The notes beneath the pieces were generated by a model. It was not told where the DNA came from. It saw only the letters and a list, made by a program, of their open reading frames with translations, and did no database searches. From assembly GCA_017649485.1 (NCBI GenBank), contig JAGCGS010000067.1, positions 1-50,120 of the forward strand: a DNA stretch of 50,120 bases, in the 5' to 3' direction. This DNA comes from Bacteroidaceae bacterium (GTDB taxonomy: Bacteria > Bacteroidota > Bacteroidia > Bacteroidales > Bacteroidaceae). Positions within the stretch are counted from its first letter, which is position 1. Each line of letters starts with the position of its first letter. This document shows, piece by piece, positions 1 to 50,120 of the stretch. Both the position numbers and the translations under genes were made by a program.

Positions 1-514
1 AGTTGCGGAAATACTCTGAGGTCTTGATGTAATACTGGTCACTGTTAGCCCAGTGCAACTTCACTTCCTCGCCATTGTATGGTATAGCATAGGTATTATC
101 CTTGTAGCGACGTTTTGACAGGAAATCGCCACCATCATAATAGCGTGAGAAGAACGTAACAAGATGACTGAACACCTCTGCCTGCATGGATTCCGTATCG
201 GCAGACTGTGCCAATTGGGCTTCCAACTTGTCATATTCATCGCGCATAGGTGTGCCTTTGGGCAATACCTCAACATTGCCGCCCACTGAGGCAGCAATCT
301 CCGCCATACGTTTCTTGGCCTTGTCAGCTTCGCCTCCATTGTTGCCTTCAAGCACCTGCTTGACTTGTGGAAGCAATTCCATGTCAAGGAATCGTTGGAT
401 GTCAGTACGCTTTTGGTTCATGATGCGGTATATACCGAAATCAAGTTCGGCATGATCCATCATGAAGATTTCTTCCAGTTTCTTCCTGAAACTTTCGTAA
501 TAATTCTGTGCCAT
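1..514 (-). CDS. DNA methyltransferase of restriction/defence type (5' part only)
   Basis: Minus-strand reading frame that starts with ATG at 514 and runs open off the window's left end (about 171 residues seen). The N-terminus begins MAQNYYESFRKKLEEIF, followed by LDFGIYRIMNQKR near residue 27 and, near the cut, LHWANSDQYYIKTSEYF. I recognise this as the N-terminal region of large site-specific adenine DNA methyltransferases (type III Mod-like or DISARM-associated). The catalytic FxGxG and DPPY motifs would lie beyond the window, so activity cannot be judged. The start lies 13 nt after the stop of the helicase gene at 528, so the two are almost certainly co-transcribed. The specific system (type III-like R-M or class 1 DISARM) cannot be settled from this fragment. 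Confidence 0.75.
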   Translation of the reverse strand, partial: MAQNYYESFRKKLEEIFMMDHAELDFGIYRIMNQKRTDIQRFLDMELLPQVKQVLEGNNGGEADKAKKRMAEIAASVGGNVEVLPKGTPMRDEYDKLEAQLAQSADTESMQAEVFSHLVTFFSRYYDGGDFLSKRRYKDNTYAIPYNGEEVKLHWANSDQYYIKTSEYFRN

Positions 515-527
515 ATCTTTGTTTTCT

Positions 528-3374
528 TTAATTCTCTTTTACCTTCCAGCGAATAACAAACAGATTCTGTTGCTCCGTCTGTTTCACCATGCGTTGTTCC
601 AATTCTGTAATCATCGATTTACGCTGCTGACTTACTTCCTCTTCTCGGTCGTCAAGTTCATTTCGCAGACGACGTTTCTTTCGCTTCAGTTCGTCCACTT
701 TCTTTTCCAAAGCCAGCTTCTCAGCAACCGATTCTGCATTACGGGCATCTCTTTCCGTTTGTAATATCTGCTTTTTGATAGTAGATAGCTCAGCCTCTAT
801 TCCGTCAATCACATCATGTTCCCACTGATAAATGCGGTTTTCCTCTACCTTGAAAAAAGAAAGATTACGTGTGTCCAGCTCTTTCAGTTTTGCCGCACTG
901 TGCTGAAGCACATCCTTCTGCAATCGCAGACGTGTCTGCTCTTCAATTTGTTCACATGGAACTTCCTTTCCGCCGTTGAGGAAAAGCTTCTCACAATCCT
1001 CCTGAGAAACAATCCTACCATCATCGGTGATGGCATTGAAAAGCATATACTGTTCTTCTGCCAAGGCAGATACCGCCAAAGAGGAAAGGATAAGCACACC
1101 GCTCTGCCCCTGAAGGTAATTGGGAAGGTCGGCATTCATGGAAAGTGCTTTTTGGTCAAATTCCACCTCAGCATCTTCAAGTGAAAGTGACAATGCGGAA
1201 TTGATGACATGTTGTGCTAACGGATGACTCAGACGGTAAGGCGTGGCATCATCTGTCTGCTGAAGCATAGCATATTTACAAGGGCGTTGACCAGCAACAG
1301 GAACACGAAGCACAAAGCTGTGGTTTTTGTCATTGAAAACAGCCTCCTTGCTGAGAATGTATTTCGTCAGTTCCCAGAAAATATGCTCGTAACGATTGAG
1401 GAAACCAGTGGTGTTGTCGCGCGTCATACGAAGATGCTCCTGAACATTGATGTCGAAGTTCTCCAGCACCTGTGAACGTACTTCTGTCATACGTTCATCT
1501 ATCTGTTCCTGCATCTCGTTTTGCAGTCGTTCGAAAGCCTGGTTAATTTCTTCCTCACTACGACACTGTTGGTAAATCTCCCAAATGCGTGATTCAATGT
1601 CAATGGTGTCAGCCTGCCCCAATACTTCATCACTGGCGCCAAACACGTCGTCGAAGAGCTTAAACTTAGTGGAGAGCAATTGGAAAACACGCACATCAGC
1701 ATAGTTACGCATATTAAGGAAATTGACCACCACGACATCGTATTTCTGACCATAGCGGTGGCATCGACCAATACGCTGCTCTATTCGCTGCGGATTCCAT
1801 GGGAGATCATAGTTAATTACCAATGAACAGAATTGCAGGTTCAGACCTTCAGCTGCAGCTTCTGTAGCAATCATGATGTCCGCTTTGTGCTGGAAATAGT
1901 CCACAGCAGCAGCTCTTCGGTCAGCAGCCTTAATACCACTTACCTTGTCAGGATGCTCCAGACACCAACGTTTGTAAATCTCGTTGGTCTGCGGTTCGCT
2001 TGCCTTGCCGTTGAACAACACGATACGGTCGGCATATCCATTGGCTTCAAGGAACTCGCGCAAAAAAGCCTGTGTCTTTGTTGATTCAGTAAAGATAAGG
2101 GCTTTCCTCTCGGCACATTGTTCCTGAAGTTTAGTAAACGACTCTTCCAAAGCAATGAGCAAAGCCTTTGATTTTGATTCTGATTTAATCGATTTTGCTT
2201 TTTCAATGAAGCCCTCTATGGTCTTGATTTCCTCTCTCAAACGAGGAACATCTATCTCATCACTGTCAAAGAGCTCGTCCTCGTTATCTTCAACATCAGC
2301 AGTCTCGTCTTCGTAAGAGTTCCAATCGTCCTCATCTACAAGGTCTTCAATATCAATTCTCTCCTGTTTTTGACTTTCGAGCATCCGCTGGAGACGTTCT
2401 TTGATATGAGTAAGGGTGTAGATGAGTGCGTAGGTAGAAGAAGCCAGTATCTTACGCACAATCATCGTTGTAAGCTTCTTCTGCGCAGCAGGAACGCTAT
2501 AGATGTCGTTCCTACGCAGGAAATCACTGACGGCTTGATAAAGCTGTTGCTCCTCATCGGTGGCATTAAACTTTTGTGTAAGGGGAAGACGATGAGTATA
2601 ATTGATATACTCCTTCACGTCACGGCGCAATGTACGTGTATATAACTTCTCGATACGCTGACGCAGCTCTTTCAAGTTTTCCCCTTTGCCATATTGTCTT
2701 CGGAAACTTTTTTCACTGCCAAACAGACGGTCGTCAATGATACTCGTTAGGCCATATAGTTCCATCAAAGAATTCTGAAAAGGTGTGGCAGTAAGCAACA
2801 GTTTCTTTACGCCAGTCAAAGCGTCACGTACCTCAGCAGATGTCCGCGCAGAAGATCGATAGACATTACGCATCTTGTGAGCTTCGTCTATTACCGCCAA
2901 GTCGAAGCCGTGAAGCAAAATGTCTTCTTTGTGTTTTGCCACAAAGTTATAGCTACAAATAATGGCACGCTTTGGACTTAGCGGATTCTTCCCTTCACGA
3001 CGATAAGCATTAAAGTTCTTGGTATCAAGAATCTCGCTGGGGATTCCGAACTTGTCGAGCAACTCCGCTTCCCACTGTTTGCGCAAAGAGGCAGGACAAA
3101 CAATCAGAATCTTTCTCTTTCCTGTGGCCCAATACTGACAAATGACCAGACCCGCTTCGATGGTTTTTCCCAACCCCACCTCATCGGCAAGAACCACTCC
3201 TTTAGAAAATGGCGATGCAAAAGCAAATAATGCGGCATCAATCTGGTGAGGATTGATGTCAACAGTGCTACTCAACAGCGATTGTGAGAGTGAACCAATG
3301 TCACCATTTGCTGACTGTCCGTTTAGGAGGGCAGCATAGTATTTTGCATGAAAGCGAGTAATCGCATTTGCCAT
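528..3374 (-). CDS. SNF2-family helicase of a defence/restriction operon
   Basis: SF2 helicase of the SNF2/HepA/DrmD type, 948 residues from the ATG at 3374. A GTG two codons upstream is possible, but AGGTGAT sits just before this ATG. Numbered from the GTG, the motifs are: Walker A LADEVGLGKT (64-73), DEAH (165-168), LTATP (196-200), motif V ATEAAAEGLNLQ (505-516) and motif VI QRIEQRIGRCHRYGQ (531-545). A strongly acidic stretch lies between the two RecA lobes (about 340-380), and a charged coiled coil is predicted near the C-terminus (about 855-930). Such proteins pair with large DNA methyltransferases in DISARM class 1 and in type III-like restriction islands, where the helicase probably translocates on DNA. 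Here the methyltransferase gene follows directly. Confidence 0.85.
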   Translation of the reverse strand: MANAITRFHAKYYAALLNGQSANGDIGSLSQSLLSSTVDINPHQIDAALFAFASPFSKGVVLADEVGLGKTIEAGLVICQYWATGKRKILIVCPASLRKQWEAELLDKFGIPSEILDTKNFNAYRREGKNPLSPKRAIICSYNFVAKHKEDILLHGFDLAVIDEAHKMRNVYRSSARTSAEVRDALTGVKKLLLTATPFQNSLMELYGLTSIIDDRLFGSEKSFRRQYGKGENLKELRQRIEKLYTRTLRRDVKEYINYTHRLPLTQKFNATDEEQQLYQAVSDFLRRNDIYSVPAAQKKLTTMIVRKILASSTYALIYTLTHIKERLQRMLESQKQERIDIEDLVDEDDWNSYEDETADVEDNEDELFDSDEIDVPRLREEIKTIEGFIEKAKSIKSESKSKALLIALEESFTKLQEQCAERKALIFTESTKTQAFLREFLEANGYADRIVLFNGKASEPQTNEIYKRWCLEHPDKVSGIKAADRRAAAVDYFQHKADIMIATEAAAEGLNLQFCSLVINYDLPWNPQRIEQRIGRCHRYGQKYDVVVVNFLNMRNYADVRVFQLLSTKFKLFDDVFGASDEVLGQADTIDIESRIWEIYQQCRSEEEINQAFERLQNEMQEQIDERMTEVRSQVLENFDINVQEHLRMTRDNTTGFLNRYEHIFWELTKYILSKEAVFNDKNHSFVLRVPVAGQRPCKYAMLQQTDDATPYRLSHPLAQHVINSALSLSLEDAEVEFDQKALSMNADLPNYLQGQSGVLILSSLAVSALAEEQYMLFNAITDDGRIVSQEDCEKLFLNGGKEVPCEQIEEQTRLRLQKDVLQHSAAKLKELDTRNLSFFKVEENRIYQWEHDVIDGIEAELSTIKKQILQTERDARNAESVAEKLALEKKVDELKRKKRRLRNELDDREEEVSQQRKSMITELEQRMVKQTEQQNLFVIRWKVKEN

Positions 3375-3694
3375 TATCACCTAAAAACTCCCGTCATAGT
3401 GTCTCGACAGGCGACCAAACCTTTTGTTACACTACGAGGGAGTTATATTATGTTTTTGCCTATCGGCTTCTGGGTCTTTGTCGAGCAATATCCATTCGCC
3501 TCTTCCTAAGAGACGGATATTTGGTTACAAAGGTAGTCAAATTCTCCCAAAATCCACATTGATTATAAAAGAAAAGGAGTTTTTATTATGATACTTTTTC
3601 ATTATGTTTAGCAAAATGTTAGCAAAGCACATCGAAAAACACCATCTATCAAAGGTCTTGTGATTGTCTATGTCTCTTGGAAAGAGATTGAGAA
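3375..3694. other. Intergenic region upstream of the helicase gene
   Basis: About 320 bases without a supported gene. It holds a candidate minus-strand -7 box at 3528-3535 and two close copies of TTAGCAAA near 3608-3625. No inverted repeat or att-like duplication could be paired within the window. Confidence 0.5.
3528..3535 (-). promoter_or_regulatory. Candidate -7 box for the helicase/methyltransferase operon
   Basis: TACCTTTG on the minus strand fits the Bacteroidetes -7 consensus TAnnTTTG. No exact TTTG lies 19-21 nt upstream (TGTG is nearest). It would give a leader of roughly 145 nt. Confidence 0.4.
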
Positions 3695-4132
3695 TTATGC
3701 TAAACAAATCTCAATATACCTTAATCCCAATTTCATCTTGTTTGCTTTATTAACCACCGACTTTTCCAAAGAAGCGATGTTTAGTGTCGTCGCCTCCGAA
3801 TCGTGTCCCATGCCTTCACTGATAACCGAAAGCGACACATTCTTCGCTTTGGCAGTACTCGCCCAAGAGTGACGTGCTACATACATGGTCAATGAACACT
3901 GGAGTTGAAACATTCTTGAAAGGTCTCTCAAATGATAGTTGACCAGATGAAGGGCGTTGTCATATTCCTTTCGTTCGTTTTCCTTATCTTTGATAATCGG
4001 CAGTAGATAATCTGCTTGGTTATCAATACATTTGGTAAAGATCTCAGGGATGCACTTCTTCGGGCTTGTCCATGGCTTCGGCCTGCTGTCAGTCGCTGCC
4101 ATGCAGTGTGTAGTCAGTTCTGTCGGTTGCAT
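3695..4132 (-). pseudogene. Tyrosine recombinase C-terminal remnant
   Basis: The 145-codon frame matches only the C-terminal half of a Bacteroidales phage/transposon integrase. It has YVARHSWAS (the Arg-His box), VISEGMGHDSEATT (the second His) and the usual DYLLPII region before them. At the place where intact relatives have TTQIYLASL the sequence reads TTLNIASL, so the nucleophilic tyrosine is gone and one residue is lost. The N-terminal SAM-like domain and the first catalytic arginine are absent, and the first 20 or so residues of the frame do not look like the family. I read this as a dead fragment left by the event that brought in the neighbouring defence genes. The frame itself is still open, so the decay is recent or the fragment is expressed. 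Confidence 0.7.
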
Positions 4133-4225
4133 CCTCAGCTGTTATGATACTGCCAACAGATATATAGTTACCGATAGTATTAAAAAAAGAAAGAGAAATA
4201 CTCACGTATTTCCCCAACCTTTCGA

Positions 4226-4251
4226 GAAAAGAAAAGCCGTACTGGCTTTTC
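4226..4251 (-). terminator. Intrinsic terminator-like hairpin, minus strand
   Basis: GAAAAGCC and GGCTTTTC pair perfectly around a 5-nt loop. In the minus direction the stem is followed by TTTTCTC. Confidence 0.5.
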
Positions 4252-4366
4252 AGTTCTCAACTTAAATCAACTAAACCTAATAAAACTAACCTATTACTCT
4301 TTTACCTAAAAAAACAATTTTTGTTTTACAAAACTAACCTTTATGCAATAATATCTAACAATTCGA
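4226..4366 (-). ncRNA. Candidate short non-coding transcript or leader
   Basis: A minus-strand -7 box (TAACTTTG, 4372-4379) is followed about 120-140 nt downstream by a perfect 8-bp GC-containing hairpin and a T-rich tail. No start codon with a convincing frame lies between them. The transcript would contain two AGGTTAGTTTT copies. It could equally be an attenuated leader of the lost integrase gene. This is an inference from signals only. Confidence 0.25.
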
Positions 4367-4371
4367 TGGTG

Positions 4372-4402
4372 CAAAGTTATAGATTAATTTTCTCACATGC
4401 AA
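4372..4402 (-). promoter_or_regulatory. Candidate minus-strand promoter
   Basis: -7 box TAACTTTG at 4372-4379, with TTGC at 4399-4402 spaced 19 nt as a weak -33 element. It fires away from the MFS gene, toward the recombinase remnant. Confidence 0.4.
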
Positions 4403-4429
4403 GCAAATTTGAAAATAATTATGCATAAT

Positions 4430-4461
4430 GTTGCTTATTTTTGATGTTTTTTGTATTTTTG
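4430..4461 (+). promoter_or_regulatory. Promoter of the MFS transporter gene
   Basis: -7 box TATTTTTG at 4454-4461, with GTTG at 4430-4433 spaced 20 nt upstream as the -33 element. Predicted leader is about 20 nt. Confidence 0.5.
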
Positions 4462-4488
4462 TAATCAAAATAATAAAAATTCAACAAT

Positions 4489-5943
4489 ATGGACTCGAAA
4501 AATGTACAACAAAAGATGAGCAATGTGCGGTGGGTTATCTGCATCATGCTTTTCTTGGCTACTACCGTGAACTACTTGGATCGTCAAGTTTTATCGCTTA
4601 CTTGGAAAGATTTCATCGCCCCAGAGTTTCATTGGAGTGACTCTGACTATGGCAATGTGGCAGCTATCTTCTCCATTGTATATGCAATAGCAAACATTTT
4701 TTCTGGTCGCATTATCGACTGGCTTGGCACAAAACGCGGTTATCTGTGGGCTATCGCCATTTGGTCGGCTGGTGCCTGCCTTCATGCTCTTTGCGGATGG
4801 GCTACCGAACAAGTAGTAGGCGTTGACGATGCTGTAGGTTTGGTGGGTGCAGTTGGCGAAACAGCCTCAATGATCGCAATGGTGAGTGTGTATTTCTTCA
4901 TAGCAGCCCGCATCATCCTGGCTTGTGGTGAAGCTGGTAACTTCCCTTCAGCTGTGAAGGTGACCGCTGAGTATTTCCCCCAAAAAGACCGTGCTTTTGC
5001 TACTTCTATCTTCAATGCCGGCTCAACAGTGGGTGCTTTGGTAGCTCCACTATCCATCCCTCTGCTTGCCCGCTATTTTAAGAATATAGGTGTAGGCAAC
5101 GGATGGGAAATGGCATTTATCATCATCGGTGCATTGGGTTTCATCTGGATGGCGTTCTGGGTGTTTATCTATGATAAACCTACTGAGCACAAGCACGTTA
5201 ATGCAGCCGAATTGGCTTATATCCAACAAGATGGAATTGATGAGCCCAAAGAGCCAAAAGTTGAGGACAATCTGCCTAAATATACAGTGATGCAATGTTT
5301 GAAGCTAAAACAAACCTGGGCTATTCTGATTGGCAAGTTTGTGACTGACTGCGTGTGGTGGTTCTTCTTGTTCTGGACACCTGCCTATCTGTCAGATGTC
5401 TATGGATTGGCTTCGGATAATCCTACGGCACAGATGCTTATCTTTGTTCTATATGCCATTACCATGCTATCACTTTATGGTGGCAAGTTGCCTACCATCA
5501 TTATCAATCGCACAGGTTGGAATGCCTACAAGTCTCGCATGAGGGCGATGCTGGTGTTTGCATTATTCCCATTGTTGGGTTTGTTTGCTCAGCCTCTGGG
5601 CAACTACTCTTACTGGTTCCCCATCATATTGATAGGTTTGGTGGGAGCAGCCCATCAGTCATGGTCAGCAAATTTGTATTCTGTGGGTAGTGACCTCTTC
5701 CCACATCGTGCCATCGCCACAATTACGAGTTTGAACAGTGCAGCAGGTGGCTTGAGCTCATTCCTTATCAACTATGGCTCCGGCAAATTGTTCGATTATG
5801 CAGATGCCACACAGATGGTATTTTTGGGGTTCCAGGGTAAGCCTGCAGGTTATTTCATCATCTTCTGTTATTGCTCGGTAGCTTATCTGATAGGTTGGAT
5901 TTGTATGAAGTTGCTGGTACCAACTTACAAGCCGGTCAATTAG
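4489..5943 (+). CDS. MFS transporter, hexuronate (ExuT/UxuT)-like
   Basis: Inner-membrane proton symporter of the anion:cation symporter branch of the MFS, 484 residues with about 12 membrane segments. The N-terminus carries the family signature NYLDRQVLSLTWKDF (first helix end), a loop 2-3 motif GRIIDWLGTKRGY, and ARIILACGEAGNFPSAVKV in the fourth segment, typical of ExuT-like carriers for glucuronate/galacturonate. An insertion between the third and fourth segments (about 105-130) is longer than in E. coli ExuT. It stands alone with its own promoter, and no uronate isomerase or dehydrogenase gene is nearby, so the substrate remains an inference. Its stop overlaps that of the convergent tamL-like gene by 4 nt. 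Confidence 0.85.
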   Translation: MDSKNVQQKMSNVRWVICIMLFLATTVNYLDRQVLSLTWKDFIAPEFHWSDSDYGNVAAIFSIVYAIANIFSGRIIDWLGTKRGYLWAIAIWSAGACLHALCGWATEQVVGVDDAVGLVGAVGETASMIAMVSVYFFIAARIILACGEAGNFPSAVKVTAEYFPQKDRAFATSIFNAGSTVGALVAPLSIPLLARYFKNIGVGNGWEMAFIIIGALGFIWMAFWVFIYDKPTEHKHVNAAELAYIQQDGIDEPKEPKVEDNLPKYTVMQCLKLKQTWAILIGKFVTDCVWWFFLFWTPAYLSDVYGLASDNPTAQMLIFVLYAITMLSLYGGKLPTIIINRTGWNAYKSRMRAMLVFALFPLLGLFAQPLGNYSYWFPIILIGLVGAAHQSWSANLYSVGSDLFPHRAIATITSLNSAAGGLSSFLINYGSGKLFDYADATQMVFLGFQGKPAGYFIIFCYCSVAYLIGWICMKLLVPTYKPVN

Positions 5944-8264
5944 AACGGATAACCAACAGCGAAGTGGAAAGCAAAGTCGCGACTAAAGCGTGGATGGAAG
6001 ATGGGATATCTGTCACGACCTTTTTCAAAAGCAGGGTTGATGGCTTTCATACCCCCATCGAAACGGAGGATGAAGAAACCTAAATCAATGCGGAAACCAA
6101 TGCCATAAGCTAAGGCTATCTGCTTGTAGAACTTATTGAAACGGAACTGTCCGCCCGGCTGACTCTCATAGTTTCGCAAAGTCCACACATTGCCTGCATC
6201 GACAAAGATTGCGCCAGCCAATTTCCAGAACAAGTTGGAACGGTATTCCAAGCTACCCTCCATCTTTAAGTCACCTGTCTGGTTCATGAAATTGCCGTCA
6301 CCAGGGAATGAACCAGGGCCGAGGCTACGAACAGACCAACCCCTCACGCTGTTGGCACCACCAGCGAAATAGCGTTTCTCAAAAGGAATCATCTTGGCAT
6401 TGCCATAAGGCACAGCAATGCCGAAAGCCAGGTGATAAGCGATGGAGTTGCGGTTATCAATAGCGATATTCTTAGCAAAGTCGAAATCTGCCTTGATGTA
6501 TTGCGCAAATGGGATGTCCAAGATGGTATATTCACCGTCTTTGTTCTTGTGCATGTTGGTAAGCTTGGCCAAGCCATAAAGCCAGTTTCCGGCAGCTTCA
6601 ATATTGGCACGCAAGGTATAAGAAGTACCATTGAAAATGTTTGAAGCCATACTTGCCCCTCGGCTATTATAAATGAAGGTATAGCCAGTGCGCACAATCA
6701 GGCGATCCTCATAGTTGTATCGCACAATGTAATTATCCTCCTGCTCGAGATATCTTTCATAGAAATCTGGATGAATCCAAGGCATATAGAGGTAGTTGAC
6801 ATCCAGCAACTCAATGCGGTGACGAAGGCGTTGCTGCTTGAAAGCCCACTGATAGCTCCAGCCTGTAGAGGCAATGATTCGGGTAAACTCAGGTCGCAGC
6901 TGGTAGTTATAACGCAACTCGAAAAGCGTGTTAGCCTGTATGCGATTCACGAAACCATGACTCAGAAATGGGAACAGGATGCGTGGGAAATTCAACGAAG
7001 CCTCGGCACTAAGTTCCGTATAACTCTCATTACGATAGTCGCCCTGCAAGCCCGAAACTGCCTCGTAGGCACCTCTCAGACGCAAAGTAAGTGTTTCAGA
7101 CCCTCTGAAAAGGTTTCGGTTACTCAAAGATACAGCAGCTGCTGCTCCCAAGTCACCTGCAGAGTTGGTACCTTCCACCTCAAACGAGATGGAACGCAAC
7201 TTGTTTTTCGTAAGCTGAATATAGGCATCCAACAAAGAAGAATCATTGCGTTGAGTTTCCTCAAAGCGGATGTTGGTATAGCGCATTACAGGCAAACGGT
7301 TGAAATTCTGGTAAGTCTGTTGAACGGCATCACCATTATACAACTCTCCCTTCTGCAGGCGTTGGTTACCCACCAATACACGAGGACGGATGAAAGGCTT
7401 ACCCCTATAAGTCATAGGATAGCCTTTGTAAACCATAGAATCTTCTTCCAAGACCTCGCCCACTTCACTCTCCAAGACATTGTAATCAGTATGGAAATGC
7501 ACCTGGTTCACATAATACTGCGGATGGTTCACCTGTACACTGTCAGTGCTCACACGATAAGGTTCCAGGTGCATAGTCAGGTCGATAAGATAAGTATTGC
7601 GGGTAGTATCTGCCGAATAGGTAATATATTCTTTATTGAATCGGAAATAACCATTCTGTTGTAATAGTGAGGTGATGCGAGTGCGCTCATTGTCAAGTAC
7701 ATTGATATCCATATTCATGCCTTCCTGGAGTAATGTAGATGCCGAGTCTTGTTGCATGTAGTTCCAGATGGTGGTATCGGGAATGTCATAATGAATAGAC
7801 CGAACCTTGTATGCCCTACCCGTCTTGACATTATATGACAATCCTATTTTCTTGCCCTTTGTCTTTGTTTCTGTCTGAGCCACTGCTCCCATATAACCCA
7901 AGTTCCTCACTGCTTTCTCAACTTCCTGACGAGAGCGTTCTGTATCATCTTCACTGAAGATGACAGGAGCATCACCTACCCTTCTCAGAGCACGGTTCAC
8001 CCACTTGGTAGTATCCCTACCTGACATGTTATAGATGTAAAGCTGTGTTTTGATAAGGTTGAACCACTTGGTGTTAGGTTGTTGACGGATAAACATATTC
8101 AGATCTGCTGATTTAACCTCCTTATTGTCAACATGCACATTCACCTCATCCAGTAGATAGTCGCCCTCAGGCACATATTTGGTAGATGAACAACCTGCCA
8201 CTATGAGCAAAAGCATAGCCCACAGCGCATGCATTACCTTATGTCGGAGGTATCCATTCATCAT
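5940..8264 (-). CDS. tamL: TamL-type BamA/TamA-family outer-membrane lipoprotein
   Basis: Omp85-superfamily protein, 774 residues. The chosen start (ATG 8264) gives a SpII signal MMNGYLRHK...LLLIVAGC with the lipid cysteine at about residue 25; a GTG three codons upstream is less likely. POTRA-like repeats fill the N-terminal half, followed by a C-terminal 16-strand barrel ending in the aromatic FHFAVGYPF. The barrel contains KRYFAGGANSVRGWSVRSLGPG, including the lid-loop VRGW motif of the family. In Bacteroidetes, TamL replaces TamA and is thought to work with TamB in inserting outer-membrane proteins. No tamB lies in the window. The 3' end overlaps the MFS gene by 4 nt (convergent). Confidence 0.88.
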   Translation of the reverse strand: MMNGYLRHKVMHALWAMLLLIVAGCSSTKYVPEGDYLLDEVNVHVDNKEVKSADLNMFIRQQPNTKWFNLIKTQLYIYNMSGRDTTKWVNRALRRVGDAPVIFSEDDTERSRQEVEKAVRNLGYMGAVAQTETKTKGKKIGLSYNVKTGRAYKVRSIHYDIPDTTIWNYMQQDSASTLLQEGMNMDINVLDNERTRITSLLQQNGYFRFNKEYITYSADTTRNTYLIDLTMHLEPYRVSTDSVQVNHPQYYVNQVHFHTDYNVLESEVGEVLEEDSMVYKGYPMTYRGKPFIRPRVLVGNQRLQKGELYNGDAVQQTYQNFNRLPVMRYTNIRFEETQRNDSSLLDAYIQLTKNKLRSISFEVEGTNSAGDLGAAAAVSLSNRNLFRGSETLTLRLRGAYEAVSGLQGDYRNESYTELSAEASLNFPRILFPFLSHGFVNRIQANTLFELRYNYQLRPEFTRIIASTGWSYQWAFKQQRLRHRIELLDVNYLYMPWIHPDFYERYLEQEDNYIVRYNYEDRLIVRTGYTFIYNSRGASMASNIFNGTSYTLRANIEAAGNWLYGLAKLTNMHKNKDGEYTILDIPFAQYIKADFDFAKNIAIDNRNSIAYHLAFGIAVPYGNAKMIPFEKRYFAGGANSVRGWSVRSLGPGSFPGDGNFMNQTGDLKMEGSLEYRSNLFWKLAGAIFVDAGNVWTLRNYESQPGGQFRFNKFYKQIALAYGIGFRIDLGFFILRFDGGMKAINPAFEKGRDRYPIFHPRFSRDFAFHFAVGYPF

Positions 8265-8314
8265 TGCAGACACATTTCGGATGTAAAATTAGCTGATTTT
8301 TCTCAAAAAAGGCG

Positions 8315-8322
8315 TATATTTG
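8315..8322 (+). promoter_or_regulatory. Candidate -7 box of the SpoU-like gene
   Basis: TATATTTG matches TAnnTTTG. No clear TTTG lies 19-21 nt upstream. It predicts a very short leader before the ATG at 8341. Confidence 0.4.
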
Positions 8323-8340
8323 TGCACAAAAATAATGCTT

Positions 8341-9102
8341 ATGCCTATATCAAAGAATAAAATCAAGTATATCCGTTCATTGGAGCAAAAGAAAATACGT
8401 CGTGAAGAGGGTGTTTTCGTAGCAGAAGGTCCCAAGCTGACAGGCGATTTGTTAGGCCATTTTCCCTGTCGCTACCTGCTGGCTACCTCCGACTGGTTGG
8501 CGTCTCACCCTATGGCGCAGGCAGATGAAAAGGAAGTTGCTTCCTTTGAAGAATTGCAAAAAGCCAGTTTACTGAAAACCCCTCAAGATGTGATTGCCGT
8601 GTTTGAACAACGCCAGGAACAGGTTGACGCTTCCGTGATAGAGCATCAGTTATGCCTTGCCCTTGATGATGTATAAGACCCTGGCAACTTAGGCACTATC
8701 ATCCGCATAGCTGATTGGTTTGGCATAAATTACATATTCTGTTCTTTAGGTACTGCGGATGTGTATAACCCCAAGGTGGTGCAGGCCACAATGGGGGCTT
8801 TGGCACGTGTGCACGTGCATTATCAATCTCTGACTGACCTGATTAGCCATCTACAAGATGTGCCTGTATATGGAACTTTCCTGGATGGTAGCAATATCTA
8901 CATGCAGCCATTGAGTCAGACGGGCTTGATTGTGATGGGGAATGAGGGAAACGGAATTACCCCAGCCGTTCGAAGCTTGATTAACAAGAAGTTGTACATA
9001 CCGAATTACCCCACAGGAAGAGAAACTTCAGAGTCGTTGAATGTAGCTGTAGCTACAGCTATAACTTGTGCGGAGTTTAGGAGAAGGATTATTGCTCCTT
9101 AG
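8341..9102 (+). pseudogene. SpoU/TrmH-family RNA 2'-O-methyltransferase broken by one stop codon
   Basis: The frame encodes a full-length SpoU-type rRNA/tRNA methyltransferase (about 253 codons), except for a TAA at 8674-8676. Before it are the substrate-binding domain start ISKNKIKYIRSLEQKKIRREEG and VAEGPKL (8341-8673). After it the same frame continues with motif 1 DPGNLGTIIRIADWFGI and the knot motifs GLIVMGNEGNGI and IPNYPTGRETSESLNVAVA to the stop at 9100-9102. Homologues have a residue (often Q) in LALDDVxDPGNLGTI, so a CAA to TAA change explains the break. Unless the stop is a sequencing error, the catalytic C-terminal half is not made from the normal start. Alternative starts are 8335 (ATG) and 8320 (TTG). 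The 3' end overlaps the convergent gene by 14 nt. Confidence 0.85.
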
Positions 9103-9871
9103 CATGCAGACGAATCAGTGACACACTATCAGCCAGCAACATACGATTCTCACTCTGTTCAGGAAGATAGAAGAAACCATACACTTCACGGATGCGTCCA
9201 TATTCATTGCTATAGAGCGTTAGGGTATGCTTGCCATCAGATAAGACACGATGCCACTCACTGATGACACTATCGTTGCGATAGCGGATAGACAGTGCCA
9301 CCAAAGCTGCCTCATCTGTACTGATGCGTTTTGTGGCATTGAAATAGCGGAAACGGACATTGAGTCGCAAGGTATCTCGCTCCTCAAAATTCTCGTCATT
9401 GAGATATTCGAAAGTCAAACGATTGTCATAAGGACTATTCGTCAAGCTGAACATAGGTACTCCTGACCAGATATTCACACTGTCGCCTCTTTGCGTAACA
9501 CTACTACCATTTCCACTGATGGCGATAGAGCGTTCCAAAGCCGTCTTCTCGTCCTGTATGCGCTTGATAACTCGCTGATAAACCTTTTCAAAGGCATCGG
9601 GATTTCTGGAATACCAGGCCAATGTAGAGTCGAACTGTTCCTCTGTGGTGTGGTGTTTCTCGAAAGCCGACATATAGTAAATGGTAGCCTTGTACTTGTT
9701 CGATGGTGCCTCTAAATCGCCTAATGCCTTCGCCACATGATAGTCGTATAGCAACGATTCCATCTGACTATCGCTCAAAATATCGTCAGGACGCTCAGGA
9801 CCACAGGCCAAGAAGCATGCCGAAAGAAACAACATGCTCAGGCACAATGGTATGTAGCGCATCAGCTTCAT
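9089..9871 (-). CDS. DUF4296 lipoprotein
   Basis: Lipoprotein of 260 residues with a SpII signal (MKLMRYIPLCLSMLFLSAC, then LAC) and the DUF4296 region right after it (DDILSDSQMESLLYDYHVAKAL, with a following helix-rich part). The function of the family is unknown. A longer frame starts upstream at 9958, but ATG 9871 is preferred because it forms an ATGA overlap with the lspA stop, the usual mark of translational coupling, and begins a proper signal peptide. It is the last gene of the ileS / dksA-like / lspA operon. This arrangement is common in Bacteroidales, so the lipoprotein may depend on LspA for its own maturation. Confidence 0.82.
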   Translation of the reverse strand: MKLMRYIPLCLSMLFLSACFLACGPERPDDILSDSQMESLLYDYHVAKALGDLEAPSNKYKATIYYMSAFEKHHTTEEQFDSTLAWYSRNPDAFEKVYQRVIKRIQDEKTALERSIAISGNGSSVTQRGDSVNIWSGVPMFSLTNSPYDNRLTFEYLNDENFEERDTLRLNVRFRYFNATKRISTDEAALVALSIRYRNDSVISEWHRVLSDGKHTLTLYSNEYGRIREVYGFFYLPEQSENRMLLADSVSLIRLHAKEQ

Positions 9872-10497
9872 GACTTCTTGGTTTTCAGCACATCGAAAGC
9901 ATGATTCACATACTTGCTGTAACAAATCAGCAGGGCCACTATACCCACTGATATGCAAGAATCGGCGAAGTTAAAAATCGGACTGAAAAACACAAAATGA
10001 TCCCCTCCTACAAAAGGCATCCACGCAGGCCATTCTGTTTCTATGAGTGGGAAATAGAACATATCCACCACTTTGCCAAAGAGCAGAGGAGCATATCCAC
10101 CGCCCTCAGGCATGAATGTGGCTATTTGTGAGAAGGTACTCTCGGAGAATATCACACCATACAGCACGCTATCGATGATATTACCTACTGCACCTGTCAG
10201 AATCAGACTCACACACAACAGGAAACCCATCTTCAGATTCGCCTTCACGAACTTATACAGGCACCAGATGAGTATGGCGACAGCTATGATACGAAACAGG
10301 GTAAGAAACAGCTTGCCAAAAATCTGCATACCAAAAGCCATACCGTTGTTTTCGGTAAAAAAGATATAACACCAATCCGTCACATGAATGCTCTCATGCA
10401 GATACATATGCGTCTTAATGTAAATCTTTATGACTTGGTCTATAACCAGCAGTAATACAATCAGTAAAGAAAACAGTTTCCCCTTGTTTTTTTTCAT
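9868..10497 (-). CDS. lspA: Lipoprotein signal peptidase (signal peptidase II)
   Basis: Inner-membrane aspartic peptidase that cleaves the signal of prolipoproteins before the lipidated cysteine. 209 residues, longer than the roughly 160 of E. coli, as is usual in Bacteroidetes. Four membrane segments are visible. Family motifs present: NNGMAFGM (about residue 55), GAVGNIIDSVLYG with the first catalytic Asp, and FNFADSCISVG with the second. An inserted loop (EGGGYAPLLFGKVVDMFYFP) lies between the two aspartates. It overlaps the DUF4296 lipoprotein gene by 4 nt and follows the dksA-like gene after 22 nt. Confidence 0.95.
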   Translation of the reverse strand: MKKNKGKLFSLLIVLLLVIDQVIKIYIKTHMYLHESIHVTDWCYIFFTENNGMAFGMQIFGKLFLTLFRIIAVAILIWCLYKFVKANLKMGFLLCVSLILTGAVGNIIDSVLYGVIFSESTFSQIATFMPEGGGYAPLLFGKVVDMFYFPLIETEWPAWMPFVGGDHFVFFSPIFNFADSCISVGIVALLICYSKYVNHAFDVLKTKKS

Positions 10498-10519
10498 CGT
10501 CTATGCTCAAATAAAAAAC

Positions 10520-10891
10520 TTAACGGTTTCTTTTGGCTTCAATGCTCAAAGTAGCATGAGGCACAGCACGCAATCTTTCCGCAGGGATGAGCTTGCCCGT
10601 TTCACGGCAGATACCATACGTTTTGTTCTGGATGCGCACCAAAGCAGCTTGCAGACTCTGGATAAACTTCTGCTGGCGCTGAGCCAGACGGATGGTTTCA
10701 TCCTTTGTCAAGGCATATGCATCATCCTCTATCACTTTGTATGTGGGTGATGTGTCTTCAATACCATTGCTATCAGCCCCACTCAAGCTAGCCATCATTT
10801 GATTATAATCCTTCTGTGCCACTGCCAGCTTCTCTAAAATAATCTGCTTAAACTCCTCTAATTCGGCATCGGAGTATCTTGTCTTTTCCAT
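10520..10891 (-). CDS. TraR/DksA-like protein lacking zinc ligands
   Basis: Protein of 123 residues: an N-terminal helical hairpin, then a DksA C4-type region. Where DksA has CxxC...CxxC, this protein reads GICRETGKLIPAERLRAVP, then HATLSIEAK. Only one cysteine remains, so no zinc can be bound in the usual way. This loss is typical of Bacteroidetes members and the fold is probably kept. DksA-type proteins insert a coiled coil into the secondary channel of RNA polymerase, often with ppGpp; whether this one does is not known. Start ATG 10891 is chosen over an in-frame TTG two codons upstream. It lies between ileS and lspA with 28-nt and 22-nt gaps, hence in the same operon. Confidence 0.85.
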   Translation of the reverse strand: MEKTRYSDAELEEFKQIILEKLAVAQKDYNQMMASLSGADSNGIEDTSPTYKVIEDDAYALTKDETIRLAQRQQKFIQSLQAALVRIQNKTYGICRETGKLIPAERLRAVPHATLSIEAKRNR

Positions 10892-10919
10892 ACGCAATAT
10901 TTAGATAAAAGGTAAAATA

Positions 10920-13900
10920 TTATAATTTGTTAATTCTCACTTCCAGTTCAAAGTCATCCATATCAAGCTTCACGCCATCTTCAACTTTATCAACCAATGT
11001 CAGACTATTACCTAACACCTGATTGCAGATATAGTCCTTAAATGCCAACACAGCATTATCGGTTAAGTTGTTCTTAGACAATTTGATATCTATCTTGTCA
11101 GTAATTTCCAAACCACTTTGCTTACGCAAGTTCTGAATGCGGTTAACCAATTCGCGAGCTACACCTTCCTGACGCAACTCCTCAGTGATAGTCACCTCAA
11201 GTGCTACAGTCAACTTGCCCTCATTAGCAACCAACCATCCTGGAATATCCTCGCTGAAGATCTCCACATCAGTAGCATCTACCACAGCTTCTACTCCATC
11301 CAACAAGAAAGTAAACTTGCCTTCGCTTTCCATGCGGTTGATATCCTCCTGACTCATACCAGCTACAGCAGCTGCTACGGCTTTCATCTGTTTACCGAAC
11401 TTAGGACCCAGCTTCTTGAAGTCGCACTTCACTTTCTTCACTAAGATACCAGTCGCATTATCCACGAAGTTCAATTCCTTCACATTCACCTCATTCTTCA
11501 CCAAGTCTTTCACGGCTTCGATATGGGCACGTTGATTCTCATCGTTCACCGGCACCATCACGCTTTGTAGTGGTTGACGCACCTTGATGTTTACCTTACG
11601 ACGCAAAGCCAACACCATAGAGGTAATCTGCTGAGCCATCTCCATACGAGCTTCCAACTCCTTATCAATCAAGTTTTCATCACATACAGGGAACTTAGCC
11701 AAGTGTACAGACTCCACATGATCCCTACCTGTTACGGCAATCAAATCTATATACAGTTTATCGGCATAGAATGGTGAGAATGGGGCCATCAGCTTCGCAA
11801 TAGTTTCCAAACATGTGTAAAGAGTCTGATATGCAGCCAGCTTGTCCTGTGTCATTCCCCCACCCCAGAAACGCTTGCGATTCAGGCGAACATACCAGTT
11901 GCTCAGGTTATCGTTCACAAAGTCCTGAATCAGTCGTCCAGCCTTCGTAGGCTCATAGTCATCCAGGTTGGCATCCACATTCATGATGAGTGTATTCAAT
12001 TCAGAGAGAATCCAACGATCAATCTCAGGACGCTCATTGATAGGTACTTCTTCCTCTGCATAAGTGAAACCATCCACATTAGCATAGAGTGCCAAGAAAG
12101 AATATGTATTATATAAAGTTCCGAAGAACTTGCGACGCACTTCCTCCACACCATCCACATCGAACTTCAGGTTGTCCCAAGGAGACGAGTTGGTAAGCAT
12201 ATACCAACGTACAGGGTCAGAGCCGAATTTTTCAATCACGCCAAACGGATCAACGGCATTGCCCAATCGCTTCGACATCTTCTCTCCATTCTTATCGAGC
12301 ACCAAACCATTGGAAATGACGTTCTTGAATGACACATTGTCGAATACCATTGTAGCAATGGCATGCAAAGTGAAAAACCAACCACGAGTCTGATCAACAC
12401 CCTCAGCAATGAAATCAGCAGGGAATACCTTACCACTGTCGAGCAATTCTTTGTTCTCAAAAGGATAGTGAATCTGAGCATAAGGCATAGAGCCAGAGTC
12501 GAACCAAACATCTATCAAGTCAGTCTCACGCTTCATAGGTTTACCGGAAGCAGACACCAAAGTGATATCATCTACAAACGGACGATGCAGGTCTATTTTG
12601 TCGTAGTTTTCAGTTGTATAAACACCAGGTACAAAACCTGCGTCTTTATATGGGTTAGAGGTCATCACACCTGCTTCAACAGACTTTTCAATCTCATTGT
12701 AAAGCTGCTCCGCACTCTCAATGCAAATCTCCTCACTATTGTCCTCTGTACGCCAGATAGGTAATGGAGTACCCCAGTAACGAGAACGACTCAGATTCCA
12801 ATCATTCAAATTCTCTAACCACTTACCAAAACGCCCAGTACCAGTACTTTCTGGCTTCCAATTAATGTTCTTATTTAACTCTATCATGCGTTCCTTGCAA
12901 GCCGTAGAACGGATGAACCAACTATCAAGAGGATAGTAGAGCACAGGCTTGTCGGTACGCCAGCAATGCGGATAATTGTGCACATGCTTCTCAATCTTAA
13001 ATGCCAGATTGTCGGCTTTCATCCTCATGCAAATGTAGATATCCAAGCTCTCTGCGGAACCTGAAGCCTTGTCGTCATATTTTCCGTCAATGGTAAATTG
13101 TGGGTCGTAAGCATTCTTCACCCAACGAGCCTCATAATCCTTGTAGATATCGTAATTAACACATTGCTGAACAAATGCTTCATCCAAGTCAGCGGTATCG
13201 AAGAACTTACCTGTCAAGTCCACCATTGGGCGATACTCACCTTTCTTGGTGTACATAAAAATCGGTGGGATACCAGCATTACGAGCCACGAAAGCATCGT
13301 CAGCACCAAAGGTGGGAGCAATATGCACGATACCAGTACCATCTTCAGTGGTTACATAGTCACCAGGAATCACACGGAAAGCCTTATCAGCAGCTTCATG
13401 CCACTTGCCTTCAGCATCCACCTCCACAGGCTTCACAAACTTCAGCAGTTGTTCGTATTTCATGCCCAACAAGTCAGTACCCTTATACTCACCTACCACT
13501 TTGAAAGGCACCACCTTGTCACCCTTCTTATAATTTTCCAAAGGCAAGTTCTCACCCTTCTGGTTGAAGTGTGTATAAAGCAAAGCCTTTGCCAAAACAG
13601 CCGTAATAGGCTCGCCTGTATAACTGTTATAACTCTGCACAGCTACATAGTCAATCTTTGGTCCCACACAGAGAGCCGTATTTGAAGGTAATGTCCAAGG
13701 AGTGGTTGTCCAAGCGATGAACACAGGAGTACCCCACTCTGCCATCTCTGGCTTTGGGTCAAGCATCTTGAACTGAGCCACAACGGTGGTATCTTTCACA
13801 TCGCGATAGCAGCCCGGAAGGTTCAACTCGTGTGAGCTTAAACCTGTACCTGCTGCAGGTGAATAAGGCTGAATGGTATAACCCTTGTAGAGCAAGCCCT

Positions 13901-14411
13901 TCTTGTAAAGCTGTCCCAAAAGCCACCACAGAGTCTCTATGTAACGGTTGTCATAAGTGATATATGGATCATCAGTATCTACCCAGTAACCCATCTTATG
14001 CGTCAAGTCTGTCCATTCCTTGGTAAACTTCATCACATCCTTGCGACAAGCAGCATTATACTCCTGCACGGTGATGGTTTTTCCAATATCTTCTTTGGTG
14101 ATTCCCAGGGCTTTCTCCACGCCTAACTCAACAGGCAGTCCGTGGGTATCCCAACCAGCCTTACGCTTTACCTGGAATCCCTTCATGGTCTTGTATCGGC
14201 AGAAAATATCTTTGATGGAGCGTGCCATAACATGATGGATGCCTGGCATACCATTGGCAGAGGGAGGACCTTCATAGAAAACGTATGAGGGACAGCCTTC
14301 ACGTTCTGTCATACTCTTCTCAAAGATATGGTTTTTCTCCCAATCAGCCAACACTTGCTTGTTGATATCCGACAGGTCAAAACCTGCATATTCAGCAAAT
14401 TTCTTACTCAT
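10920..14411 (-). CDS. ileS: Isoleucyl-tRNA synthetase
   Basis: Class I aminoacyl-tRNA synthetase charging tRNA-Ile, 1163 residues, within the range for Bacteroidetes and eukaryotic-like IleRS. The HIGH-type motif appears as MPGIHHVMAR (about residues 55-64) and the KMSKS motif as GEKMSKRLGN (about 707-716). The large insertion between them is the CP1 editing domain, and a long C-terminal anticodon-binding region follows. The frame is open 71 codons further upstream, but MSKKFAEY at 14411 is the natural start because the promoter lies at 14450-14480, inside that extension. First gene of the ileS / dksA-like / lspA / DUF4296 operon. No T-box leader is visible. Confidence 0.96.
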   Translation of the reverse strand: MSKKFAEYAGFDLSDINKQVLADWEKNHIFEKSMTEREGCPSYVFYEGPPSANGMPGIHHVMARSIKDIFCRYKTMKGFQVKRKAGWDTHGLPVELGVEKALGITKEDIGKTITVQEYNAACRKDVMKFTKEWTDLTHKMGYWVDTDDPYITYDNRYIETLWWLLGQLYKKGLLYKGYTIQPYSPAAGTGLSSHELNLPGCYRDVKDTTVVAQFKMLDPKPEMAEWGTPVFIAWTTTPWTLPSNTALCVGPKIDYVAVQSYNSYTGEPITAVLAKALLYTHFNQKGENLPLENYKKGDKVVPFKVVGEYKGTDLLGMKYEQLLKFVKPVEVDAEGKWHEAADKAFRVIPGDYVTTEDGTGIVHIAPTFGADDAFVARNAGIPPIFMYTKKGEYRPMVDLTGKFFDTADLDEAFVQQCVNYDIYKDYEARWVKNAYDPQFTIDGKYDDKASGSAESLDIYICMRMKADNLAFKIEKHVHNYPHCWRTDKPVLYYPLDSWFIRSTACKERMIELNKNINWKPESTGTGRFGKWLENLNDWNLSRSRYWGTPLPIWRTEDNSEEICIESAEQLYNEIEKSVEAGVMTSNPYKDAGFVPGVYTTENYDKIDLHRPFVDDITLVSASGKPMKRETDLIDVWFDSGSMPYAQIHYPFENKELLDSGKVFPADFIAEGVDQTRGWFFTLHAIATMVFDNVSFKNVISNGLVLDKNGEKMSKRLGNAVDPFGVIEKFGSDPVRWYMLTNSSPWDNLKFDVDGVEEVRRKFFGTLYNTYSFLALYANVDGFTYAEEEVPINERPEIDRWILSELNTLIMNVDANLDDYEPTKAGRLIQDFVNDNLSNWYVRLNRKRFWGGGMTQDKLAAYQTLYTCLETIAKLMAPFSPFYADKLYIDLIAVTGRDHVESVHLAKFPVCDENLIDKELEARMEMAQQITSMVLALRRKVNIKVRQPLQSVMVPVNDENQRAHIEAVKDLVKNEVNVKELNFVDNATGILVKKVKCDFKKLGPKFGKQMKAVAAAVAGMSQEDINRMESEGKFTFLLDGVEAVVDATDVEIFSEDIPGWLVANEGKLTVALEVTITEELRQEGVARELVNRIQNLRKQSGLEITDKIDIKLSKNNLTDNAVLAFKDYICNQVLGNSLTLVDKVEDGVKLDMDDFELEVRINKL

Positions 14412-14449
14412 TATATCACTAATTTTATAGTTTCTCTTTAACAAGGGTG

Positions 14450-14480
14450 CAAAGATACACCTTATTTCTTTAATAACAAA
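14450..14480 (-). promoter_or_regulatory. Promoter of the ileS operon
   Basis: On the minus strand, TTTG (14477-14480), 19 nt and TATCTTTG (14450-14457) match both elements of the Bacteroidetes housekeeping promoter. The predicted leader is about 30 nt. Confidence 0.7.
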
Positions 14481-14561
14481 AAAACCACGTTGAAAAGTTT
14501 TCCCTCGGCATGATTTAGAAAATATATTGCCATTATCCTTTCTAATCCGAAAAGGGTTTTG

Positions 14562-14569
14562 TAAATTTG
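14562..14569 (+). promoter_or_regulatory. Candidate -7 box of the DUF1015-umuDC operon
   Basis: TAAATTTG matches TAnnTTTG and lies about 27 nt before the start codon at 14596. The -33 region is not an exact TTTG. Confidence 0.45.
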
Positions 14570-14595
14570 CAGTCTTAATGTAAAAATGAATAATT

Positions 14596-15843
14596 ATGGC
14601 AACAGTAAAACCATTTAAGGGCATACGCCCGCCACAAGCCCTTGTGGAGCAAGTGGCATCTCGCCCCTACGACGTTCTGAACTCTGAAGAGGCACGCCAA
14701 GAGGCCGAAGGTAACGAGAAATCCCTGTATCACATCATCAAGCCTGAGATAGATTTCGAGCCTGGCACAGACGAGCATGATCCTCGTGTGTATGAGAAGG
14801 CTGCTCAAAACTTCCAGATGTTCCAGGACAAAGGGTGGCTGGTGCAGGATGATAAGGAATATTATTATATCTATGCGCAAACCATGAACGGCAAGACTCA
14901 ATATGGACTGGTGGTGGGTGCTTATGTGCCTGACTATATGAATGGTGTCATCAAAAAACATGAACTGACACGACGCGATAAAGAGGAAGACCGCATGAAA
15001 CATGTGCGTGTGAATAATGCCAACATAGAGCCAGTGTTCTTCGCTTACCCGGATAATGCCCAGCTGGATGCCATCGTAGCTAAATATACTGTCCAGACTC
15101 CTGTATATGACTTCATTGCTCCAGGTGACGGTTTCGGACATAAGTTCTGGATTATCGACCAGCAAGCTGACATTGAAGCCATCACAAAGGCGTTTGCGGG
15201 CATTCCATACCTCTACATTGCGGATGGGCATCATCGTAGTGCAGCTGCTGCTCTGGTAGGAGCTGAAAAAGCAAGACAAAACCCAAATCACAGAGGTGAT
15301 GAGGAATACAACTACTTTATGGCTGTAGCATTCCCTGCTTCTCAACTTACCATCATCGACTATAATCGTGTGGTGAAGGACCTTAACGGTCTCTCTGATG
15401 CTGAGTTCCTCAATGCCCTTAAAGAGCATTTTGACATGCAGGAGATGGGTGCGGAGATTTACAAGCCTACTCACCTGCACAATTTCTCACTCTACTTAGG
15501 TGGCAAATGGTATAGCCTCACGGCTAAGCCTGACACTTACAACGACAATGATCCCATCGGTGTTTTAGATGTAACCATCTCATCTAATCTGATTCTTAAC
15601 AAGATTTTAGGCATCAAGGACTTACGTTCCGACAAGCGCATTGATTTCGTGGGTGGCATCCGTGGATTAGGTGAGTTAAAGCATCGTGTTGACAGTGGTG
15701 AGATGAAAGTGGCTTTGGCACTCTATCCTGTGAGTATGAAGCAGCTGATGGACATTGCCGACAGTGGTAACATCATGCCTCCCAAGACCACTTGGTTCGA
15801 GCCAAAGCTCCGTTCCGGACTTGTTATCCATAAACTGGTGTAA
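14596..15843 (+). CDS. DUF1015 family protein
   Basis: Cytosolic protein of 415 residues covering the whole DUF1015 (COG4198) family. The start MATVKPFKGIRPP is typical, as are ASRPYDVLNSEEARQEA near residue 22 and YIADGHHRSAAA near 205, the most conserved segment. The biochemical role is unknown; in many Bacteroidetes the gene lies beside serine-biosynthesis genes (serC, serA), which are not present here. Instead its stop is only 1 nt from the start of umuD, so it is the first gene of an operon with the SOS polymerase genes. It is divergent from ileS across a 184-bp spacer. Confidence 0.88.
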   Translation: MATVKPFKGIRPPQALVEQVASRPYDVLNSEEARQEAEGNEKSLYHIIKPEIDFEPGTDEHDPRVYEKAAQNFQMFQDKGWLVQDDKEYYYIYAQTMNGKTQYGLVVGAYVPDYMNGVIKKHELTRRDKEEDRMKHVRVNNANIEPVFFAYPDNAQLDAIVAKYTVQTPVYDFIAPGDGFGHKFWIIDQQADIEAITKAFAGIPYLYIADGHHRSAAAALVGAEKARQNPNHRGDEEYNYFMAVAFPASQLTIIDYNRVVKDLNGLSDAEFLNALKEHFDMQEMGAEIYKPTHLHNFSLYLGGKWYSLTAKPDTYNDNDPIGVLDVTISSNLILNKILGIKDLRSDKRIDFVGGIRGLGELKHRVDSGEMKVALALYPVSMKQLMDIADSGNIMPPKTTWFEPKLRSGLVIHKLV

Positions 15844-15844
15844 C

Positions 15845-16291
15845 ATGAGCGAATCAGTTAGGTTGGTGATGTATTCTGCAGACCTTAGCACAGAGCTGGA
15901 ACTGCAGTATTCCCCACAAGGAGTAAGAGCGGGATTTCCAAGTCCCGCTCAAGACTATACCACCGAAGCTATAGACCTGAACAAAGAGTTGGTGAGACAT
16001 CCCTCCACCACATTCTATGCCCGTTGTGTAGGCGACTCAATGAGGGATAGCGGTATTGATGATGGTGACTTGCTGGTGATTGACAAGAGTTTGGAGCCAC
16101 AGGAAGGCAATGTGGTGGTGGCTTTCTTAGATGGCGAGTTTACCCTGAAACGCATCCATGTGAACCACGAGCAGAATTGCCTCATGCTGATGCCTTCCAA
16201 TCCCAACTACCAACCCATCAAAGTAACAGAAGACAACCACTTTATCATCTGGGGCGTTGTAACCTATAACATCAAACGACAACGGTTTTAG
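15845..16291 (+). CDS. umuD: DNA polymerase V subunit UmuD
   Basis: LexA-like self-cleaving accessory protein, 148 residues. The likely cleavage bond is Ala29-Gly30 (GVRAGFPSPA). The catalytic serine lies in VGDSMRDSGI (Ser65) and the general-base lysine in GEFTLKRI (Lys102), matching E. coli Ser60/Lys97. RecA-filament-stimulated cleavage gives UmuD', which activates UmuC for translesion synthesis. A longer frame exists upstream, but ATG 15845 is taken because it follows the DUF1015 stop by one base and gives the usual family length. The stop abuts the umuC start with no gap. No LexA-type operator could be identified upstream. Confidence 0.93.
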   Translation: MSESVRLVMYSADLSTELELQYSPQGVRAGFPSPAQDYTTEAIDLNKELVRHPSTTFYARCVGDSMRDSGIDDGDLLVIDKSLEPQEGNVVVAFLDGEFTLKRIHVNHEQNCLMLMPSNPNYQPIKVTEDNHFIIWGVVTYNIKRQRF

Positions 16292-17566
16292 ATGTACGCT
16301 ATCATCGACTGCAACAACTTCTACGCCTCCTGTGAAAGGGTATTCAACCCAAGCCTGCGTAAGACACCCATCGTAATTCTCAGCAACAACGACGGGTGCA
16401 TTGTGGCACGCAGCAACGAGGCCAAGTCTTTAGGCATCGACATGGGCAAGCCTTTCTATCAACTGCAGGATATTCTCGAAAAAAAGGGAGTTGCCGTGTT
16501 CAGCAGCAACTACAACCTCTATGGCGATATGAGTCGTCGGGTGATGCGCATGCTCTATGACTTCTGTCCCGACGGTTTCACCCAATACAGCATCGACGAG
16601 GCATTTCTCGATCTTACAGGCATGGGTACCCCTGAAGACCTCCATCAACCTTGCATCCAACTGGCAAAAGATATCGAACGAGGCACAGGCATCCCTGTTA
16701 CCATCGGCATTGCGCCCACCAAGACCTTGGCAAAGATGGCAAGCAAATTCGGCAAGAAGCACAAAGGCTATCAAGGTTGTTGCATGATTGATACGGAGGA
16801 GAAACTCCAGAAAGCCCTAAAGCTTTTCCCCATTGAGGATGTCTGGGGCATAGGATGGCGTAATAAAGACAAACTGGATTATTATGGCATCAAAACCGCC
16901 TGGGATTTCACGCAGAAAAGCGAAGCTTGGGTCAGGAAACTGATGCATGTACCTGGGGTGCGGACATGGAAGGAATTGCGTGGCATCGACTGTATCAACA
17001 TCGATGAACTACCCCACAAGAAAAGCATCCTCACCAGCCGAAGTTTCCAGGGAGAAGGACTTTCTGAATTAGCTGATGTAGAGGAAGCTATTGCCAATTT
17101 TGCCGCTTCGTGTGTACGCAAACTCAGGGAGCAACACACCTGTTGCTCAGCCCTGATGGTGTTTGCCCACACCAGTCGTTTCCGTACCGACCTACCTGCC
17201 AGTTATCTCTATCGCAATGTGACCTTCCAAGTGCCGACCAACGATTTGCGAGAGATTGTCTCCACAGCCGTAAAAGCATTGCGCTCAGAGTGGAAACCTG
17301 ACAAATACCAATACAAGAAAGCAGGAGTGATGGTGTGGGACATCTGTCGGGATGATGCCATACAGACGGCTCTTTTCGACCCCATCGACCGAAGCAAGCA
17401 AGCAGCTCTGGCAAAAGCAATAGACGAAATCAACCGCAAAAACGGACACAACACGGTGCGTGTAGCCGTTCAAGGCTATAGCAAGAATTGGCACCTGAAG
17501 AAAGAGTACATCTCACGTCAATATACCACCAATATAGATCAGATCATCAAAGCTAAGACCGAGTAA
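16292..17566 (+). CDS. umuC: DNA polymerase V catalytic subunit UmuC (Y family)
   Basis: Error-prone Y-family polymerase, 424 residues, full length. The palm has [18 protein letters not shown] with the first metal-binding Asp at residue 6, and SIDEAFLDL (about 100-108) with the catalytic acidic pair. Helix-hairpin-helix thumb signals ([18 protein letters not shown]) follow, and the C-terminus is the UmuC-specific DUF4113-like part. It works with UmuD' on damaged templates. The start is immediately after the umuD stop. The end is 4 nt from the stop of the convergent esterase gene. Confidence 0.95.
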
Positions 17567-17570
17567 CTTC

Positions 17571-18674
17571 TCACCATCCCATCAGTTCCCGCAGGAAAGG
17601 TATCAACTCGTTTGCCATCTTTTCCTGTTGTTTTATTGAGGGATGATAATTGGCTCCATATCCCAGACTTCCATCCTGAGGAGGGAAAGAGAAACGATAC
17701 ACCTGCTTATCCCCTCGCCTATTGGCTTCAGCCACAACTGCATTTTGTGCATCCTCCACATCCTGCATACGTTGTCCTGTCAGCATACAACCACTCAGCA
17801 TCACTATCTTAGCGTTAGGATATCGAGCTCTCAGATGTTGCAGGAATGAAGCGTATGCCTCACGAAGTTTGACTTTGTTATACCTGCCTGCAGAAGTATC
17901 GTTGGTTCCCAAATTCACGCAAACCAAGTCGGGTGTGTAGCGACTGAAGTCCCACACCTCACTCAAATCACCGAAATTCGTATAGTCGTACAGGGCGGGC
18001 ATCGCTGTTTCAGGCTTGCCGTCATACGGACCGTTGTAGTTACGGAAGATGCCTATCCCACTTCGTGCCACCACCAAGTGTTGGGCTTCCAAAGCCCTGG
18101 CCGTCAGTGCCGCAAAGCTCAAATAGTGGTTTTCTGTGTCATAGCTGAAAGATGCTGTTCCCACCGTTGCCTCAATCCCATAGCCACAGGTAATGGAATT
18201 ACCCACGAACTCAATCTTTCTTTGTGGTAAAGTTGGAGGATTCGTCAATTCTTTTCCTGGGTCAAGAATGAAACCATAGAATTCAGGACGCAGCTCATAG
18301 CCCTCAATTATATTCATCAACTTCACCACATGTTTACCCTCTGGCAGGCCTTCAGCCAATAACATAACCGTATCCGCATGATTCAGGTAATCTACCTTAA
18401 ACGGCTCCAGCTCATCAATCTGCGCCATGTAAAATGCGCTCTTTGGTTTCGCTTTCATGCGTATAGATGTACCTTCGAAGCCTGCTATTATCTGCACACC
18501 TGGATAAGTGTATAAAGGTGATTCGGGATTTGTGAAGTTCACCCTACCCACATACTGTATGCGAGCATCCGAAGCGGGAACATCCGTTTCCGTCAAAACC
18601 TGTTTTTCAGCCGAGCATCCCAACATAGCCATCAGGCATGCTCCGATCATCCATCCTGTCATTTTCATAATCAT
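17571..18674 (-). CDS. SGNH/GDSL-type esterase, CE2-like lipoprotein
   Basis: Secreted carbohydrate esterase-like lipoprotein, 367 residues. The SpII signal ends MAMLGC (Cys20). An N-terminal beta-sandwich (about 35-145) precedes the SGNH domain, as in carbohydrate esterase family 2 (acetyl-xylan/glucomannan deacetylases). Block I is FVGNSITCGYGIEA, with the nucleophile serine in GNS rather than GDS, which is usual for CE2. Block III is CVNLGTNDTS and block V is YHPSIKQQEK with the catalytic His. It probably removes acetyl groups from plant polysaccharides at the cell surface; no other polysaccharide-utilisation genes are adjacent. Divergent from msrA. Confidence 0.82.
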   Translation of the reverse strand: MIMKMTGWMIGACLMAMLGCSAEKQVLTETDVPASDARIQYVGRVNFTNPESPLYTYPGVQIIAGFEGTSIRMKAKPKSAFYMAQIDELEPFKVDYLNHADTVMLLAEGLPEGKHVVKLMNIIEGYELRPEFYGFILDPGKELTNPPTLPQRKIEFVGNSITCGYGIEATVGTASFSYDTENHYLSFAALTARALEAQHLVVARSGIGIFRNYNGPYDGKPETAMPALYDYTNFGDLSEVWDFSRYTPDLVCVNLGTNDTSAGRYNKVKLREAYASFLQHLRARYPNAKIVMLSGCMLTGQRMQDVEDAQNAVVAEANRRGDKQVYRFSFPPQDGSLGYGANYHPSIKQQEKMANELIPFLRELMGW

Positions 18675-18706
18675 TTCTTTTTATTACTACAAATATAAGA
18701 AATATT

Positions 18707-18737
18707 TTTCAAATATCATAAACTTTAGCTAATTTTG
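18707..18737 (+). promoter_or_regulatory. Candidate promoter of msrA
   Basis: TAATTTTG (18730-18737) fits the -7 box; TTTC (18707-18710) is 19 nt upstream, one base off the -33 TTTG. Confidence 0.5.
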
Positions 18738-18768
18738 AACCCGAAAATGTAACTAAACAAACATCATT

Positions 18769-19278
18769 ATGAAAGAAAGAGAAATTTATCTGGCAGGCGG
18801 TTGCTTCTGGGGCACAGAGCATTTTATCAAACAGATTCAGGGAGTTATCTCAACTGAGACAGGTTTTGCTAACGGACATACCCACAATCCCACTTATAAA
18901 GAGGTTTACACTGATCTCACTGGTTATGCCGAGACCGTAAAGGTGGTTTATGATGCAGATGTCATCAACCTGCCTTTCCTCATCCAGCTATACTTCAAAG
19001 CTATTGACCCCACCAGTTTGAACAAACAAGGAGAAGACGAAGGCACCCGCTATCGCACGGGTATCTACTACACTTCTGACATAGACCTGCCTGTCATCAT
19101 GCAGGTATTCAATAAGGTGGCAAGTCAATATAGTGAGCCTTTAGCCGTGGAAGTTCTCCCATTGCAGAACTATTACCCTGCCGATGAGTATCATCAGGAT
19201 TACCTTGACAAGCATCCTGATGGCTATTGCCATCTCTCTCCCGAGCTGTTTGAAATGGCGAGGAAGGCTAACAGGTAA
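18769..19278 (+). CDS. msrA: Peptide methionine sulfoxide reductase MsrA
   Basis: Reduces methionine-S-sulfoxide in proteins, 169 residues, a single MsrA domain without an MsrB fusion. The active-site motif GGCFWGTEHF places the nucleophilic cysteine at residue 12. TGFANGHTHNPTYKEV replaces the more usual GYxGG segment, and YHQDYLDKHPDGYCHLS near the C-terminus carries a likely resolving cysteine. Monocistronic: own promoter, and a hairpin terminator follows at 19353-19384. Confidence 0.93.
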   Translation: MKEREIYLAGGCFWGTEHFIKQIQGVISTETGFANGHTHNPTYKEVYTDLTGYAETVKVVYDADVINLPFLIQLYFKAIDPTSLNKQGEDEGTRYRTGIYYTSDIDLPVIMQVFNKVASQYSEPLAVEVLPLQNYYPADEYHQDYLDKHPDGYCHLSPELFEMARKANR

Positions 19279-19352
19279 TAAAAAAAACTGCTACAATAAT
19301 GCAATTGAAGCAGTCTCTCACAAATAATATAACAGATTACACGCTAAAAAAG

Positions 19353-19384
19353 TTCTCCCCCATTCAATGAAGAACGGGGGAGAA
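19353..19384. terminator. Hairpin between convergent genes
   Basis: TTCTCCCCC (19353-19361) pairs with GGGGGAGAA (19376-19384) around a 14-nt loop. It lies between the ends of msrA and the minus-strand gene at 19400. The T tract is poor on the plus side, while an AAAAAA run upstream gives U-rich RNA for the minus direction. Confidence 0.6.
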
Positions 19385-19399
19385 GTGCGGGAATTGACC

Positions 19400-20479
19400 T
19401 TATTCTACATAGAAGGATTCTGTGCCGACACCATAGTGACGCAGGGCACCATAATTACCACCGCCTTGGTGATCCTGTGCCCATGAACAACTCACGGCAC
19501 GCTTACCCTGATTGGTCTGAACGATGCGATAGCCATAAACCACACGGCAGATGGGCACACCCAGTGCATTTCTCTTAACATCCCATTCGTTGCGGGTGAT
19601 AATCACACTGACGGTATTGCTATCTTGCTGCTTGGATATACTGAGTGCTGCGGCATTCAGCTGTCCGTTCATACTGCCTGCCTTTGGCATGGGTCGGCGC
19701 TCTATATTCTCGGGCGAGTTGTTCTTGATGGCATCCTGCATGAAGACGGTGTACATCGTGGCACGGTTGTAGTTTTGCTCAAAGGTGTCCTCCATATCCT
19801 TCGACAAACCTTTGCCAGCTGCTGCGAAGAAGGCACGGTAGTTCTCCACACGCTTCAGACAGTTCTTGGCAGCCTCAAAGCTGTTGCCCTCTAGGAAAGT
19901 ACGGTCATGATTGGTGGCAGAGATGAAGTATGCCTCGCCCTGCTCATTGATTGTCAGGAAGGCACTGGCACCGTTCACCCACAATTCAACATTGCCGTTG
20001 GCTTCGAAATCGAAACTTCCATTGATAATCTTTACGTTAAGTGGATTGTAAAGGCCATTCTGGTTAAAGAGATTGTTCAGGAACATGGCGAAATACTGGT
20101 TCTCCTGATATCCGTCCACATGCTCGTTTGCCTCGTTATATAGATAGCGCTTAATCATCTGGTCGCGCAACTGGATAACCTCCTGCGTCGAGGCGTTCTC
20201 CATCTTCTCTATATACTGCATAACCCTATTCTGGCCATCGCGAGTCATCGTCCAAGGCACTTCGGGGGCAGGACCTGCTGTTACTTTCGACACTTCACTA
20301 CTTATACCCGATGAACTTTCGGTTGAGCTGTTAACCGCGTTATCGGTCTTATCTGTTACGGCTTTCTTGGCTTCTTTCACCAAACCTCTCAAACCGCCGA
20401 ACTGGGCATTGGCACCCAAGTTACCTGCGAAGAGCAGAGCTATAGCTACTGTGAGCTTCAAAATAATCTTCTGTTTCAT
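19400..20479 (-). CDS. Secreted protein of unknown function
   Basis: I do not recognise this 359-residue protein. It has a clear Sec signal peptide (MKQKIILKLTVAIALLFAG, cleavage probably after ANA). A low-complexity Lys/Ser/Thr segment follows (about 35-70), then a mixed alpha/beta body without cysteines except near Cys210, Cys310 and the WAQDH region. Single-peptide export without a lipobox suggests a periplasmic or surface-released location. It is monocistronic, with a -7 box at 20532-20539 giving a leader of about 45 nt. No neighbour points to a function. Confidence 0.8.
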   Translation of the reverse strand: MKQKIILKLTVAIALLFAGNLGANAQFGGLRGLVKEAKKAVTDKTDNAVNSSTESSSGISSEVSKVTAGPAPEVPWTMTRDGQNRVMQYIEKMENASTQEVIQLRDQMIKRYLYNEANEHVDGYQENQYFAMFLNNLFNQNGLYNPLNVKIINGSFDFEANGNVELWVNGASAFLTINEQGEAYFISATNHDRTFLEGNSFEAAKNCLKRVENYRAFFAAAGKGLSKDMEDTFEQNYNRATMYTVFMQDAIKNNSPENIERRPMPKAGSMNGQLNAAALSISKQQDSNTVSVIITRNEWDVKRNALGVPICRVVYGYRIVQTNQGKRAVSCSWAQDHQGGGNYGALRHYGVGTESFYVE

Positions 20480-20531
20480 ATTTCTTCTTATTTTTAGGTT
20501 GACAAAATCCTATCTCGTTTCATTTCTCTCA

Positions 20532-20539
20532 CAAAGATA
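20532..20539 (-). promoter_or_regulatory. Candidate -7 box for the secreted-protein gene
   Basis: TATCTTTG on the minus strand matches TAnnTTTG. The upstream -33 position has no exact TTTG. Confidence 0.5.
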
Positions 20540-20749
20540 AACAATTTAATAATAATCAACACGAAAAAAAGTAAAAAAACGCATTATCGGCACTTATCGT
20601 GCAAAAATAATGACCCTAACCCCATTACAAAATTACATAATAATCTAAAATATACCAAACAAAACAGCCCAAAAGACCACCTTTAAATTATCGCTTTTGC
20701 ATTTCTAATTTCGTTCGTTTGGATCTACTGATGGTACAGTTATGGCAGA

Positions 20750-20784
20750 TTACTTCGGGAAAAGGGGTGGATTACTTCGTGAAG
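20750..20784 (+). repeat. Paired 13-bp direct repeats, 22-bp period (copy A)
   Basis: TTACTTCGGGAAA (20750-20762) and TTACTTCGTGAAG (20772-20784). The same motif, with the same 22-bp period, recurs at 22608-22642. Confidence 0.8.
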
Positions 20785-20833
20785 ACGACAATGAGTACTA
20801 ATGAACAAAAAAAGAACCCCAAGCCCCCACCCG

Positions 20834-20876
20834 AAAAAAGAGACTCCCTCGAGGGTTAGAAAACATCGGGGGAGCC
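20834..20876 (-). terminator. Probable terminator of gpx
   Basis: In the minus direction GGCTCCC pairs with GGGAGTC (one G-U) and is followed by CTTTTTT. The loop of about 21 nt contains the small palindrome CCCTCGAGGG side arm, so the fold may be more complex. Confidence 0.5.
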
Positions 20877-20932
20877 TTGCTTAACTAAAAAATTGATTAT
20901 GTGCTATGCTGAAAAACTTTTATCTTCAACGA

Positions 20933-21481
20933 TTATAAGATAGCTGCCACCTGCTCATCAATCTTCTCCATTGAGTCTGTTGGTTCAAAACGAGCACGGA
21001 CGATGCCTTTCTTGTCAATCAGGAACTTGGTGAAATTCCATTTAATGTCTGGCGAATCCTTGTAGTTAGGATCTGCTTTAGAAAGCATCTCATCAAGAAT
21101 CTTCGCAATGGGATGGTTCATGTCAAAACCAGCAAAAGGCTTCTGGCTCTTGAGGAAAGTGAAAAGCGGTGAAGCCTTATCACCATTTACGTCAATCTTC
21201 TTGAACTGAGGGAACTTAGTTGCATAGTTCAACTGACAGAACTCATGAATCTCTTCAGAGGTGCCAGGAGCTTGTTGTCCAAACTGATTGCATGGGAAAT
21301 CGAGGATATTGAAACCGTGACTGCGATACTTCTCGTAGAGCTGCTCTAACTCGGTGTACTGAGGAGTGAACCCACAACGGGTTGCAGTGTTTACAACCAG
21401 GATCACTTCGTTAGCATACTCCCTCAAGGAAACGTTACGACCTTTCCTATCCTTTACAGTGTAATCATAAATAGTTTTCAT
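20933..21481 (-). CDS. Glutathione peroxidase-family thiol peroxidase
   Basis: Cys-type GPx, 182 residues; reduces hydroperoxides, in bacteria normally with thioredoxin rather than glutathione. The peroxidatic cysteine is Cys36 in NTATRCGFTPQY. The second signature FPCNQFGQQAPG (62-73) holds a likely resolving Cys64 and the catalytic Gln. WNFTKFLID (about 150) supplies the tryptophan and asparagine of the tetrad. No signal peptide, so cytosolic. It has its own well-formed promoter and a downstream hairpin, hence a single-gene unit. Confidence 0.93.
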   Translation of the reverse strand: MKTIYDYTVKDRKGRNVSLREYANEVILVVNTATRCGFTPQYTELEQLYEKYRSHGFNILDFPCNQFGQQAPGTSEEIHEFCQLNYATKFPQFKKIDVNGDKASPLFTFLKSQKPFAGFDMNHPIAKILDEMLSKADPNYKDSPDIKWNFTKFLIDKKGIVRARFEPTDSMEKIDEQVAAIL

Positions 21482-21549
21482 TCTCTTTTTTGATATAATA
21501 ATTTTAAAATTTTAATACTTCAATTAATATATTTCTTAACTTCAAGTGA

Positions 21550-21581
21550 CAAAAATAGTAATAATTGTGAATTGTGACAAA
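21550..21581 (-). promoter_or_regulatory. Promoter of gpx
   Basis: TTTG (21578-21581), 20 nt, TATTTTTG (21550-21557) on the minus strand. Both elements and the spacing fit the Bacteroidetes consensus. The predicted leader is about 60 nt. Confidence 0.7.
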
Positions 21582-21617
21582 ACAATTGTCTTAAATAACT
21601 TTAATGTCGGATGCTTT

Positions 21618-22262
21618 TCAGTTGGTACTGTTCTTCAACATCAGGATTTCTTGTTCAGAGAGTCCCATACCTAAGCTCAAGGCGATAGTAAGGTTCACAT
21701 AGGGCAGACCGTCTAAATGCTGGAAACGACTGGCTTCTTGTAGGCCTCCCATACAGAATGATTTGTTCTTAAACTTTTCTGCGCCAAAGTAGTTCTTCAT
21801 GATTTCCAAGTATTTGTGCACATAAGGAGGAGGCAATAACGTCTCGTCAGGAACCAAAAACACACGCTCGATTTCTTCTTTGCAAAACACAACATCAACA
21901 ATCTCAAAGATTCTATCGGCACCAAATGACATGCCTGCAGAGTTGAAACTACAGAAATTGAATCGCCAACAGCCCACATCGGTTGCTCTATTGTCGATAT
22001 CTGCTACTGCAGAGGGAGAGCAATCTGCCAGTCGAGCCAGGGCATTATCACTTATCAAGATGACCATGAACTCCTCTGGGGCAGTTGCCGACACCCCCAT
22101 CATCAAGCCCAGTTGTGCGCAGAAATACGCTAAATCCATATCGGGCATATCTCTTTTCATCTGATTGCTGAGGAAGTTCTTCAAATTGGGAAGACTTTTG
22201 TTGAAGAAATCCACATCAATCACAATGGCATTCTTTGGTAATGTACTTTGTTGTTGTTCCAT
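21618..22262 (-). CDS. Cytosolic protein of unknown function
   Basis: I cannot place this 214-residue protein in a family. It has no signal peptide or membrane segment. It begins MEQQQSTLPKNAIVIDVDF and contains MPDMDLAYFCAQLG, a Phe/Cys-rich FNFCSFNSAGMSFGADRIF segment and a C-terminal helix SEQEILMLKNS. The frame is open for 37 more codons upstream, but ATG 22262 is chosen because the promoter at 22280-22311 lies inside that extension, leaving a leader of about 12 nt. It probably forms its own transcription unit, as gpx downstream has its own promoter. Confidence 0.75.
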   Translation of the reverse strand: MEQQQSTLPKNAIVIDVDFFNKSLPNLKNFLSNQMKRDMPDMDLAYFCAQLGLMMGVSATAPEEFMVILISDNALARLADCSPSAVADIDNRATDVGCWRFNFCSFNSAGMSFGADRIFEIVDVVFCKEEIERVFLVPDETLLPPPYVHKYLEIMKNYFGAEKFKNKSFCMGGLQEASRFQHLDGLPYVNLTIALSLGMGLSEQEILMLKNSTN

Positions 22263-22279
22263 AAAATAAATATCTGCCG

Positions 22280-22311
22280 TAAAGGTAAAGATTATTTTGA
22301 AAACAGCCAAA
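22280..22311 (-). promoter_or_regulatory. Promoter of the unknown gene at 21618-22262
   Basis: TTTG (22308-22311), 20 nt, TACCTTTA (22280-22287) on the minus strand. The -7 box differs from consensus only in its last base. Confidence 0.55.
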
Positions 22312-22360
22312 TTGTCGGAGCATTTTCCAACATAATCCGGGCACTCTACATGGTCAAGAT

Positions 22361-22503
22361 AGTCATTAGTCATTTAGTCAAAATGAATTTCGGATTCGGT
22401 CATTTTGCTCACTATATATAAATATAAATATTTATTATAGTGGCGGAATTTGACAACCAGAAAACGATTTTGACTAATGACTAAATGACTAAATGACTAA
22501 AAA
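22361..22503. repeat. Inverted repeat built of TGACTAA units
   Basis: The left arm at 22361-22384 is an imperfect reverse complement of the right arm at 22467-22500. The right arm is a tandem run of TGACTAA(A) units (four copies from 22471). The 82-bp core is very AT-rich. Function is unknown. Confidence 0.75.
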
Positions 22504-22558
22504 CTCGTCTTGGCGAAAAAAAATGCCCGGACATTCGAAAACCGCAATGGCAGTGTTG

Positions 22559-22566
22559 TATCTTTG
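22559..22566 (+). promoter_or_regulatory. Candidate distal -7 box for the small peptide gene
   Basis: TATCTTTG fits TAnnTTTG. No TTTG at the -33 position. If used, the leader would be about 185 nt and would include the paired repeats. Confidence 0.4.
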
Positions 22567-22607
22567 CATTACTTTTCGAAGTCACCCTCTCCGACCTGCC
22601 AAACGGC

Positions 22608-22642
22608 TTACTTCGGGAAAAACGATGCTTTACTTCGGGAAA
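22608..22642 (+). repeat. Paired 13-bp direct repeats, 22-bp period (copy B)
   Basis: TTACTTCGGGAAA occurs at 22608-22620 and 22630-22642, identical in both halves. Centre-to-centre spacing is two helical turns. It lies 44 bp upstream of the -7 box at 22687, where an activator could bind. Confidence 0.8.
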
Positions 22643-22686
22643 GAGAGTTTTTTTGAGAACTGCTATGATAAACCCAAAAAACTTAT

Positions 22687-22694
22687 TACCTTTG
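22687..22694 (+). promoter_or_regulatory. Candidate proximal -7 box for the small peptide gene
   Basis: TACCTTTG fits TAnnTTTG. The -33 position is not TTTG, as expected for an activator-dependent promoter. The predicted leader is about 58 nt. Confidence 0.45.
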
Positions 22695-22758
22695 CTGCTA
22701 AAGAAATAGTGTGTCGCTTCTCGGGGCGTGGATTAAGAACTTTAAAAACTCAAATGAT

Positions 22759-22989
22759 ATGGAAAAGAATGACAAAAGAGTGCTGCACATAGCACTCGAC
22801 GACGAAGTTAAGAAGGTAAGCATCACTGGCAAAAACGGTGATGAGAAGGTAGTGATGCGTCAGGAGCTGAGCGAGGATGACCTCGAGCAGGCTACGGGTG
22901 CGTTTGGTTCTTATGTCGGTGCTTTTCGCGGTCCTCTTGATCGCGGTCCTCTTGATAATGAATCCTGTATTTGCAAGAGAGACTTCTGA
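22759..22989 (+). CDS. Small peptide with double-glycine-type leader
   Basis: 76-residue product with no database-level recognition on my part. Residues 1-48 resemble the leader of peptides processed by C39-type peptidase/ABC exporters: an acidic helix ending ELSEDDLEQATGA, with Leu-12, Ser-11, acidic -8, Leu-7, hydrophobic -4 and Gly-2/Ala-1, the usual pattern before the cut. Cleavage after Ala48 would release about 28 residues containing a tandem RGPLDRGPLD (from an exact 15-bp DNA duplication) and a CIC pair. The start ATG 22759 is used in preference to an upstream in-frame codon at 22711. It forms a complete unit with its own candidate promoters and a strong terminator at 23041-23078. No exporter, peptidase or modification enzyme is encoded nearby, so the precursor role is an inference. 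A neutral alternative is a small acidic cytosolic protein. Confidence 0.6.
   Translation: MEKNDKRVLHIALDDEVKKVSITGKNGDEKVVMRQELSEDDLEQATGAFGSYVGAFRGPLDRGPLDNESCICKRDF
22927..22956 (+). repeat. Exact 15-bp tandem duplication inside the small peptide gene
   Basis: CGCGGTCCTCTTGAT occurs twice back to back (22927-22941 and 22942-22956), in frame, encoding RGPLD twice. Confidence 0.95.
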
Positions 22990-23040
22990 TAGCAAACGAG
23001 CCACCGAAGCCTACAGAAGGCAAAAGTACTTCTGAAGAAT

Positions 23041-23078
23041 CATAAAACGGGCAGAGCATTAGCTCTGTCCGTTTTATG
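23041..23078. terminator. Strong hairpin terminator after the small peptide gene
   Basis: CATAAAACGG, a G-U pair, then CAGAGC pair with GCTCTG and CCGTTTTATG around the loop ATTA (17-bp stem with no mismatch). The A and T runs are in the stem, so it could act in both directions. Confidence 0.8.
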
Positions 23079-23313
23079 TAGTCTTCACTCAACAACGCCC
23101 TGCGCTTGCAAGCAGCAAGCATGCGATTTTTGACTCAACCCCTAATTAGCATATCTTTTTTAGGTTGATAATTCGTAACCTCGAAACCGCCATTTTGTCG
23201 TTCTATCATCATGTAGTTCAGCCATTTTGACGGAGATTGTCAGTTGGCAAAGATTTTGCGCCCCAAATGATGAAAACTAACACAAAAACAAACGAAGAAA
23301 GGAGAATCGAGAT

Positions 23314-25902
23314 ATGAATTTCAAGAATTATACTATCAAGGCACAGGAGGCTGTGCAAGAAGCTGTGAACCTGGTAGAACGCCAGGGACAGCAAACCATC
23401 GAACCAGTGCATCTGCTCAAGGGTGTGATGCAAACTGGCGAGAACATCATGAAGTTTATCTTCCAGAAGTTGGGCATGAACGAACAACAGGTTTCCATGC
23501 GGTTGGAGCAGGAAATCAGCAAGTTGCCCAAGGTTCAGGGAGGTGAGCCCTACCTCAGCCGTGAAGCCAACAGTGTGTTGCAACAGGCCGAGGACATTTC
23601 CAAGAAAATGGGTGATGAATTTGTTTCCATCGAGCCCATTGTCATGGCTTTGCTCAAGGTAAACAGCAGTGCCTCTACCATACTGAAAGATTCTGGTATG
23701 ACGGAGAAAGAGTTGGCCAGTGCCATCGACGAACTGCGAAAGGGACAGAAAGTCAACTCACAATCGTCGGAAGACACCTATCAGGCACTCGACAAATATG
23801 CCATCAACCTGAACGAAGCAGCTCGTAGCGGCAAGCTCGACCCTGTGATTGGACGTGACGACGAGATTCGTCGTGTGCTGCAGATATTGAGCCGACGCAC
23901 CAAGAACAACCCTATCCTGATTGGCGAGCCAGGTACTGGTAAGACTGCCATCGTGGAAGGTTTGGCACATCGTATCTTGCGAGGTGATGTACCTGAGAAC
24001 CTGAAAAACAAGCAGGTATATTCTCTTGATATGGGTGCCTTGATTGCAGGTGCCAAATACAAGGGCGAGTTTGAGGAACGACTCAAAGCTGTTATCAATG
24101 AGGTAACCAAGTCTGATGGCAACATCATCTTGTTTATCGATGAGATACACACGTTGGTTGGCGCAGGCAAGAGCGAGGGCGCTATGGATGCAGCCAATAT
24201 TCTGAAACCTGCGTTGGCACGAGGCGAGTTGCGCAGCATTGGCGCCACTACCCTCGACGAATACCAGAAGTATTTTGAGAAAGATAAGGCATTGGAACGT
24301 CGTTTCCAAGTAGTGATGGTTGACGAGCCAAGCACCCTCGACACCATATCTATATTAAGAGGTTTGAAGGAGCGCTACGAAAACCACCATCATGTGCGTA
24401 TCAAGGACGATGCCATCATCGCTGCCGTAGAGCTGAGCAACCGTTACATCACCGACCGTTTCTTGCCTGATAAGGCCATCGACCTGATGGATGAAGCAGC
24501 AGCAAAGTTGCGTATGGAGATTGACTCTGTGCCTGAAGAGCTGGATGAGATTACACGTAAAATCAAGCAATTGGAGATTGAACGTGAGGCTATCAAGCGT
24601 GAGAACGATGAGCCTAAGTTAGAGCAAATTGGCAAGGAATTGGCTGAACTGAAGGAACAGGAGAACCAATATAAGGCCAAGTGGCAAAGCGAGAAGACAC
24701 TGGTGAATAAGATTCAACAGAACAAGGTGGAAATTGAGAACCTGAAGTTTGAAGCTGAACGTGCAGAGCGTGAAGGCGACTATGGCAAGGTAGCTGAGAT
24801 CCGCTATGGTAAGTTGCAATACCTGAACCAGGAGATAGAGGAAACACAGAAGAAGCTGCATGAGTTGCAGGGCGACAAGGCGATGATTAAGGAGGAAGTG
24901 GACGATGAGGATATTGCAGAGGTAGTGGCTCGTTGGACAGGTATTCCTGTGAGCAAGATGATGCAGAGCGAGCGTGAGAAACTGTTGCATCTGGAAGACG
25001 AGTTGCACAAGCGTGTGATCGGTCAGGATGAAGCGATTACAGCTATTGCCGATGCCGTGCGTCGTAGCCGTGCAGGTTTGCAAGACCCTAAGCGACCGAT
25101 TGGCTCGTTCCTGTTCTTAGGTACCACTGGTGTGGGTAAGACGGAGTTGGCAAAGGCGTTGGCAGAGTTCCTATTCGATGATGAGAGTATGATGACCCGT
25201 ATCGATATGAGTGAATATCAAGAAAAGTTCACTGTGTCAAGGCTGGTCGGAGCGCCTCCGGGCTACGTGGGTTATGAAGAAGGTGGTCAGCTTACTGAGG
25301 CAGTACGCCACAAGCCCTACTCTGTTGTGCTATTCGACGAAATCGAGAAAGCGCATCCTGATGTGTTCAACATCCTGTTGCAAGTGCTCGACGATGGTCG
25401 TCTGACAGACAACAAGGGACGTACAGTGAACTTCAAGAACACCATCATCATCATGACGTCCAACATGGGTAGCAGTTATATCCAGAGTCAGATGGCGAAA
25501 CTGAATGAGGGCAATAAGAAGCAAGTGTTGGAGGAAACAAAGCGCAATGTGATGGACATGCTAAAGAAGCAGATTCGTCCGGAGTTCCTGAACCGAATTG
25601 ACGACACGATTATGTTCACTCCGTTGACGGAGAGTGAGATTAAGCAGATTGTGAACTTGCAACTGGAGCATGTAAAGCAGATGCTTTCTGACAATGGTGT
25701 GGAGCTTCAGGTTACAAATGACGCTTTGGATTATCTGGCACAAGTAGGCTACGATCCTGAGTTTGGTGCACGACCAGTGAAGCGAGCTATTCAAGACTAT
25801 ATGCTGAATGAGCTTTCTCGCAAGTTGCTCGCCGAGAAGATTGACCGAACCAAGCCTATCATCGTGGATAGCTTTGGCGATGGATTGGTGTTCAGAAATT
25901 GA
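23314..25902 (+). CDS. clpB: Protein disaggregase ClpB
   Basis: AAA+ hexameric disaggregase that works with DnaK, cytosolic, 862 residues (family length). Layout: N-terminal repeat domain (1-145), NBD1 with [13 protein letters not shown] (about 202-214) and [10 protein letters not shown] (about 271), coiled-coil middle domain (about 405-525), NBD2 with [18 protein letters not shown] (about 600-617) and [13 protein letters not shown], and the sensor-2 [15 protein letters not shown] near the C-terminus. The middle domain distinguishes it from ClpA/ClpC. AGGAGA lies 8 nt before the start. A terminator follows, so the gene is monocistronic. No recognisable heat-shock operator was found; the upstream -7 region is not a good consensus match. 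Confidence 0.97.
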
Positions 25903-25964
25903 GACATCGCTTCGTAATGATGAAAGTTGTATTTGTTAAATAATTCTTACAAAATCGAAGAACG

Positions 25965-25998
25965 GCGGGAAGGCGTAAAGCTTTCCCGCTTTTTTTAT
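25965..25998 (+). terminator. Terminator of clpB
   Basis: GCGGGAA pairs with TTCCCGC, with inner GC pairs and loop GTAAA, followed directly by a run of seven to eight T. Confidence 0.85.
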
Positions 25999-26028
25999 AT
26001 GCCTTTTTTAAAAAAAAACGTCAATTTG

Positions 26029-26059
26029 TTTGTTATTTGACAACTATTTCTTATATTTG
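26029..26059 (+). promoter_or_regulatory. Promoter of the peptide/fimbrillin operon
   Basis: TTTG (26029-26032), 19 nt, TATATTTG (26052-26059): both elements are exact matches to the Bacteroidetes consensus. The leader is about 45 nt. Confidence 0.7.
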
Positions 26060-26111
26060 TCACAAATAAATCATAGTTTAGTAAAAAACATTAACATTTA
26101 AAATTAAAACC

Positions 26112-26234
26112 ATGAAGAAAAAAAATTACACAAAGCCAATGGTGGTAGTTATCGAAATGCAGAATCAAGCACCGCTCATTTGTCAGAGCCAAGGCGGTAG
26201 TATGCCTGGCGGACAACAAAGAGAGCCATTCTGA
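26112..26234 (+). CDS. 40-residue peptide upstream of fimbrillin genes
   Basis: Small frame too short for many annotation cut-offs. It begins MKKKNYTKPMVVVIEM, continues with a single cysteine in PLICQS and ends with two GG pairs and a polar tail. Its start pattern (MKK-x-Y-x-KP, hydrophobic strand, Glu, Gln-rich turn) resembles short Bacteroidales proteins of unknown function often found before surface-protein genes. It is not an obvious Sec signal. A consensus promoter lies 53 nt upstream, and the first fimbrillin-like gene begins 55 nt downstream with no terminator between them, so it is probably the first gene of that operon. Role unknown. Confidence 0.6.
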   Translation: MKKKNYTKPMVVVIEMQNQAPLICQSQGGSMPGGQQREPF

Positions 26235-26289
26235 TGTCAAGGTATATGAGATTTTTAACCGAAGTCAAGAACAAGTTAAAATTAGAAAA

Positions 26290-27231
26290 ATGAGAAACAA
26301 GAAGTTTTTGCTTATCGGGCTGCCATTGCTGGCAGCTCTGGCACTGAGCTCCTGCTCGAAAGAAGAGGTTACCAGCAATCTTGTCATGGAAGAACCTGCG
26401 AAAGTAGTGACCAATGACATACAAAAGTGGAATGTGAGCATCGGTGCAGGTTCTGCTACCGATACGCGTGCCATCAGCGTTGGTGGCAATGACGGAGATA
26501 TGCTCTATCATAACTGGGAAGAAAACGATGCCGTGGAAGTAGTGAAAGAAGGTGTCATAGTGGGTACACTTACCGCCAAATTAAGTGAAGGTAATACAGC
26601 CTACGCCAAATTGAATGGCGACATGACTGGAACTTACGCCGTGGACGATGTCGTGATGCTTTATTACCACAAAGCCAAACTGGATTATACGCGTCAGCTG
26701 GGTACGATTGCCAATGTCTCCACAAATTTCAGCTTTATGGAAGCCAGTTCTTCAGTGAAAAAAATTGATGCTGAGAACCATGTACTAACCATGAGTGAAG
26801 CTTCATTCAGTGCCATGCAGGCTTACTTAGACTTGACGTTTACCGATAGCGATAACAATCTCCTTGATGTACACAGCTTGGCTATCTGGGCAGAGGGTGG
26901 CAAGTTATTAATGACCAAGGCCTACGACGGTACTTCCGTATATGCCACCGAGTCAGATCCACTGATCATTGCCCCCGAAACTTCCTCCAACCATTTATTC
27001 TTCGCCCTGCGCGATGAGAACGGCGCAGCCAACAACTATCATTTTGTTGCTTACGTGGGAGACAATGACGACCAATACACCTACGAGGGTAGCAAGAACC
27101 TCGAGTATGGGCACTTCTATCAGGGTACTGTCGTAATGACAGCTATGACTCCCCCCGTGCTAACCCCAAATAGCGGCAATTTGGGTAAACCCGATAATTA
27201 CGTAAACGGTGGTAATGGATTCACATTCTAA
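26290..27231 (+). CDS. Fimbrillin-family surface lipoprotein
   Basis: Lipoprotein of 313 residues with a SpII signal ending ALSSC (Cys22). The body has the fimbrillin/Mfa-like plan: a short N-terminal strand region after a Thr/Asn-rich linker, an Ala-Arg step in ATDTRAISV at about residue 56 (a possible Arg-gingipain-like processing site in the family), then two beta-sandwich domains. The C-terminal tail (PNSGNLGKPDNYVNGG) is Gly/Asn-rich. Such proteins are pilus subunits or tips anchored in the outer membrane and polymerise after processing. No Mfa2-type anchor or minor-subunit genes are seen. Second gene of an operon with the next fimbrillin-like gene, which starts 38 nt downstream. Confidence 0.75.
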   Translation: MRNKKFLLIGLPLLAALALSSCSKEEVTSNLVMEEPAKVVTNDIQKWNVSIGAGSATDTRAISVGGNDGDMLYHNWEENDAVEVVKEGVIVGTLTAKLSEGNTAYAKLNGDMTGTYAVDDVVMLYYHKAKLDYTRQLGTIANVSTNFSFMEASSSVKKIDAENHVLTMSEASFSAMQAYLDLTFTDSDNNLLDVHSLAIWAEGGKLLMTKAYDGTSVYATESDPLIIAPETSSNHLFFALRDENGAANNYHFVAYVGDNDDQYTYEGSKNLEYGHFYQGTVVMTAMTPPVLTPNSGNLGKPDNYVNGGNGFTF

Positions 27232-27269
27232 TACGTATGTCTAACCATAAAAGAAAAAGGAGTAAGTTT

Positions 27270-28772
27270 ATGAATATAAAGAGTTTATTGAGTACGGCAG
27301 TCTTAGCGTTGATTGCTACTGCCTGCACCAACGATGTGAATGATGTTATGGCTCCCGAGGCTGTTCAACAACAGGGAGGCATCCATTTCACCGCTACCAT
27401 AGCTCCGAAGACATTTGATGCAAATACACGTATGCTGACGGAAAAAACTGGTGAAGATAACAATGCTTATTTAGAGGCCAGCTGGGCAAAGGATGAGACC
27501 TTCGTCTTGGTTTATGAGGTAGACGAAACAGAGCAGACGACGGTGGCCACAGTGACAGATGTTGCCAATGATGGCACAGCTACCATAGAGGCTGAGATAG
27601 TAGAAGGTGTGGCCGACAATACAAGCGTGACCCTCCACTATCCTGGAGACACTTATAGTGATGATATCATCACATCACAAGACGGTAAGCTAAGCAACAA
27701 AATGGACGTGCGTACAGGTACTGGCACTATTGAGGTAACAGGTGGAGTGGCAACACTGGCAGATGGCGCCACACTGAGCGCAGAGTATGCCATCGTGAAA
27801 TTCTCGCTGGCAGACCTTGAAGATAATGCTCTTGAAGTGAACAAGCTGGTAATCACAACAAACGAAGGTGATACCATCACCACTATTGTACCTGAAGAAG
27901 CCAATAATACACTCTACGCTGCCCTACCGGTGAATGATATTGAAACCTACTGGTTCGAAGCTACCGACTCAGACAGCAAACCTTACGTTCAAAAGGGGTC
28001 GCCTCAAGTGGAGAAAGGCAAGTTCTACACCCCTACGCTGAAGATGGCAACGCTTGGTGACCTGATGGGAGCTGATGGCAAGTTCTATGTCAATGGTGAA
28101 GCTGCAGTTGCAGCAGAGACTACCCCAATAGGTGTGATAGCCCACCTGGGCAATGATCCCACCACTGAGGATTTGGCTAATGGCGGTGGGCACGGACTGC
28201 TTATGGCATTGAAGAATGCGGGTGGTAATTTGGTATGGACCACCGTAGCTAGAGCGTTTGCGCTGGATGAAACTTTAGCAGTGAAGAATACCGCTGCCCT
28301 TAAGCGTACTACGAATGTGAGTGGCTATACCAGCACCATGACTTTGTATGAGAAAGAAAATTCTGATACCGTATATCCCGCCGCCTACAAGGCCAAAAAC
28401 TATTCACCTGCTGCACCTGAGAGTACCACCGGCTGGTTCCTGCCCAGCGCACAGCAGTGGGTGAAGATGTTGACTGGTCTGGGTGGTTTGGACGTGAACA
28501 TTATCACGTTAACAGATCGACTAGGATATTTTGACAATGAGTCCACTGCCGCAACTAAGTTGGATAACGCTTTGAAGAAGGCTGGTGATGGCAACTATGA
28601 TAGCGTGAAAGAAATATGGTATTGGTACTGGACAAGTTCTGAGTATGATAAAACCAGCACAGTGAATGTGGTCATCGATGCTGAAGATCCAACTCATGGC
28701 ATCAGGATCGGTTACCGTGCCAAGAACACCACTCTGACAAGCAACAAAGTCCGTGCAATCCTCGCTTTCTAA
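27270..28772 (+). CDS. Fimbrillin-like lipoprotein with C-terminal FISUMP/DUF1566-like domain
   Basis: Lipoprotein of 500 residues; ATG 27270 starts the signal MNIKSLLSTAVLALIATAC (Cys19), so an upstream in-frame start (27237) is rejected. The N-terminal 270 residues form fimbrillin-like beta domains (HFTATIAPKTFDANTR, then LHYPGDTY). The C-terminal part has TGWFLPSAQQWVKML and WYWTSSEYD, ending GIRIGYRAKNTTLTSNKVRAIL, the pattern of the C-type-lectin-like FISUMP/DUF1566 fold seen at the tips of some fimbriae. This suggests a tip adhesin. It is the last gene of its operon and ends before a perfect hairpin terminator. Confidence 0.75.
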   Translation: MNIKSLLSTAVLALIATACTNDVNDVMAPEAVQQQGGIHFTATIAPKTFDANTRMLTEKTGEDNNAYLEASWAKDETFVLVYEVDETEQTTVATVTDVANDGTATIEAEIVEGVADNTSVTLHYPGDTYSDDIITSQDGKLSNKMDVRTGTGTIEVTGGVATLADGATLSAEYAIVKFSLADLEDNALEVNKLVITTNEGDTITTIVPEEANNTLYAALPVNDIETYWFEATDSDSKPYVQKGSPQVEKGKFYTPTLKMATLGDLMGADGKFYVNGEAAVAAETTPIGVIAHLGNDPTTEDLANGGGHGLLMALKNAGGNLVWTTVARAFALDETLAVKNTAALKRTTNVSGYTSTMTLYEKENSDTVYPAAYKAKNYSPAAPESTTGWFLPSAQQWVKMLTGLGGLDVNIITLTDRLGYFDNESTAATKLDNALKKAGDGNYDSVKEIWYWYWTSSEYDKTSTVNVVIDAEDPTHGIRIGYRAKNTTLTSNKVRAILAF

Positions 28773-28824
28773 GCAAAAACAGTGTATATTAGTTGTGCTT
28801 CCTTTGAGTGCATAACTACAAAAT

Positions 28825-28856
28825 AAAAGGCTGCAGAAAATTTCTGCAGCCTTTTT
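28825..28856. terminator. Bidirectional terminator
   Basis: AAAAGGCTGCAGAA pairs perfectly with TTCTGCAGCCTTTT around a 3- to 4-nt loop, with a T tract on both strands. It separates two convergent genes. Confidence 0.85.
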
Positions 28857-28874
28857 AATTGTCCTTTATTCTTT

Positions 28875-30281
28875 TTACAAAGTATTTTGCTTCAACTTCT
28901 CAACAAAATCGTCAATGCGATTCATCCATTCAGGAATGTTGATCATCTGCGGACAATGAGGTGAGCACTGATTACAGTTCGTACAATGCGAAGCCTGTCG
29001 CATTTTTGGCACCGTACGGTCATAGCCCACGAGGAATGCCTGACGAGCCTCACGATAGTTAGCGTCCTGCTGACTTTCTGGCAAATAACCCTGGTTCACA
29101 CACCTGTTGTAGTGCGTTAGGATACCCGGGATATCCAATCCATAAGGACAAGGCATACAGTAGTTGCACTGGTTGCAAGGCACCGTAGGATACTCTTGCA
29201 TCAAGTCAGCCGTCACATAAAGGAAATCCTTCTCATCATTAGTCAGCTCTTTCAGCGGTCCGAAACTGCGGATATTGTCCTGCAAGTTCTCCATATACGT
29301 CATACCACTCAGAGCGCAGAACACATTCGGGAACGAACCACAGAAGCGGAATGCCCATGAAGCCACACTGTTCTCGGGTTCTGCCTGCTTCAGACGCGCC
29401 ACCAAGTGATTCGGAATATTCGCCAAGCGACCACCCAACAGAGGCTCCATAATCACCACAGGAATGTTGCGCTTCGTCAACTCATTATACATATACTCAG
29501 CTGTCATCGAAGCACCTACGGCATGATACCAATCCAGGTAATTCATCTGAATCTGCACGAAGTCCCACACATACGTACCTTCGTCAAACATCCGCATACA
29601 CCAGTCAAACGTCTCCTGGTCACCGTGGAATGAGAAACCCAGATGGCGAATTCTGCCAGCTTCCTTCTCCTTTACCAGAAAGTCATACATGCCATTCTCA
29701 GTAAAGCGACGCTTAGACGCCTCCAAGCCTCCCTGTCCCATCACATGAAACAGATAGTAATCAATATAATCGGTCGATAGTTCTTTGAAAGAATTCTCAT
29801 ACATCGCCTTCGAAGCCTCGAAAGAGTGAGTCCTTGGGTCAAAGTTAGACAGTTTGGTAGCGATATAATAAGATTCACGCGGATACTTCTTCAGCGCATC
29901 GCCAGTGGCTTTCTCCGACAAACCCATGCAATAGGCAGGCGACGTATCAAAATAGTTCACGCCATGGGCAATAGCATAGTCAATCAACTCATTCACACGC
30001 TCCTGATCAACCCCAATCGGTCTGCCGTTATCATCATTGATCATTGGCCAACGCATACAACCATAACCCAACAAAGAAATACGATCGTTATGCAAATTCG
30101 GCCAAGTGCGATAAGTCATCTGGTCAGTGGGCACAGGTGTCGTGTGATGTCCTGCAGGATCATACATCGCATCCTTCTTAGGGGCACAACCCGTCACAGT
30201 CATAGCACCTACTGCGGCTCCAGCTCCCATCAAGCCCAAGAAATGGCGTCGGCTGATGGCTTTCTTTTCATTATCTTTCAT
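28875..30281 (-). CDS. Tat-exported aldo/keto reductase with ferredoxin-type C-terminus
   Basis: Oxidoreductase of 468 residues. The start at 30281 gives a twin-arginine signal (ISRRHFLGLMGAG) followed by a lipobox-like TVTGC. The central domain is an aldo/keto reductase barrel (LLGYGCMRWP, then HGVNYFDTSPAY with the catalytic Asp/Tyr, and DYYLFHVMG in place of the usual LHxP-type histidine segment). The C-terminus has CNQCNYCMPCPYGLDIP and CTNCNQCSPHCP, cysteine sets of 4Fe-4S type. This architecture is common in Bacteroides and Prevotella; the substrate is unknown. It reads in the same direction as the upstream hydrolase gene after a 120-nt gap containing a candidate -7 box. Confidence 0.88.
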   Translation of the reverse strand: MKDNEKKAISRRHFLGLMGAGAAVGAMTVTGCAPKKDAMYDPAGHHTTPVPTDQMTYRTWPNLHNDRISLLGYGCMRWPMINDDNGRPIGVDQERVNELIDYAIAHGVNYFDTSPAYCMGLSEKATGDALKKYPRESYYIATKLSNFDPRTHSFEASKAMYENSFKELSTDYIDYYLFHVMGQGGLEASKRRFTENGMYDFLVKEKEAGRIRHLGFSFHGDQETFDWCMRMFDEGTYVWDFVQIQMNYLDWYHAVGASMTAEYMYNELTKRNIPVVIMEPLLGGRLANIPNHLVARLKQAEPENSVASWAFRFCGSFPNVFCALSGMTYMENLQDNIRSFGPLKELTNDEKDFLYVTADLMQEYPTVPCNQCNYCMPCPYGLDIPGILTHYNRCVNQGYLPESQQDANYREARQAFLVGYDRTVPKMRQASHCTNCNQCSPHCPQMINIPEWMNRIDDFVEKLKQNTL

Positions 30282-30314
30282 ACGTAACACTTTTATATTA
30301 TTCACTCTTGCTCA

Positions 30315-30322
30315 CAAAAGTA
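30315..30322 (-). promoter_or_regulatory. Candidate -7 box of the aldo/keto reductase gene
   Basis: TACTTTTG on the minus strand matches TAnnTTTG; no exact -33 element. Confidence 0.4.
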
Positions 30323-30401
30323 ATATAAAAAATATCAATCACCTCATTTTAGGCGTAAAAACGAAAAAGAGGTGATTATAACGAAAGGGGTTCATTCAGA
30401 T

Positions 30402-31217
30402 TTAACGGTTCCAGTTAATTGCCGGACGAGGATAAACCACATATTTCTTCAGCAGATGGAAAGCAGGAGCAGCCATCTCACCATGATTGTAACCATCCAT
30501 TTCATACATCGTTACATCAGGATGACCCACTACCTTGAGCATACGCCAAAAATAGGCTGTCTCTTCATAGCGACCCAACATTTCTTCATTCCGATCGCCG
30601 GAAATAATCACAATCTTGGGTGCATCTGGACGAATCCAATAGAGGGGTGCAAACTCATCAATAAGTGGTTGAGTGTTCTTCATACCCTTGGCCTGACGAT
30701 AAGCGAAATGGGTAATCACCTGACCACTGAATGGTACCAAAGCGGCTATTTCGTCAGCATCGATGCCATATTTCTGTAGCCACTTCTTATCCAATCCAAT
30801 CATATTGGTGAGATAACCACCGGCAGAATGTCCACTCACATAGATTTTCTTGGTATCGCCTCCATACTGGGCAATGTTCTTGAAGGTCCAAGCCACAGCA
30901 GCTGCTGCATCGTCAATCACATCAGGAAGCTCAGCCTTGGGCAAAAGGCGATAGTTAACACCCACTACAATAATCTTGCTGTTCTTCAACTGAGCAGGAA
31001 TCTCTTTGTTCCCACTTGTCAGGCCACCTCCGTGAAACCACACCACCACCGGCAGGTCTTTCACACCGTCTTGGTAATATACATCCAACTTACAACGCTC
31101 TGCTGCATAGTCACCTGCATCAGCATGGTAAGGGATGTTCTCTACGGTTTTGTACTCCTGTGCATAAGCCATCAAGGCCATCAAGCACACAACGATAAAA
31201 GTAAATGTTTTCTTCAT
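30402..31217 (-). CDS. Secreted alpha/beta hydrolase (carboxylesterase-like)
   Basis: Serine hydrolase of 271 residues with a Sec signal (MKKTFTFIVVCLMALMAYA, cut before QEY). The oxyanion motif is VVWFHGGGLTSG (about residue 60), the nucleophile elbow GHSAGGY (about 128), and the catalytic Asp/His probably lie in IISGDRNEEM and GYNHGEM. The HGGG plus GxSxGG pattern belongs to the hormone-sensitive lipase/BD-FAE-like esterases. A role in deacylating peptides or glycans in the periplasm is possible. It starts 7 nt after the M1 aminopeptidase gene, so the two form an operon. Confidence 0.85.
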   Translation of the reverse strand: MKKTFTFIVVCLMALMAYAQEYKTVENIPYHADAGDYAAERCKLDVYYQDGVKDLPVVVWFHGGGLTSGNKEIPAQLKNSKIIVVGVNYRLLPKAELPDVIDDAAAAVAWTFKNIAQYGGDTKKIYVSGHSAGGYLTNMIGLDKKWLQKYGIDADEIAALVPFSGQVITHFAYRQAKGMKNTQPLIDEFAPLYWIRPDAPKIVIISGDRNEEMLGRYEETAYFWRMLKVVGHPDVTMYEMDGYNHGEMAAPAFHLLKKYVVYPRPAINWNR

Positions 31218-31224
31218 GATATTG

Positions 31225-33726
31225 TTATTGTTTAAATTGATTCAACAAAGGATAAGCCGCCATAAGCAACTTGTTTTTCAAAGCCTGCGGATAATCAGGA
31301 TGCTCTTCGAGGAACTGTTGCACCAACTGTGATGCTTCTTTACTCTGATGTCCACCCAACAGACTTGCCACCCAATTCTTGGGGAAGAATATGTCGCCCG
31401 TCTGTTGTACCTCTTGCAATTCGTTCAAGCCAGGCAGGATGAAACGATTGTTATCAGGTTCACGTAACGGATGATTCAAGAGCGAGAGCAAGCGTTGCGT
31501 CCAAGGTTCCACTGCCCTATTGGCAGGCTCCAACAATGACTCAAACAAAGTCTGTTGCACATTGGCATCTGGGTTGCAGGCACGACTGATAAAGTCAAAC
31601 TCACGCACCAAATCCACATTATCAAGTCTGCCACGTTGTTCTTTCACAATCTCCTCCCACTTGTCAGGCATTCGTAAAGCCAACTGGTAAGCCATTGTCA
31701 TGTAATCATTCACGTTCAACAACGGGTTGTCTTGCTTCTTCCACCTAATATATATTTGGTTCACCACCTCGGGTGTAGTTGCCAAAGAGAACATCATACG
31801 GGTGAGCCGTTGTTGGCAAGCAGGCAACGGATGCGAAGTGGAGAGCTTCCACAATGCTTGCTCTGCCTCTATGCGCCCCCCACCCTGCATCTCATCTACA
31901 CAAGTATTGATAAAGCCACACAAAGAAGAAGCAATCAAATCGTTACGTTCAAGCTTCAAACTTTCAAATAAAGCATGGAAGGTTTCTTCCGCACTAACCT
32001 GATGCATCAAATATGCTTCGTAAATGTTCATTGCAATAGCCAATCTGCTTGTTTCCATAGGAACTTCATACCCATGAGCCATTTGCCAAGTCATGTCAGT
32101 AGAGATGAAGCGTCCGTAGCCTTTTCCGTCGTAGTTTGGTATCACATCTATAGTTCCTTCAGGTACAATCAACTCGGTTTTAGCCGTTTGCATATCTACC
32201 TCTTTCGATTGTATGCTACCATCTTTCATCAACAATGCCATGCTGAAACGTTGTTGCCAAACAATACCTCTGTCATAAGGATCATGTTGTTCAATCATCA
32301 ACCTATTGTTTTCCAATTTGGTAGTTATTACAGGAGCACCTTGTTGTTTCACCCAAGCTTCACTGAATTGAGGAAGATGCGCTTCCTTATTCTCTTGATC
32401 GAGAATGGCAATCAGATCATCCCAGGTAGCATTTGCGTAGGAGAATTGCTTGAGGTAACGTTGCAAACCCTTTTGGAAGGCCTCACTACCCATCTGCTCT
32501 TCCAGTTTACGCATCATCACAGGGGCTTTGTCGTATATGATATTACCATACACCAAACCCGCATTTTGCAGATTGCTAAGAGGTTGCTGAATTGGATGAG
32601 TACCCTCTGTCCTGTCTTCTGCCAAAGCCGTGATATGGTAATCCCTGATGAAGTTTAAGTCGTGATTGATTTCAGAAAAATGACTATGGGAAATCTTTGC
32701 CGCCATATAATTGGCAAACACCTCTTTAGTCCAAACATCGTTGAACCATCGCATCGTAACCAAATCACCAAACCACATGTGACTGGTTTCATGGGCAATC
32801 AGTTCCATTCGTGAGAGTTCTTCATCTGGAGTAGGATGCTCACTTACAAACATCCGCTTATCGTTCAATTGAATAGCCCCTACATGCTCCATGCCTCCAA
32901 ACTGGAAGCCTGGCAGAATCACGAAATCATATTTTTGGAAAGGCAAGCGTATGCCTGTATAGTCTTCCAACCAGTCGAGCGAGCCAAATACTTGGTCAAA
33001 AATCACGGGAAACTGAGCCACTTTCTTGGGGTCAGTCTCACGATAATAGGCATGAATGGTTCTGTCATTCCGAGTGGCTTTTTGTATCTCAAACTTACCA
33101 GCCACAAATGAGAAAAGGTAGGTAGGAATCAAGTCTGATGTACCAAAAATCAAATGCTTGCCTGTTGCATTAACTTGCTGGTCAACTATCTTGCCTGCAC
33201 TCACGGCTACCCAATCAGTGGGAATATCCAATGTCAGTGAGAACTTCGCCTTTAAATCAGGTTGGTCAAAGCAAGGAAACACGGAACGAGCATGGTCAGG
33301 CACGAAGAGGGTGTATAGATAGTCAGCATTCCGGTTGAGCGACTTATCATTGCTTACAAACTTCAAACTTACCAGATTCTCACCTCTATTTAATAAGGAA
33401 GCAGGGATGATGATGTGTTCATGATGATAAGCCACTTGCTGAGTCTGACCATTTACCAGACAAGTACCTGCAAATTCACCCTGAAAATCCAATTGCAAGT
33501 CATCAGAGCCATCCCATTGAAAATGAATATCTGCTTGTCCTTGAACCCTTTCTTCAACAACAGCAGGTATCATAAAAAGCAGGTTATAAGACACATTGCT
33601 AATGTCCTTAGCTCTTTGTTCAGCTAATAAGATAGAGACACCACTCTCCACAGGCACAATAACTTGATGTCCTGTGCAAGACAATAACAACATCAGGTAA
33701 GCCCATATCCACCCCAGTTTCTTCAT
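31225..33726 (-). CDS. M1-family aminopeptidase lipoprotein
   Basis: Zinc metallopeptidase of the gluzincin M1 family, 833 residues. The SpII signal MKKLGWIWAYLMLLLSC puts a lipid on Cys17. Layout: N-terminal beta domain, then the exopeptidase motif FQFGGMEHVGAIQL (about 275; GGMEH replaces the classical GAMEN, usual in Bacteroidetes), the zinc motif HETSHMWFGD with the third ligand in WTKEVFANYMA, and a C-terminal helical ERAP1-like region. It removes N-terminal residues from peptides at the cell envelope. First gene of an operon with the alpha/beta hydrolase. A TAACTTTA sequence near 33750 could be a weak -7 box. Confidence 0.92.
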   Translation of the reverse strand: MKKLGWIWAYLMLLLSCTGHQVIVPVESGVSILLAEQRAKDISNVSYNLLFMIPAVVEERVQGQADIHFQWDGSDDLQLDFQGEFAGTCLVNGQTQQVAYHHEHIIIPASLLNRGENLVSLKFVSNDKSLNRNADYLYTLFVPDHARSVFPCFDQPDLKAKFSLTLDIPTDWVAVSAGKIVDQQVNATGKHLIFGTSDLIPTYLFSFVAGKFEIQKATRNDRTIHAYYRETDPKKVAQFPVIFDQVFGSLDWLEDYTGIRLPFQKYDFVILPGFQFGGMEHVGAIQLNDKRMFVSEHPTPDEELSRMELIAHETSHMWFGDLVTMRWFNDVWTKEVFANYMAAKISHSHFSEINHDLNFIRDYHITALAEDRTEGTHPIQQPLSNLQNAGLVYGNIIYDKAPVMMRKLEEQMGSEAFQKGLQRYLKQFSYANATWDDLIAILDQENKEAHLPQFSEAWVKQQGAPVITTKLENNRLMIEQHDPYDRGIVWQQRFSMALLMKDGSIQSKEVDMQTAKTELIVPEGTIDVIPNYDGKGYGRFISTDMTWQMAHGYEVPMETSRLAIAMNIYEAYLMHQVSAEETFHALFESLKLERNDLIASSLCGFINTCVDEMQGGGRIEAEQALWKLSTSHPLPACQQRLTRMMFSLATTPEVVNQIYIRWKKQDNPLLNVNDYMTMAYQLALRMPDKWEEIVKEQRGRLDNVDLVREFDFISRACNPDANVQQTLFESLLEPANRAVEPWTQRLLSLLNHPLREPDNNRFILPGLNELQEVQQTGDIFFPKNWVASLLGGHQSKEASQLVQQFLEEHPDYPQALKNKLLMAAYPLLNQFKQ

Positions 33727-33775
33727 GAATAACTATTAATTTAGAGCGTAAAGTTACAACATTATTGGGAATACA

Positions 33776-33809
33776 CAAAAAAACTCCTCCCTTTTTATAA
33801 AGGGAGGAG
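33776..33809 (-). terminator. Terminator after tRNA-Gly
   Basis: An 11-bp perfect stem, CTCCTCCCTTT with AAAGGGAGGAG, and a TTAT loop. In the minus direction it is followed by seven T, as expected for the end of the tRNA transcript. Confidence 0.8.
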
Positions 33810-33862
33810 AATCAAAAAAAGATTATCCTTATTTACAAAGAAATCTATCAAAATAAAACATG

Positions 33863-33935
33863 AGCGGCAAACGGGGTTCGAACCCGCGACCTTCGGCTTG
33901 GGAAGCCAACGCTCTGCCAACTGAGCTACTGCCGC
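33863..33935 (-). tRNA. tRNA-Gly (anticodon CCC)
   Basis: 73-nt cloverleaf on the minus strand: acceptor stem GCGGCAG with TTGCCGC (last pair G-U), D-stem GCTC/GAGC, anticodon arm TTGGC-TTCCCAA-GCCGA, T-arm with GGTTCGAAC, discriminator T. Loop positions 34-36 read CCC, so it decodes GGG codons. CCA is not encoded. A terminator lies downstream and a -7 box TATCTTTG upstream. Confidence 0.95.
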
Positions 33936-33975
33936 AATGCTATCAACATAAGTGCATATTTAATCATTTGCGATG

Positions 33976-33983
33976 CAAAGATA
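33976..33983 (-). promoter_or_regulatory. Candidate -7 box of tRNA-Gly
   Basis: TATCTTTG on the minus strand, about 41 nt before the mature tRNA end. No exact -33 TTTG. Confidence 0.5.
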
Positions 33984-34025
33984 GCGTTTTTTCCCGAAAT
34001 CACCTCAGTTCTGAAAGTTTTTTTA

Positions 34026-34033
34026 TATTTTTG
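34026..34033 (+). promoter_or_regulatory. Candidate -7 box of the cob operon
   Basis: TATTTTTG, 23 nt before the cobU start. The leader is too short to hold a cobalamin riboswitch. Confidence 0.45.
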
Positions 34034-34056
34034 CATGAAATAATAGAAAAGAACCT

Positions 34057-34566
34057 ATGAAAAGAATCATCTTAGTTACTGGCGGTGCACGCTCAGGTAA
34101 AAGCAGTTATGCTGAGAGATTAGCACTAAGCCTGTCGCCTAACCCCGTCTATCTGGCTACAGCCCGTGTGTGGGATGAGGAGTTTCGTGAGCGGGTGAAC
34201 AAGCATCAGGAACGCAGGGGAACTGAGTGGACTAACATTGAGGAGGAGAAAGAACTAAGCAAGCACCAACTTTCAAGGCGTGTAGTGCTCATTGACTGCA
34301 TCACCATGTGGTGCAACAATTTCTTCTTCGACCTGCATGACGATGTTGAAGCCACCCTCAAAGCTATGAAAGAGGAGTTTCTAAAGTTTACTAACCAAGA
34401 TGCCACTTTCATCTTTGTAACTAATGAGATCGGCATGGGTGGAACTTCTACCAATGACATTCAACGCCGCTTCACCGACCTGCAAGGGTGGTTCAATCAG
34501 TTTGTGGCTTCACATGCAGATGAAGTGGTTCTAATGGTAAGTGGAATACCAGTAAAAATCAAATAG
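34057..34566 (+). CDS. cobU: Adenosylcobinamide kinase / guanylyltransferase CobU
   Basis: Bifunctional enzyme of the cobalamin nucleotide-loop pathway, 169 residues: it phosphorylates adenosylcobinamide and then transfers GMP. The P-loop GGARSGKSS is at residues 9-17. [11 protein letters not shown] places the guanylylated histidine at His50 (His46 in Salmonella CobU). [14 protein letters not shown] (about 76) is the DxxT Walker B-like segment, and [10 protein letters not shown] precedes the C-terminus. Cytosolic. First gene of cobU-cobT-cobS-cobC, with 2 nt to cobT. Confidence 0.95.
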
Positions 34567-34568
34567 CT

Positions 34569-35606
34569 ATGAAAAAATTCAACATACAGGCTCCAAATAA
34601 AGCCATTGAGCCATTGCTCATCGACAAGATTAATAACCTGACCAAGCCTAAAGGTTCATTAGGTACGCTGGAAGAATTGGCCTTGCAGATTGGACTCATT
34701 CAACAGACTCTCTCCCCTGCCCTGCATCATCCTCAGAACATTATTTTCTGTTCCGATCATGGCATAGCTGATGAAGGCGTTAGCGTGTCGCCCAAGGAGG
34801 TAACTTGGCAACAGACCATCCATTTCACACATGGTGGAGGTGGAGTGAACTTCCTCACCCACCAACATGGGTTCAGTTTGAAGATTGTGGATGCAGGAGT
34901 GGATTATGACCTCCCTTATGAACGTGGCATCATCAATATGAAGGTACGCAAGGGCACTCGCAATTTCCTACATGAATCCGCTATGACAGAAGATGAAATG
35001 AACCTGTGCATCGAACGGGGTGCGGAGATAGTGAAGCTATGCGAAACCGAAGGTAGTAATGTATTAAGCTTTGGTGAGATGGGCATAGGCAACACATCGC
35101 CCTCTTCCATCTGGATGCATCTGTTTTGCAAAATCCCGTTAGCTCAGTGTGTGGGAGCAGGTAGTGGTCTTAGCACTCAGGGTGTTAATCGTAAATTGCA
35201 AATCTTGCAAAAAGCGGTTAATAATTATAATGGTGACCGATCTGCCATTGATATCATCCGCTATTTCGGAGGCTATGAAATGGTGATGGCTATAGGTGCC
35301 ATGTTGCAGGCAGCAGAAGATCATGTGATTATTTTAGTTGATGGCTTTATTATGACGGCTTGCATGTTAGCGGTTATGCAACTATATCCGTCCGTTAAAG
35401 ATTATGCCATCTTCGGACATTGTGGCGACGAGTCAGGTCATAAGTTGCTATTGGATACTATGGGTGCTAAGCCATTGTTACACTTGGGTTTGCGTTTGGG
35501 TGAAGGCACTGGTGCCATTTGTGCTTATCCTATTGTGGATTCAGCTGTAAGGATGATTAATGAGATGGAGAGTTTCAAGAAAGCCTCAATCACCAAATAC
35601 TTTTAG
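34569..35606 (+). CDS. cobT: Nicotinate-nucleotide:dimethylbenzimidazole phosphoribosyltransferase CobT
   Basis: Makes alpha-ribazole phosphate from the lower-ligand base and nicotinate mononucleotide, 345 residues. Recognised by [19 protein letters not shown] at the N-terminus, [28 protein letters not shown] near residue 175, and [19 protein letters not shown] at the end, whose Glu (near residue 313) is the catalytic base of the family. It lies between cobU (2 nt) and cobS (4 nt). No 5,6-dimethylbenzimidazole synthesis gene is present, so the base may be another benzimidazole or adenine. Confidence 0.96.
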
Positions 35607-35610
35607 TAAT

Positions 35611-36354
35611 ATGGACAGGATATTGGCGACATTGATGTTTTTCACCCGCTTGCCCTTCTGGCGCATCAAGCAGGTGGACGCCAGTCACTTCAAGCATGTG
35701 GTGCCCTATTGGCCACTGGCTGGATGGCTCACAGGCGGCATCATGGTGGGAGTCTTGTGGCTTGCAGCTCAAGTAATGCCCCTGAGTGGCGCATGGTTGG
35801 TGGCCATCGTTGCCCGATTGTTAATTACGGGATGCCTCCATGAAGATGGACTGGCAGATTTCTTTGATGGCATGGGTGGCGGTGTGACTCGTGATAACAT
35901 CCTTACCATCATGAAAGACTCACATATTGGCACTTATGGTGTGATAGGACTCATCATTTATTTCCTGTTATTGACTCAGATGAGTGCCCTACCTCTGTCG
36001 CATTTGTGTGCCATAGTTTTTGTAGGCGATTGCTGGAGTAAGTTTGTATCATCTCACATAATCAATTTATTACCATACGCACGTAAAGAAGAAGAGGCAA
36101 AGAACAAAACCATATATCAACGCATGAGTGCTAACGAAGTTTTGATTAATATCATCTTCGGTTTTTTGCCTGTTGCATTATTCTTGCCCCTGACCTACTG
36201 GTGGGCTTTATTAGCTCCTGTTGTGGTTTTCATCATCTTAACCTGGTTGATGAAACGTCGCATTCAGGGATATACAGGCGATTGTTGTGGAGCATTGTTC
36301 CTTATCAGCGAACTGTCCTATCTGCTCACTTGCTTAACCGTTTTCAATCTCTAA
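35611..36354 (+). CDS. cobS: Adenosylcobinamide-GDP ribazoletransferase CobS
   Basis: Integral membrane cobalamin (5'-phosphate) synthase, 247 residues, 6-7 membrane segments. Joins GDP-cobinamide to alpha-ribazole. Signatures: FFTRLPFWRIKQV at the start, then CLHEDGLADFFDGMGGG with the metal-binding acidic residues and IMKDSHIGTYGV. YTGDCCGALFLISELSYLL closes the C-terminus. The frame is open upstream within cobT, but ATG 35611 fits the family start. Third gene of the operon. Confidence 0.95.
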   Translation: MDRILATLMFFTRLPFWRIKQVDASHFKHVVPYWPLAGWLTGGIMVGVLWLAAQVMPLSGAWLVAIVARLLITGCLHEDGLADFFDGMGGGVTRDNILTIMKDSHIGTYGVIGLIIYFLLLTQMSALPLSHLCAIVFVGDCWSKFVSSHIINLLPYARKEEEAKNKTIYQRMSANEVLINIIFGFLPVALFLPLTYWWALLAPVVVFIILTWLMKRRIQGYTGDCCGALFLISELSYLLTCLTVFNL

Positions 36355-36367
36355 TCCTCATTAATTT

Positions 36368-36898
36368 ATGAAAGTTACGTTAGTACGCCATACCTCAGTT
36401 GATGTTCCGCCAGGCACCTGCTACGGACAGACCGATGTACCTGTTAAGTCATCTTTTCCAGAAGAAGCTACACAGGTTAAGACCAACCTATTGCCACACC
36501 TCCCATTCGATAAAGTATACTGCAGTCCTTTGACACGCGCAGTCAAACTTGCCAGTTATTGTGGATATCCAGATGCTCAACGTGATGAACGTCTTTTAGA
36601 AATGAACATGGGTGATTGGGAGATGCAACTGTATGATGAAATCAAAGATCCCCTGATTGATGACTGGTACAAAGACTACCTGCGCATAGCAACTCCACAA
36701 GGCGAGTCGTTCGAGATGCAATATCAACGTGTTAGTCAGTTCCTAGATGAGCTTCGTCAACAACCCTACCAGCAAGTAGCCATCTTCGCCCATGGAGGAG
36801 TACTCATCTGTGCACAAATCTATGCCGGTATAGTATCCTTCGACAATGCTTTCAGTGCCATTGTGCCATACGGAGGAATGGTTCAGATAGACATTTAA
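36368..36898 (+). CDS. cobC: Alpha-ribazole phosphatase CobC (histidine phosphatase)
   Basis: Histidine phosphatase of 176 residues that dephosphorylates alpha-ribazole 5'-phosphate or cobalamin 5'-phosphate. The catalytic motif here is LVRHTSVD (His8, with RHT instead of RHG, common in CobC), then GTCYGQTDVPV, the second arginine in CSPLTRAVKLA, and the second histidine in FAHGGVLIC. Assignment as CobC rather than a general phosphoglycerate mutase-like enzyme rests on the operon position 13 nt after cobS and the CYGQTDV segment. Confidence 0.9.
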   Translation: MKVTLVRHTSVDVPPGTCYGQTDVPVKSSFPEEATQVKTNLLPHLPFDKVYCSPLTRAVKLASYCGYPDAQRDERLLEMNMGDWEMQLYDEIKDPLIDDWYKDYLRIATPQGESFEMQYQRVSQFLDELRQQPYQQVAIFAHGGVLICAQIYAGIVSFDNAFSAIVPYGGMVQIDI

Positions 36899-36921
36899 GT
36901 AGTTGCAAAAATCAAATAGTT

Positions 36922-38058
36922 ATGTCACAAACAATTACATTTAAGGATATTCCATTCATGCCAGAAGATAAGAATATCTTCTACATCGAAAACGAATGTG
37001 ATGTGAAAGTAAACCAATATATCCGCGACAACTATTCCACCATCAAAGCTCATTTCAACCTCTTTGGTTTAAGATTCATCTACCTTCCTTTGCTGCTTAA
37101 AGATATGGAGCATGAGGGAGTGCTCTCATACTTTGCCCCATACCTGAGTCCGGAAGAAGTATCAACATTACACATCTCCAGCAGTTGGTTGATGGATTAC
37201 CAGATAAGTCCTAATAAAGAAGACATTCAACCATCTCTTATCTACAGGGGAAGAAGTTTGCCTAACGGAGCATTTTCCTATAATTGCATTCCTATTCACG
37301 AATACAATTATGCCCAGACCAACAACTTCTCTGTACTTTTGGATATCATCCTTGGTGAAATGCAAATGGAGAGAAAATCAGTAGTACTCAAACAAAGGGA
37401 AAGTGAGAGAAAAAAGGAATCTATTTTAAATAAAGTCAGAAAAAGTTTTGATAGCATTACAGGAGATTTGTTTGATGATATAAAGAGTTCAAAACGAGCC
37501 ATTAGCCATTGCTCTGAATCAGAAGAACTACCAACACTTGCCGATGACACTTTCTCAGAAGAATCTCAGAGACTATTAATAGATGTACAAAACAAAATTG
37601 CCTTACTACTCAAGATGGGAGTAGATATAAACTTTTTGGAAGAGCTCATACACCAAAAAGATATAATAAGTCGCATGATTATCAATAAGAGATTCGACAT
37701 CATTTTGCCCGACTACAATAATATGAAGATAGAGATGACACCACTCTGCAAAGCCCTTTATATACTCTTTCTTCGCCACCCAGAAGGCATTATGTTCAGC
37801 TATTTGCCTGACTATCATGACGAGCTACTAAGGATTTACACCCAAATCAGAGGAGGATATCAAACAGAGACTATGCGGAAGAGTGTTGAACGACTTACCA
37901 ACCCTTTCGACAATTCTATCAACGAGAAGTGCGCCCGCATTAGCGAGTCATTCCTAAGCCAGTTCGATGCCCGCCTCGCCAAAAATTATGTTATAGATGG
38001 CAACCGTGGTGAGCCCAAAACCATCTCCCTACCTCGCAACATGGTTATTTGGGAATAA
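36922..38058 (+). CDS. Protein of unknown function (378 aa)
   Basis: No named family comes to mind, though the C-terminal third looks like a conserved Bacteroidetes domain: MTPLCKALYILFLRHPEGI near residue 275, then TNPFDNSINEKCARISESF and a closing RGEPKTISLPRNMVIWE. There is no signal peptide or membrane segment. A basic, Ser/Glu-rich, coiled-coil-prone stretch (about 155-185) separates it from a less conserved N-terminal half. It begins 24 nt after cobC and could be read from the cob promoter, but nothing links it to cobalamin. A vWA gene follows after a hairpin and promoter. Role unknown. Confidence 0.8.
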   Translation: MSQTITFKDIPFMPEDKNIFYIENECDVKVNQYIRDNYSTIKAHFNLFGLRFIYLPLLLKDMEHEGVLSYFAPYLSPEEVSTLHISSSWLMDYQISPNKEDIQPSLIYRGRSLPNGAFSYNCIPIHEYNYAQTNNFSVLLDIILGEMQMERKSVVLKQRESERKKESILNKVRKSFDSITGDLFDDIKSSKRAISHCSESEELPTLADDTFSEESQRLLIDVQNKIALLLKMGVDINFLEELIHQKDIISRMIINKRFDIILPDYNNMKIEMTPLCKALYILFLRHPEGIMFSYLPDYHDELLRIYTQIRGGYQTETMRKSVERLTNPFDNSINEKCARISESFLSQFDARLAKNYVIDGNRGEPKTISLPRNMVIWE

Positions 38059-38071
38059 AAAAACAATAATC

Positions 38072-38103
38072 CTGCAAGGCTTGCAGAGGATTTTTCCTTG
38101 CAG
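38072..38103 (+). terminator. Terminator-like hairpin after the 378-aa gene
   Basis: CTGCAA-GGC-TTGCAG (38072-38086) followed by GAGGATTTTT. Alternatively CTGCAAGG pairs with CCTTGCAG at 38096-38103, so two folds compete. Confidence 0.5.
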
Positions 38104-38128
38104 AGACTAAAAAGCAGCACTATATTTG
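38097..38128 (+). promoter_or_regulatory. Promoter of the vWA gene
   Basis: TATATTTG (38121-38128), with CTTG (38097-38100) 20 nt upstream. The leader is about 40 nt. Confidence 0.5.
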
Positions 38129-38172
38129 CAACACAAAACAACAGCATTTATTAACCTTATTATTACACTGAA

Positions 38173-38826
38173 ATGAAAAAGAAAGTTTTTAACCTGATTG
38201 TAATTGATGAAAGCGGCTCTATGGAAATCATCCGCGAGCAAGCTTTTTCTGGCATGAACGAAACACTTGCTACTATCCGAATTATGCAAGAGAAGTACCC
38301 TGACACTGACCAGCGTGTAAGTCTGATAACATTCGACAGCAGTCACACGACCTGGCATTACGACAACACACCTGCCAATGAAACGAAAGACCTCCGCCGT
38401 GACCAATACTCTCCAGGTGGATGCACCCCACTCTACGATGCCATTGGCAAATCTGTAGCGCGACTGAACTCACAGGCGGAAGAGAATGATAATGTACTGG
38501 TTACCATCATCACTGATGGCGAGGAGAACAGTTCACGTGAGTGGTCACTGAGCATGGTCAGAAACCTCATTGAGAAATTAAAAAAGCGTAATTGGACATT
38601 CTCACTCATCGGCACAGACAACTTGGATGTTGATTCTATGGCAAAGTCGATGCACATCGAGGCAACCATGCGTTTCAAACAGAACGACGAGGAAACAATG
38701 GCGATGTTCTGCAACGAGCGCCGTGCCCTTCTCAAATTCAACAAGAATTTGTCTGCAAGCAAATCTGTACGTTCATCGGACTTGTTCAAATTAGGAGAAG
38801 AAGACACTGACCCTTTGAAGGGCTAA
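38173..38826 (+). CDS. Stand-alone von Willebrand factor A domain protein
   Basis: Cytosolic vWA protein of 217 residues with a complete metal-ion-dependent adhesion site: DESGS at residues 12-16, the threonine in GGCTPLYDAIG (about 80) and the aspartate in IITDGEENSS (about 115). No signal peptide and no second domain apart from a short polar C-terminal tail (LGEEDTDPLKG). vWA proteins of this size usually mediate metal-dependent protein contacts in stress, tellurite-type or defence systems. Here the only neighbour in the same direction is the unrecognised 378-aa gene. Single-gene unit with a downstream terminator. Confidence 0.88.
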   Translation: MKKKVFNLIVIDESGSMEIIREQAFSGMNETLATIRIMQEKYPDTDQRVSLITFDSSHTTWHYDNTPANETKDLRRDQYSPGGCTPLYDAIGKSVARLNSQAEENDNVLVTIITDGEENSSREWSLSMVRNLIEKLKKRNWTFSLIGTDNLDVDSMAKSMHIEATMRFKQNDEETMAMFCNERRALLKFNKNLSASKSVRSSDLFKLGEEDTDPLKG

Positions 38827-38849
38827 TGTTTCAGTTCCATGATGATGAA

Positions 38850-38884
38850 AATGCCCCTACCTACTTGGGTGGGGGCATTGTTTT
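38850..38884. terminator. Terminator between vWA and MORN genes
   Basis: AATGCCCC with GGGGCATT, extended by TACC/GGGT-type pairs to about 13 bp with two wobbles, loop of 4 nt, followed by TTTT. It lies between convergent genes. Confidence 0.75.
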
Positions 38885-38910
38885 GATATGAGAAGTCTAG
38901 ATGATGGTCC

Positions 38911-40074
38911 TTACAACGCCATCCTATCATTGTGATAAGTCACAGTGCGAACATTGCCAGAGGCATCAGTTTCTGTAAAGGCACCTTCTTTCTTGCCTTG
39001 CTTGAAAGTTCCTTCGAAGCGAACACCATTCTTGTCGATGCGGATGCCATGACCATCTTCCATACCATTCAAAAAATGACCTTTGTACTTGGTACCATCG
39101 GTCTGTACCAAAGTACCTTCGCCATTGAACTCGTTGTTGGCCCACTCGCCTTCATAGCTGTCGCCCACATTCCACTTGTATGTACCTTTGCCATGACGCA
39201 TATTCTCATGCCAATCGCCTTCATAGACGGCTCCGTTCTCCCAAGTAAAGGTACCCTGCCCTTCCTGCATACCATTTTTGAACTGACCTACATACTTGTT
39301 GCCGTTGGCATAAAGATAAACACCTGAGCCTGTACGCTCTCCATTTTGGTATGAGCCTTCGTATCGATCGCCTGTGTGGAAAGTATATATGCCTTGGCCA
39401 TGCTGCATATCTTCGTGCCACTCTCCCACATAGCGGTCGCCGTTAGTGAAATCGAATGTGCCGATTCCCTCACGCAGGTCGGCTTTCCAGTGGCCTTCAT
39501 ACTTACTGCCATCATTCCAAGTAAACACTCCCTCACCCTCTTTCTTGTCGTTGTGCCAGTCGCCCTCATACTTTGCACCATTCTTCCAAGTATAGGAGCC
39601 CTTGCCCTCACGCTTGTCTTGTACCCATTGACCTACATACACATCGCCTGTGTAATAAAACATGGTACCATCACCCTGCTGGTAATCCTGATACCACATG
39701 CCATCATAGCGGTTATTGTTGAGGAAATAATAGATACCGTGACCATGCTGCTGATCCTGGAACCATTCGCCTTCGTACTTCTCGCCATCAGTAAAGATAT
39801 AAGTACCTGTGCCTTGGCGTTTGCCCTTAACATACTCACCCTCGTAGGTGTCGCCTGTAGGGAAAGTAGTCTTGCCTTTGCCATTCGGTCTGCGACTCTT
39901 CATTTCACCTGTATAGACTGCTCCGTCGCTGAATGTGTAAGTGCCTATCTTGATGGGTGATGAGAACACACTCTTCACTTTATCGATGATGCCTGTGTCT
40001 TGCTTCTCCTGTGCTGTTACTGGGGCAGACAGGAATGTAAAAAATGTCAATATAACAATAATATTCTTTTTCAT
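38911..40074 (-). CDS. Exported protein of 14 MORN repeats
   Basis: 387-residue protein: a Sec signal (MKKNIIVILTFFTFLSAPVTA, cut before QEK), a short linker, then about 14 consecutive 23-residue MORN repeats of the form YxGxW-x(5-7)-G-x-G-x(6)-G/N-G, filling residues 45-370. MORN repeats form an elongated beta-solenoid and are often found in proteins at membranes or binding lipids and partners; no enzyme domain is attached. ATG 40074 is chosen because it begins the signal peptide, while the frame continues upstream without one. A -7 box lies only 7 nt before the start codon. It follows the M16-like gene after 52 nt on the same strand. Confidence 0.9.
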   Translation of the reverse strand: MKKNIIVILTFFTFLSAPVTAQEKQDTGIIDKVKSVFSSPIKIGTYTFSDGAVYTGEMKSRRPNGKGKTTFPTGDTYEGEYVKGKRQGTGTYIFTDGEKYEGEWFQDQQHGHGIYYFLNNNRYDGMWYQDYQQGDGTMFYYTGDVYVGQWVQDKREGKGSYTWKNGAKYEGDWHNDKKEGEGVFTWNDGSKYEGHWKADLREGIGTFDFTNGDRYVGEWHEDMQHGQGIYTFHTGDRYEGSYQNGERTGSGVYLYANGNKYVGQFKNGMQEGQGTFTWENGAVYEGDWHENMRHGKGTYKWNVGDSYEGEWANNEFNGEGTLVQTDGTKYKGHFLNGMEDGHGIRIDKNGVRFEGTFKQGKKEGAFTETDASGNVRTVTYHNDRMAL

Positions 40075-40080
40075 AGTCTG

Positions 40081-40088
40081 CAAAGGTA
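40081..40088 (-). promoter_or_regulatory. -7 box directly before the MORN gene
   Basis: TACCTTTG on the minus strand, 6 nt before the ATG. Transcription would begin at or next to the start codon. No exact -33 TTTG. Confidence 0.45.
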
Positions 40089-40126
40089 AGAATAACTTGT
40101 TAAATGAGAAAGAAAGTAGATAACAT

Positions 40127-41413
40127 TTATAACATTTTTTGACCTGCAACCACTTCTGTTAAACTCTCTTTACATAAATATGTGCATGCCAGGCGTTGCA
40201 AATCAGTTGGTGTGACGCTATCGACAGCTTGCCAATAATCATGGAAATAGGTGTCTGGCAGGTTTTGGGTATGAACAAATATCCAGGCATCAGAGAGCGA
40301 AAGGACAGAATCATAGGTACGACAAAGATCACCTTGCATATAGCTACGCACCAGCGACAGCTCTTTTTCACCCACAGGTTCTTGCTGGAGCAATTCAATC
40401 TGATGATAGACCTCATCAAGCAGTGGTTGCACATACTCATGACCACAATCGCTGAGAATCATAAGCGCATTATCGGAAGGCGTAGGGTTCAACATGGCAT
40501 AGATGCCGTATGTATAACCCTTTTCCTCTCGCACACTAGACATTAGGCGACTACCGAAATAGCCACCTAACAAGGTGACGAGTATCCTGAGCTGATAGCA
40601 GTCTGGATGATGCAAGCTGATGGTTGATTTACCTATCACTACCGTACTCTGCACACTGTCTTTCATTTCCACAAATCCGTGAAAGGGAGGTCTTGTCTGT
40701 ACATCCAAACAACAACGGGAAACACATTGCTGCACCTGACCAAAAGGATGGCCAAAAGCCTGTTCCATGAGATGCAAACAGTGGTCTGTAATACGCCCTG
40801 AGAGATAGACAGACATATTGCCTGAATGATACTGGCGATGAAAGAAATCAAGCAACACATCACGATTGATGGCTCGAAAATCAGACTCCTCTGCCATCAT
40901 ACCATAGAGATGGTCAGTACCATATACCACTTTATTAAACAATCTTCTTGCCTGTACAGATGTCTTGAGTAGCGACACAAGATGATGTTGGATGTTGTTC
41001 TGCCTCACCACCTCCAAGGCTTGTTCATCGAACACGGGTTCCTGTATCATCTGAGCCAATATATCTATGGTTTCAGGCAGATATCTATTAAGTGAATAGA
41101 GCGTGATGAACGAGTGACCATAAGCCACATTCTGATCTACCCAAGCACCATAAAAGTCTAGTTTCTCTGCTATCTCTGCCCGATTAAATCTGCTTGTTCC
41201 CTCACGAAGCATGCGGTTTGTGAATAGTGCCTGCATGACCTGATCCTGGTATTGTTTACCTGCCTTGAACACTAAATCGACACGAGTAACCTCCACATCA
41301 CCTGTATCCAACAAGTATAGTTTCACGCCATTGGACAATTCCTTGCATACAGGTTGAGGGATAGTAAATTCCTCCAACATCTTCAATGGGGGTTGTTGGC
41401 TTCTGTCTAACAT
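40127..41413 (-). CDS. M16-family (insulinase-like) protein without zinc site
   Basis: Two-domain M16 protein, 428 residues, no signal peptide. In the region where active members have HxxEH, the sequence reads ALFTNRMLREGTSRFNRAEIAE, so no zinc ligands are present. The second-domain signature SSVREEKGYTYGIYAML, which positions substrate in M16 heterodimers, is intact. It therefore resembles the non-catalytic beta subunit of processing peptidases. A catalytic partner is not encoded in the window. ATG 41413 starts 1 nt after the stop of the kdsB fusion gene, so the frame extension upstream is rejected. Part of the PBP1A / FolK-KdsB / M16 run. Confidence 0.85.
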   Translation of the reverse strand: MLDRSQQPPLKMLEEFTIPQPVCKELSNGVKLYLLDTGDVEVTRVDLVFKAGKQYQDQVMQALFTNRMLREGTSRFNRAEIAEKLDFYGAWVDQNVAYGHSFITLYSLNRYLPETIDILAQMIQEPVFDEQALEVVRQNNIQHHLVSLLKTSVQARRLFNKVVYGTDHLYGMMAEESDFRAINRDVLLDFFHRQYHSGNMSVYLSGRITDHCLHLMEQAFGHPFGQVQQCVSRCCLDVQTRPPFHGFVEMKDSVQSTVVIGKSTISLHHPDCYQLRILVTLLGGYFGSRLMSSVREEKGYTYGIYAMLNPTPSDNALMILSDCGHEYVQPLLDEVYHQIELLQQEPVGEKELSLVRSYMQGDLCRTYDSVLSLSDAWIFVHTQNLPDTYFHDYWQAVDSVTPTDLQRLACTYLCKESLTEVVAGQKML

Positions 41414-41414
41414 C

Positions 41415-42533
41415 TTATAGTTGGTGTTGTTGCAAGAATTCTTCGGCTCGCTGCAAATCCTGGGGAGTATCGATGCCGATGGTCTCCACATCCGTCAGTC
41501 CTACCTTGATGTTATAGCCATTCTCTAACCATCGCAGTTGTTCGAGCGACTCAGCCAGTTCGAGTGGTGATTGTGGCAAGGATGTGATTTCATGCAACAC
41601 TTCTGCTCGATAAGCATAAAGACCAATGTGTCTATAATAAATATGGTGTAAAAGCCAATCTTGCTTTTCTCGATTGCGTTGATAAGGTATGACAGAGCGA
41701 CTGAAATAGAGTGCCTTCATATCTGCAGAAACCACCATCTTCACCATATTGGGATTCTCTATATCATTGAAGTCCATTTTGGAGGATAAGGGCATGCCCA
41801 AAGTGGCAATTTGGGTTTGCTCATCAAGGAAGCAAGCCTTGACTGCCTCCAGTTGCGAGGGCTGAATAAAAGGTTCGTCGCCCTGAATATTCACCACCAC
41901 ATCGAAATCGCCACCAATCTTGGTAAGGGCTTCATAACAGCGGTCAGTGCCACTCTTGTGGTTTACCGAAGTCATCACCACCTTGCCACCGAAAGTTTTG
42001 ACAACCTGTTCAATACGTTCATCGTCAGTAGCCACGTAAGCATCATCTAACACACCTGACACCTGCTCATATACACGCTGTATAACAGGCTTTCCACCCA
42101 AGATGGCGAGCGGTTTTGCTGGGAAACGTGTAGAGGCATACCGGGCAGGAATGATGCCTACAAATCTCATATCGAGTTGCCTGAGCAAACGCTGAACGTA
42201 TGGTTGTTCCCAATCGTATTCCTTGAAACGTTGGTCGCCAGCTTGGAGTATATCCACATCCAGTTTGATAATTTCCTGGTATTTCTCATTAGGTGTTCGA
42301 CCAGCTAAGCATTCAATCTCCTTAGTGATGGCTCTCACCTCTTCGTAAGGCAAATCTGATTCAAACTTAGCGGCACGGTTTCGAAACCAGTCAGGTCGCA
42401 GGACACCCATGGGTTCAGATAGCTGCTCACTACTGAAACGAATGTTAGGGAAATGGCGAGTCAGTTCGCTAACCGCCAGTGACATATTCTTCTCGGGTTC
42501 GGTATTACTACCGATACACAAAATGTACTTCAT
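41415..42533 (-). CDS. kdsB: FolK-like domain fused to CMP-KDO synthetase (KdsB)
   Basis: 372 residues in two parts. Residues 1-120 match the HPPK/FolK fold: YILCIGSNTEPEKNM, FRNRAAKFESDLPYEE, and KLDVDIL with the two metal-binding aspartates, although the usual arginine-rich lead-in is altered. Residues 122-372 are a complete KdsB that activates KDO with CTP for lipid A-core synthesis: MRFVGIIPARYASTRFPAKPL, IQGDEPFI, RSVIPYQR and HIGLYAYR. The KdsB part begins with its own natural ATG (GAT ATG AGA), so a separate shorter product is possible. PBP1A ends 2 nt upstream and the M16-like gene follows after 1 nt. No stop or frameshift separates the two domains. Confidence 0.88.
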   Translation of the reverse strand: MKYILCIGSNTEPEKNMSLAVSELTRHFPNIRFSSEQLSEPMGVLRPDWFRNRAAKFESDLPYEEVRAITKEIECLAGRTPNEKYQEIIKLDVDILQAGDQRFKEYDWEQPYVQRLLRQLDMRFVGIIPARYASTRFPAKPLAILGGKPVIQRVYEQVSGVLDDAYVATDDERIEQVVKTFGGKVVMTSVNHKSGTDRCYEALTKIGGDFDVVVNIQGDEPFIQPSQLEAVKACFLDEQTQIATLGMPLSSKMDFNDIENPNMVKMVVSADMKALYFSRSVIPYQRNREKQDWLLHHIYYRHIGLYAYRAEVLHEITSLPQSPLELAESLEQLRWLENGYNIKVGLTDVETIGIDTPQDLQRAEEFLQQHQL

Positions 42534-42535
42534 AA

Positions 42536-44857
42536 TTATTCAAAAATATCATCCAAACCCTCTGCAACTGTAGTGTCAGTCATATCCACACCATCGTCAC
42601 TGCAAGGGTCATAGTTGGCAGGGAATACAAAGTGTTCACTCTGGTCATAGCCTAATGACTCATCCTCAAACACCTGTTTCATGTAAGACGCCCAGATAGG
42701 CAAAGCCATAGAAGCACCTTGTCCGTAGGCCATAGTATCGAAATGGATGTCGCGATTCTCGCCACCTACCCAACAACCAGACACCAACGAAGGGGTGAAG
42801 CCCATGAACCAGCCGTCGGAGTTGGAGTTGGTCGTACCAGTCTTGCCACCCATATCGGCAGAGATGCCCAACCTGCGAACACGTCCACCAGTACCCTCGT
42901 TGACCACCGCGCGCAACATCACCAACATCTTATAGGCGCTCGATGCACTTATAACCTCTTGCATTTCTGGGGTGAATGTAGCCAGTACATTACCCTCGTT
43001 GTCTTCAATACGGGACACAAACACAGGAGCCACACGAATACCTCTGTTGGCAAAGGCAGTATAAGCACTTACCATCTCACCCACCGAAATCTCGCAAGGG
43101 CCAAGACAGAGCGACACCACGGGATCAATTTCCTGATTACGCACGCCAAAACTCTGTATCAGGCGTTTCAGGCTATATGGGCTAAGTTTACCCATGAGGT
43201 AGGCAGTTATCCAGTTGTCGGAATTTGCCAAGCCCCACTTGATAGTGACATTCTCACCAATGAGCCTGTTGCTGGCATTGCGAGGAGTCCACGGACGATT
43301 GTTCTCATCGAGCAAGGTATAGGACACATGCCTTACCAGGTCGCAAGGTGAGAAACCATTCTCCATAGCTAATGTATAAACGTATGGCTTTACAGTAGAA
43401 CCCACTTGACGACGACCTTTCATCGCCATATCATACTGGAAATAGTTATAGTTAGGTCCACCAACGTAAGCCTTGACATGACCAGTTCGAGGATCCATAG
43501 ACATGAAGCCAGAACGCAAGAAATACTTGTAGTATCGCAGTGAGTCAAGGGGTGACATCACGGTATCCTTCTCACCATCCCAACTCCAAACTGACATCTG
43601 GATAGGTGTGTTGAATGCTTTTTCAATTTCTTCATCCGTAGCACCATCTTTCTTCATGTTGCGATAGCGATCGCTTTGTTGCACAGCTCTATCCATAATA
43701 TCTTTCACCTGTTGGGCAGAAAGATTTCTCGTAAAAGGAGCTGTCTTTGACTTTGCTTTCTCCTTGAAGAACTGTTGTTGCAAATCCTTCAGATGATCTT
43801 CCACCGCCTTCTCGGCATAGCGTTGCATACGGCTGTCAATTGTGGTATATATCTTCAGGCCATCGGTATAGATGTTGTAATGCTCACCATCTCTCTTGAT
43901 ATTCTTCTCGCACCAGCCATAGAGTGGATTGGTCTCCCAGTCCAGTGAATCCTCATACCACTGTTGCTGCTGCCAACCTCGGTAGTTAGCCTTATCAGGT
44001 TTCTTAGCCGTCAATACACCACGCAAATACTCACGGAAATAGGTGGCAATACCCTCCTTATGATCCACACGGTTGTAACGTAATGTCAAAGGCAATGCCT
44101 TTAGCGAATCAGCCTCCTCATGAGTGATGTAGCCAGCTTTCTCCATCTGACCTAATACCACATTACGGCGACTACGGGAGCGTTCATTGAAACGTATAGG
44201 ATTATATAGCGATGGGTTTTTGCACATTCCTACAAGGGTGGCAGCTTCCTCTTTTTTCAAATCTGCAGGGGTGCAATTGAAATAAGTATGCGCCGCAGTC
44301 TTGATGCCTACAGCATTATTAAGGAAGTCGAACTTATTGAGATACATAGTGATTATCTCTTCTTTAGTGTAGTAACGCTCTAAGTTGACAGCAATCACCC
44401 ACTCGATGGGTTTCTGCATGGCACGTTCCATGAGGTTGCTTGCTCGGGGTGAGTATAGCTGCTTGGAGAGCTGCTGAGTCAAGGTACTACCACCACCAGC
44501 ATTGCGCTGCATCAGTACACCTCGTTTGATGATGGCACGAACCAAACCTATGAAGTCGATACCTGAGTGATTGTTGAAACGCACGTCCTCTGTAGCAATC
44601 AATGCATTGACCAAATCTTTCGAAATTTCATTATAACCCACATAGACTCGGTTCTCTGTACTATAAGAATAGGTTCCCAACACCTCACCATCGTCAGAGA
44701 TAACCTCGGTAGCAAACTTATAAGTAGGGTTTTCCAAATCTTCAACAGGAGGCATATAACCTATCTTGCCTTTTGCAATACCTGTGAAAAGTAACACCAG
44801 GGTTACCAGTCCTAAAACCAGCAAAACCCACAATCCTATGATAATTTTCTTCAACAT
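42536..44857 (-). CDS. Class A penicillin-binding protein 1A
   Basis: Bifunctional peptidoglycan synthase of 773 residues: a single N-terminal membrane anchor (about 5-28), a GT51 glycosyltransferase domain with the catalytic Glu90 in IATEDVRFNNHSGID and GGGSTLTQQLSKQL, and a transpeptidase domain with RQVGSTVKPYVY (Ser near 484), SDN in ANSDNWITA, and GGKTGTTNSNSDGW near 673. The active site is on the periplasmic side, where it polymerises and cross-links peptidoglycan. First gene of a compact run with the FolK-KdsB and M16-like genes. A -7 box lies 18 nt upstream. Confidence 0.96.
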   Translation of the reverse strand: MLKKIIIGLWVLLVLGLVTLVLLFTGIAKGKIGYMPPVEDLENPTYKFATEVISDDGEVLGTYSYSTENRVYVGYNEISKDLVNALIATEDVRFNNHSGIDFIGLVRAIIKRGVLMQRNAGGGSTLTQQLSKQLYSPRASNLMERAMQKPIEWVIAVNLERYYTKEEIITMYLNKFDFLNNAVGIKTAAHTYFNCTPADLKKEEAATLVGMCKNPSLYNPIRFNERSRSRRNVVLGQMEKAGYITHEEADSLKALPLTLRYNRVDHKEGIATYFREYLRGVLTAKKPDKANYRGWQQQQWYEDSLDWETNPLYGWCEKNIKRDGEHYNIYTDGLKIYTTIDSRMQRYAEKAVEDHLKDLQQQFFKEKAKSKTAPFTRNLSAQQVKDIMDRAVQQSDRYRNMKKDGATDEEIEKAFNTPIQMSVWSWDGEKDTVMSPLDSLRYYKYFLRSGFMSMDPRTGHVKAYVGGPNYNYFQYDMAMKGRRQVGSTVKPYVYTLAMENGFSPCDLVRHVSYTLLDENNRPWTPRNASNRLIGENVTIKWGLANSDNWITAYLMGKLSPYSLKRLIQSFGVRNQEIDPVVSLCLGPCEISVGEMVSAYTAFANRGIRVAPVFVSRIEDNEGNVLATFTPEMQEVISASSAYKMLVMLRAVVNEGTGGRVRRLGISADMGGKTGTTNSNSDGWFMGFTPSLVSGCWVGGENRDIHFDTMAYGQGASMALPIWASYMKQVFEDESLGYDQSEHFVFPANYDPCSDDGVDMTDTTVAEGLDDIFE

Positions 44858-44874
44858 GATCTTAAAAATTTACG

Positions 44875-44882
44875 CAAAGTTA
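44875..44882 (-). promoter_or_regulatory. Candidate -7 box of the PBP1A operon
   Basis: TAACTTTG on the minus strand, 17 nt before the start codon; -33 element not recognisable. Confidence 0.45.
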
Positions 44883-44925
44883 CAGAATTTGTTGAAAAGA
44901 AGCATCGTTTTTTAAATATTTTCGC

Positions 44926-44933
44926 TACCTTTG
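44926..44933 (+). promoter_or_regulatory. Candidate -7 box of the GH109 operon
   Basis: TACCTTTG, 33 nt before the start codon; no TTTG at -33, which fits a promoter needing an activator such as the AraC protein encoded downstream. Confidence 0.45.
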
Positions 44934-44966
44934 ATGATTATAAACCAAATTTAATACTAAACGACT

Positions 44967-46373
44967 ATGATTCGCTCGTTTTTTGCGACCTTGCTGGCAG
45001 GTTTTTTGATAGCCGGCTGTACATCTTCGACACAACAGAAGAACATGGTTTTTGAACCCATCAAGACGGTAGTTCCTCCTCGTCCGGCAGGTCAGCAGGA
45101 CGTGTTACAGCTCACTGCCCCCAAATTAGAAACGGTTCGTGTTGGCTTCGTGGGACTGGGTATGAGAGGTCCTGATGCCGTTGAGAGGTTCACACACATA
45201 CCAGGCACCAAGATTGTGGCTTTGTGCGATGTGGTACCTGAGAACGTAGAGAAATCGCAGGAGATTCTCCGCAAGGCCGGGTTGCCTGAAGCTGCTGGCT
45301 ATAGTGGCGATACAGAAGTTTACAAACAATTGTGCGAACGCGATGACATCGACTTGGTATATATCGCCACCGATTGGATTCACCATGTGCCTATTGCTCT
45401 CTATGCGATGGAGCATGGCAAGCATGCTGCTATCGAGGTGCCTTCAGCGACATCTATGGATGATATCTGGAAATTGATTGACACTTCCGAAAGAACACGC
45501 AAGCATTGCATTCAGTTGGAGAACTGTTGCTATGACTTCTTTGAGTTGACAGCCTTGAACATGGCTCAGCAAGGTGTATTTGGCGAGGTGCTTCATGTTG
45601 AGGGTGCTTACTTGCACAACCTCGACCCGTATTGGGAGGAGTATTGGAACAACTGGCGAATGGATTTCAACCGCACACATCGTGGTGATGTTTATCCTAC
45701 TCACGGTTTCGGTCCTATATGCCAAGTACTTAACATTCATCGTGGCGACCAGCTGCAAACACTTGTAGCTATGGATACTAAGGCGATGAATGGTCCTGCA
45801 CATATCTTGAAAACCACGGGCGAAGTTGTGACAGACTTCAAGAATGGTGATGAAACCACCACGATGATAAAGACAAAAAACGGTGCTACCATCCTGTTGG
45901 AACATGGAGTGATGACTCCCCGTCCTTATAGTCGAATGTATCAGGTAGTTGGTACCAAAGGCTATGCAGGTAAATATCCTGTACAACAGTTCTGTGTATT
46001 GCCTCAGCAACTGGATCGCTCGCTGTTACCTGAGAAGTTTGACGAGCGTTATGAGGTGACCTTCACTAACGAAGCAAAGGATAAGGTGATGGAGGCTTAC
46101 AGAAGTCCTATCCTGACCAAAGACCTGGAAGATACCGCCAAAGAGGTAGGCGGACACGGCGGTATGGATTTCATCATGGACTACCGTTTGGTGTATTGCC
46201 TGCGCAACGGTCTGCCGCTGGATATGGATGTGTATGATCTGGCCGAGTGGTGCTGTGTTGCCGAGCTGTCAGCCATCTCGATGGACAATGGTTGTGTGCC
46301 TGTGGAAGTACCTGATTTCACCCGTGGAGGTCAGGATAAAATCAAGGGATTCTCTTACGCATTTGCTAAATAA
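44967..46373 (+). CDS. GH109-type Gfo/Idh/MocA lipoprotein (alpha-N-acetylgalactosaminidase-like)
   Basis: 468 residues. SpII signal MIRSFFATLLAGFLIAGC (Cys18), a linker, then the NAD-binding Rossmann fold VGFVGLGMRGPDAVE (about 55). AIEVPSATSMDD, QLENCCYDFFEL and GDVYPTHGFGPICQVLNIHRGD are characteristic of glycoside hydrolase family 109, which removes terminal alpha-GalNAc (e.g. blood group A) by an NAD-dependent oxidation/elimination route. The lipid anchor suggests an outer-membrane or periplasmic location. The kinase gene follows after 10 nt and the AraC gene overlaps that, forming a three-gene operon. Substrate is inferred from family membership. Confidence 0.85.
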   Translation: MIRSFFATLLAGFLIAGCTSSTQQKNMVFEPIKTVVPPRPAGQQDVLQLTAPKLETVRVGFVGLGMRGPDAVERFTHIPGTKIVALCDVVPENVEKSQEILRKAGLPEAAGYSGDTEVYKQLCERDDIDLVYIATDWIHHVPIALYAMEHGKHAAIEVPSATSMDDIWKLIDTSERTRKHCIQLENCCYDFFELTALNMAQQGVFGEVLHVEGAYLHNLDPYWEEYWNNWRMDFNRTHRGDVYPTHGFGPICQVLNIHRGDQLQTLVAMDTKAMNGPAHILKTTGEVVTDFKNGDETTTMIKTKNGATILLEHGVMTPRPYSRMYQVVGTKGYAGKYPVQQFCVLPQQLDRSLLPEKFDERYEVTFTNEAKDKVMEAYRSPILTKDLEDTAKEVGGHGGMDFIMDYRLVYCLRNGLPLDMDVYDLAEWCCVAELSAISMDNGCVPVEVPDFTRGGQDKIKGFSYAFAK

Positions 46374-46383
46374 AACATCTACC

Positions 46384-47472
46384 ATGAAAAACATCGAAAT
46401 TGCCAAACAATTCAAGGTAGAGGTTATTGCGAAGGTAAAGCCTTTGCGTAGCGGACTCATCAACGATACCTACCTTGTTTATACCAAGGGGAAGGATGAA
46501 CCCCAGTATGTATTGCAACGCATCAACAATTATGTATTCAAGGATGTTGCTCTCCTGCAGAACAACATTAATAAGGTGACAAAGCACTTGAGTAAAAAAC
46601 TGAAGGAACAGGGAGAAACCGACATTGAGCGTAAGGTTATCAAGTTAGTTCAGACAAAGGAGGGCAAGACCTATTATCAGGACGGTGAAAACTATTGGCG
46701 CATAATGGTCTATATCCCTCATGCAGAGCAACCTATGCTATCACCAGAACTTTATCGCAAGGCCGGTGCTGCAATAGGACGCTTCGAGCGTCTGCTGTCA
46801 GACCATCCCACAAAGCTGAAGCCCACCATCCCTCATTTCCACGACATCAAGATGAGAATGAATCAGTTGAAAAAGAGCATTGAAGATGCTATTTGCAACT
46901 ACTTTGACTTTAAAGGCGTTGGCGACATACCTGAATTTCTGTTCCTATACTATGGACAGTTGAAAAAGGAGTTGGACAAGTTCAAAAAAATGCCCCTTCG
47001 TGTGTGCCACTTCGACACCAAAATCAGTAACATGCTTTTCGATGAAGAAGGTAATGTGCTGTGCCTTATCGATCTCGACACAGTAATGTCTGGTCATATC
47101 ACCTCCGACTATGGCGATTTCTTGAGAACAGCCGCCAACACACTTAATGAGAAAGACAGAGCCTACAAAAAGGTAAAGTTCAACATGGAGGTGTTCAAGC
47201 CATTCACTGAGGGTTATCTACAGGAGATGAAAGATGTGCTCACCCCTGTTGAGAAAGAGCTTCTACCCTACTCTGTACTATTGTTCCCACTCATGCAGAG
47301 TGCGAGGTTCTTGACAGACTATTTCAATGGTAATGTGTATTACCATGTGGATTATCCTAAACAGAATCTGGTGAGAGCAAAGAATCAGCTGGCCTTATTG
47401 GAAGATATTATAAATCATGAAGAAGAAATATTTGATTTCATTTATAATCTAGCCGGATATGAAAAAGATTAG
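46384..47472 (+). CDS. APH-fold sugar kinase, N-acetylhexosamine 1-kinase-like
   Basis: Cytosolic kinase of 362 residues with the aminoglycoside-phosphotransferase fold. N-lobe: LRSGLINDTYLV as the nucleotide loop region and QYVLQRINNYVF with the ATP-contacting Lys/Arg area. Catalytic loop: RVCHFDTKISNMLF (near 212; D and N in place), followed by the metal motif LCLIDLDTVMSG. The pattern HFDTKxxN...DxDT resembles NahK, which phosphorylates GlcNAc/GalNAc at C1. Being next to a GH109 enzyme, it would activate the released GalNAc. ATG 46384 is chosen over an upstream in-frame codon inside the GH109 gene. The 3' end overlaps the AraC gene by 14 nt. Confidence 0.82.
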   Translation: MKNIEIAKQFKVEVIAKVKPLRSGLINDTYLVYTKGKDEPQYVLQRINNYVFKDVALLQNNINKVTKHLSKKLKEQGETDIERKVIKLVQTKEGKTYYQDGENYWRIMVYIPHAEQPMLSPELYRKAGAAIGRFERLLSDHPTKLKPTIPHFHDIKMRMNQLKKSIEDAICNYFDFKGVGDIPEFLFLYYGQLKKELDKFKKMPLRVCHFDTKISNMLFDEEGNVLCLIDLDTVMSGHITSDYGDFLRTAANTLNEKDRAYKKVKFNMEVFKPFTEGYLQEMKDVLTPVEKELLPYSVLLFPLMQSARFLTDYFNGNVYYHVDYPKQNLVRAKNQLALLEDIINHEEEIFDFIYNLAGYEKD

Positions 47473-48340
47473 CATTGAATATCTGAAAAATGAGGATTAT
47501 GTGGACTATATAGATGGTGACCTTTTTCTAATCGAGGACGTCAACAAGCTACCAACCATTAAAGACGGTGCTATCGAGGTGGATTCCATCATCGTGATTT
47601 TTTGTCTGAACGGTGAGGGGCAGGTTACTATGAACGGTGAGGTTTATCGCCTGCATCGTAAGCAATTGCTTTTAGGTATGCCACGAACAATATATGCCCA
47701 TTACAGACAGTTGACACCCGATTTTCAAGTAAAGATCATTGGCATTTCCACACGCTCGTTCAATAGTTCAATCTTCATGACAAAGAACATCTGGAGAAAC
47801 TTTTACTTTCTGATTAATAATCCTGTTATTGATGTAGAGGAAGATGATGTACTTTTGCTCTCCCACTATTATGAGTTGGCTAACGTGAAGATACATAGTG
47901 CTCGATCACCTTTCCACCAAGCCATCATGATGTCACTACTACACTGTGTGATTTTCGAATTATTAGCCATCACTGACAGGGTAGAGAAAATTGAGCTGAA
48001 CGAGCAAGACAGCATGAAACAAAGTAATGTGCTGTTTAAACATTTTGTGGAAATGTTGGCAGAGAATGAGGGACGCGTGCGCTCTGTGGCTGAATATGCC
48101 GATATGTTGTACGTAACTCCTAAATACCTCTCTTCTGTTGTGAAGCAGATCAGCGGACGCACTGCACTCGACCTAATCCATGAAACCACGACACATGCCA
48201 TTGTGCGCCAACTGAAATACACAGACAAGTCTATTAAGGAGATTGCTACTGAAATGAAATTCCCCAGTCTCTCCTTCTTCGGCAAGTTTGTCAAGTCACA
48301 GTTGGGCGTGTCGCCCAAGAGATTCCGAAAAGGAGAGTGA
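47459..48340 (+). CDS. AraC-family transcriptional regulator
   Basis: 293 residues: an N-terminal cupin-like sensor domain (about 1-150; CLNGEGQVTMNGEVYRL is the beta-barrel core) and a C-terminal double helix-turn-helix (about 200-293) with RSVAEYADMLYVTPKYLSSV and the closing SFFGKFVKSQLGVSPKRFRK, the AraC signature. It overlaps the kinase gene by 14 nt, so translation is probably coupled and it is likely to control the glycan operon in which it sits. The effector is unknown. The reading frame on the opposite strand here is a shadow. Confidence 0.93.
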   Translation: MKKISIEYLKNEDYVDYIDGDLFLIEDVNKLPTIKDGAIEVDSIIVIFCLNGEGQVTMNGEVYRLHRKQLLLGMPRTIYAHYRQLTPDFQVKIIGISTRSFNSSIFMTKNIWRNFYFLINNPVIDVEEDDVLLLSHYYELANVKIHSARSPFHQAIMMSLLHCVIFELLAITDRVEKIELNEQDSMKQSNVLFKHFVEMLAENEGRVRSVAEYADMLYVTPKYLSSVVKQISGRTALDLIHETTTHAIVRQLKYTDKSIKEIATEMKFPSLSFFGKFVKSQLGVSPKRFRKGE

Positions 48341-48540
48341 ATCATCCTTGTCATTTGCCTATCGCCTGCCATCTTAGCTGAAATAATCGGGAAGTTATCG
48401 CGCTTTTTGGCAAAGAGCTCCAGCTTAGCCTCCATATCCCTGATCATCAGGTGGGTGTCTATCCGGTCATATACTCGGATAAGGCGTCCTTCGCGCGTAT
48501 AGCAGTAAGTGCCATCCTCTGCTCTCGTATGTATCGTCAC
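48341..48540 (-). pseudogene. Unrecognised minus-strand reading frame, probable remnant
   Basis: A GTG-started frame (48540) reads MTIHTRAEDGTYCYTREG and continues with charged, plausible protein sequence (LFAKKRDNFPIISAK) up to the AraC stop, where it runs into antisense of the araC-like gene. I do not recognise it. Because its credible part ends at the araC boundary, it is probably a 3'-truncated gene. It begins directly after the HU-like fragment. Confidence 0.35.
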
Positions 48541-48708
48541 TTAGCGGTAATGCGATGAGGCGGGATCTGTCATGTGCTGTGCAAAGGCTCGAACACTGAG
48601 TGTCTTCTGCACATCTACCTCTGGGTAACACTTGCCGAAAGCACCCTCAATCTTGCTGTTCTTGTTCTGTCGGAGATTAATCCCCATTGCAATTCGTTGT
48701 GTTGCCAT
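48541..48708 (-). pseudogene. HU-like DNA-binding protein, N-terminal fragment
   Basis: 55 codons reading MATQRIAMGINLRQNK and then GAFGKCYPEVDVQKTLSVR, AFAQHMTD. This is the start of the Bacteroidales HU-like family (typically about 130-170 residues). The frame ends at TAA where relatives continue with the DNA-binding arm, so the gene is cut short. A promoter was not identified. Confidence 0.6.
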
Positions 48709-49087
48709 AGTTTTATTGTGTTTTATTTTTTGTATGTGTAGGCAAATTCCGTGGCGAACTGCATCGGGTCACCACTTCCCGCTTTCTATGCCATTCAGGG
48801 TTGAGCTCATGTCCCTGGTGGCGTTTGCAGTCGGTCTTGCTTTGTTCCTCTGGAGGCAGTTTAGCTTGGCCTTCGCTGAGCCGCAACCATCAGTCACATC
48901 ACATTTCCCAAATGCGATGCAAAATTACATAAAATATTACAAACTGCCAAATAATATATTAAAAAAGGCAATGATATAGCAGTTGACCCAACTTTTTTGA
49001 AAATTTCTTGAAAATAAATGCGTTTCGACTTGGTTTTTCGTTATATTTTCTATTGTATTGTCCTATAGAAACGAAAAACCAAATGTT
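48709..49087. other. Intergenic region left of the IS element
   Basis: About 380 bases. A plus-strand frame crossing it (48632-48979) has poor codon character and is not supported. Only the hairpin at 49032-49080 stands out; the left inverted repeat of the IS could not be assigned. Confidence 0.5.
49032..49080 (+). promoter_or_regulatory. Inverted repeat before the transposase start
   Basis: GGTTTTTCGTT (49032-49042) and AACGAAAAACC (49070-49080) are perfect 11-bp complements, with a 27-nt loop, ending 7 nt before the transposase ATG. It could fold over the start region in read-through RNA, or be a transposase-binding site. Confidence 0.55.
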
Positions 49088-50065
49088 ATGATAAACTTTT
49101 CAAAATTCAACAGTATCCTTTCCCTCATAACCTATTTCCATAACGAGGAAATCTGCAAGAGGGCTATCACTCAATCAAGATGGGCTGACGGAGACGTGGT
49201 TTGTCCATATTGTGGTGGTCATCACTGCAAGACTCGCAAGGATGGAAAATATCGCTGTTCAAACTGTGGTAAGAACTTCTCTTGTCTTGTCGGTACAATC
49301 TTCGAGAACACCAAGTTGCCACTCATCAAATGGTTCATTGCTATGTACCTTATTTCTTCACATAAGAAGGGTATCAGCAGCCATCAGTTGGCAAAGGACA
49401 TCAATGTAACGCAAGCAACCGCTTGGTATATGTTGCAGAAGATTCGCTTACTCTATCCTCAGATGGATTCAGAGGCTTTTGAGGGCACTGTAGAGTGCGA
49501 TGAGGTGTACATTGGCGGAAAGGAGAAATGGAAGCACAAGTCAATGCGTACCCCTCATACTCAAGGAAGGTCAACCAAGACCAAGACTCCAGTGTTCGGA
49601 ATGATGGAGCGTAGCACCTATACCAACAAGAATGGTGAGGTAGAGCCTATCACGTATGTTCACGCATTTGTTGTTGAGAACACTAACAAGGCTACGTTGC
49701 AGCCAATCATTCAGCAGTTCGTTGAAGAAGGTTCAAGAGTCATCACAGATGAGTTGAATGCCTATGATGGTTTGACAACGTTGGGTTACACCCACGCTGT
49801 TGTAAGGCACGGCAGTGAGGAATATGCCAATGGTGACATCTTCACGAACTCGATTGAGGGCTTTTGGAGCCATTTCAGAAGGATGATTGTTGGTTGCTAT
49901 CACGATGTGTCTGATGAGCACCTTCAGTCATATATTGACGAGGCAGTGTATCGTTGGAACACAAGAAAAATGAGCGAATCAGAGAGATTCGCCCATATGT
50001 TCGAAAAGTCCATCGGCTTGGTACGCAGATGGAATGATATGAAGGTTGGTTCGATGGCTGCTTAA
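49088..50065 (+). CDS. IS1595-family transposase (ISXO2-like DDE)
   Basis: Complete transposase of 325 residues. N-terminal zinc ribbon CPYCGGHHCKTRKDGKY, RCSNCGKNF (about 38-65), a helix-turn-helix (SSHQLAKDINVTQATAWYML), then the ISXO2-like DDE domain: VECDEVYIGG, VITDELNAYDG, and NSIEGFWSHFRRMIVGCYHDVS near the C-terminus (D, D, and N/E positions). ATG 49088 is preferred to a TTG ten codons upstream, which would lie inside the inverted repeat. The element is likely still able to move, if its right end is intact. Confidence 0.93.
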   Translation: MINFSKFNSILSLITYFHNEEICKRAITQSRWADGDVVCPYCGGHHCKTRKDGKYRCSNCGKNFSCLVGTIFENTKLPLIKWFIAMYLISSHKKGISSHQLAKDINVTQATAWYMLQKIRLLYPQMDSEAFEGTVECDEVYIGGKEKWKHKSMRTPHTQGRSTKTKTPVFGMMERSTYTNKNGEVEPITYVHAFVVENTNKATLQPIIQQFVEEGSRVITDELNAYDGLTTLGYTHAVVRHGSEEYANGDIFTNSIEGFWSHFRRMIVGCYHDVSDEHLQSYIDEAVYRWNTRKMSESERFAHMFEKSIGLVRRWNDMKVGSMAA

Positions 50066-50120
50066 TACAAACAACTCATATTTCTACTACTCGTCCTCAC
50101 CATTTCTATATTTTATTAAT

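Follow-up and report, generated by a model that had tools for sequence, protein, structure and literature searches.

A scattered family of putative double-glycine peptide precursors with conserved leaders and divergent cores in gut Bacteroidota

The window analysed in this study is a stretch of 50,120 nucleotides from a Bacteroidaceae bacterium (contig JAGCGS010000067.1 of assembly GCA_017649485.1), and the gene of interest within it, P0001, has neighbours that look by eye like gpx, a 251-aa ORF and clpB (Table 1). A first-pass annotation of the sequence had read P0001 as a stand-alone gene for a 76-residue peptide with a double-glycine-type leader, and an open ATG frame together with family copies in its own genome and in relatives confirms that the gene is real. 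The spacing that had been reported before the cut site of a C39 peptidase was recovered, with L-12, D-8, L-7, A-4, G-2 and A-1 at residues 36-48, and the predicted 28-residue mature part does carry the tandem RGPLD pair (RGPLDRGPLD) and the CIC motif ascribed to it. The window copy deviates from its family in that the Ala at -4 is weakly hydrophobic and in that Ala stands at -1, where 59 of the 62 full-length members end their leaders in GG, while Gly-Ala is counted among the double-glycine motifs in the work on LahT (PMC6363468). When the entire window was scanned by pattern for small ORFs of the GG type, this gene alone was returned, and "stand-alone" is accurate for the window copy; however, the gene belongs to a dispersed family that is invisible from the window. 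Searches of Pfam and NCBIfam (E up to 10) and of PHROGs (E up to 1) gave no match for the window protein, and a frameshifted version of a known protein was rejected on this ground and by the open frame kept in most matches of relatives.

Table 1. Features at and around the precursor gene in the window (G and C numbers are our designations for genomes and contigs)
Feature	Coordinates	Strand	Basis
Precursor gene P0001, 76 aa plus stop	22759..22989	+	ATG ORF; family members in relatives
Leader, residues 1-48, C-terminal end ELSEDDLEQATGA	22759..22902	+	Conservation across 62 full-length members
Predicted released core, 28 residues, FGSYVGAFRGPLDRGPLDNESCICKRDF	22903..22986	+	Cores of most members unrelated; putative cleavage
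Bacteroidetes -7-like box TACCTTTG	22687..22694	+	Consensus form; putative function
Second -7-like box TATCTTTG	22559..22566	+	Putative function
Terminator-like hairpin, 17-bp stem and 4-nt loop	23041..23078	+	z -6.7; 0 of 200 shuffles as stable
Stretch without alignment in the corresponding region of G013, G027 and G029	22246..23153	.	Comparison of sites
5' region and most of leader, 90% DNA identity with C63 paralogue of unrelated core	22648..22886	+	DNA comparison

TAnnTTTG is the -7-type promoter consensus of Bacteroidetes, and a box of this form was found within 160 nt upstream of 26 of the 62 family members, as against 8% of shuffles. With regard to the proposed candidate promoters, the window gene has the two TAnnTTTG boxes of Table 1, and in a generic sigma-70 scan the + strand 5' of the gene gave no site; at the place of the strong terminator that had been called stands the terminator-like hairpin of Table 1. 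The segment with the box at 22559 also lies 3' of a palindrome in G029 and G013. This imperfect palindrome (22360-22499 in the window, DNA fold z -7.1) has diverged relatives in G027, G029, G013, G161 and G770 and is a MITE-like low-copy element unconnected to the precursors; it was rejected as the vehicle of the gene, since such elements are also present in G027, which is leader-negative. Between it and the gene, positions 22607-22645 hold a direct repeat in two copies (TTACTTCGGGAAA), and at 26112-26234 a 40-aa ORF (MKKKNYTKPMVVVIEMQNQAPLICQSQGG...) lies directly upstream of a 313-aa lipoprotein-like ORF.

With the window protein as query, matches were obtained in 4 of 100 genomes, its own included (7 in its own genome, G000, 22 in G008, 19 in G013 and 21 in G029). 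A family profile built from 41 members detected 97 matches in 7 of the 158 genomes of the genus (G000 7, G029 22, G006 1, G013 19, G141 9, G008 23, G161 16), a handful of them partial or stop-containing. The same profile was positive only in the own genome among 393 genomes sampled from the order, and in the own genome and G770 among 399 sampled from the family, these two samples being overlapping sets; G770 belongs to another genus and gave one leader match. The fetched loci held 69 leader ORFs, and after 7 partial ones had been dropped 62 full-length members were left, which are a portion of the existing copies; three of the 62 (L038, L039 and L111) came from outside the genus search, and a 20-residue match at L040 was excluded from membership. 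The named relatives are metagenome-assembled genomes from goat reticulum, sheep rumen and yak omasum, together with a Prevotellaceae one of unstated source. Viral contigs, plasmids and phage records contained no relative, and a phage or plasmid origin was therefore rejected. No description of the leader family was found in the open-access full-text literature, searched with leader strings included, a coverage outside which most subscription papers lie.

The 17 listed loci carry single or tandem copies flanked by genes that look, by eye, like housekeeping or metabolic ones, and among neighbours read in the same way no immunity gene adjoining the precursors was noticed. The site of the window gene is empty in G013, where gpx and clpB (gene names given by eye) flank the 251-aa ORF, a gap of ~0.2 kb separates this ORF from clpB and no precursor is present; gpx and clpB are also found in G029 and G027, with the precursor absent. 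At another site, hpt-adk-obg, copies are found in G000 as well as in G013, and they include two related core types.

The first-pass annotation had called for a check of related genomes for a conserved leader with a variable core, and in this family conservation falls exactly at the GG. Mean pairwise identity across the 62 members (1,891 pairs) was 60% for leaders and 14% for cores, the latter against 13% for shuffled cores. With the cut site as the right-hand anchor of the alignment, 35 of the 46 leader columns were at or below 1.5 bits and the highest reached 2.97, as compared with 3.6-4.1 bits in core columns +1 to +15. All 62 cores are distinct, with lengths of 8-51 residues (mean 22), and at least one Cys occurs in 54 of them; Cys accounts for 2 of 3,024 leader residues versus 80 of 1,362 core residues (5.9%). 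C39 recognition was tested at the positions laid out for LahT (PMC6363468), namely L-12, acidic -8, L-7, hydrophobic -4 and GG, GA or GS at the cut site, with I or M accepted for L and A accepted at -4, and 58 of the 62 members satisfied all of them; in another copy of the window's genome the motif is lost. The generic double-glycine model TIGR01847 did not match the window copy and matched 17 of 41 members at E up to 1, and one of three first-family members examined in detail passed its cut-off (16.2 vs 15.7).

Few cores are common to more than one species, the recurring ones being a core with three Cys that G013 has in common with G141, and a further two that are shared among G029, G008 and G141. 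A recurrent pair of one LG..F....C type and one C...G....C type core was also observed in G013, G000 and G161 (L047 8739-9726, L050 1290-1723 and L070), and is perhaps a two-peptide product. Leaders of a second type, which differ at the N-terminus but finish alike (MATLTxEQIEQKKQ...ELSDEELDSVTGG), were detected in 4 of 20 genomes searched, with 7 copies in G029, 6 in G770 and 1 each in G006 and G008, those of G029 partly adjoining first-type members. Precursors of this second family lie at L044 9253-9576, L136 5207-5870, L137 5799-6047 and elsewhere, and some of their cores look amphipathic by eye.

No exporter had been seen in the window, which is correct; the genome's single C39 match is on contig C17, and the advised search of the same genome for a C39/HlyD/TolC exporter yielded an operon there. 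Its order is a HlyD-like gene, ABC1 with the C39 domain, ABC2, a second adaptor and a TolC-like gene, and an AraC-type gene closes the locus at its far end. The score of ABC1 exceeds the cut-off of the NHLP-exporter model TIGR03796 (882.5, cut-off 853.3), while ABC2 scores 703.3 against TIGR03797 (cut-off 709.4) and HlyD 106 against TIGR03794 (cut-off 156.2), both below the cut-off of a model that is still their best match. Within the genus, TIGR03796 was exceeded in 8 of 158 genomes, including all 7 leader-bearing ones; all 8 exporters have the Cys, His and Asp motifs of C39, and an AraC-type regulator stands beside the exporter in 6 of the 8 loci. The eighth genome, G180, has its exporter at a different locus and gave no leader match, and a pattern scan of that fetched locus (L101 6804-11070) returned no GG small ORF. 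Both the drop from 60% identity in leaders to 14% in cores and the C39-ABC exporter in the genome support the double-glycine precursor reading, and the refuting conditions that the first-pass annotation had set (a core as conserved as the leader with no exporter in the genome, or a frameshifted known protein) do not apply. The product of the window gene is probably a peptide that is secreted by means of a conserved export tag.

The link between leader and exporter is best seen in G027. A ClpC tree built from 21 chosen genomes unites six leader-bearing genomes and G027 in a single clade, inside which G027 is nested (supports of 96-100). A ClpB tree of 24 chosen genomes likewise places G027 among leader-bearing genomes, pairing it with G029 and joining G161 to G013; its G015 row is in a wrong frame and has a very long branch, and the argument on G027 rests on the ClpC tree. 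The search with the window protein found no leader match in G027, and one of its contigs shows an intact M49-peptidase-like gene, ~500 bp, the AraC-type gene, one more gene and leuB- and leuA-like genes, so that this locus is intact but for exactly the five exporter genes, which it lacks. This shared absence of leader and exporter is the best evidence that both belong together. As the leader-bearing genomes of the genus form one clade in both trees, the co-occurrence weighs about as much as a single independent event, namely the loss of both in G027, and not as seven; for the same reason, one clade carrying the trait, no reliance was placed on the Fisher p of 1.9e-11 for exporter co-occurrence.

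A candidate maturase was sought in 20 genomes with the SPASM model TIGR04085, the one maturase family covered, which matched in 17, and presence alone is therefore little informative. In G029, a SPASM gene (L043 5987-7411, - strand) lies directly downstream of two precursors, and its orthologues in G000, G008 and G161 are 64-69% identical, the G000 copy on contig C21 being 65% identical. The window's genome therefore encodes a SPASM maturase, as a radical-SAM/SPASM RiPP of the ranthipeptide/sactipeptide-like kind would require. Maturase genes of this kind occur in 4 of the 158 genus genomes, all of them leader-bearing, with scores of at least 674 bits against 128 for the next best match. Adjacency to precursors was seen in one of the four (G029) and in none of the fetched stretches of G000, G008 and G161; in the window's own genome, precursors, exporter and candidate enzyme are on separate contigs. 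No orthologue was found at E up to 1e-20 in G013, G141 and G006, nor in G027. G013 has 19 precursor copies and is 89% complete, yet it belongs to this group, which speaks against a general role of the enzyme, and Cys is present in 10 of 12 of its cores examined, the frequency of other genomes; since G013 cores are equally Cys-bearing without the maturase, cysteine does not track the enzyme. Its only SPASM match is a 348-aa frame, and one of similar size and score is present in the leader-negative G023. The models closest to the maturase are those of radical-SAM/SPASM peptide maturases (TIGR04463, Clo7bot, PapB), all far under cut-off, and the copy on C21 has TIGR04463 and TIGR04334 as its best ones, again far under their cut-offs. 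PqqD-like domains, which usually bind RiPP leaders, were recognised as an 81-aa ORF 3' of the maturase in G000 and G008 and as a fused domain in G161, one of the three being above the Pfam cut-off and two slightly below; none was seen at the G029 locus. In G029, another SPASM-type protein (L133 6130-7653) adjoins a 99-aa ORF with a Cys-rich end and is possibly a separate modified-peptide locus.

Several precursor copies are mosaic. The upstream and leader segment of Table 1 is common to the window copy and the C63 paralogue, and the cores of the two are unrelated. Between G029 and G008, with dS of 0.8-1.4 in four neighbouring genes and ABC1, 460 of 485 bases are identical from the middle of a leader through the core into the next precursor, and dS at this mosaic is 0.02 in the core versus 0.49 in the leader. 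A block common to G013 and G141 begins inside one leader, spans its core and stops where the next leader ends; beyond the block the cores differ, and among the first 20 matches listed those outside the precursors were short and weak only. In a scan of 52 pairs with similar leader ends, for which the limits were chosen after three example mosaics had been seen, the 5' side without the core was common to 1 pair, the core without the 5' side to 3 pairs (two events) and both to 4. The breakpoints inside leaders suggest that cores have been swapped by recombination. Core dN/dS was dropped as a test of selection, since the two parts of a single gene, leader and core, are not of the same age. We tentatively propose that leader DNA may act as the joint of exchange, with cores as leader-bounded cassettes moving between genes, loci and species, and that a ruminant-gut Bacteroidales clade may thereby keep an open, recombining library of secreted peptides that depends on one exporter and, in part of the species, also on a single promiscuous radical-SAM maturase.

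A single export machine encoded at a distance most likely serves the whole dispersed family, and we have good confidence in a reading in which the window gene is one precursor of a scattered library, addressed by its leader, cut by C39 and exported by one NHLM-type system, with a core that is modified in some species, cores that diverge or are exchanged, and peptides that act on neighbours. The 48-residue leader would be the address, its last 13 residues docking in the C39 peptidase of the single NHLM-type ABC exporter, which would cut at residue 48, after Gly-Ala in the window copy and Gly-Gly in most copies, and the core would leave via ABC1/ABC2, the HlyD-like adaptor and the TolC-like channel. 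In some species at least, a PqqD-guided radical-SAM/SPASM maturase would probably modify the core before export, perhaps at its cysteines. Cores may be free to diverge because the leader alone would be read, and the conserved leader DNA would permit core exchange by recombination.

The main rival reading is that the cores are exported unmodified, in the manner of class II bacteriocins, with disulfides forming extracellularly and the radical-SAM enzyme acting on other substrates, a possibility that we take seriously while rating it somewhat below even. It agrees with the failure to detect maturase orthologues in G013, G141 and G006 and with the likeness of the sole SPASM match of G013 to one in a genome without leaders, but it leaves unexplained why, across 158 genomes, the maturase is restricted to leader-bearing ones, why it adjoins two precursors in G029 and why domains of a leader-binding kind accompany it. 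In the same order, bacteroidetocins offer a precedent for it, being Cys-containing GG peptides encoded with a thiol oxidoreductase (PMC6671954).

Under the library reading, the released peptides would most likely target neighbouring bacteria, and antagonism is favoured over signalling because many different cores per genome suit weapons better. That they are instead cell-cell signals of the producer appears unlikely, even though no immunity gene was noticed next to the precursors, the AraC-type regulator found with most exporters is retained in G027, and pheromones, too, can have double-glycine leaders; as many as 23 family matches per genome, none of the 62 cores repeated and few cores common to different species are unlike signals that require receptors. 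Very improbable is a further reading, in which the C-terminal parts are meaningless tails, frameshifted or decayed, of a family of cytosolic small proteins. It would fit a mean core identity at the level of shuffled sequences and the existence of truncated or GG-less copies, and is countered by the Cys content of the cores and its spread over most of them, by the recurrence of certain cores across species (G013/G141 and G029/G008/G141), and by leaders that terminate in a C39 motif.

Prochlorosin precursors are scattered in the genome, and the window family resembles prochlorosin libraries, but with a new leader. In the cited account, the prochlorosins of marine picocyanobacteria likewise have many precursors with a single leader type, hypervariable cores and one promiscuous enzyme; a Nif11 leader and the LanM enzyme ProcM stand there in place of the new leader and the radical-SAM/SPASM candidate (PMC10783134). 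NHLP and Nif11 precursors with TIGR03794/03796/03797 exporters are described as having a GG preceded by Leu, acidic and Val/Leu positions, a conserved leader with a hypervariable and often Cys-rich core, and export genes of the same type from which precursors can be distant, while their GG ends on average at position 83 (NHLP) or 70 (Nif11), compared with a leader of ~48 aa here (PMC2887384). The window copy gave no match to TIGR03793 or TIGR03798; among 41 members at E up to 1, 6 matched the former (best E 0.069) and 10 the latter (best 0.0073), and three members examined in detail reached at most 14.5 bits against cut-offs of 50.9 and 32.3, with only the last 14-23 leader residues aligned. 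Membership of NHLP or Nif11 was thus rejected and the resemblance retained. NF038167 (CTB family) matched 22 of 41 members at E up to 1 (best 5.2e-6), and in three members examined the match comprised the GG region and first core residues and was below cut-off.

Closer in taxonomy, bacteroidetocins share with our family the order, a GG leader, cysteines and a C39-ABC exporter, while, as described, they are encoded in a compact region with a TM protein, mostly a thiol oxidoreductase, the exporter and peptides of similar size (PMC6671954); such surroundings were not found at the window gene, where the neighbours are the gpx-, 251-aa ORF- and clpB-like ones. Bacteroidales RiPP clusters with PCAT and radical SAM are likewise reported with GG precursors, a C39 transporter and radical-SAM enzymes, which are clustered there and on separate contigs in the window's genome (PMC10352776). 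The double-glycine bacteriocin clusters of cyanobacteria are reported with a C39-ABC protein, a second ABC protein, HlyD and diverse GG precursors, but precursors were sought there within 20 kb of the exporter and here genome-wide (PMC3140520). Since precursors, exporter and candidate enzyme are on different contigs in the window's genome, precursor mining in the neighbourhood of enzymes (cf. PMC13289728) would overlook these genes.

Prochlorosins are, according to the account cited above, a known case of one leader with a large hypervariable library, and their biological role is not known (PMC10783134). The family reported here would add a second one from the gut Bacteroidota, distinguished by its new leader, by an exporter encoded away from its precursors and by signs that cores are exchanged, and would make the library logic testable in another phylum.
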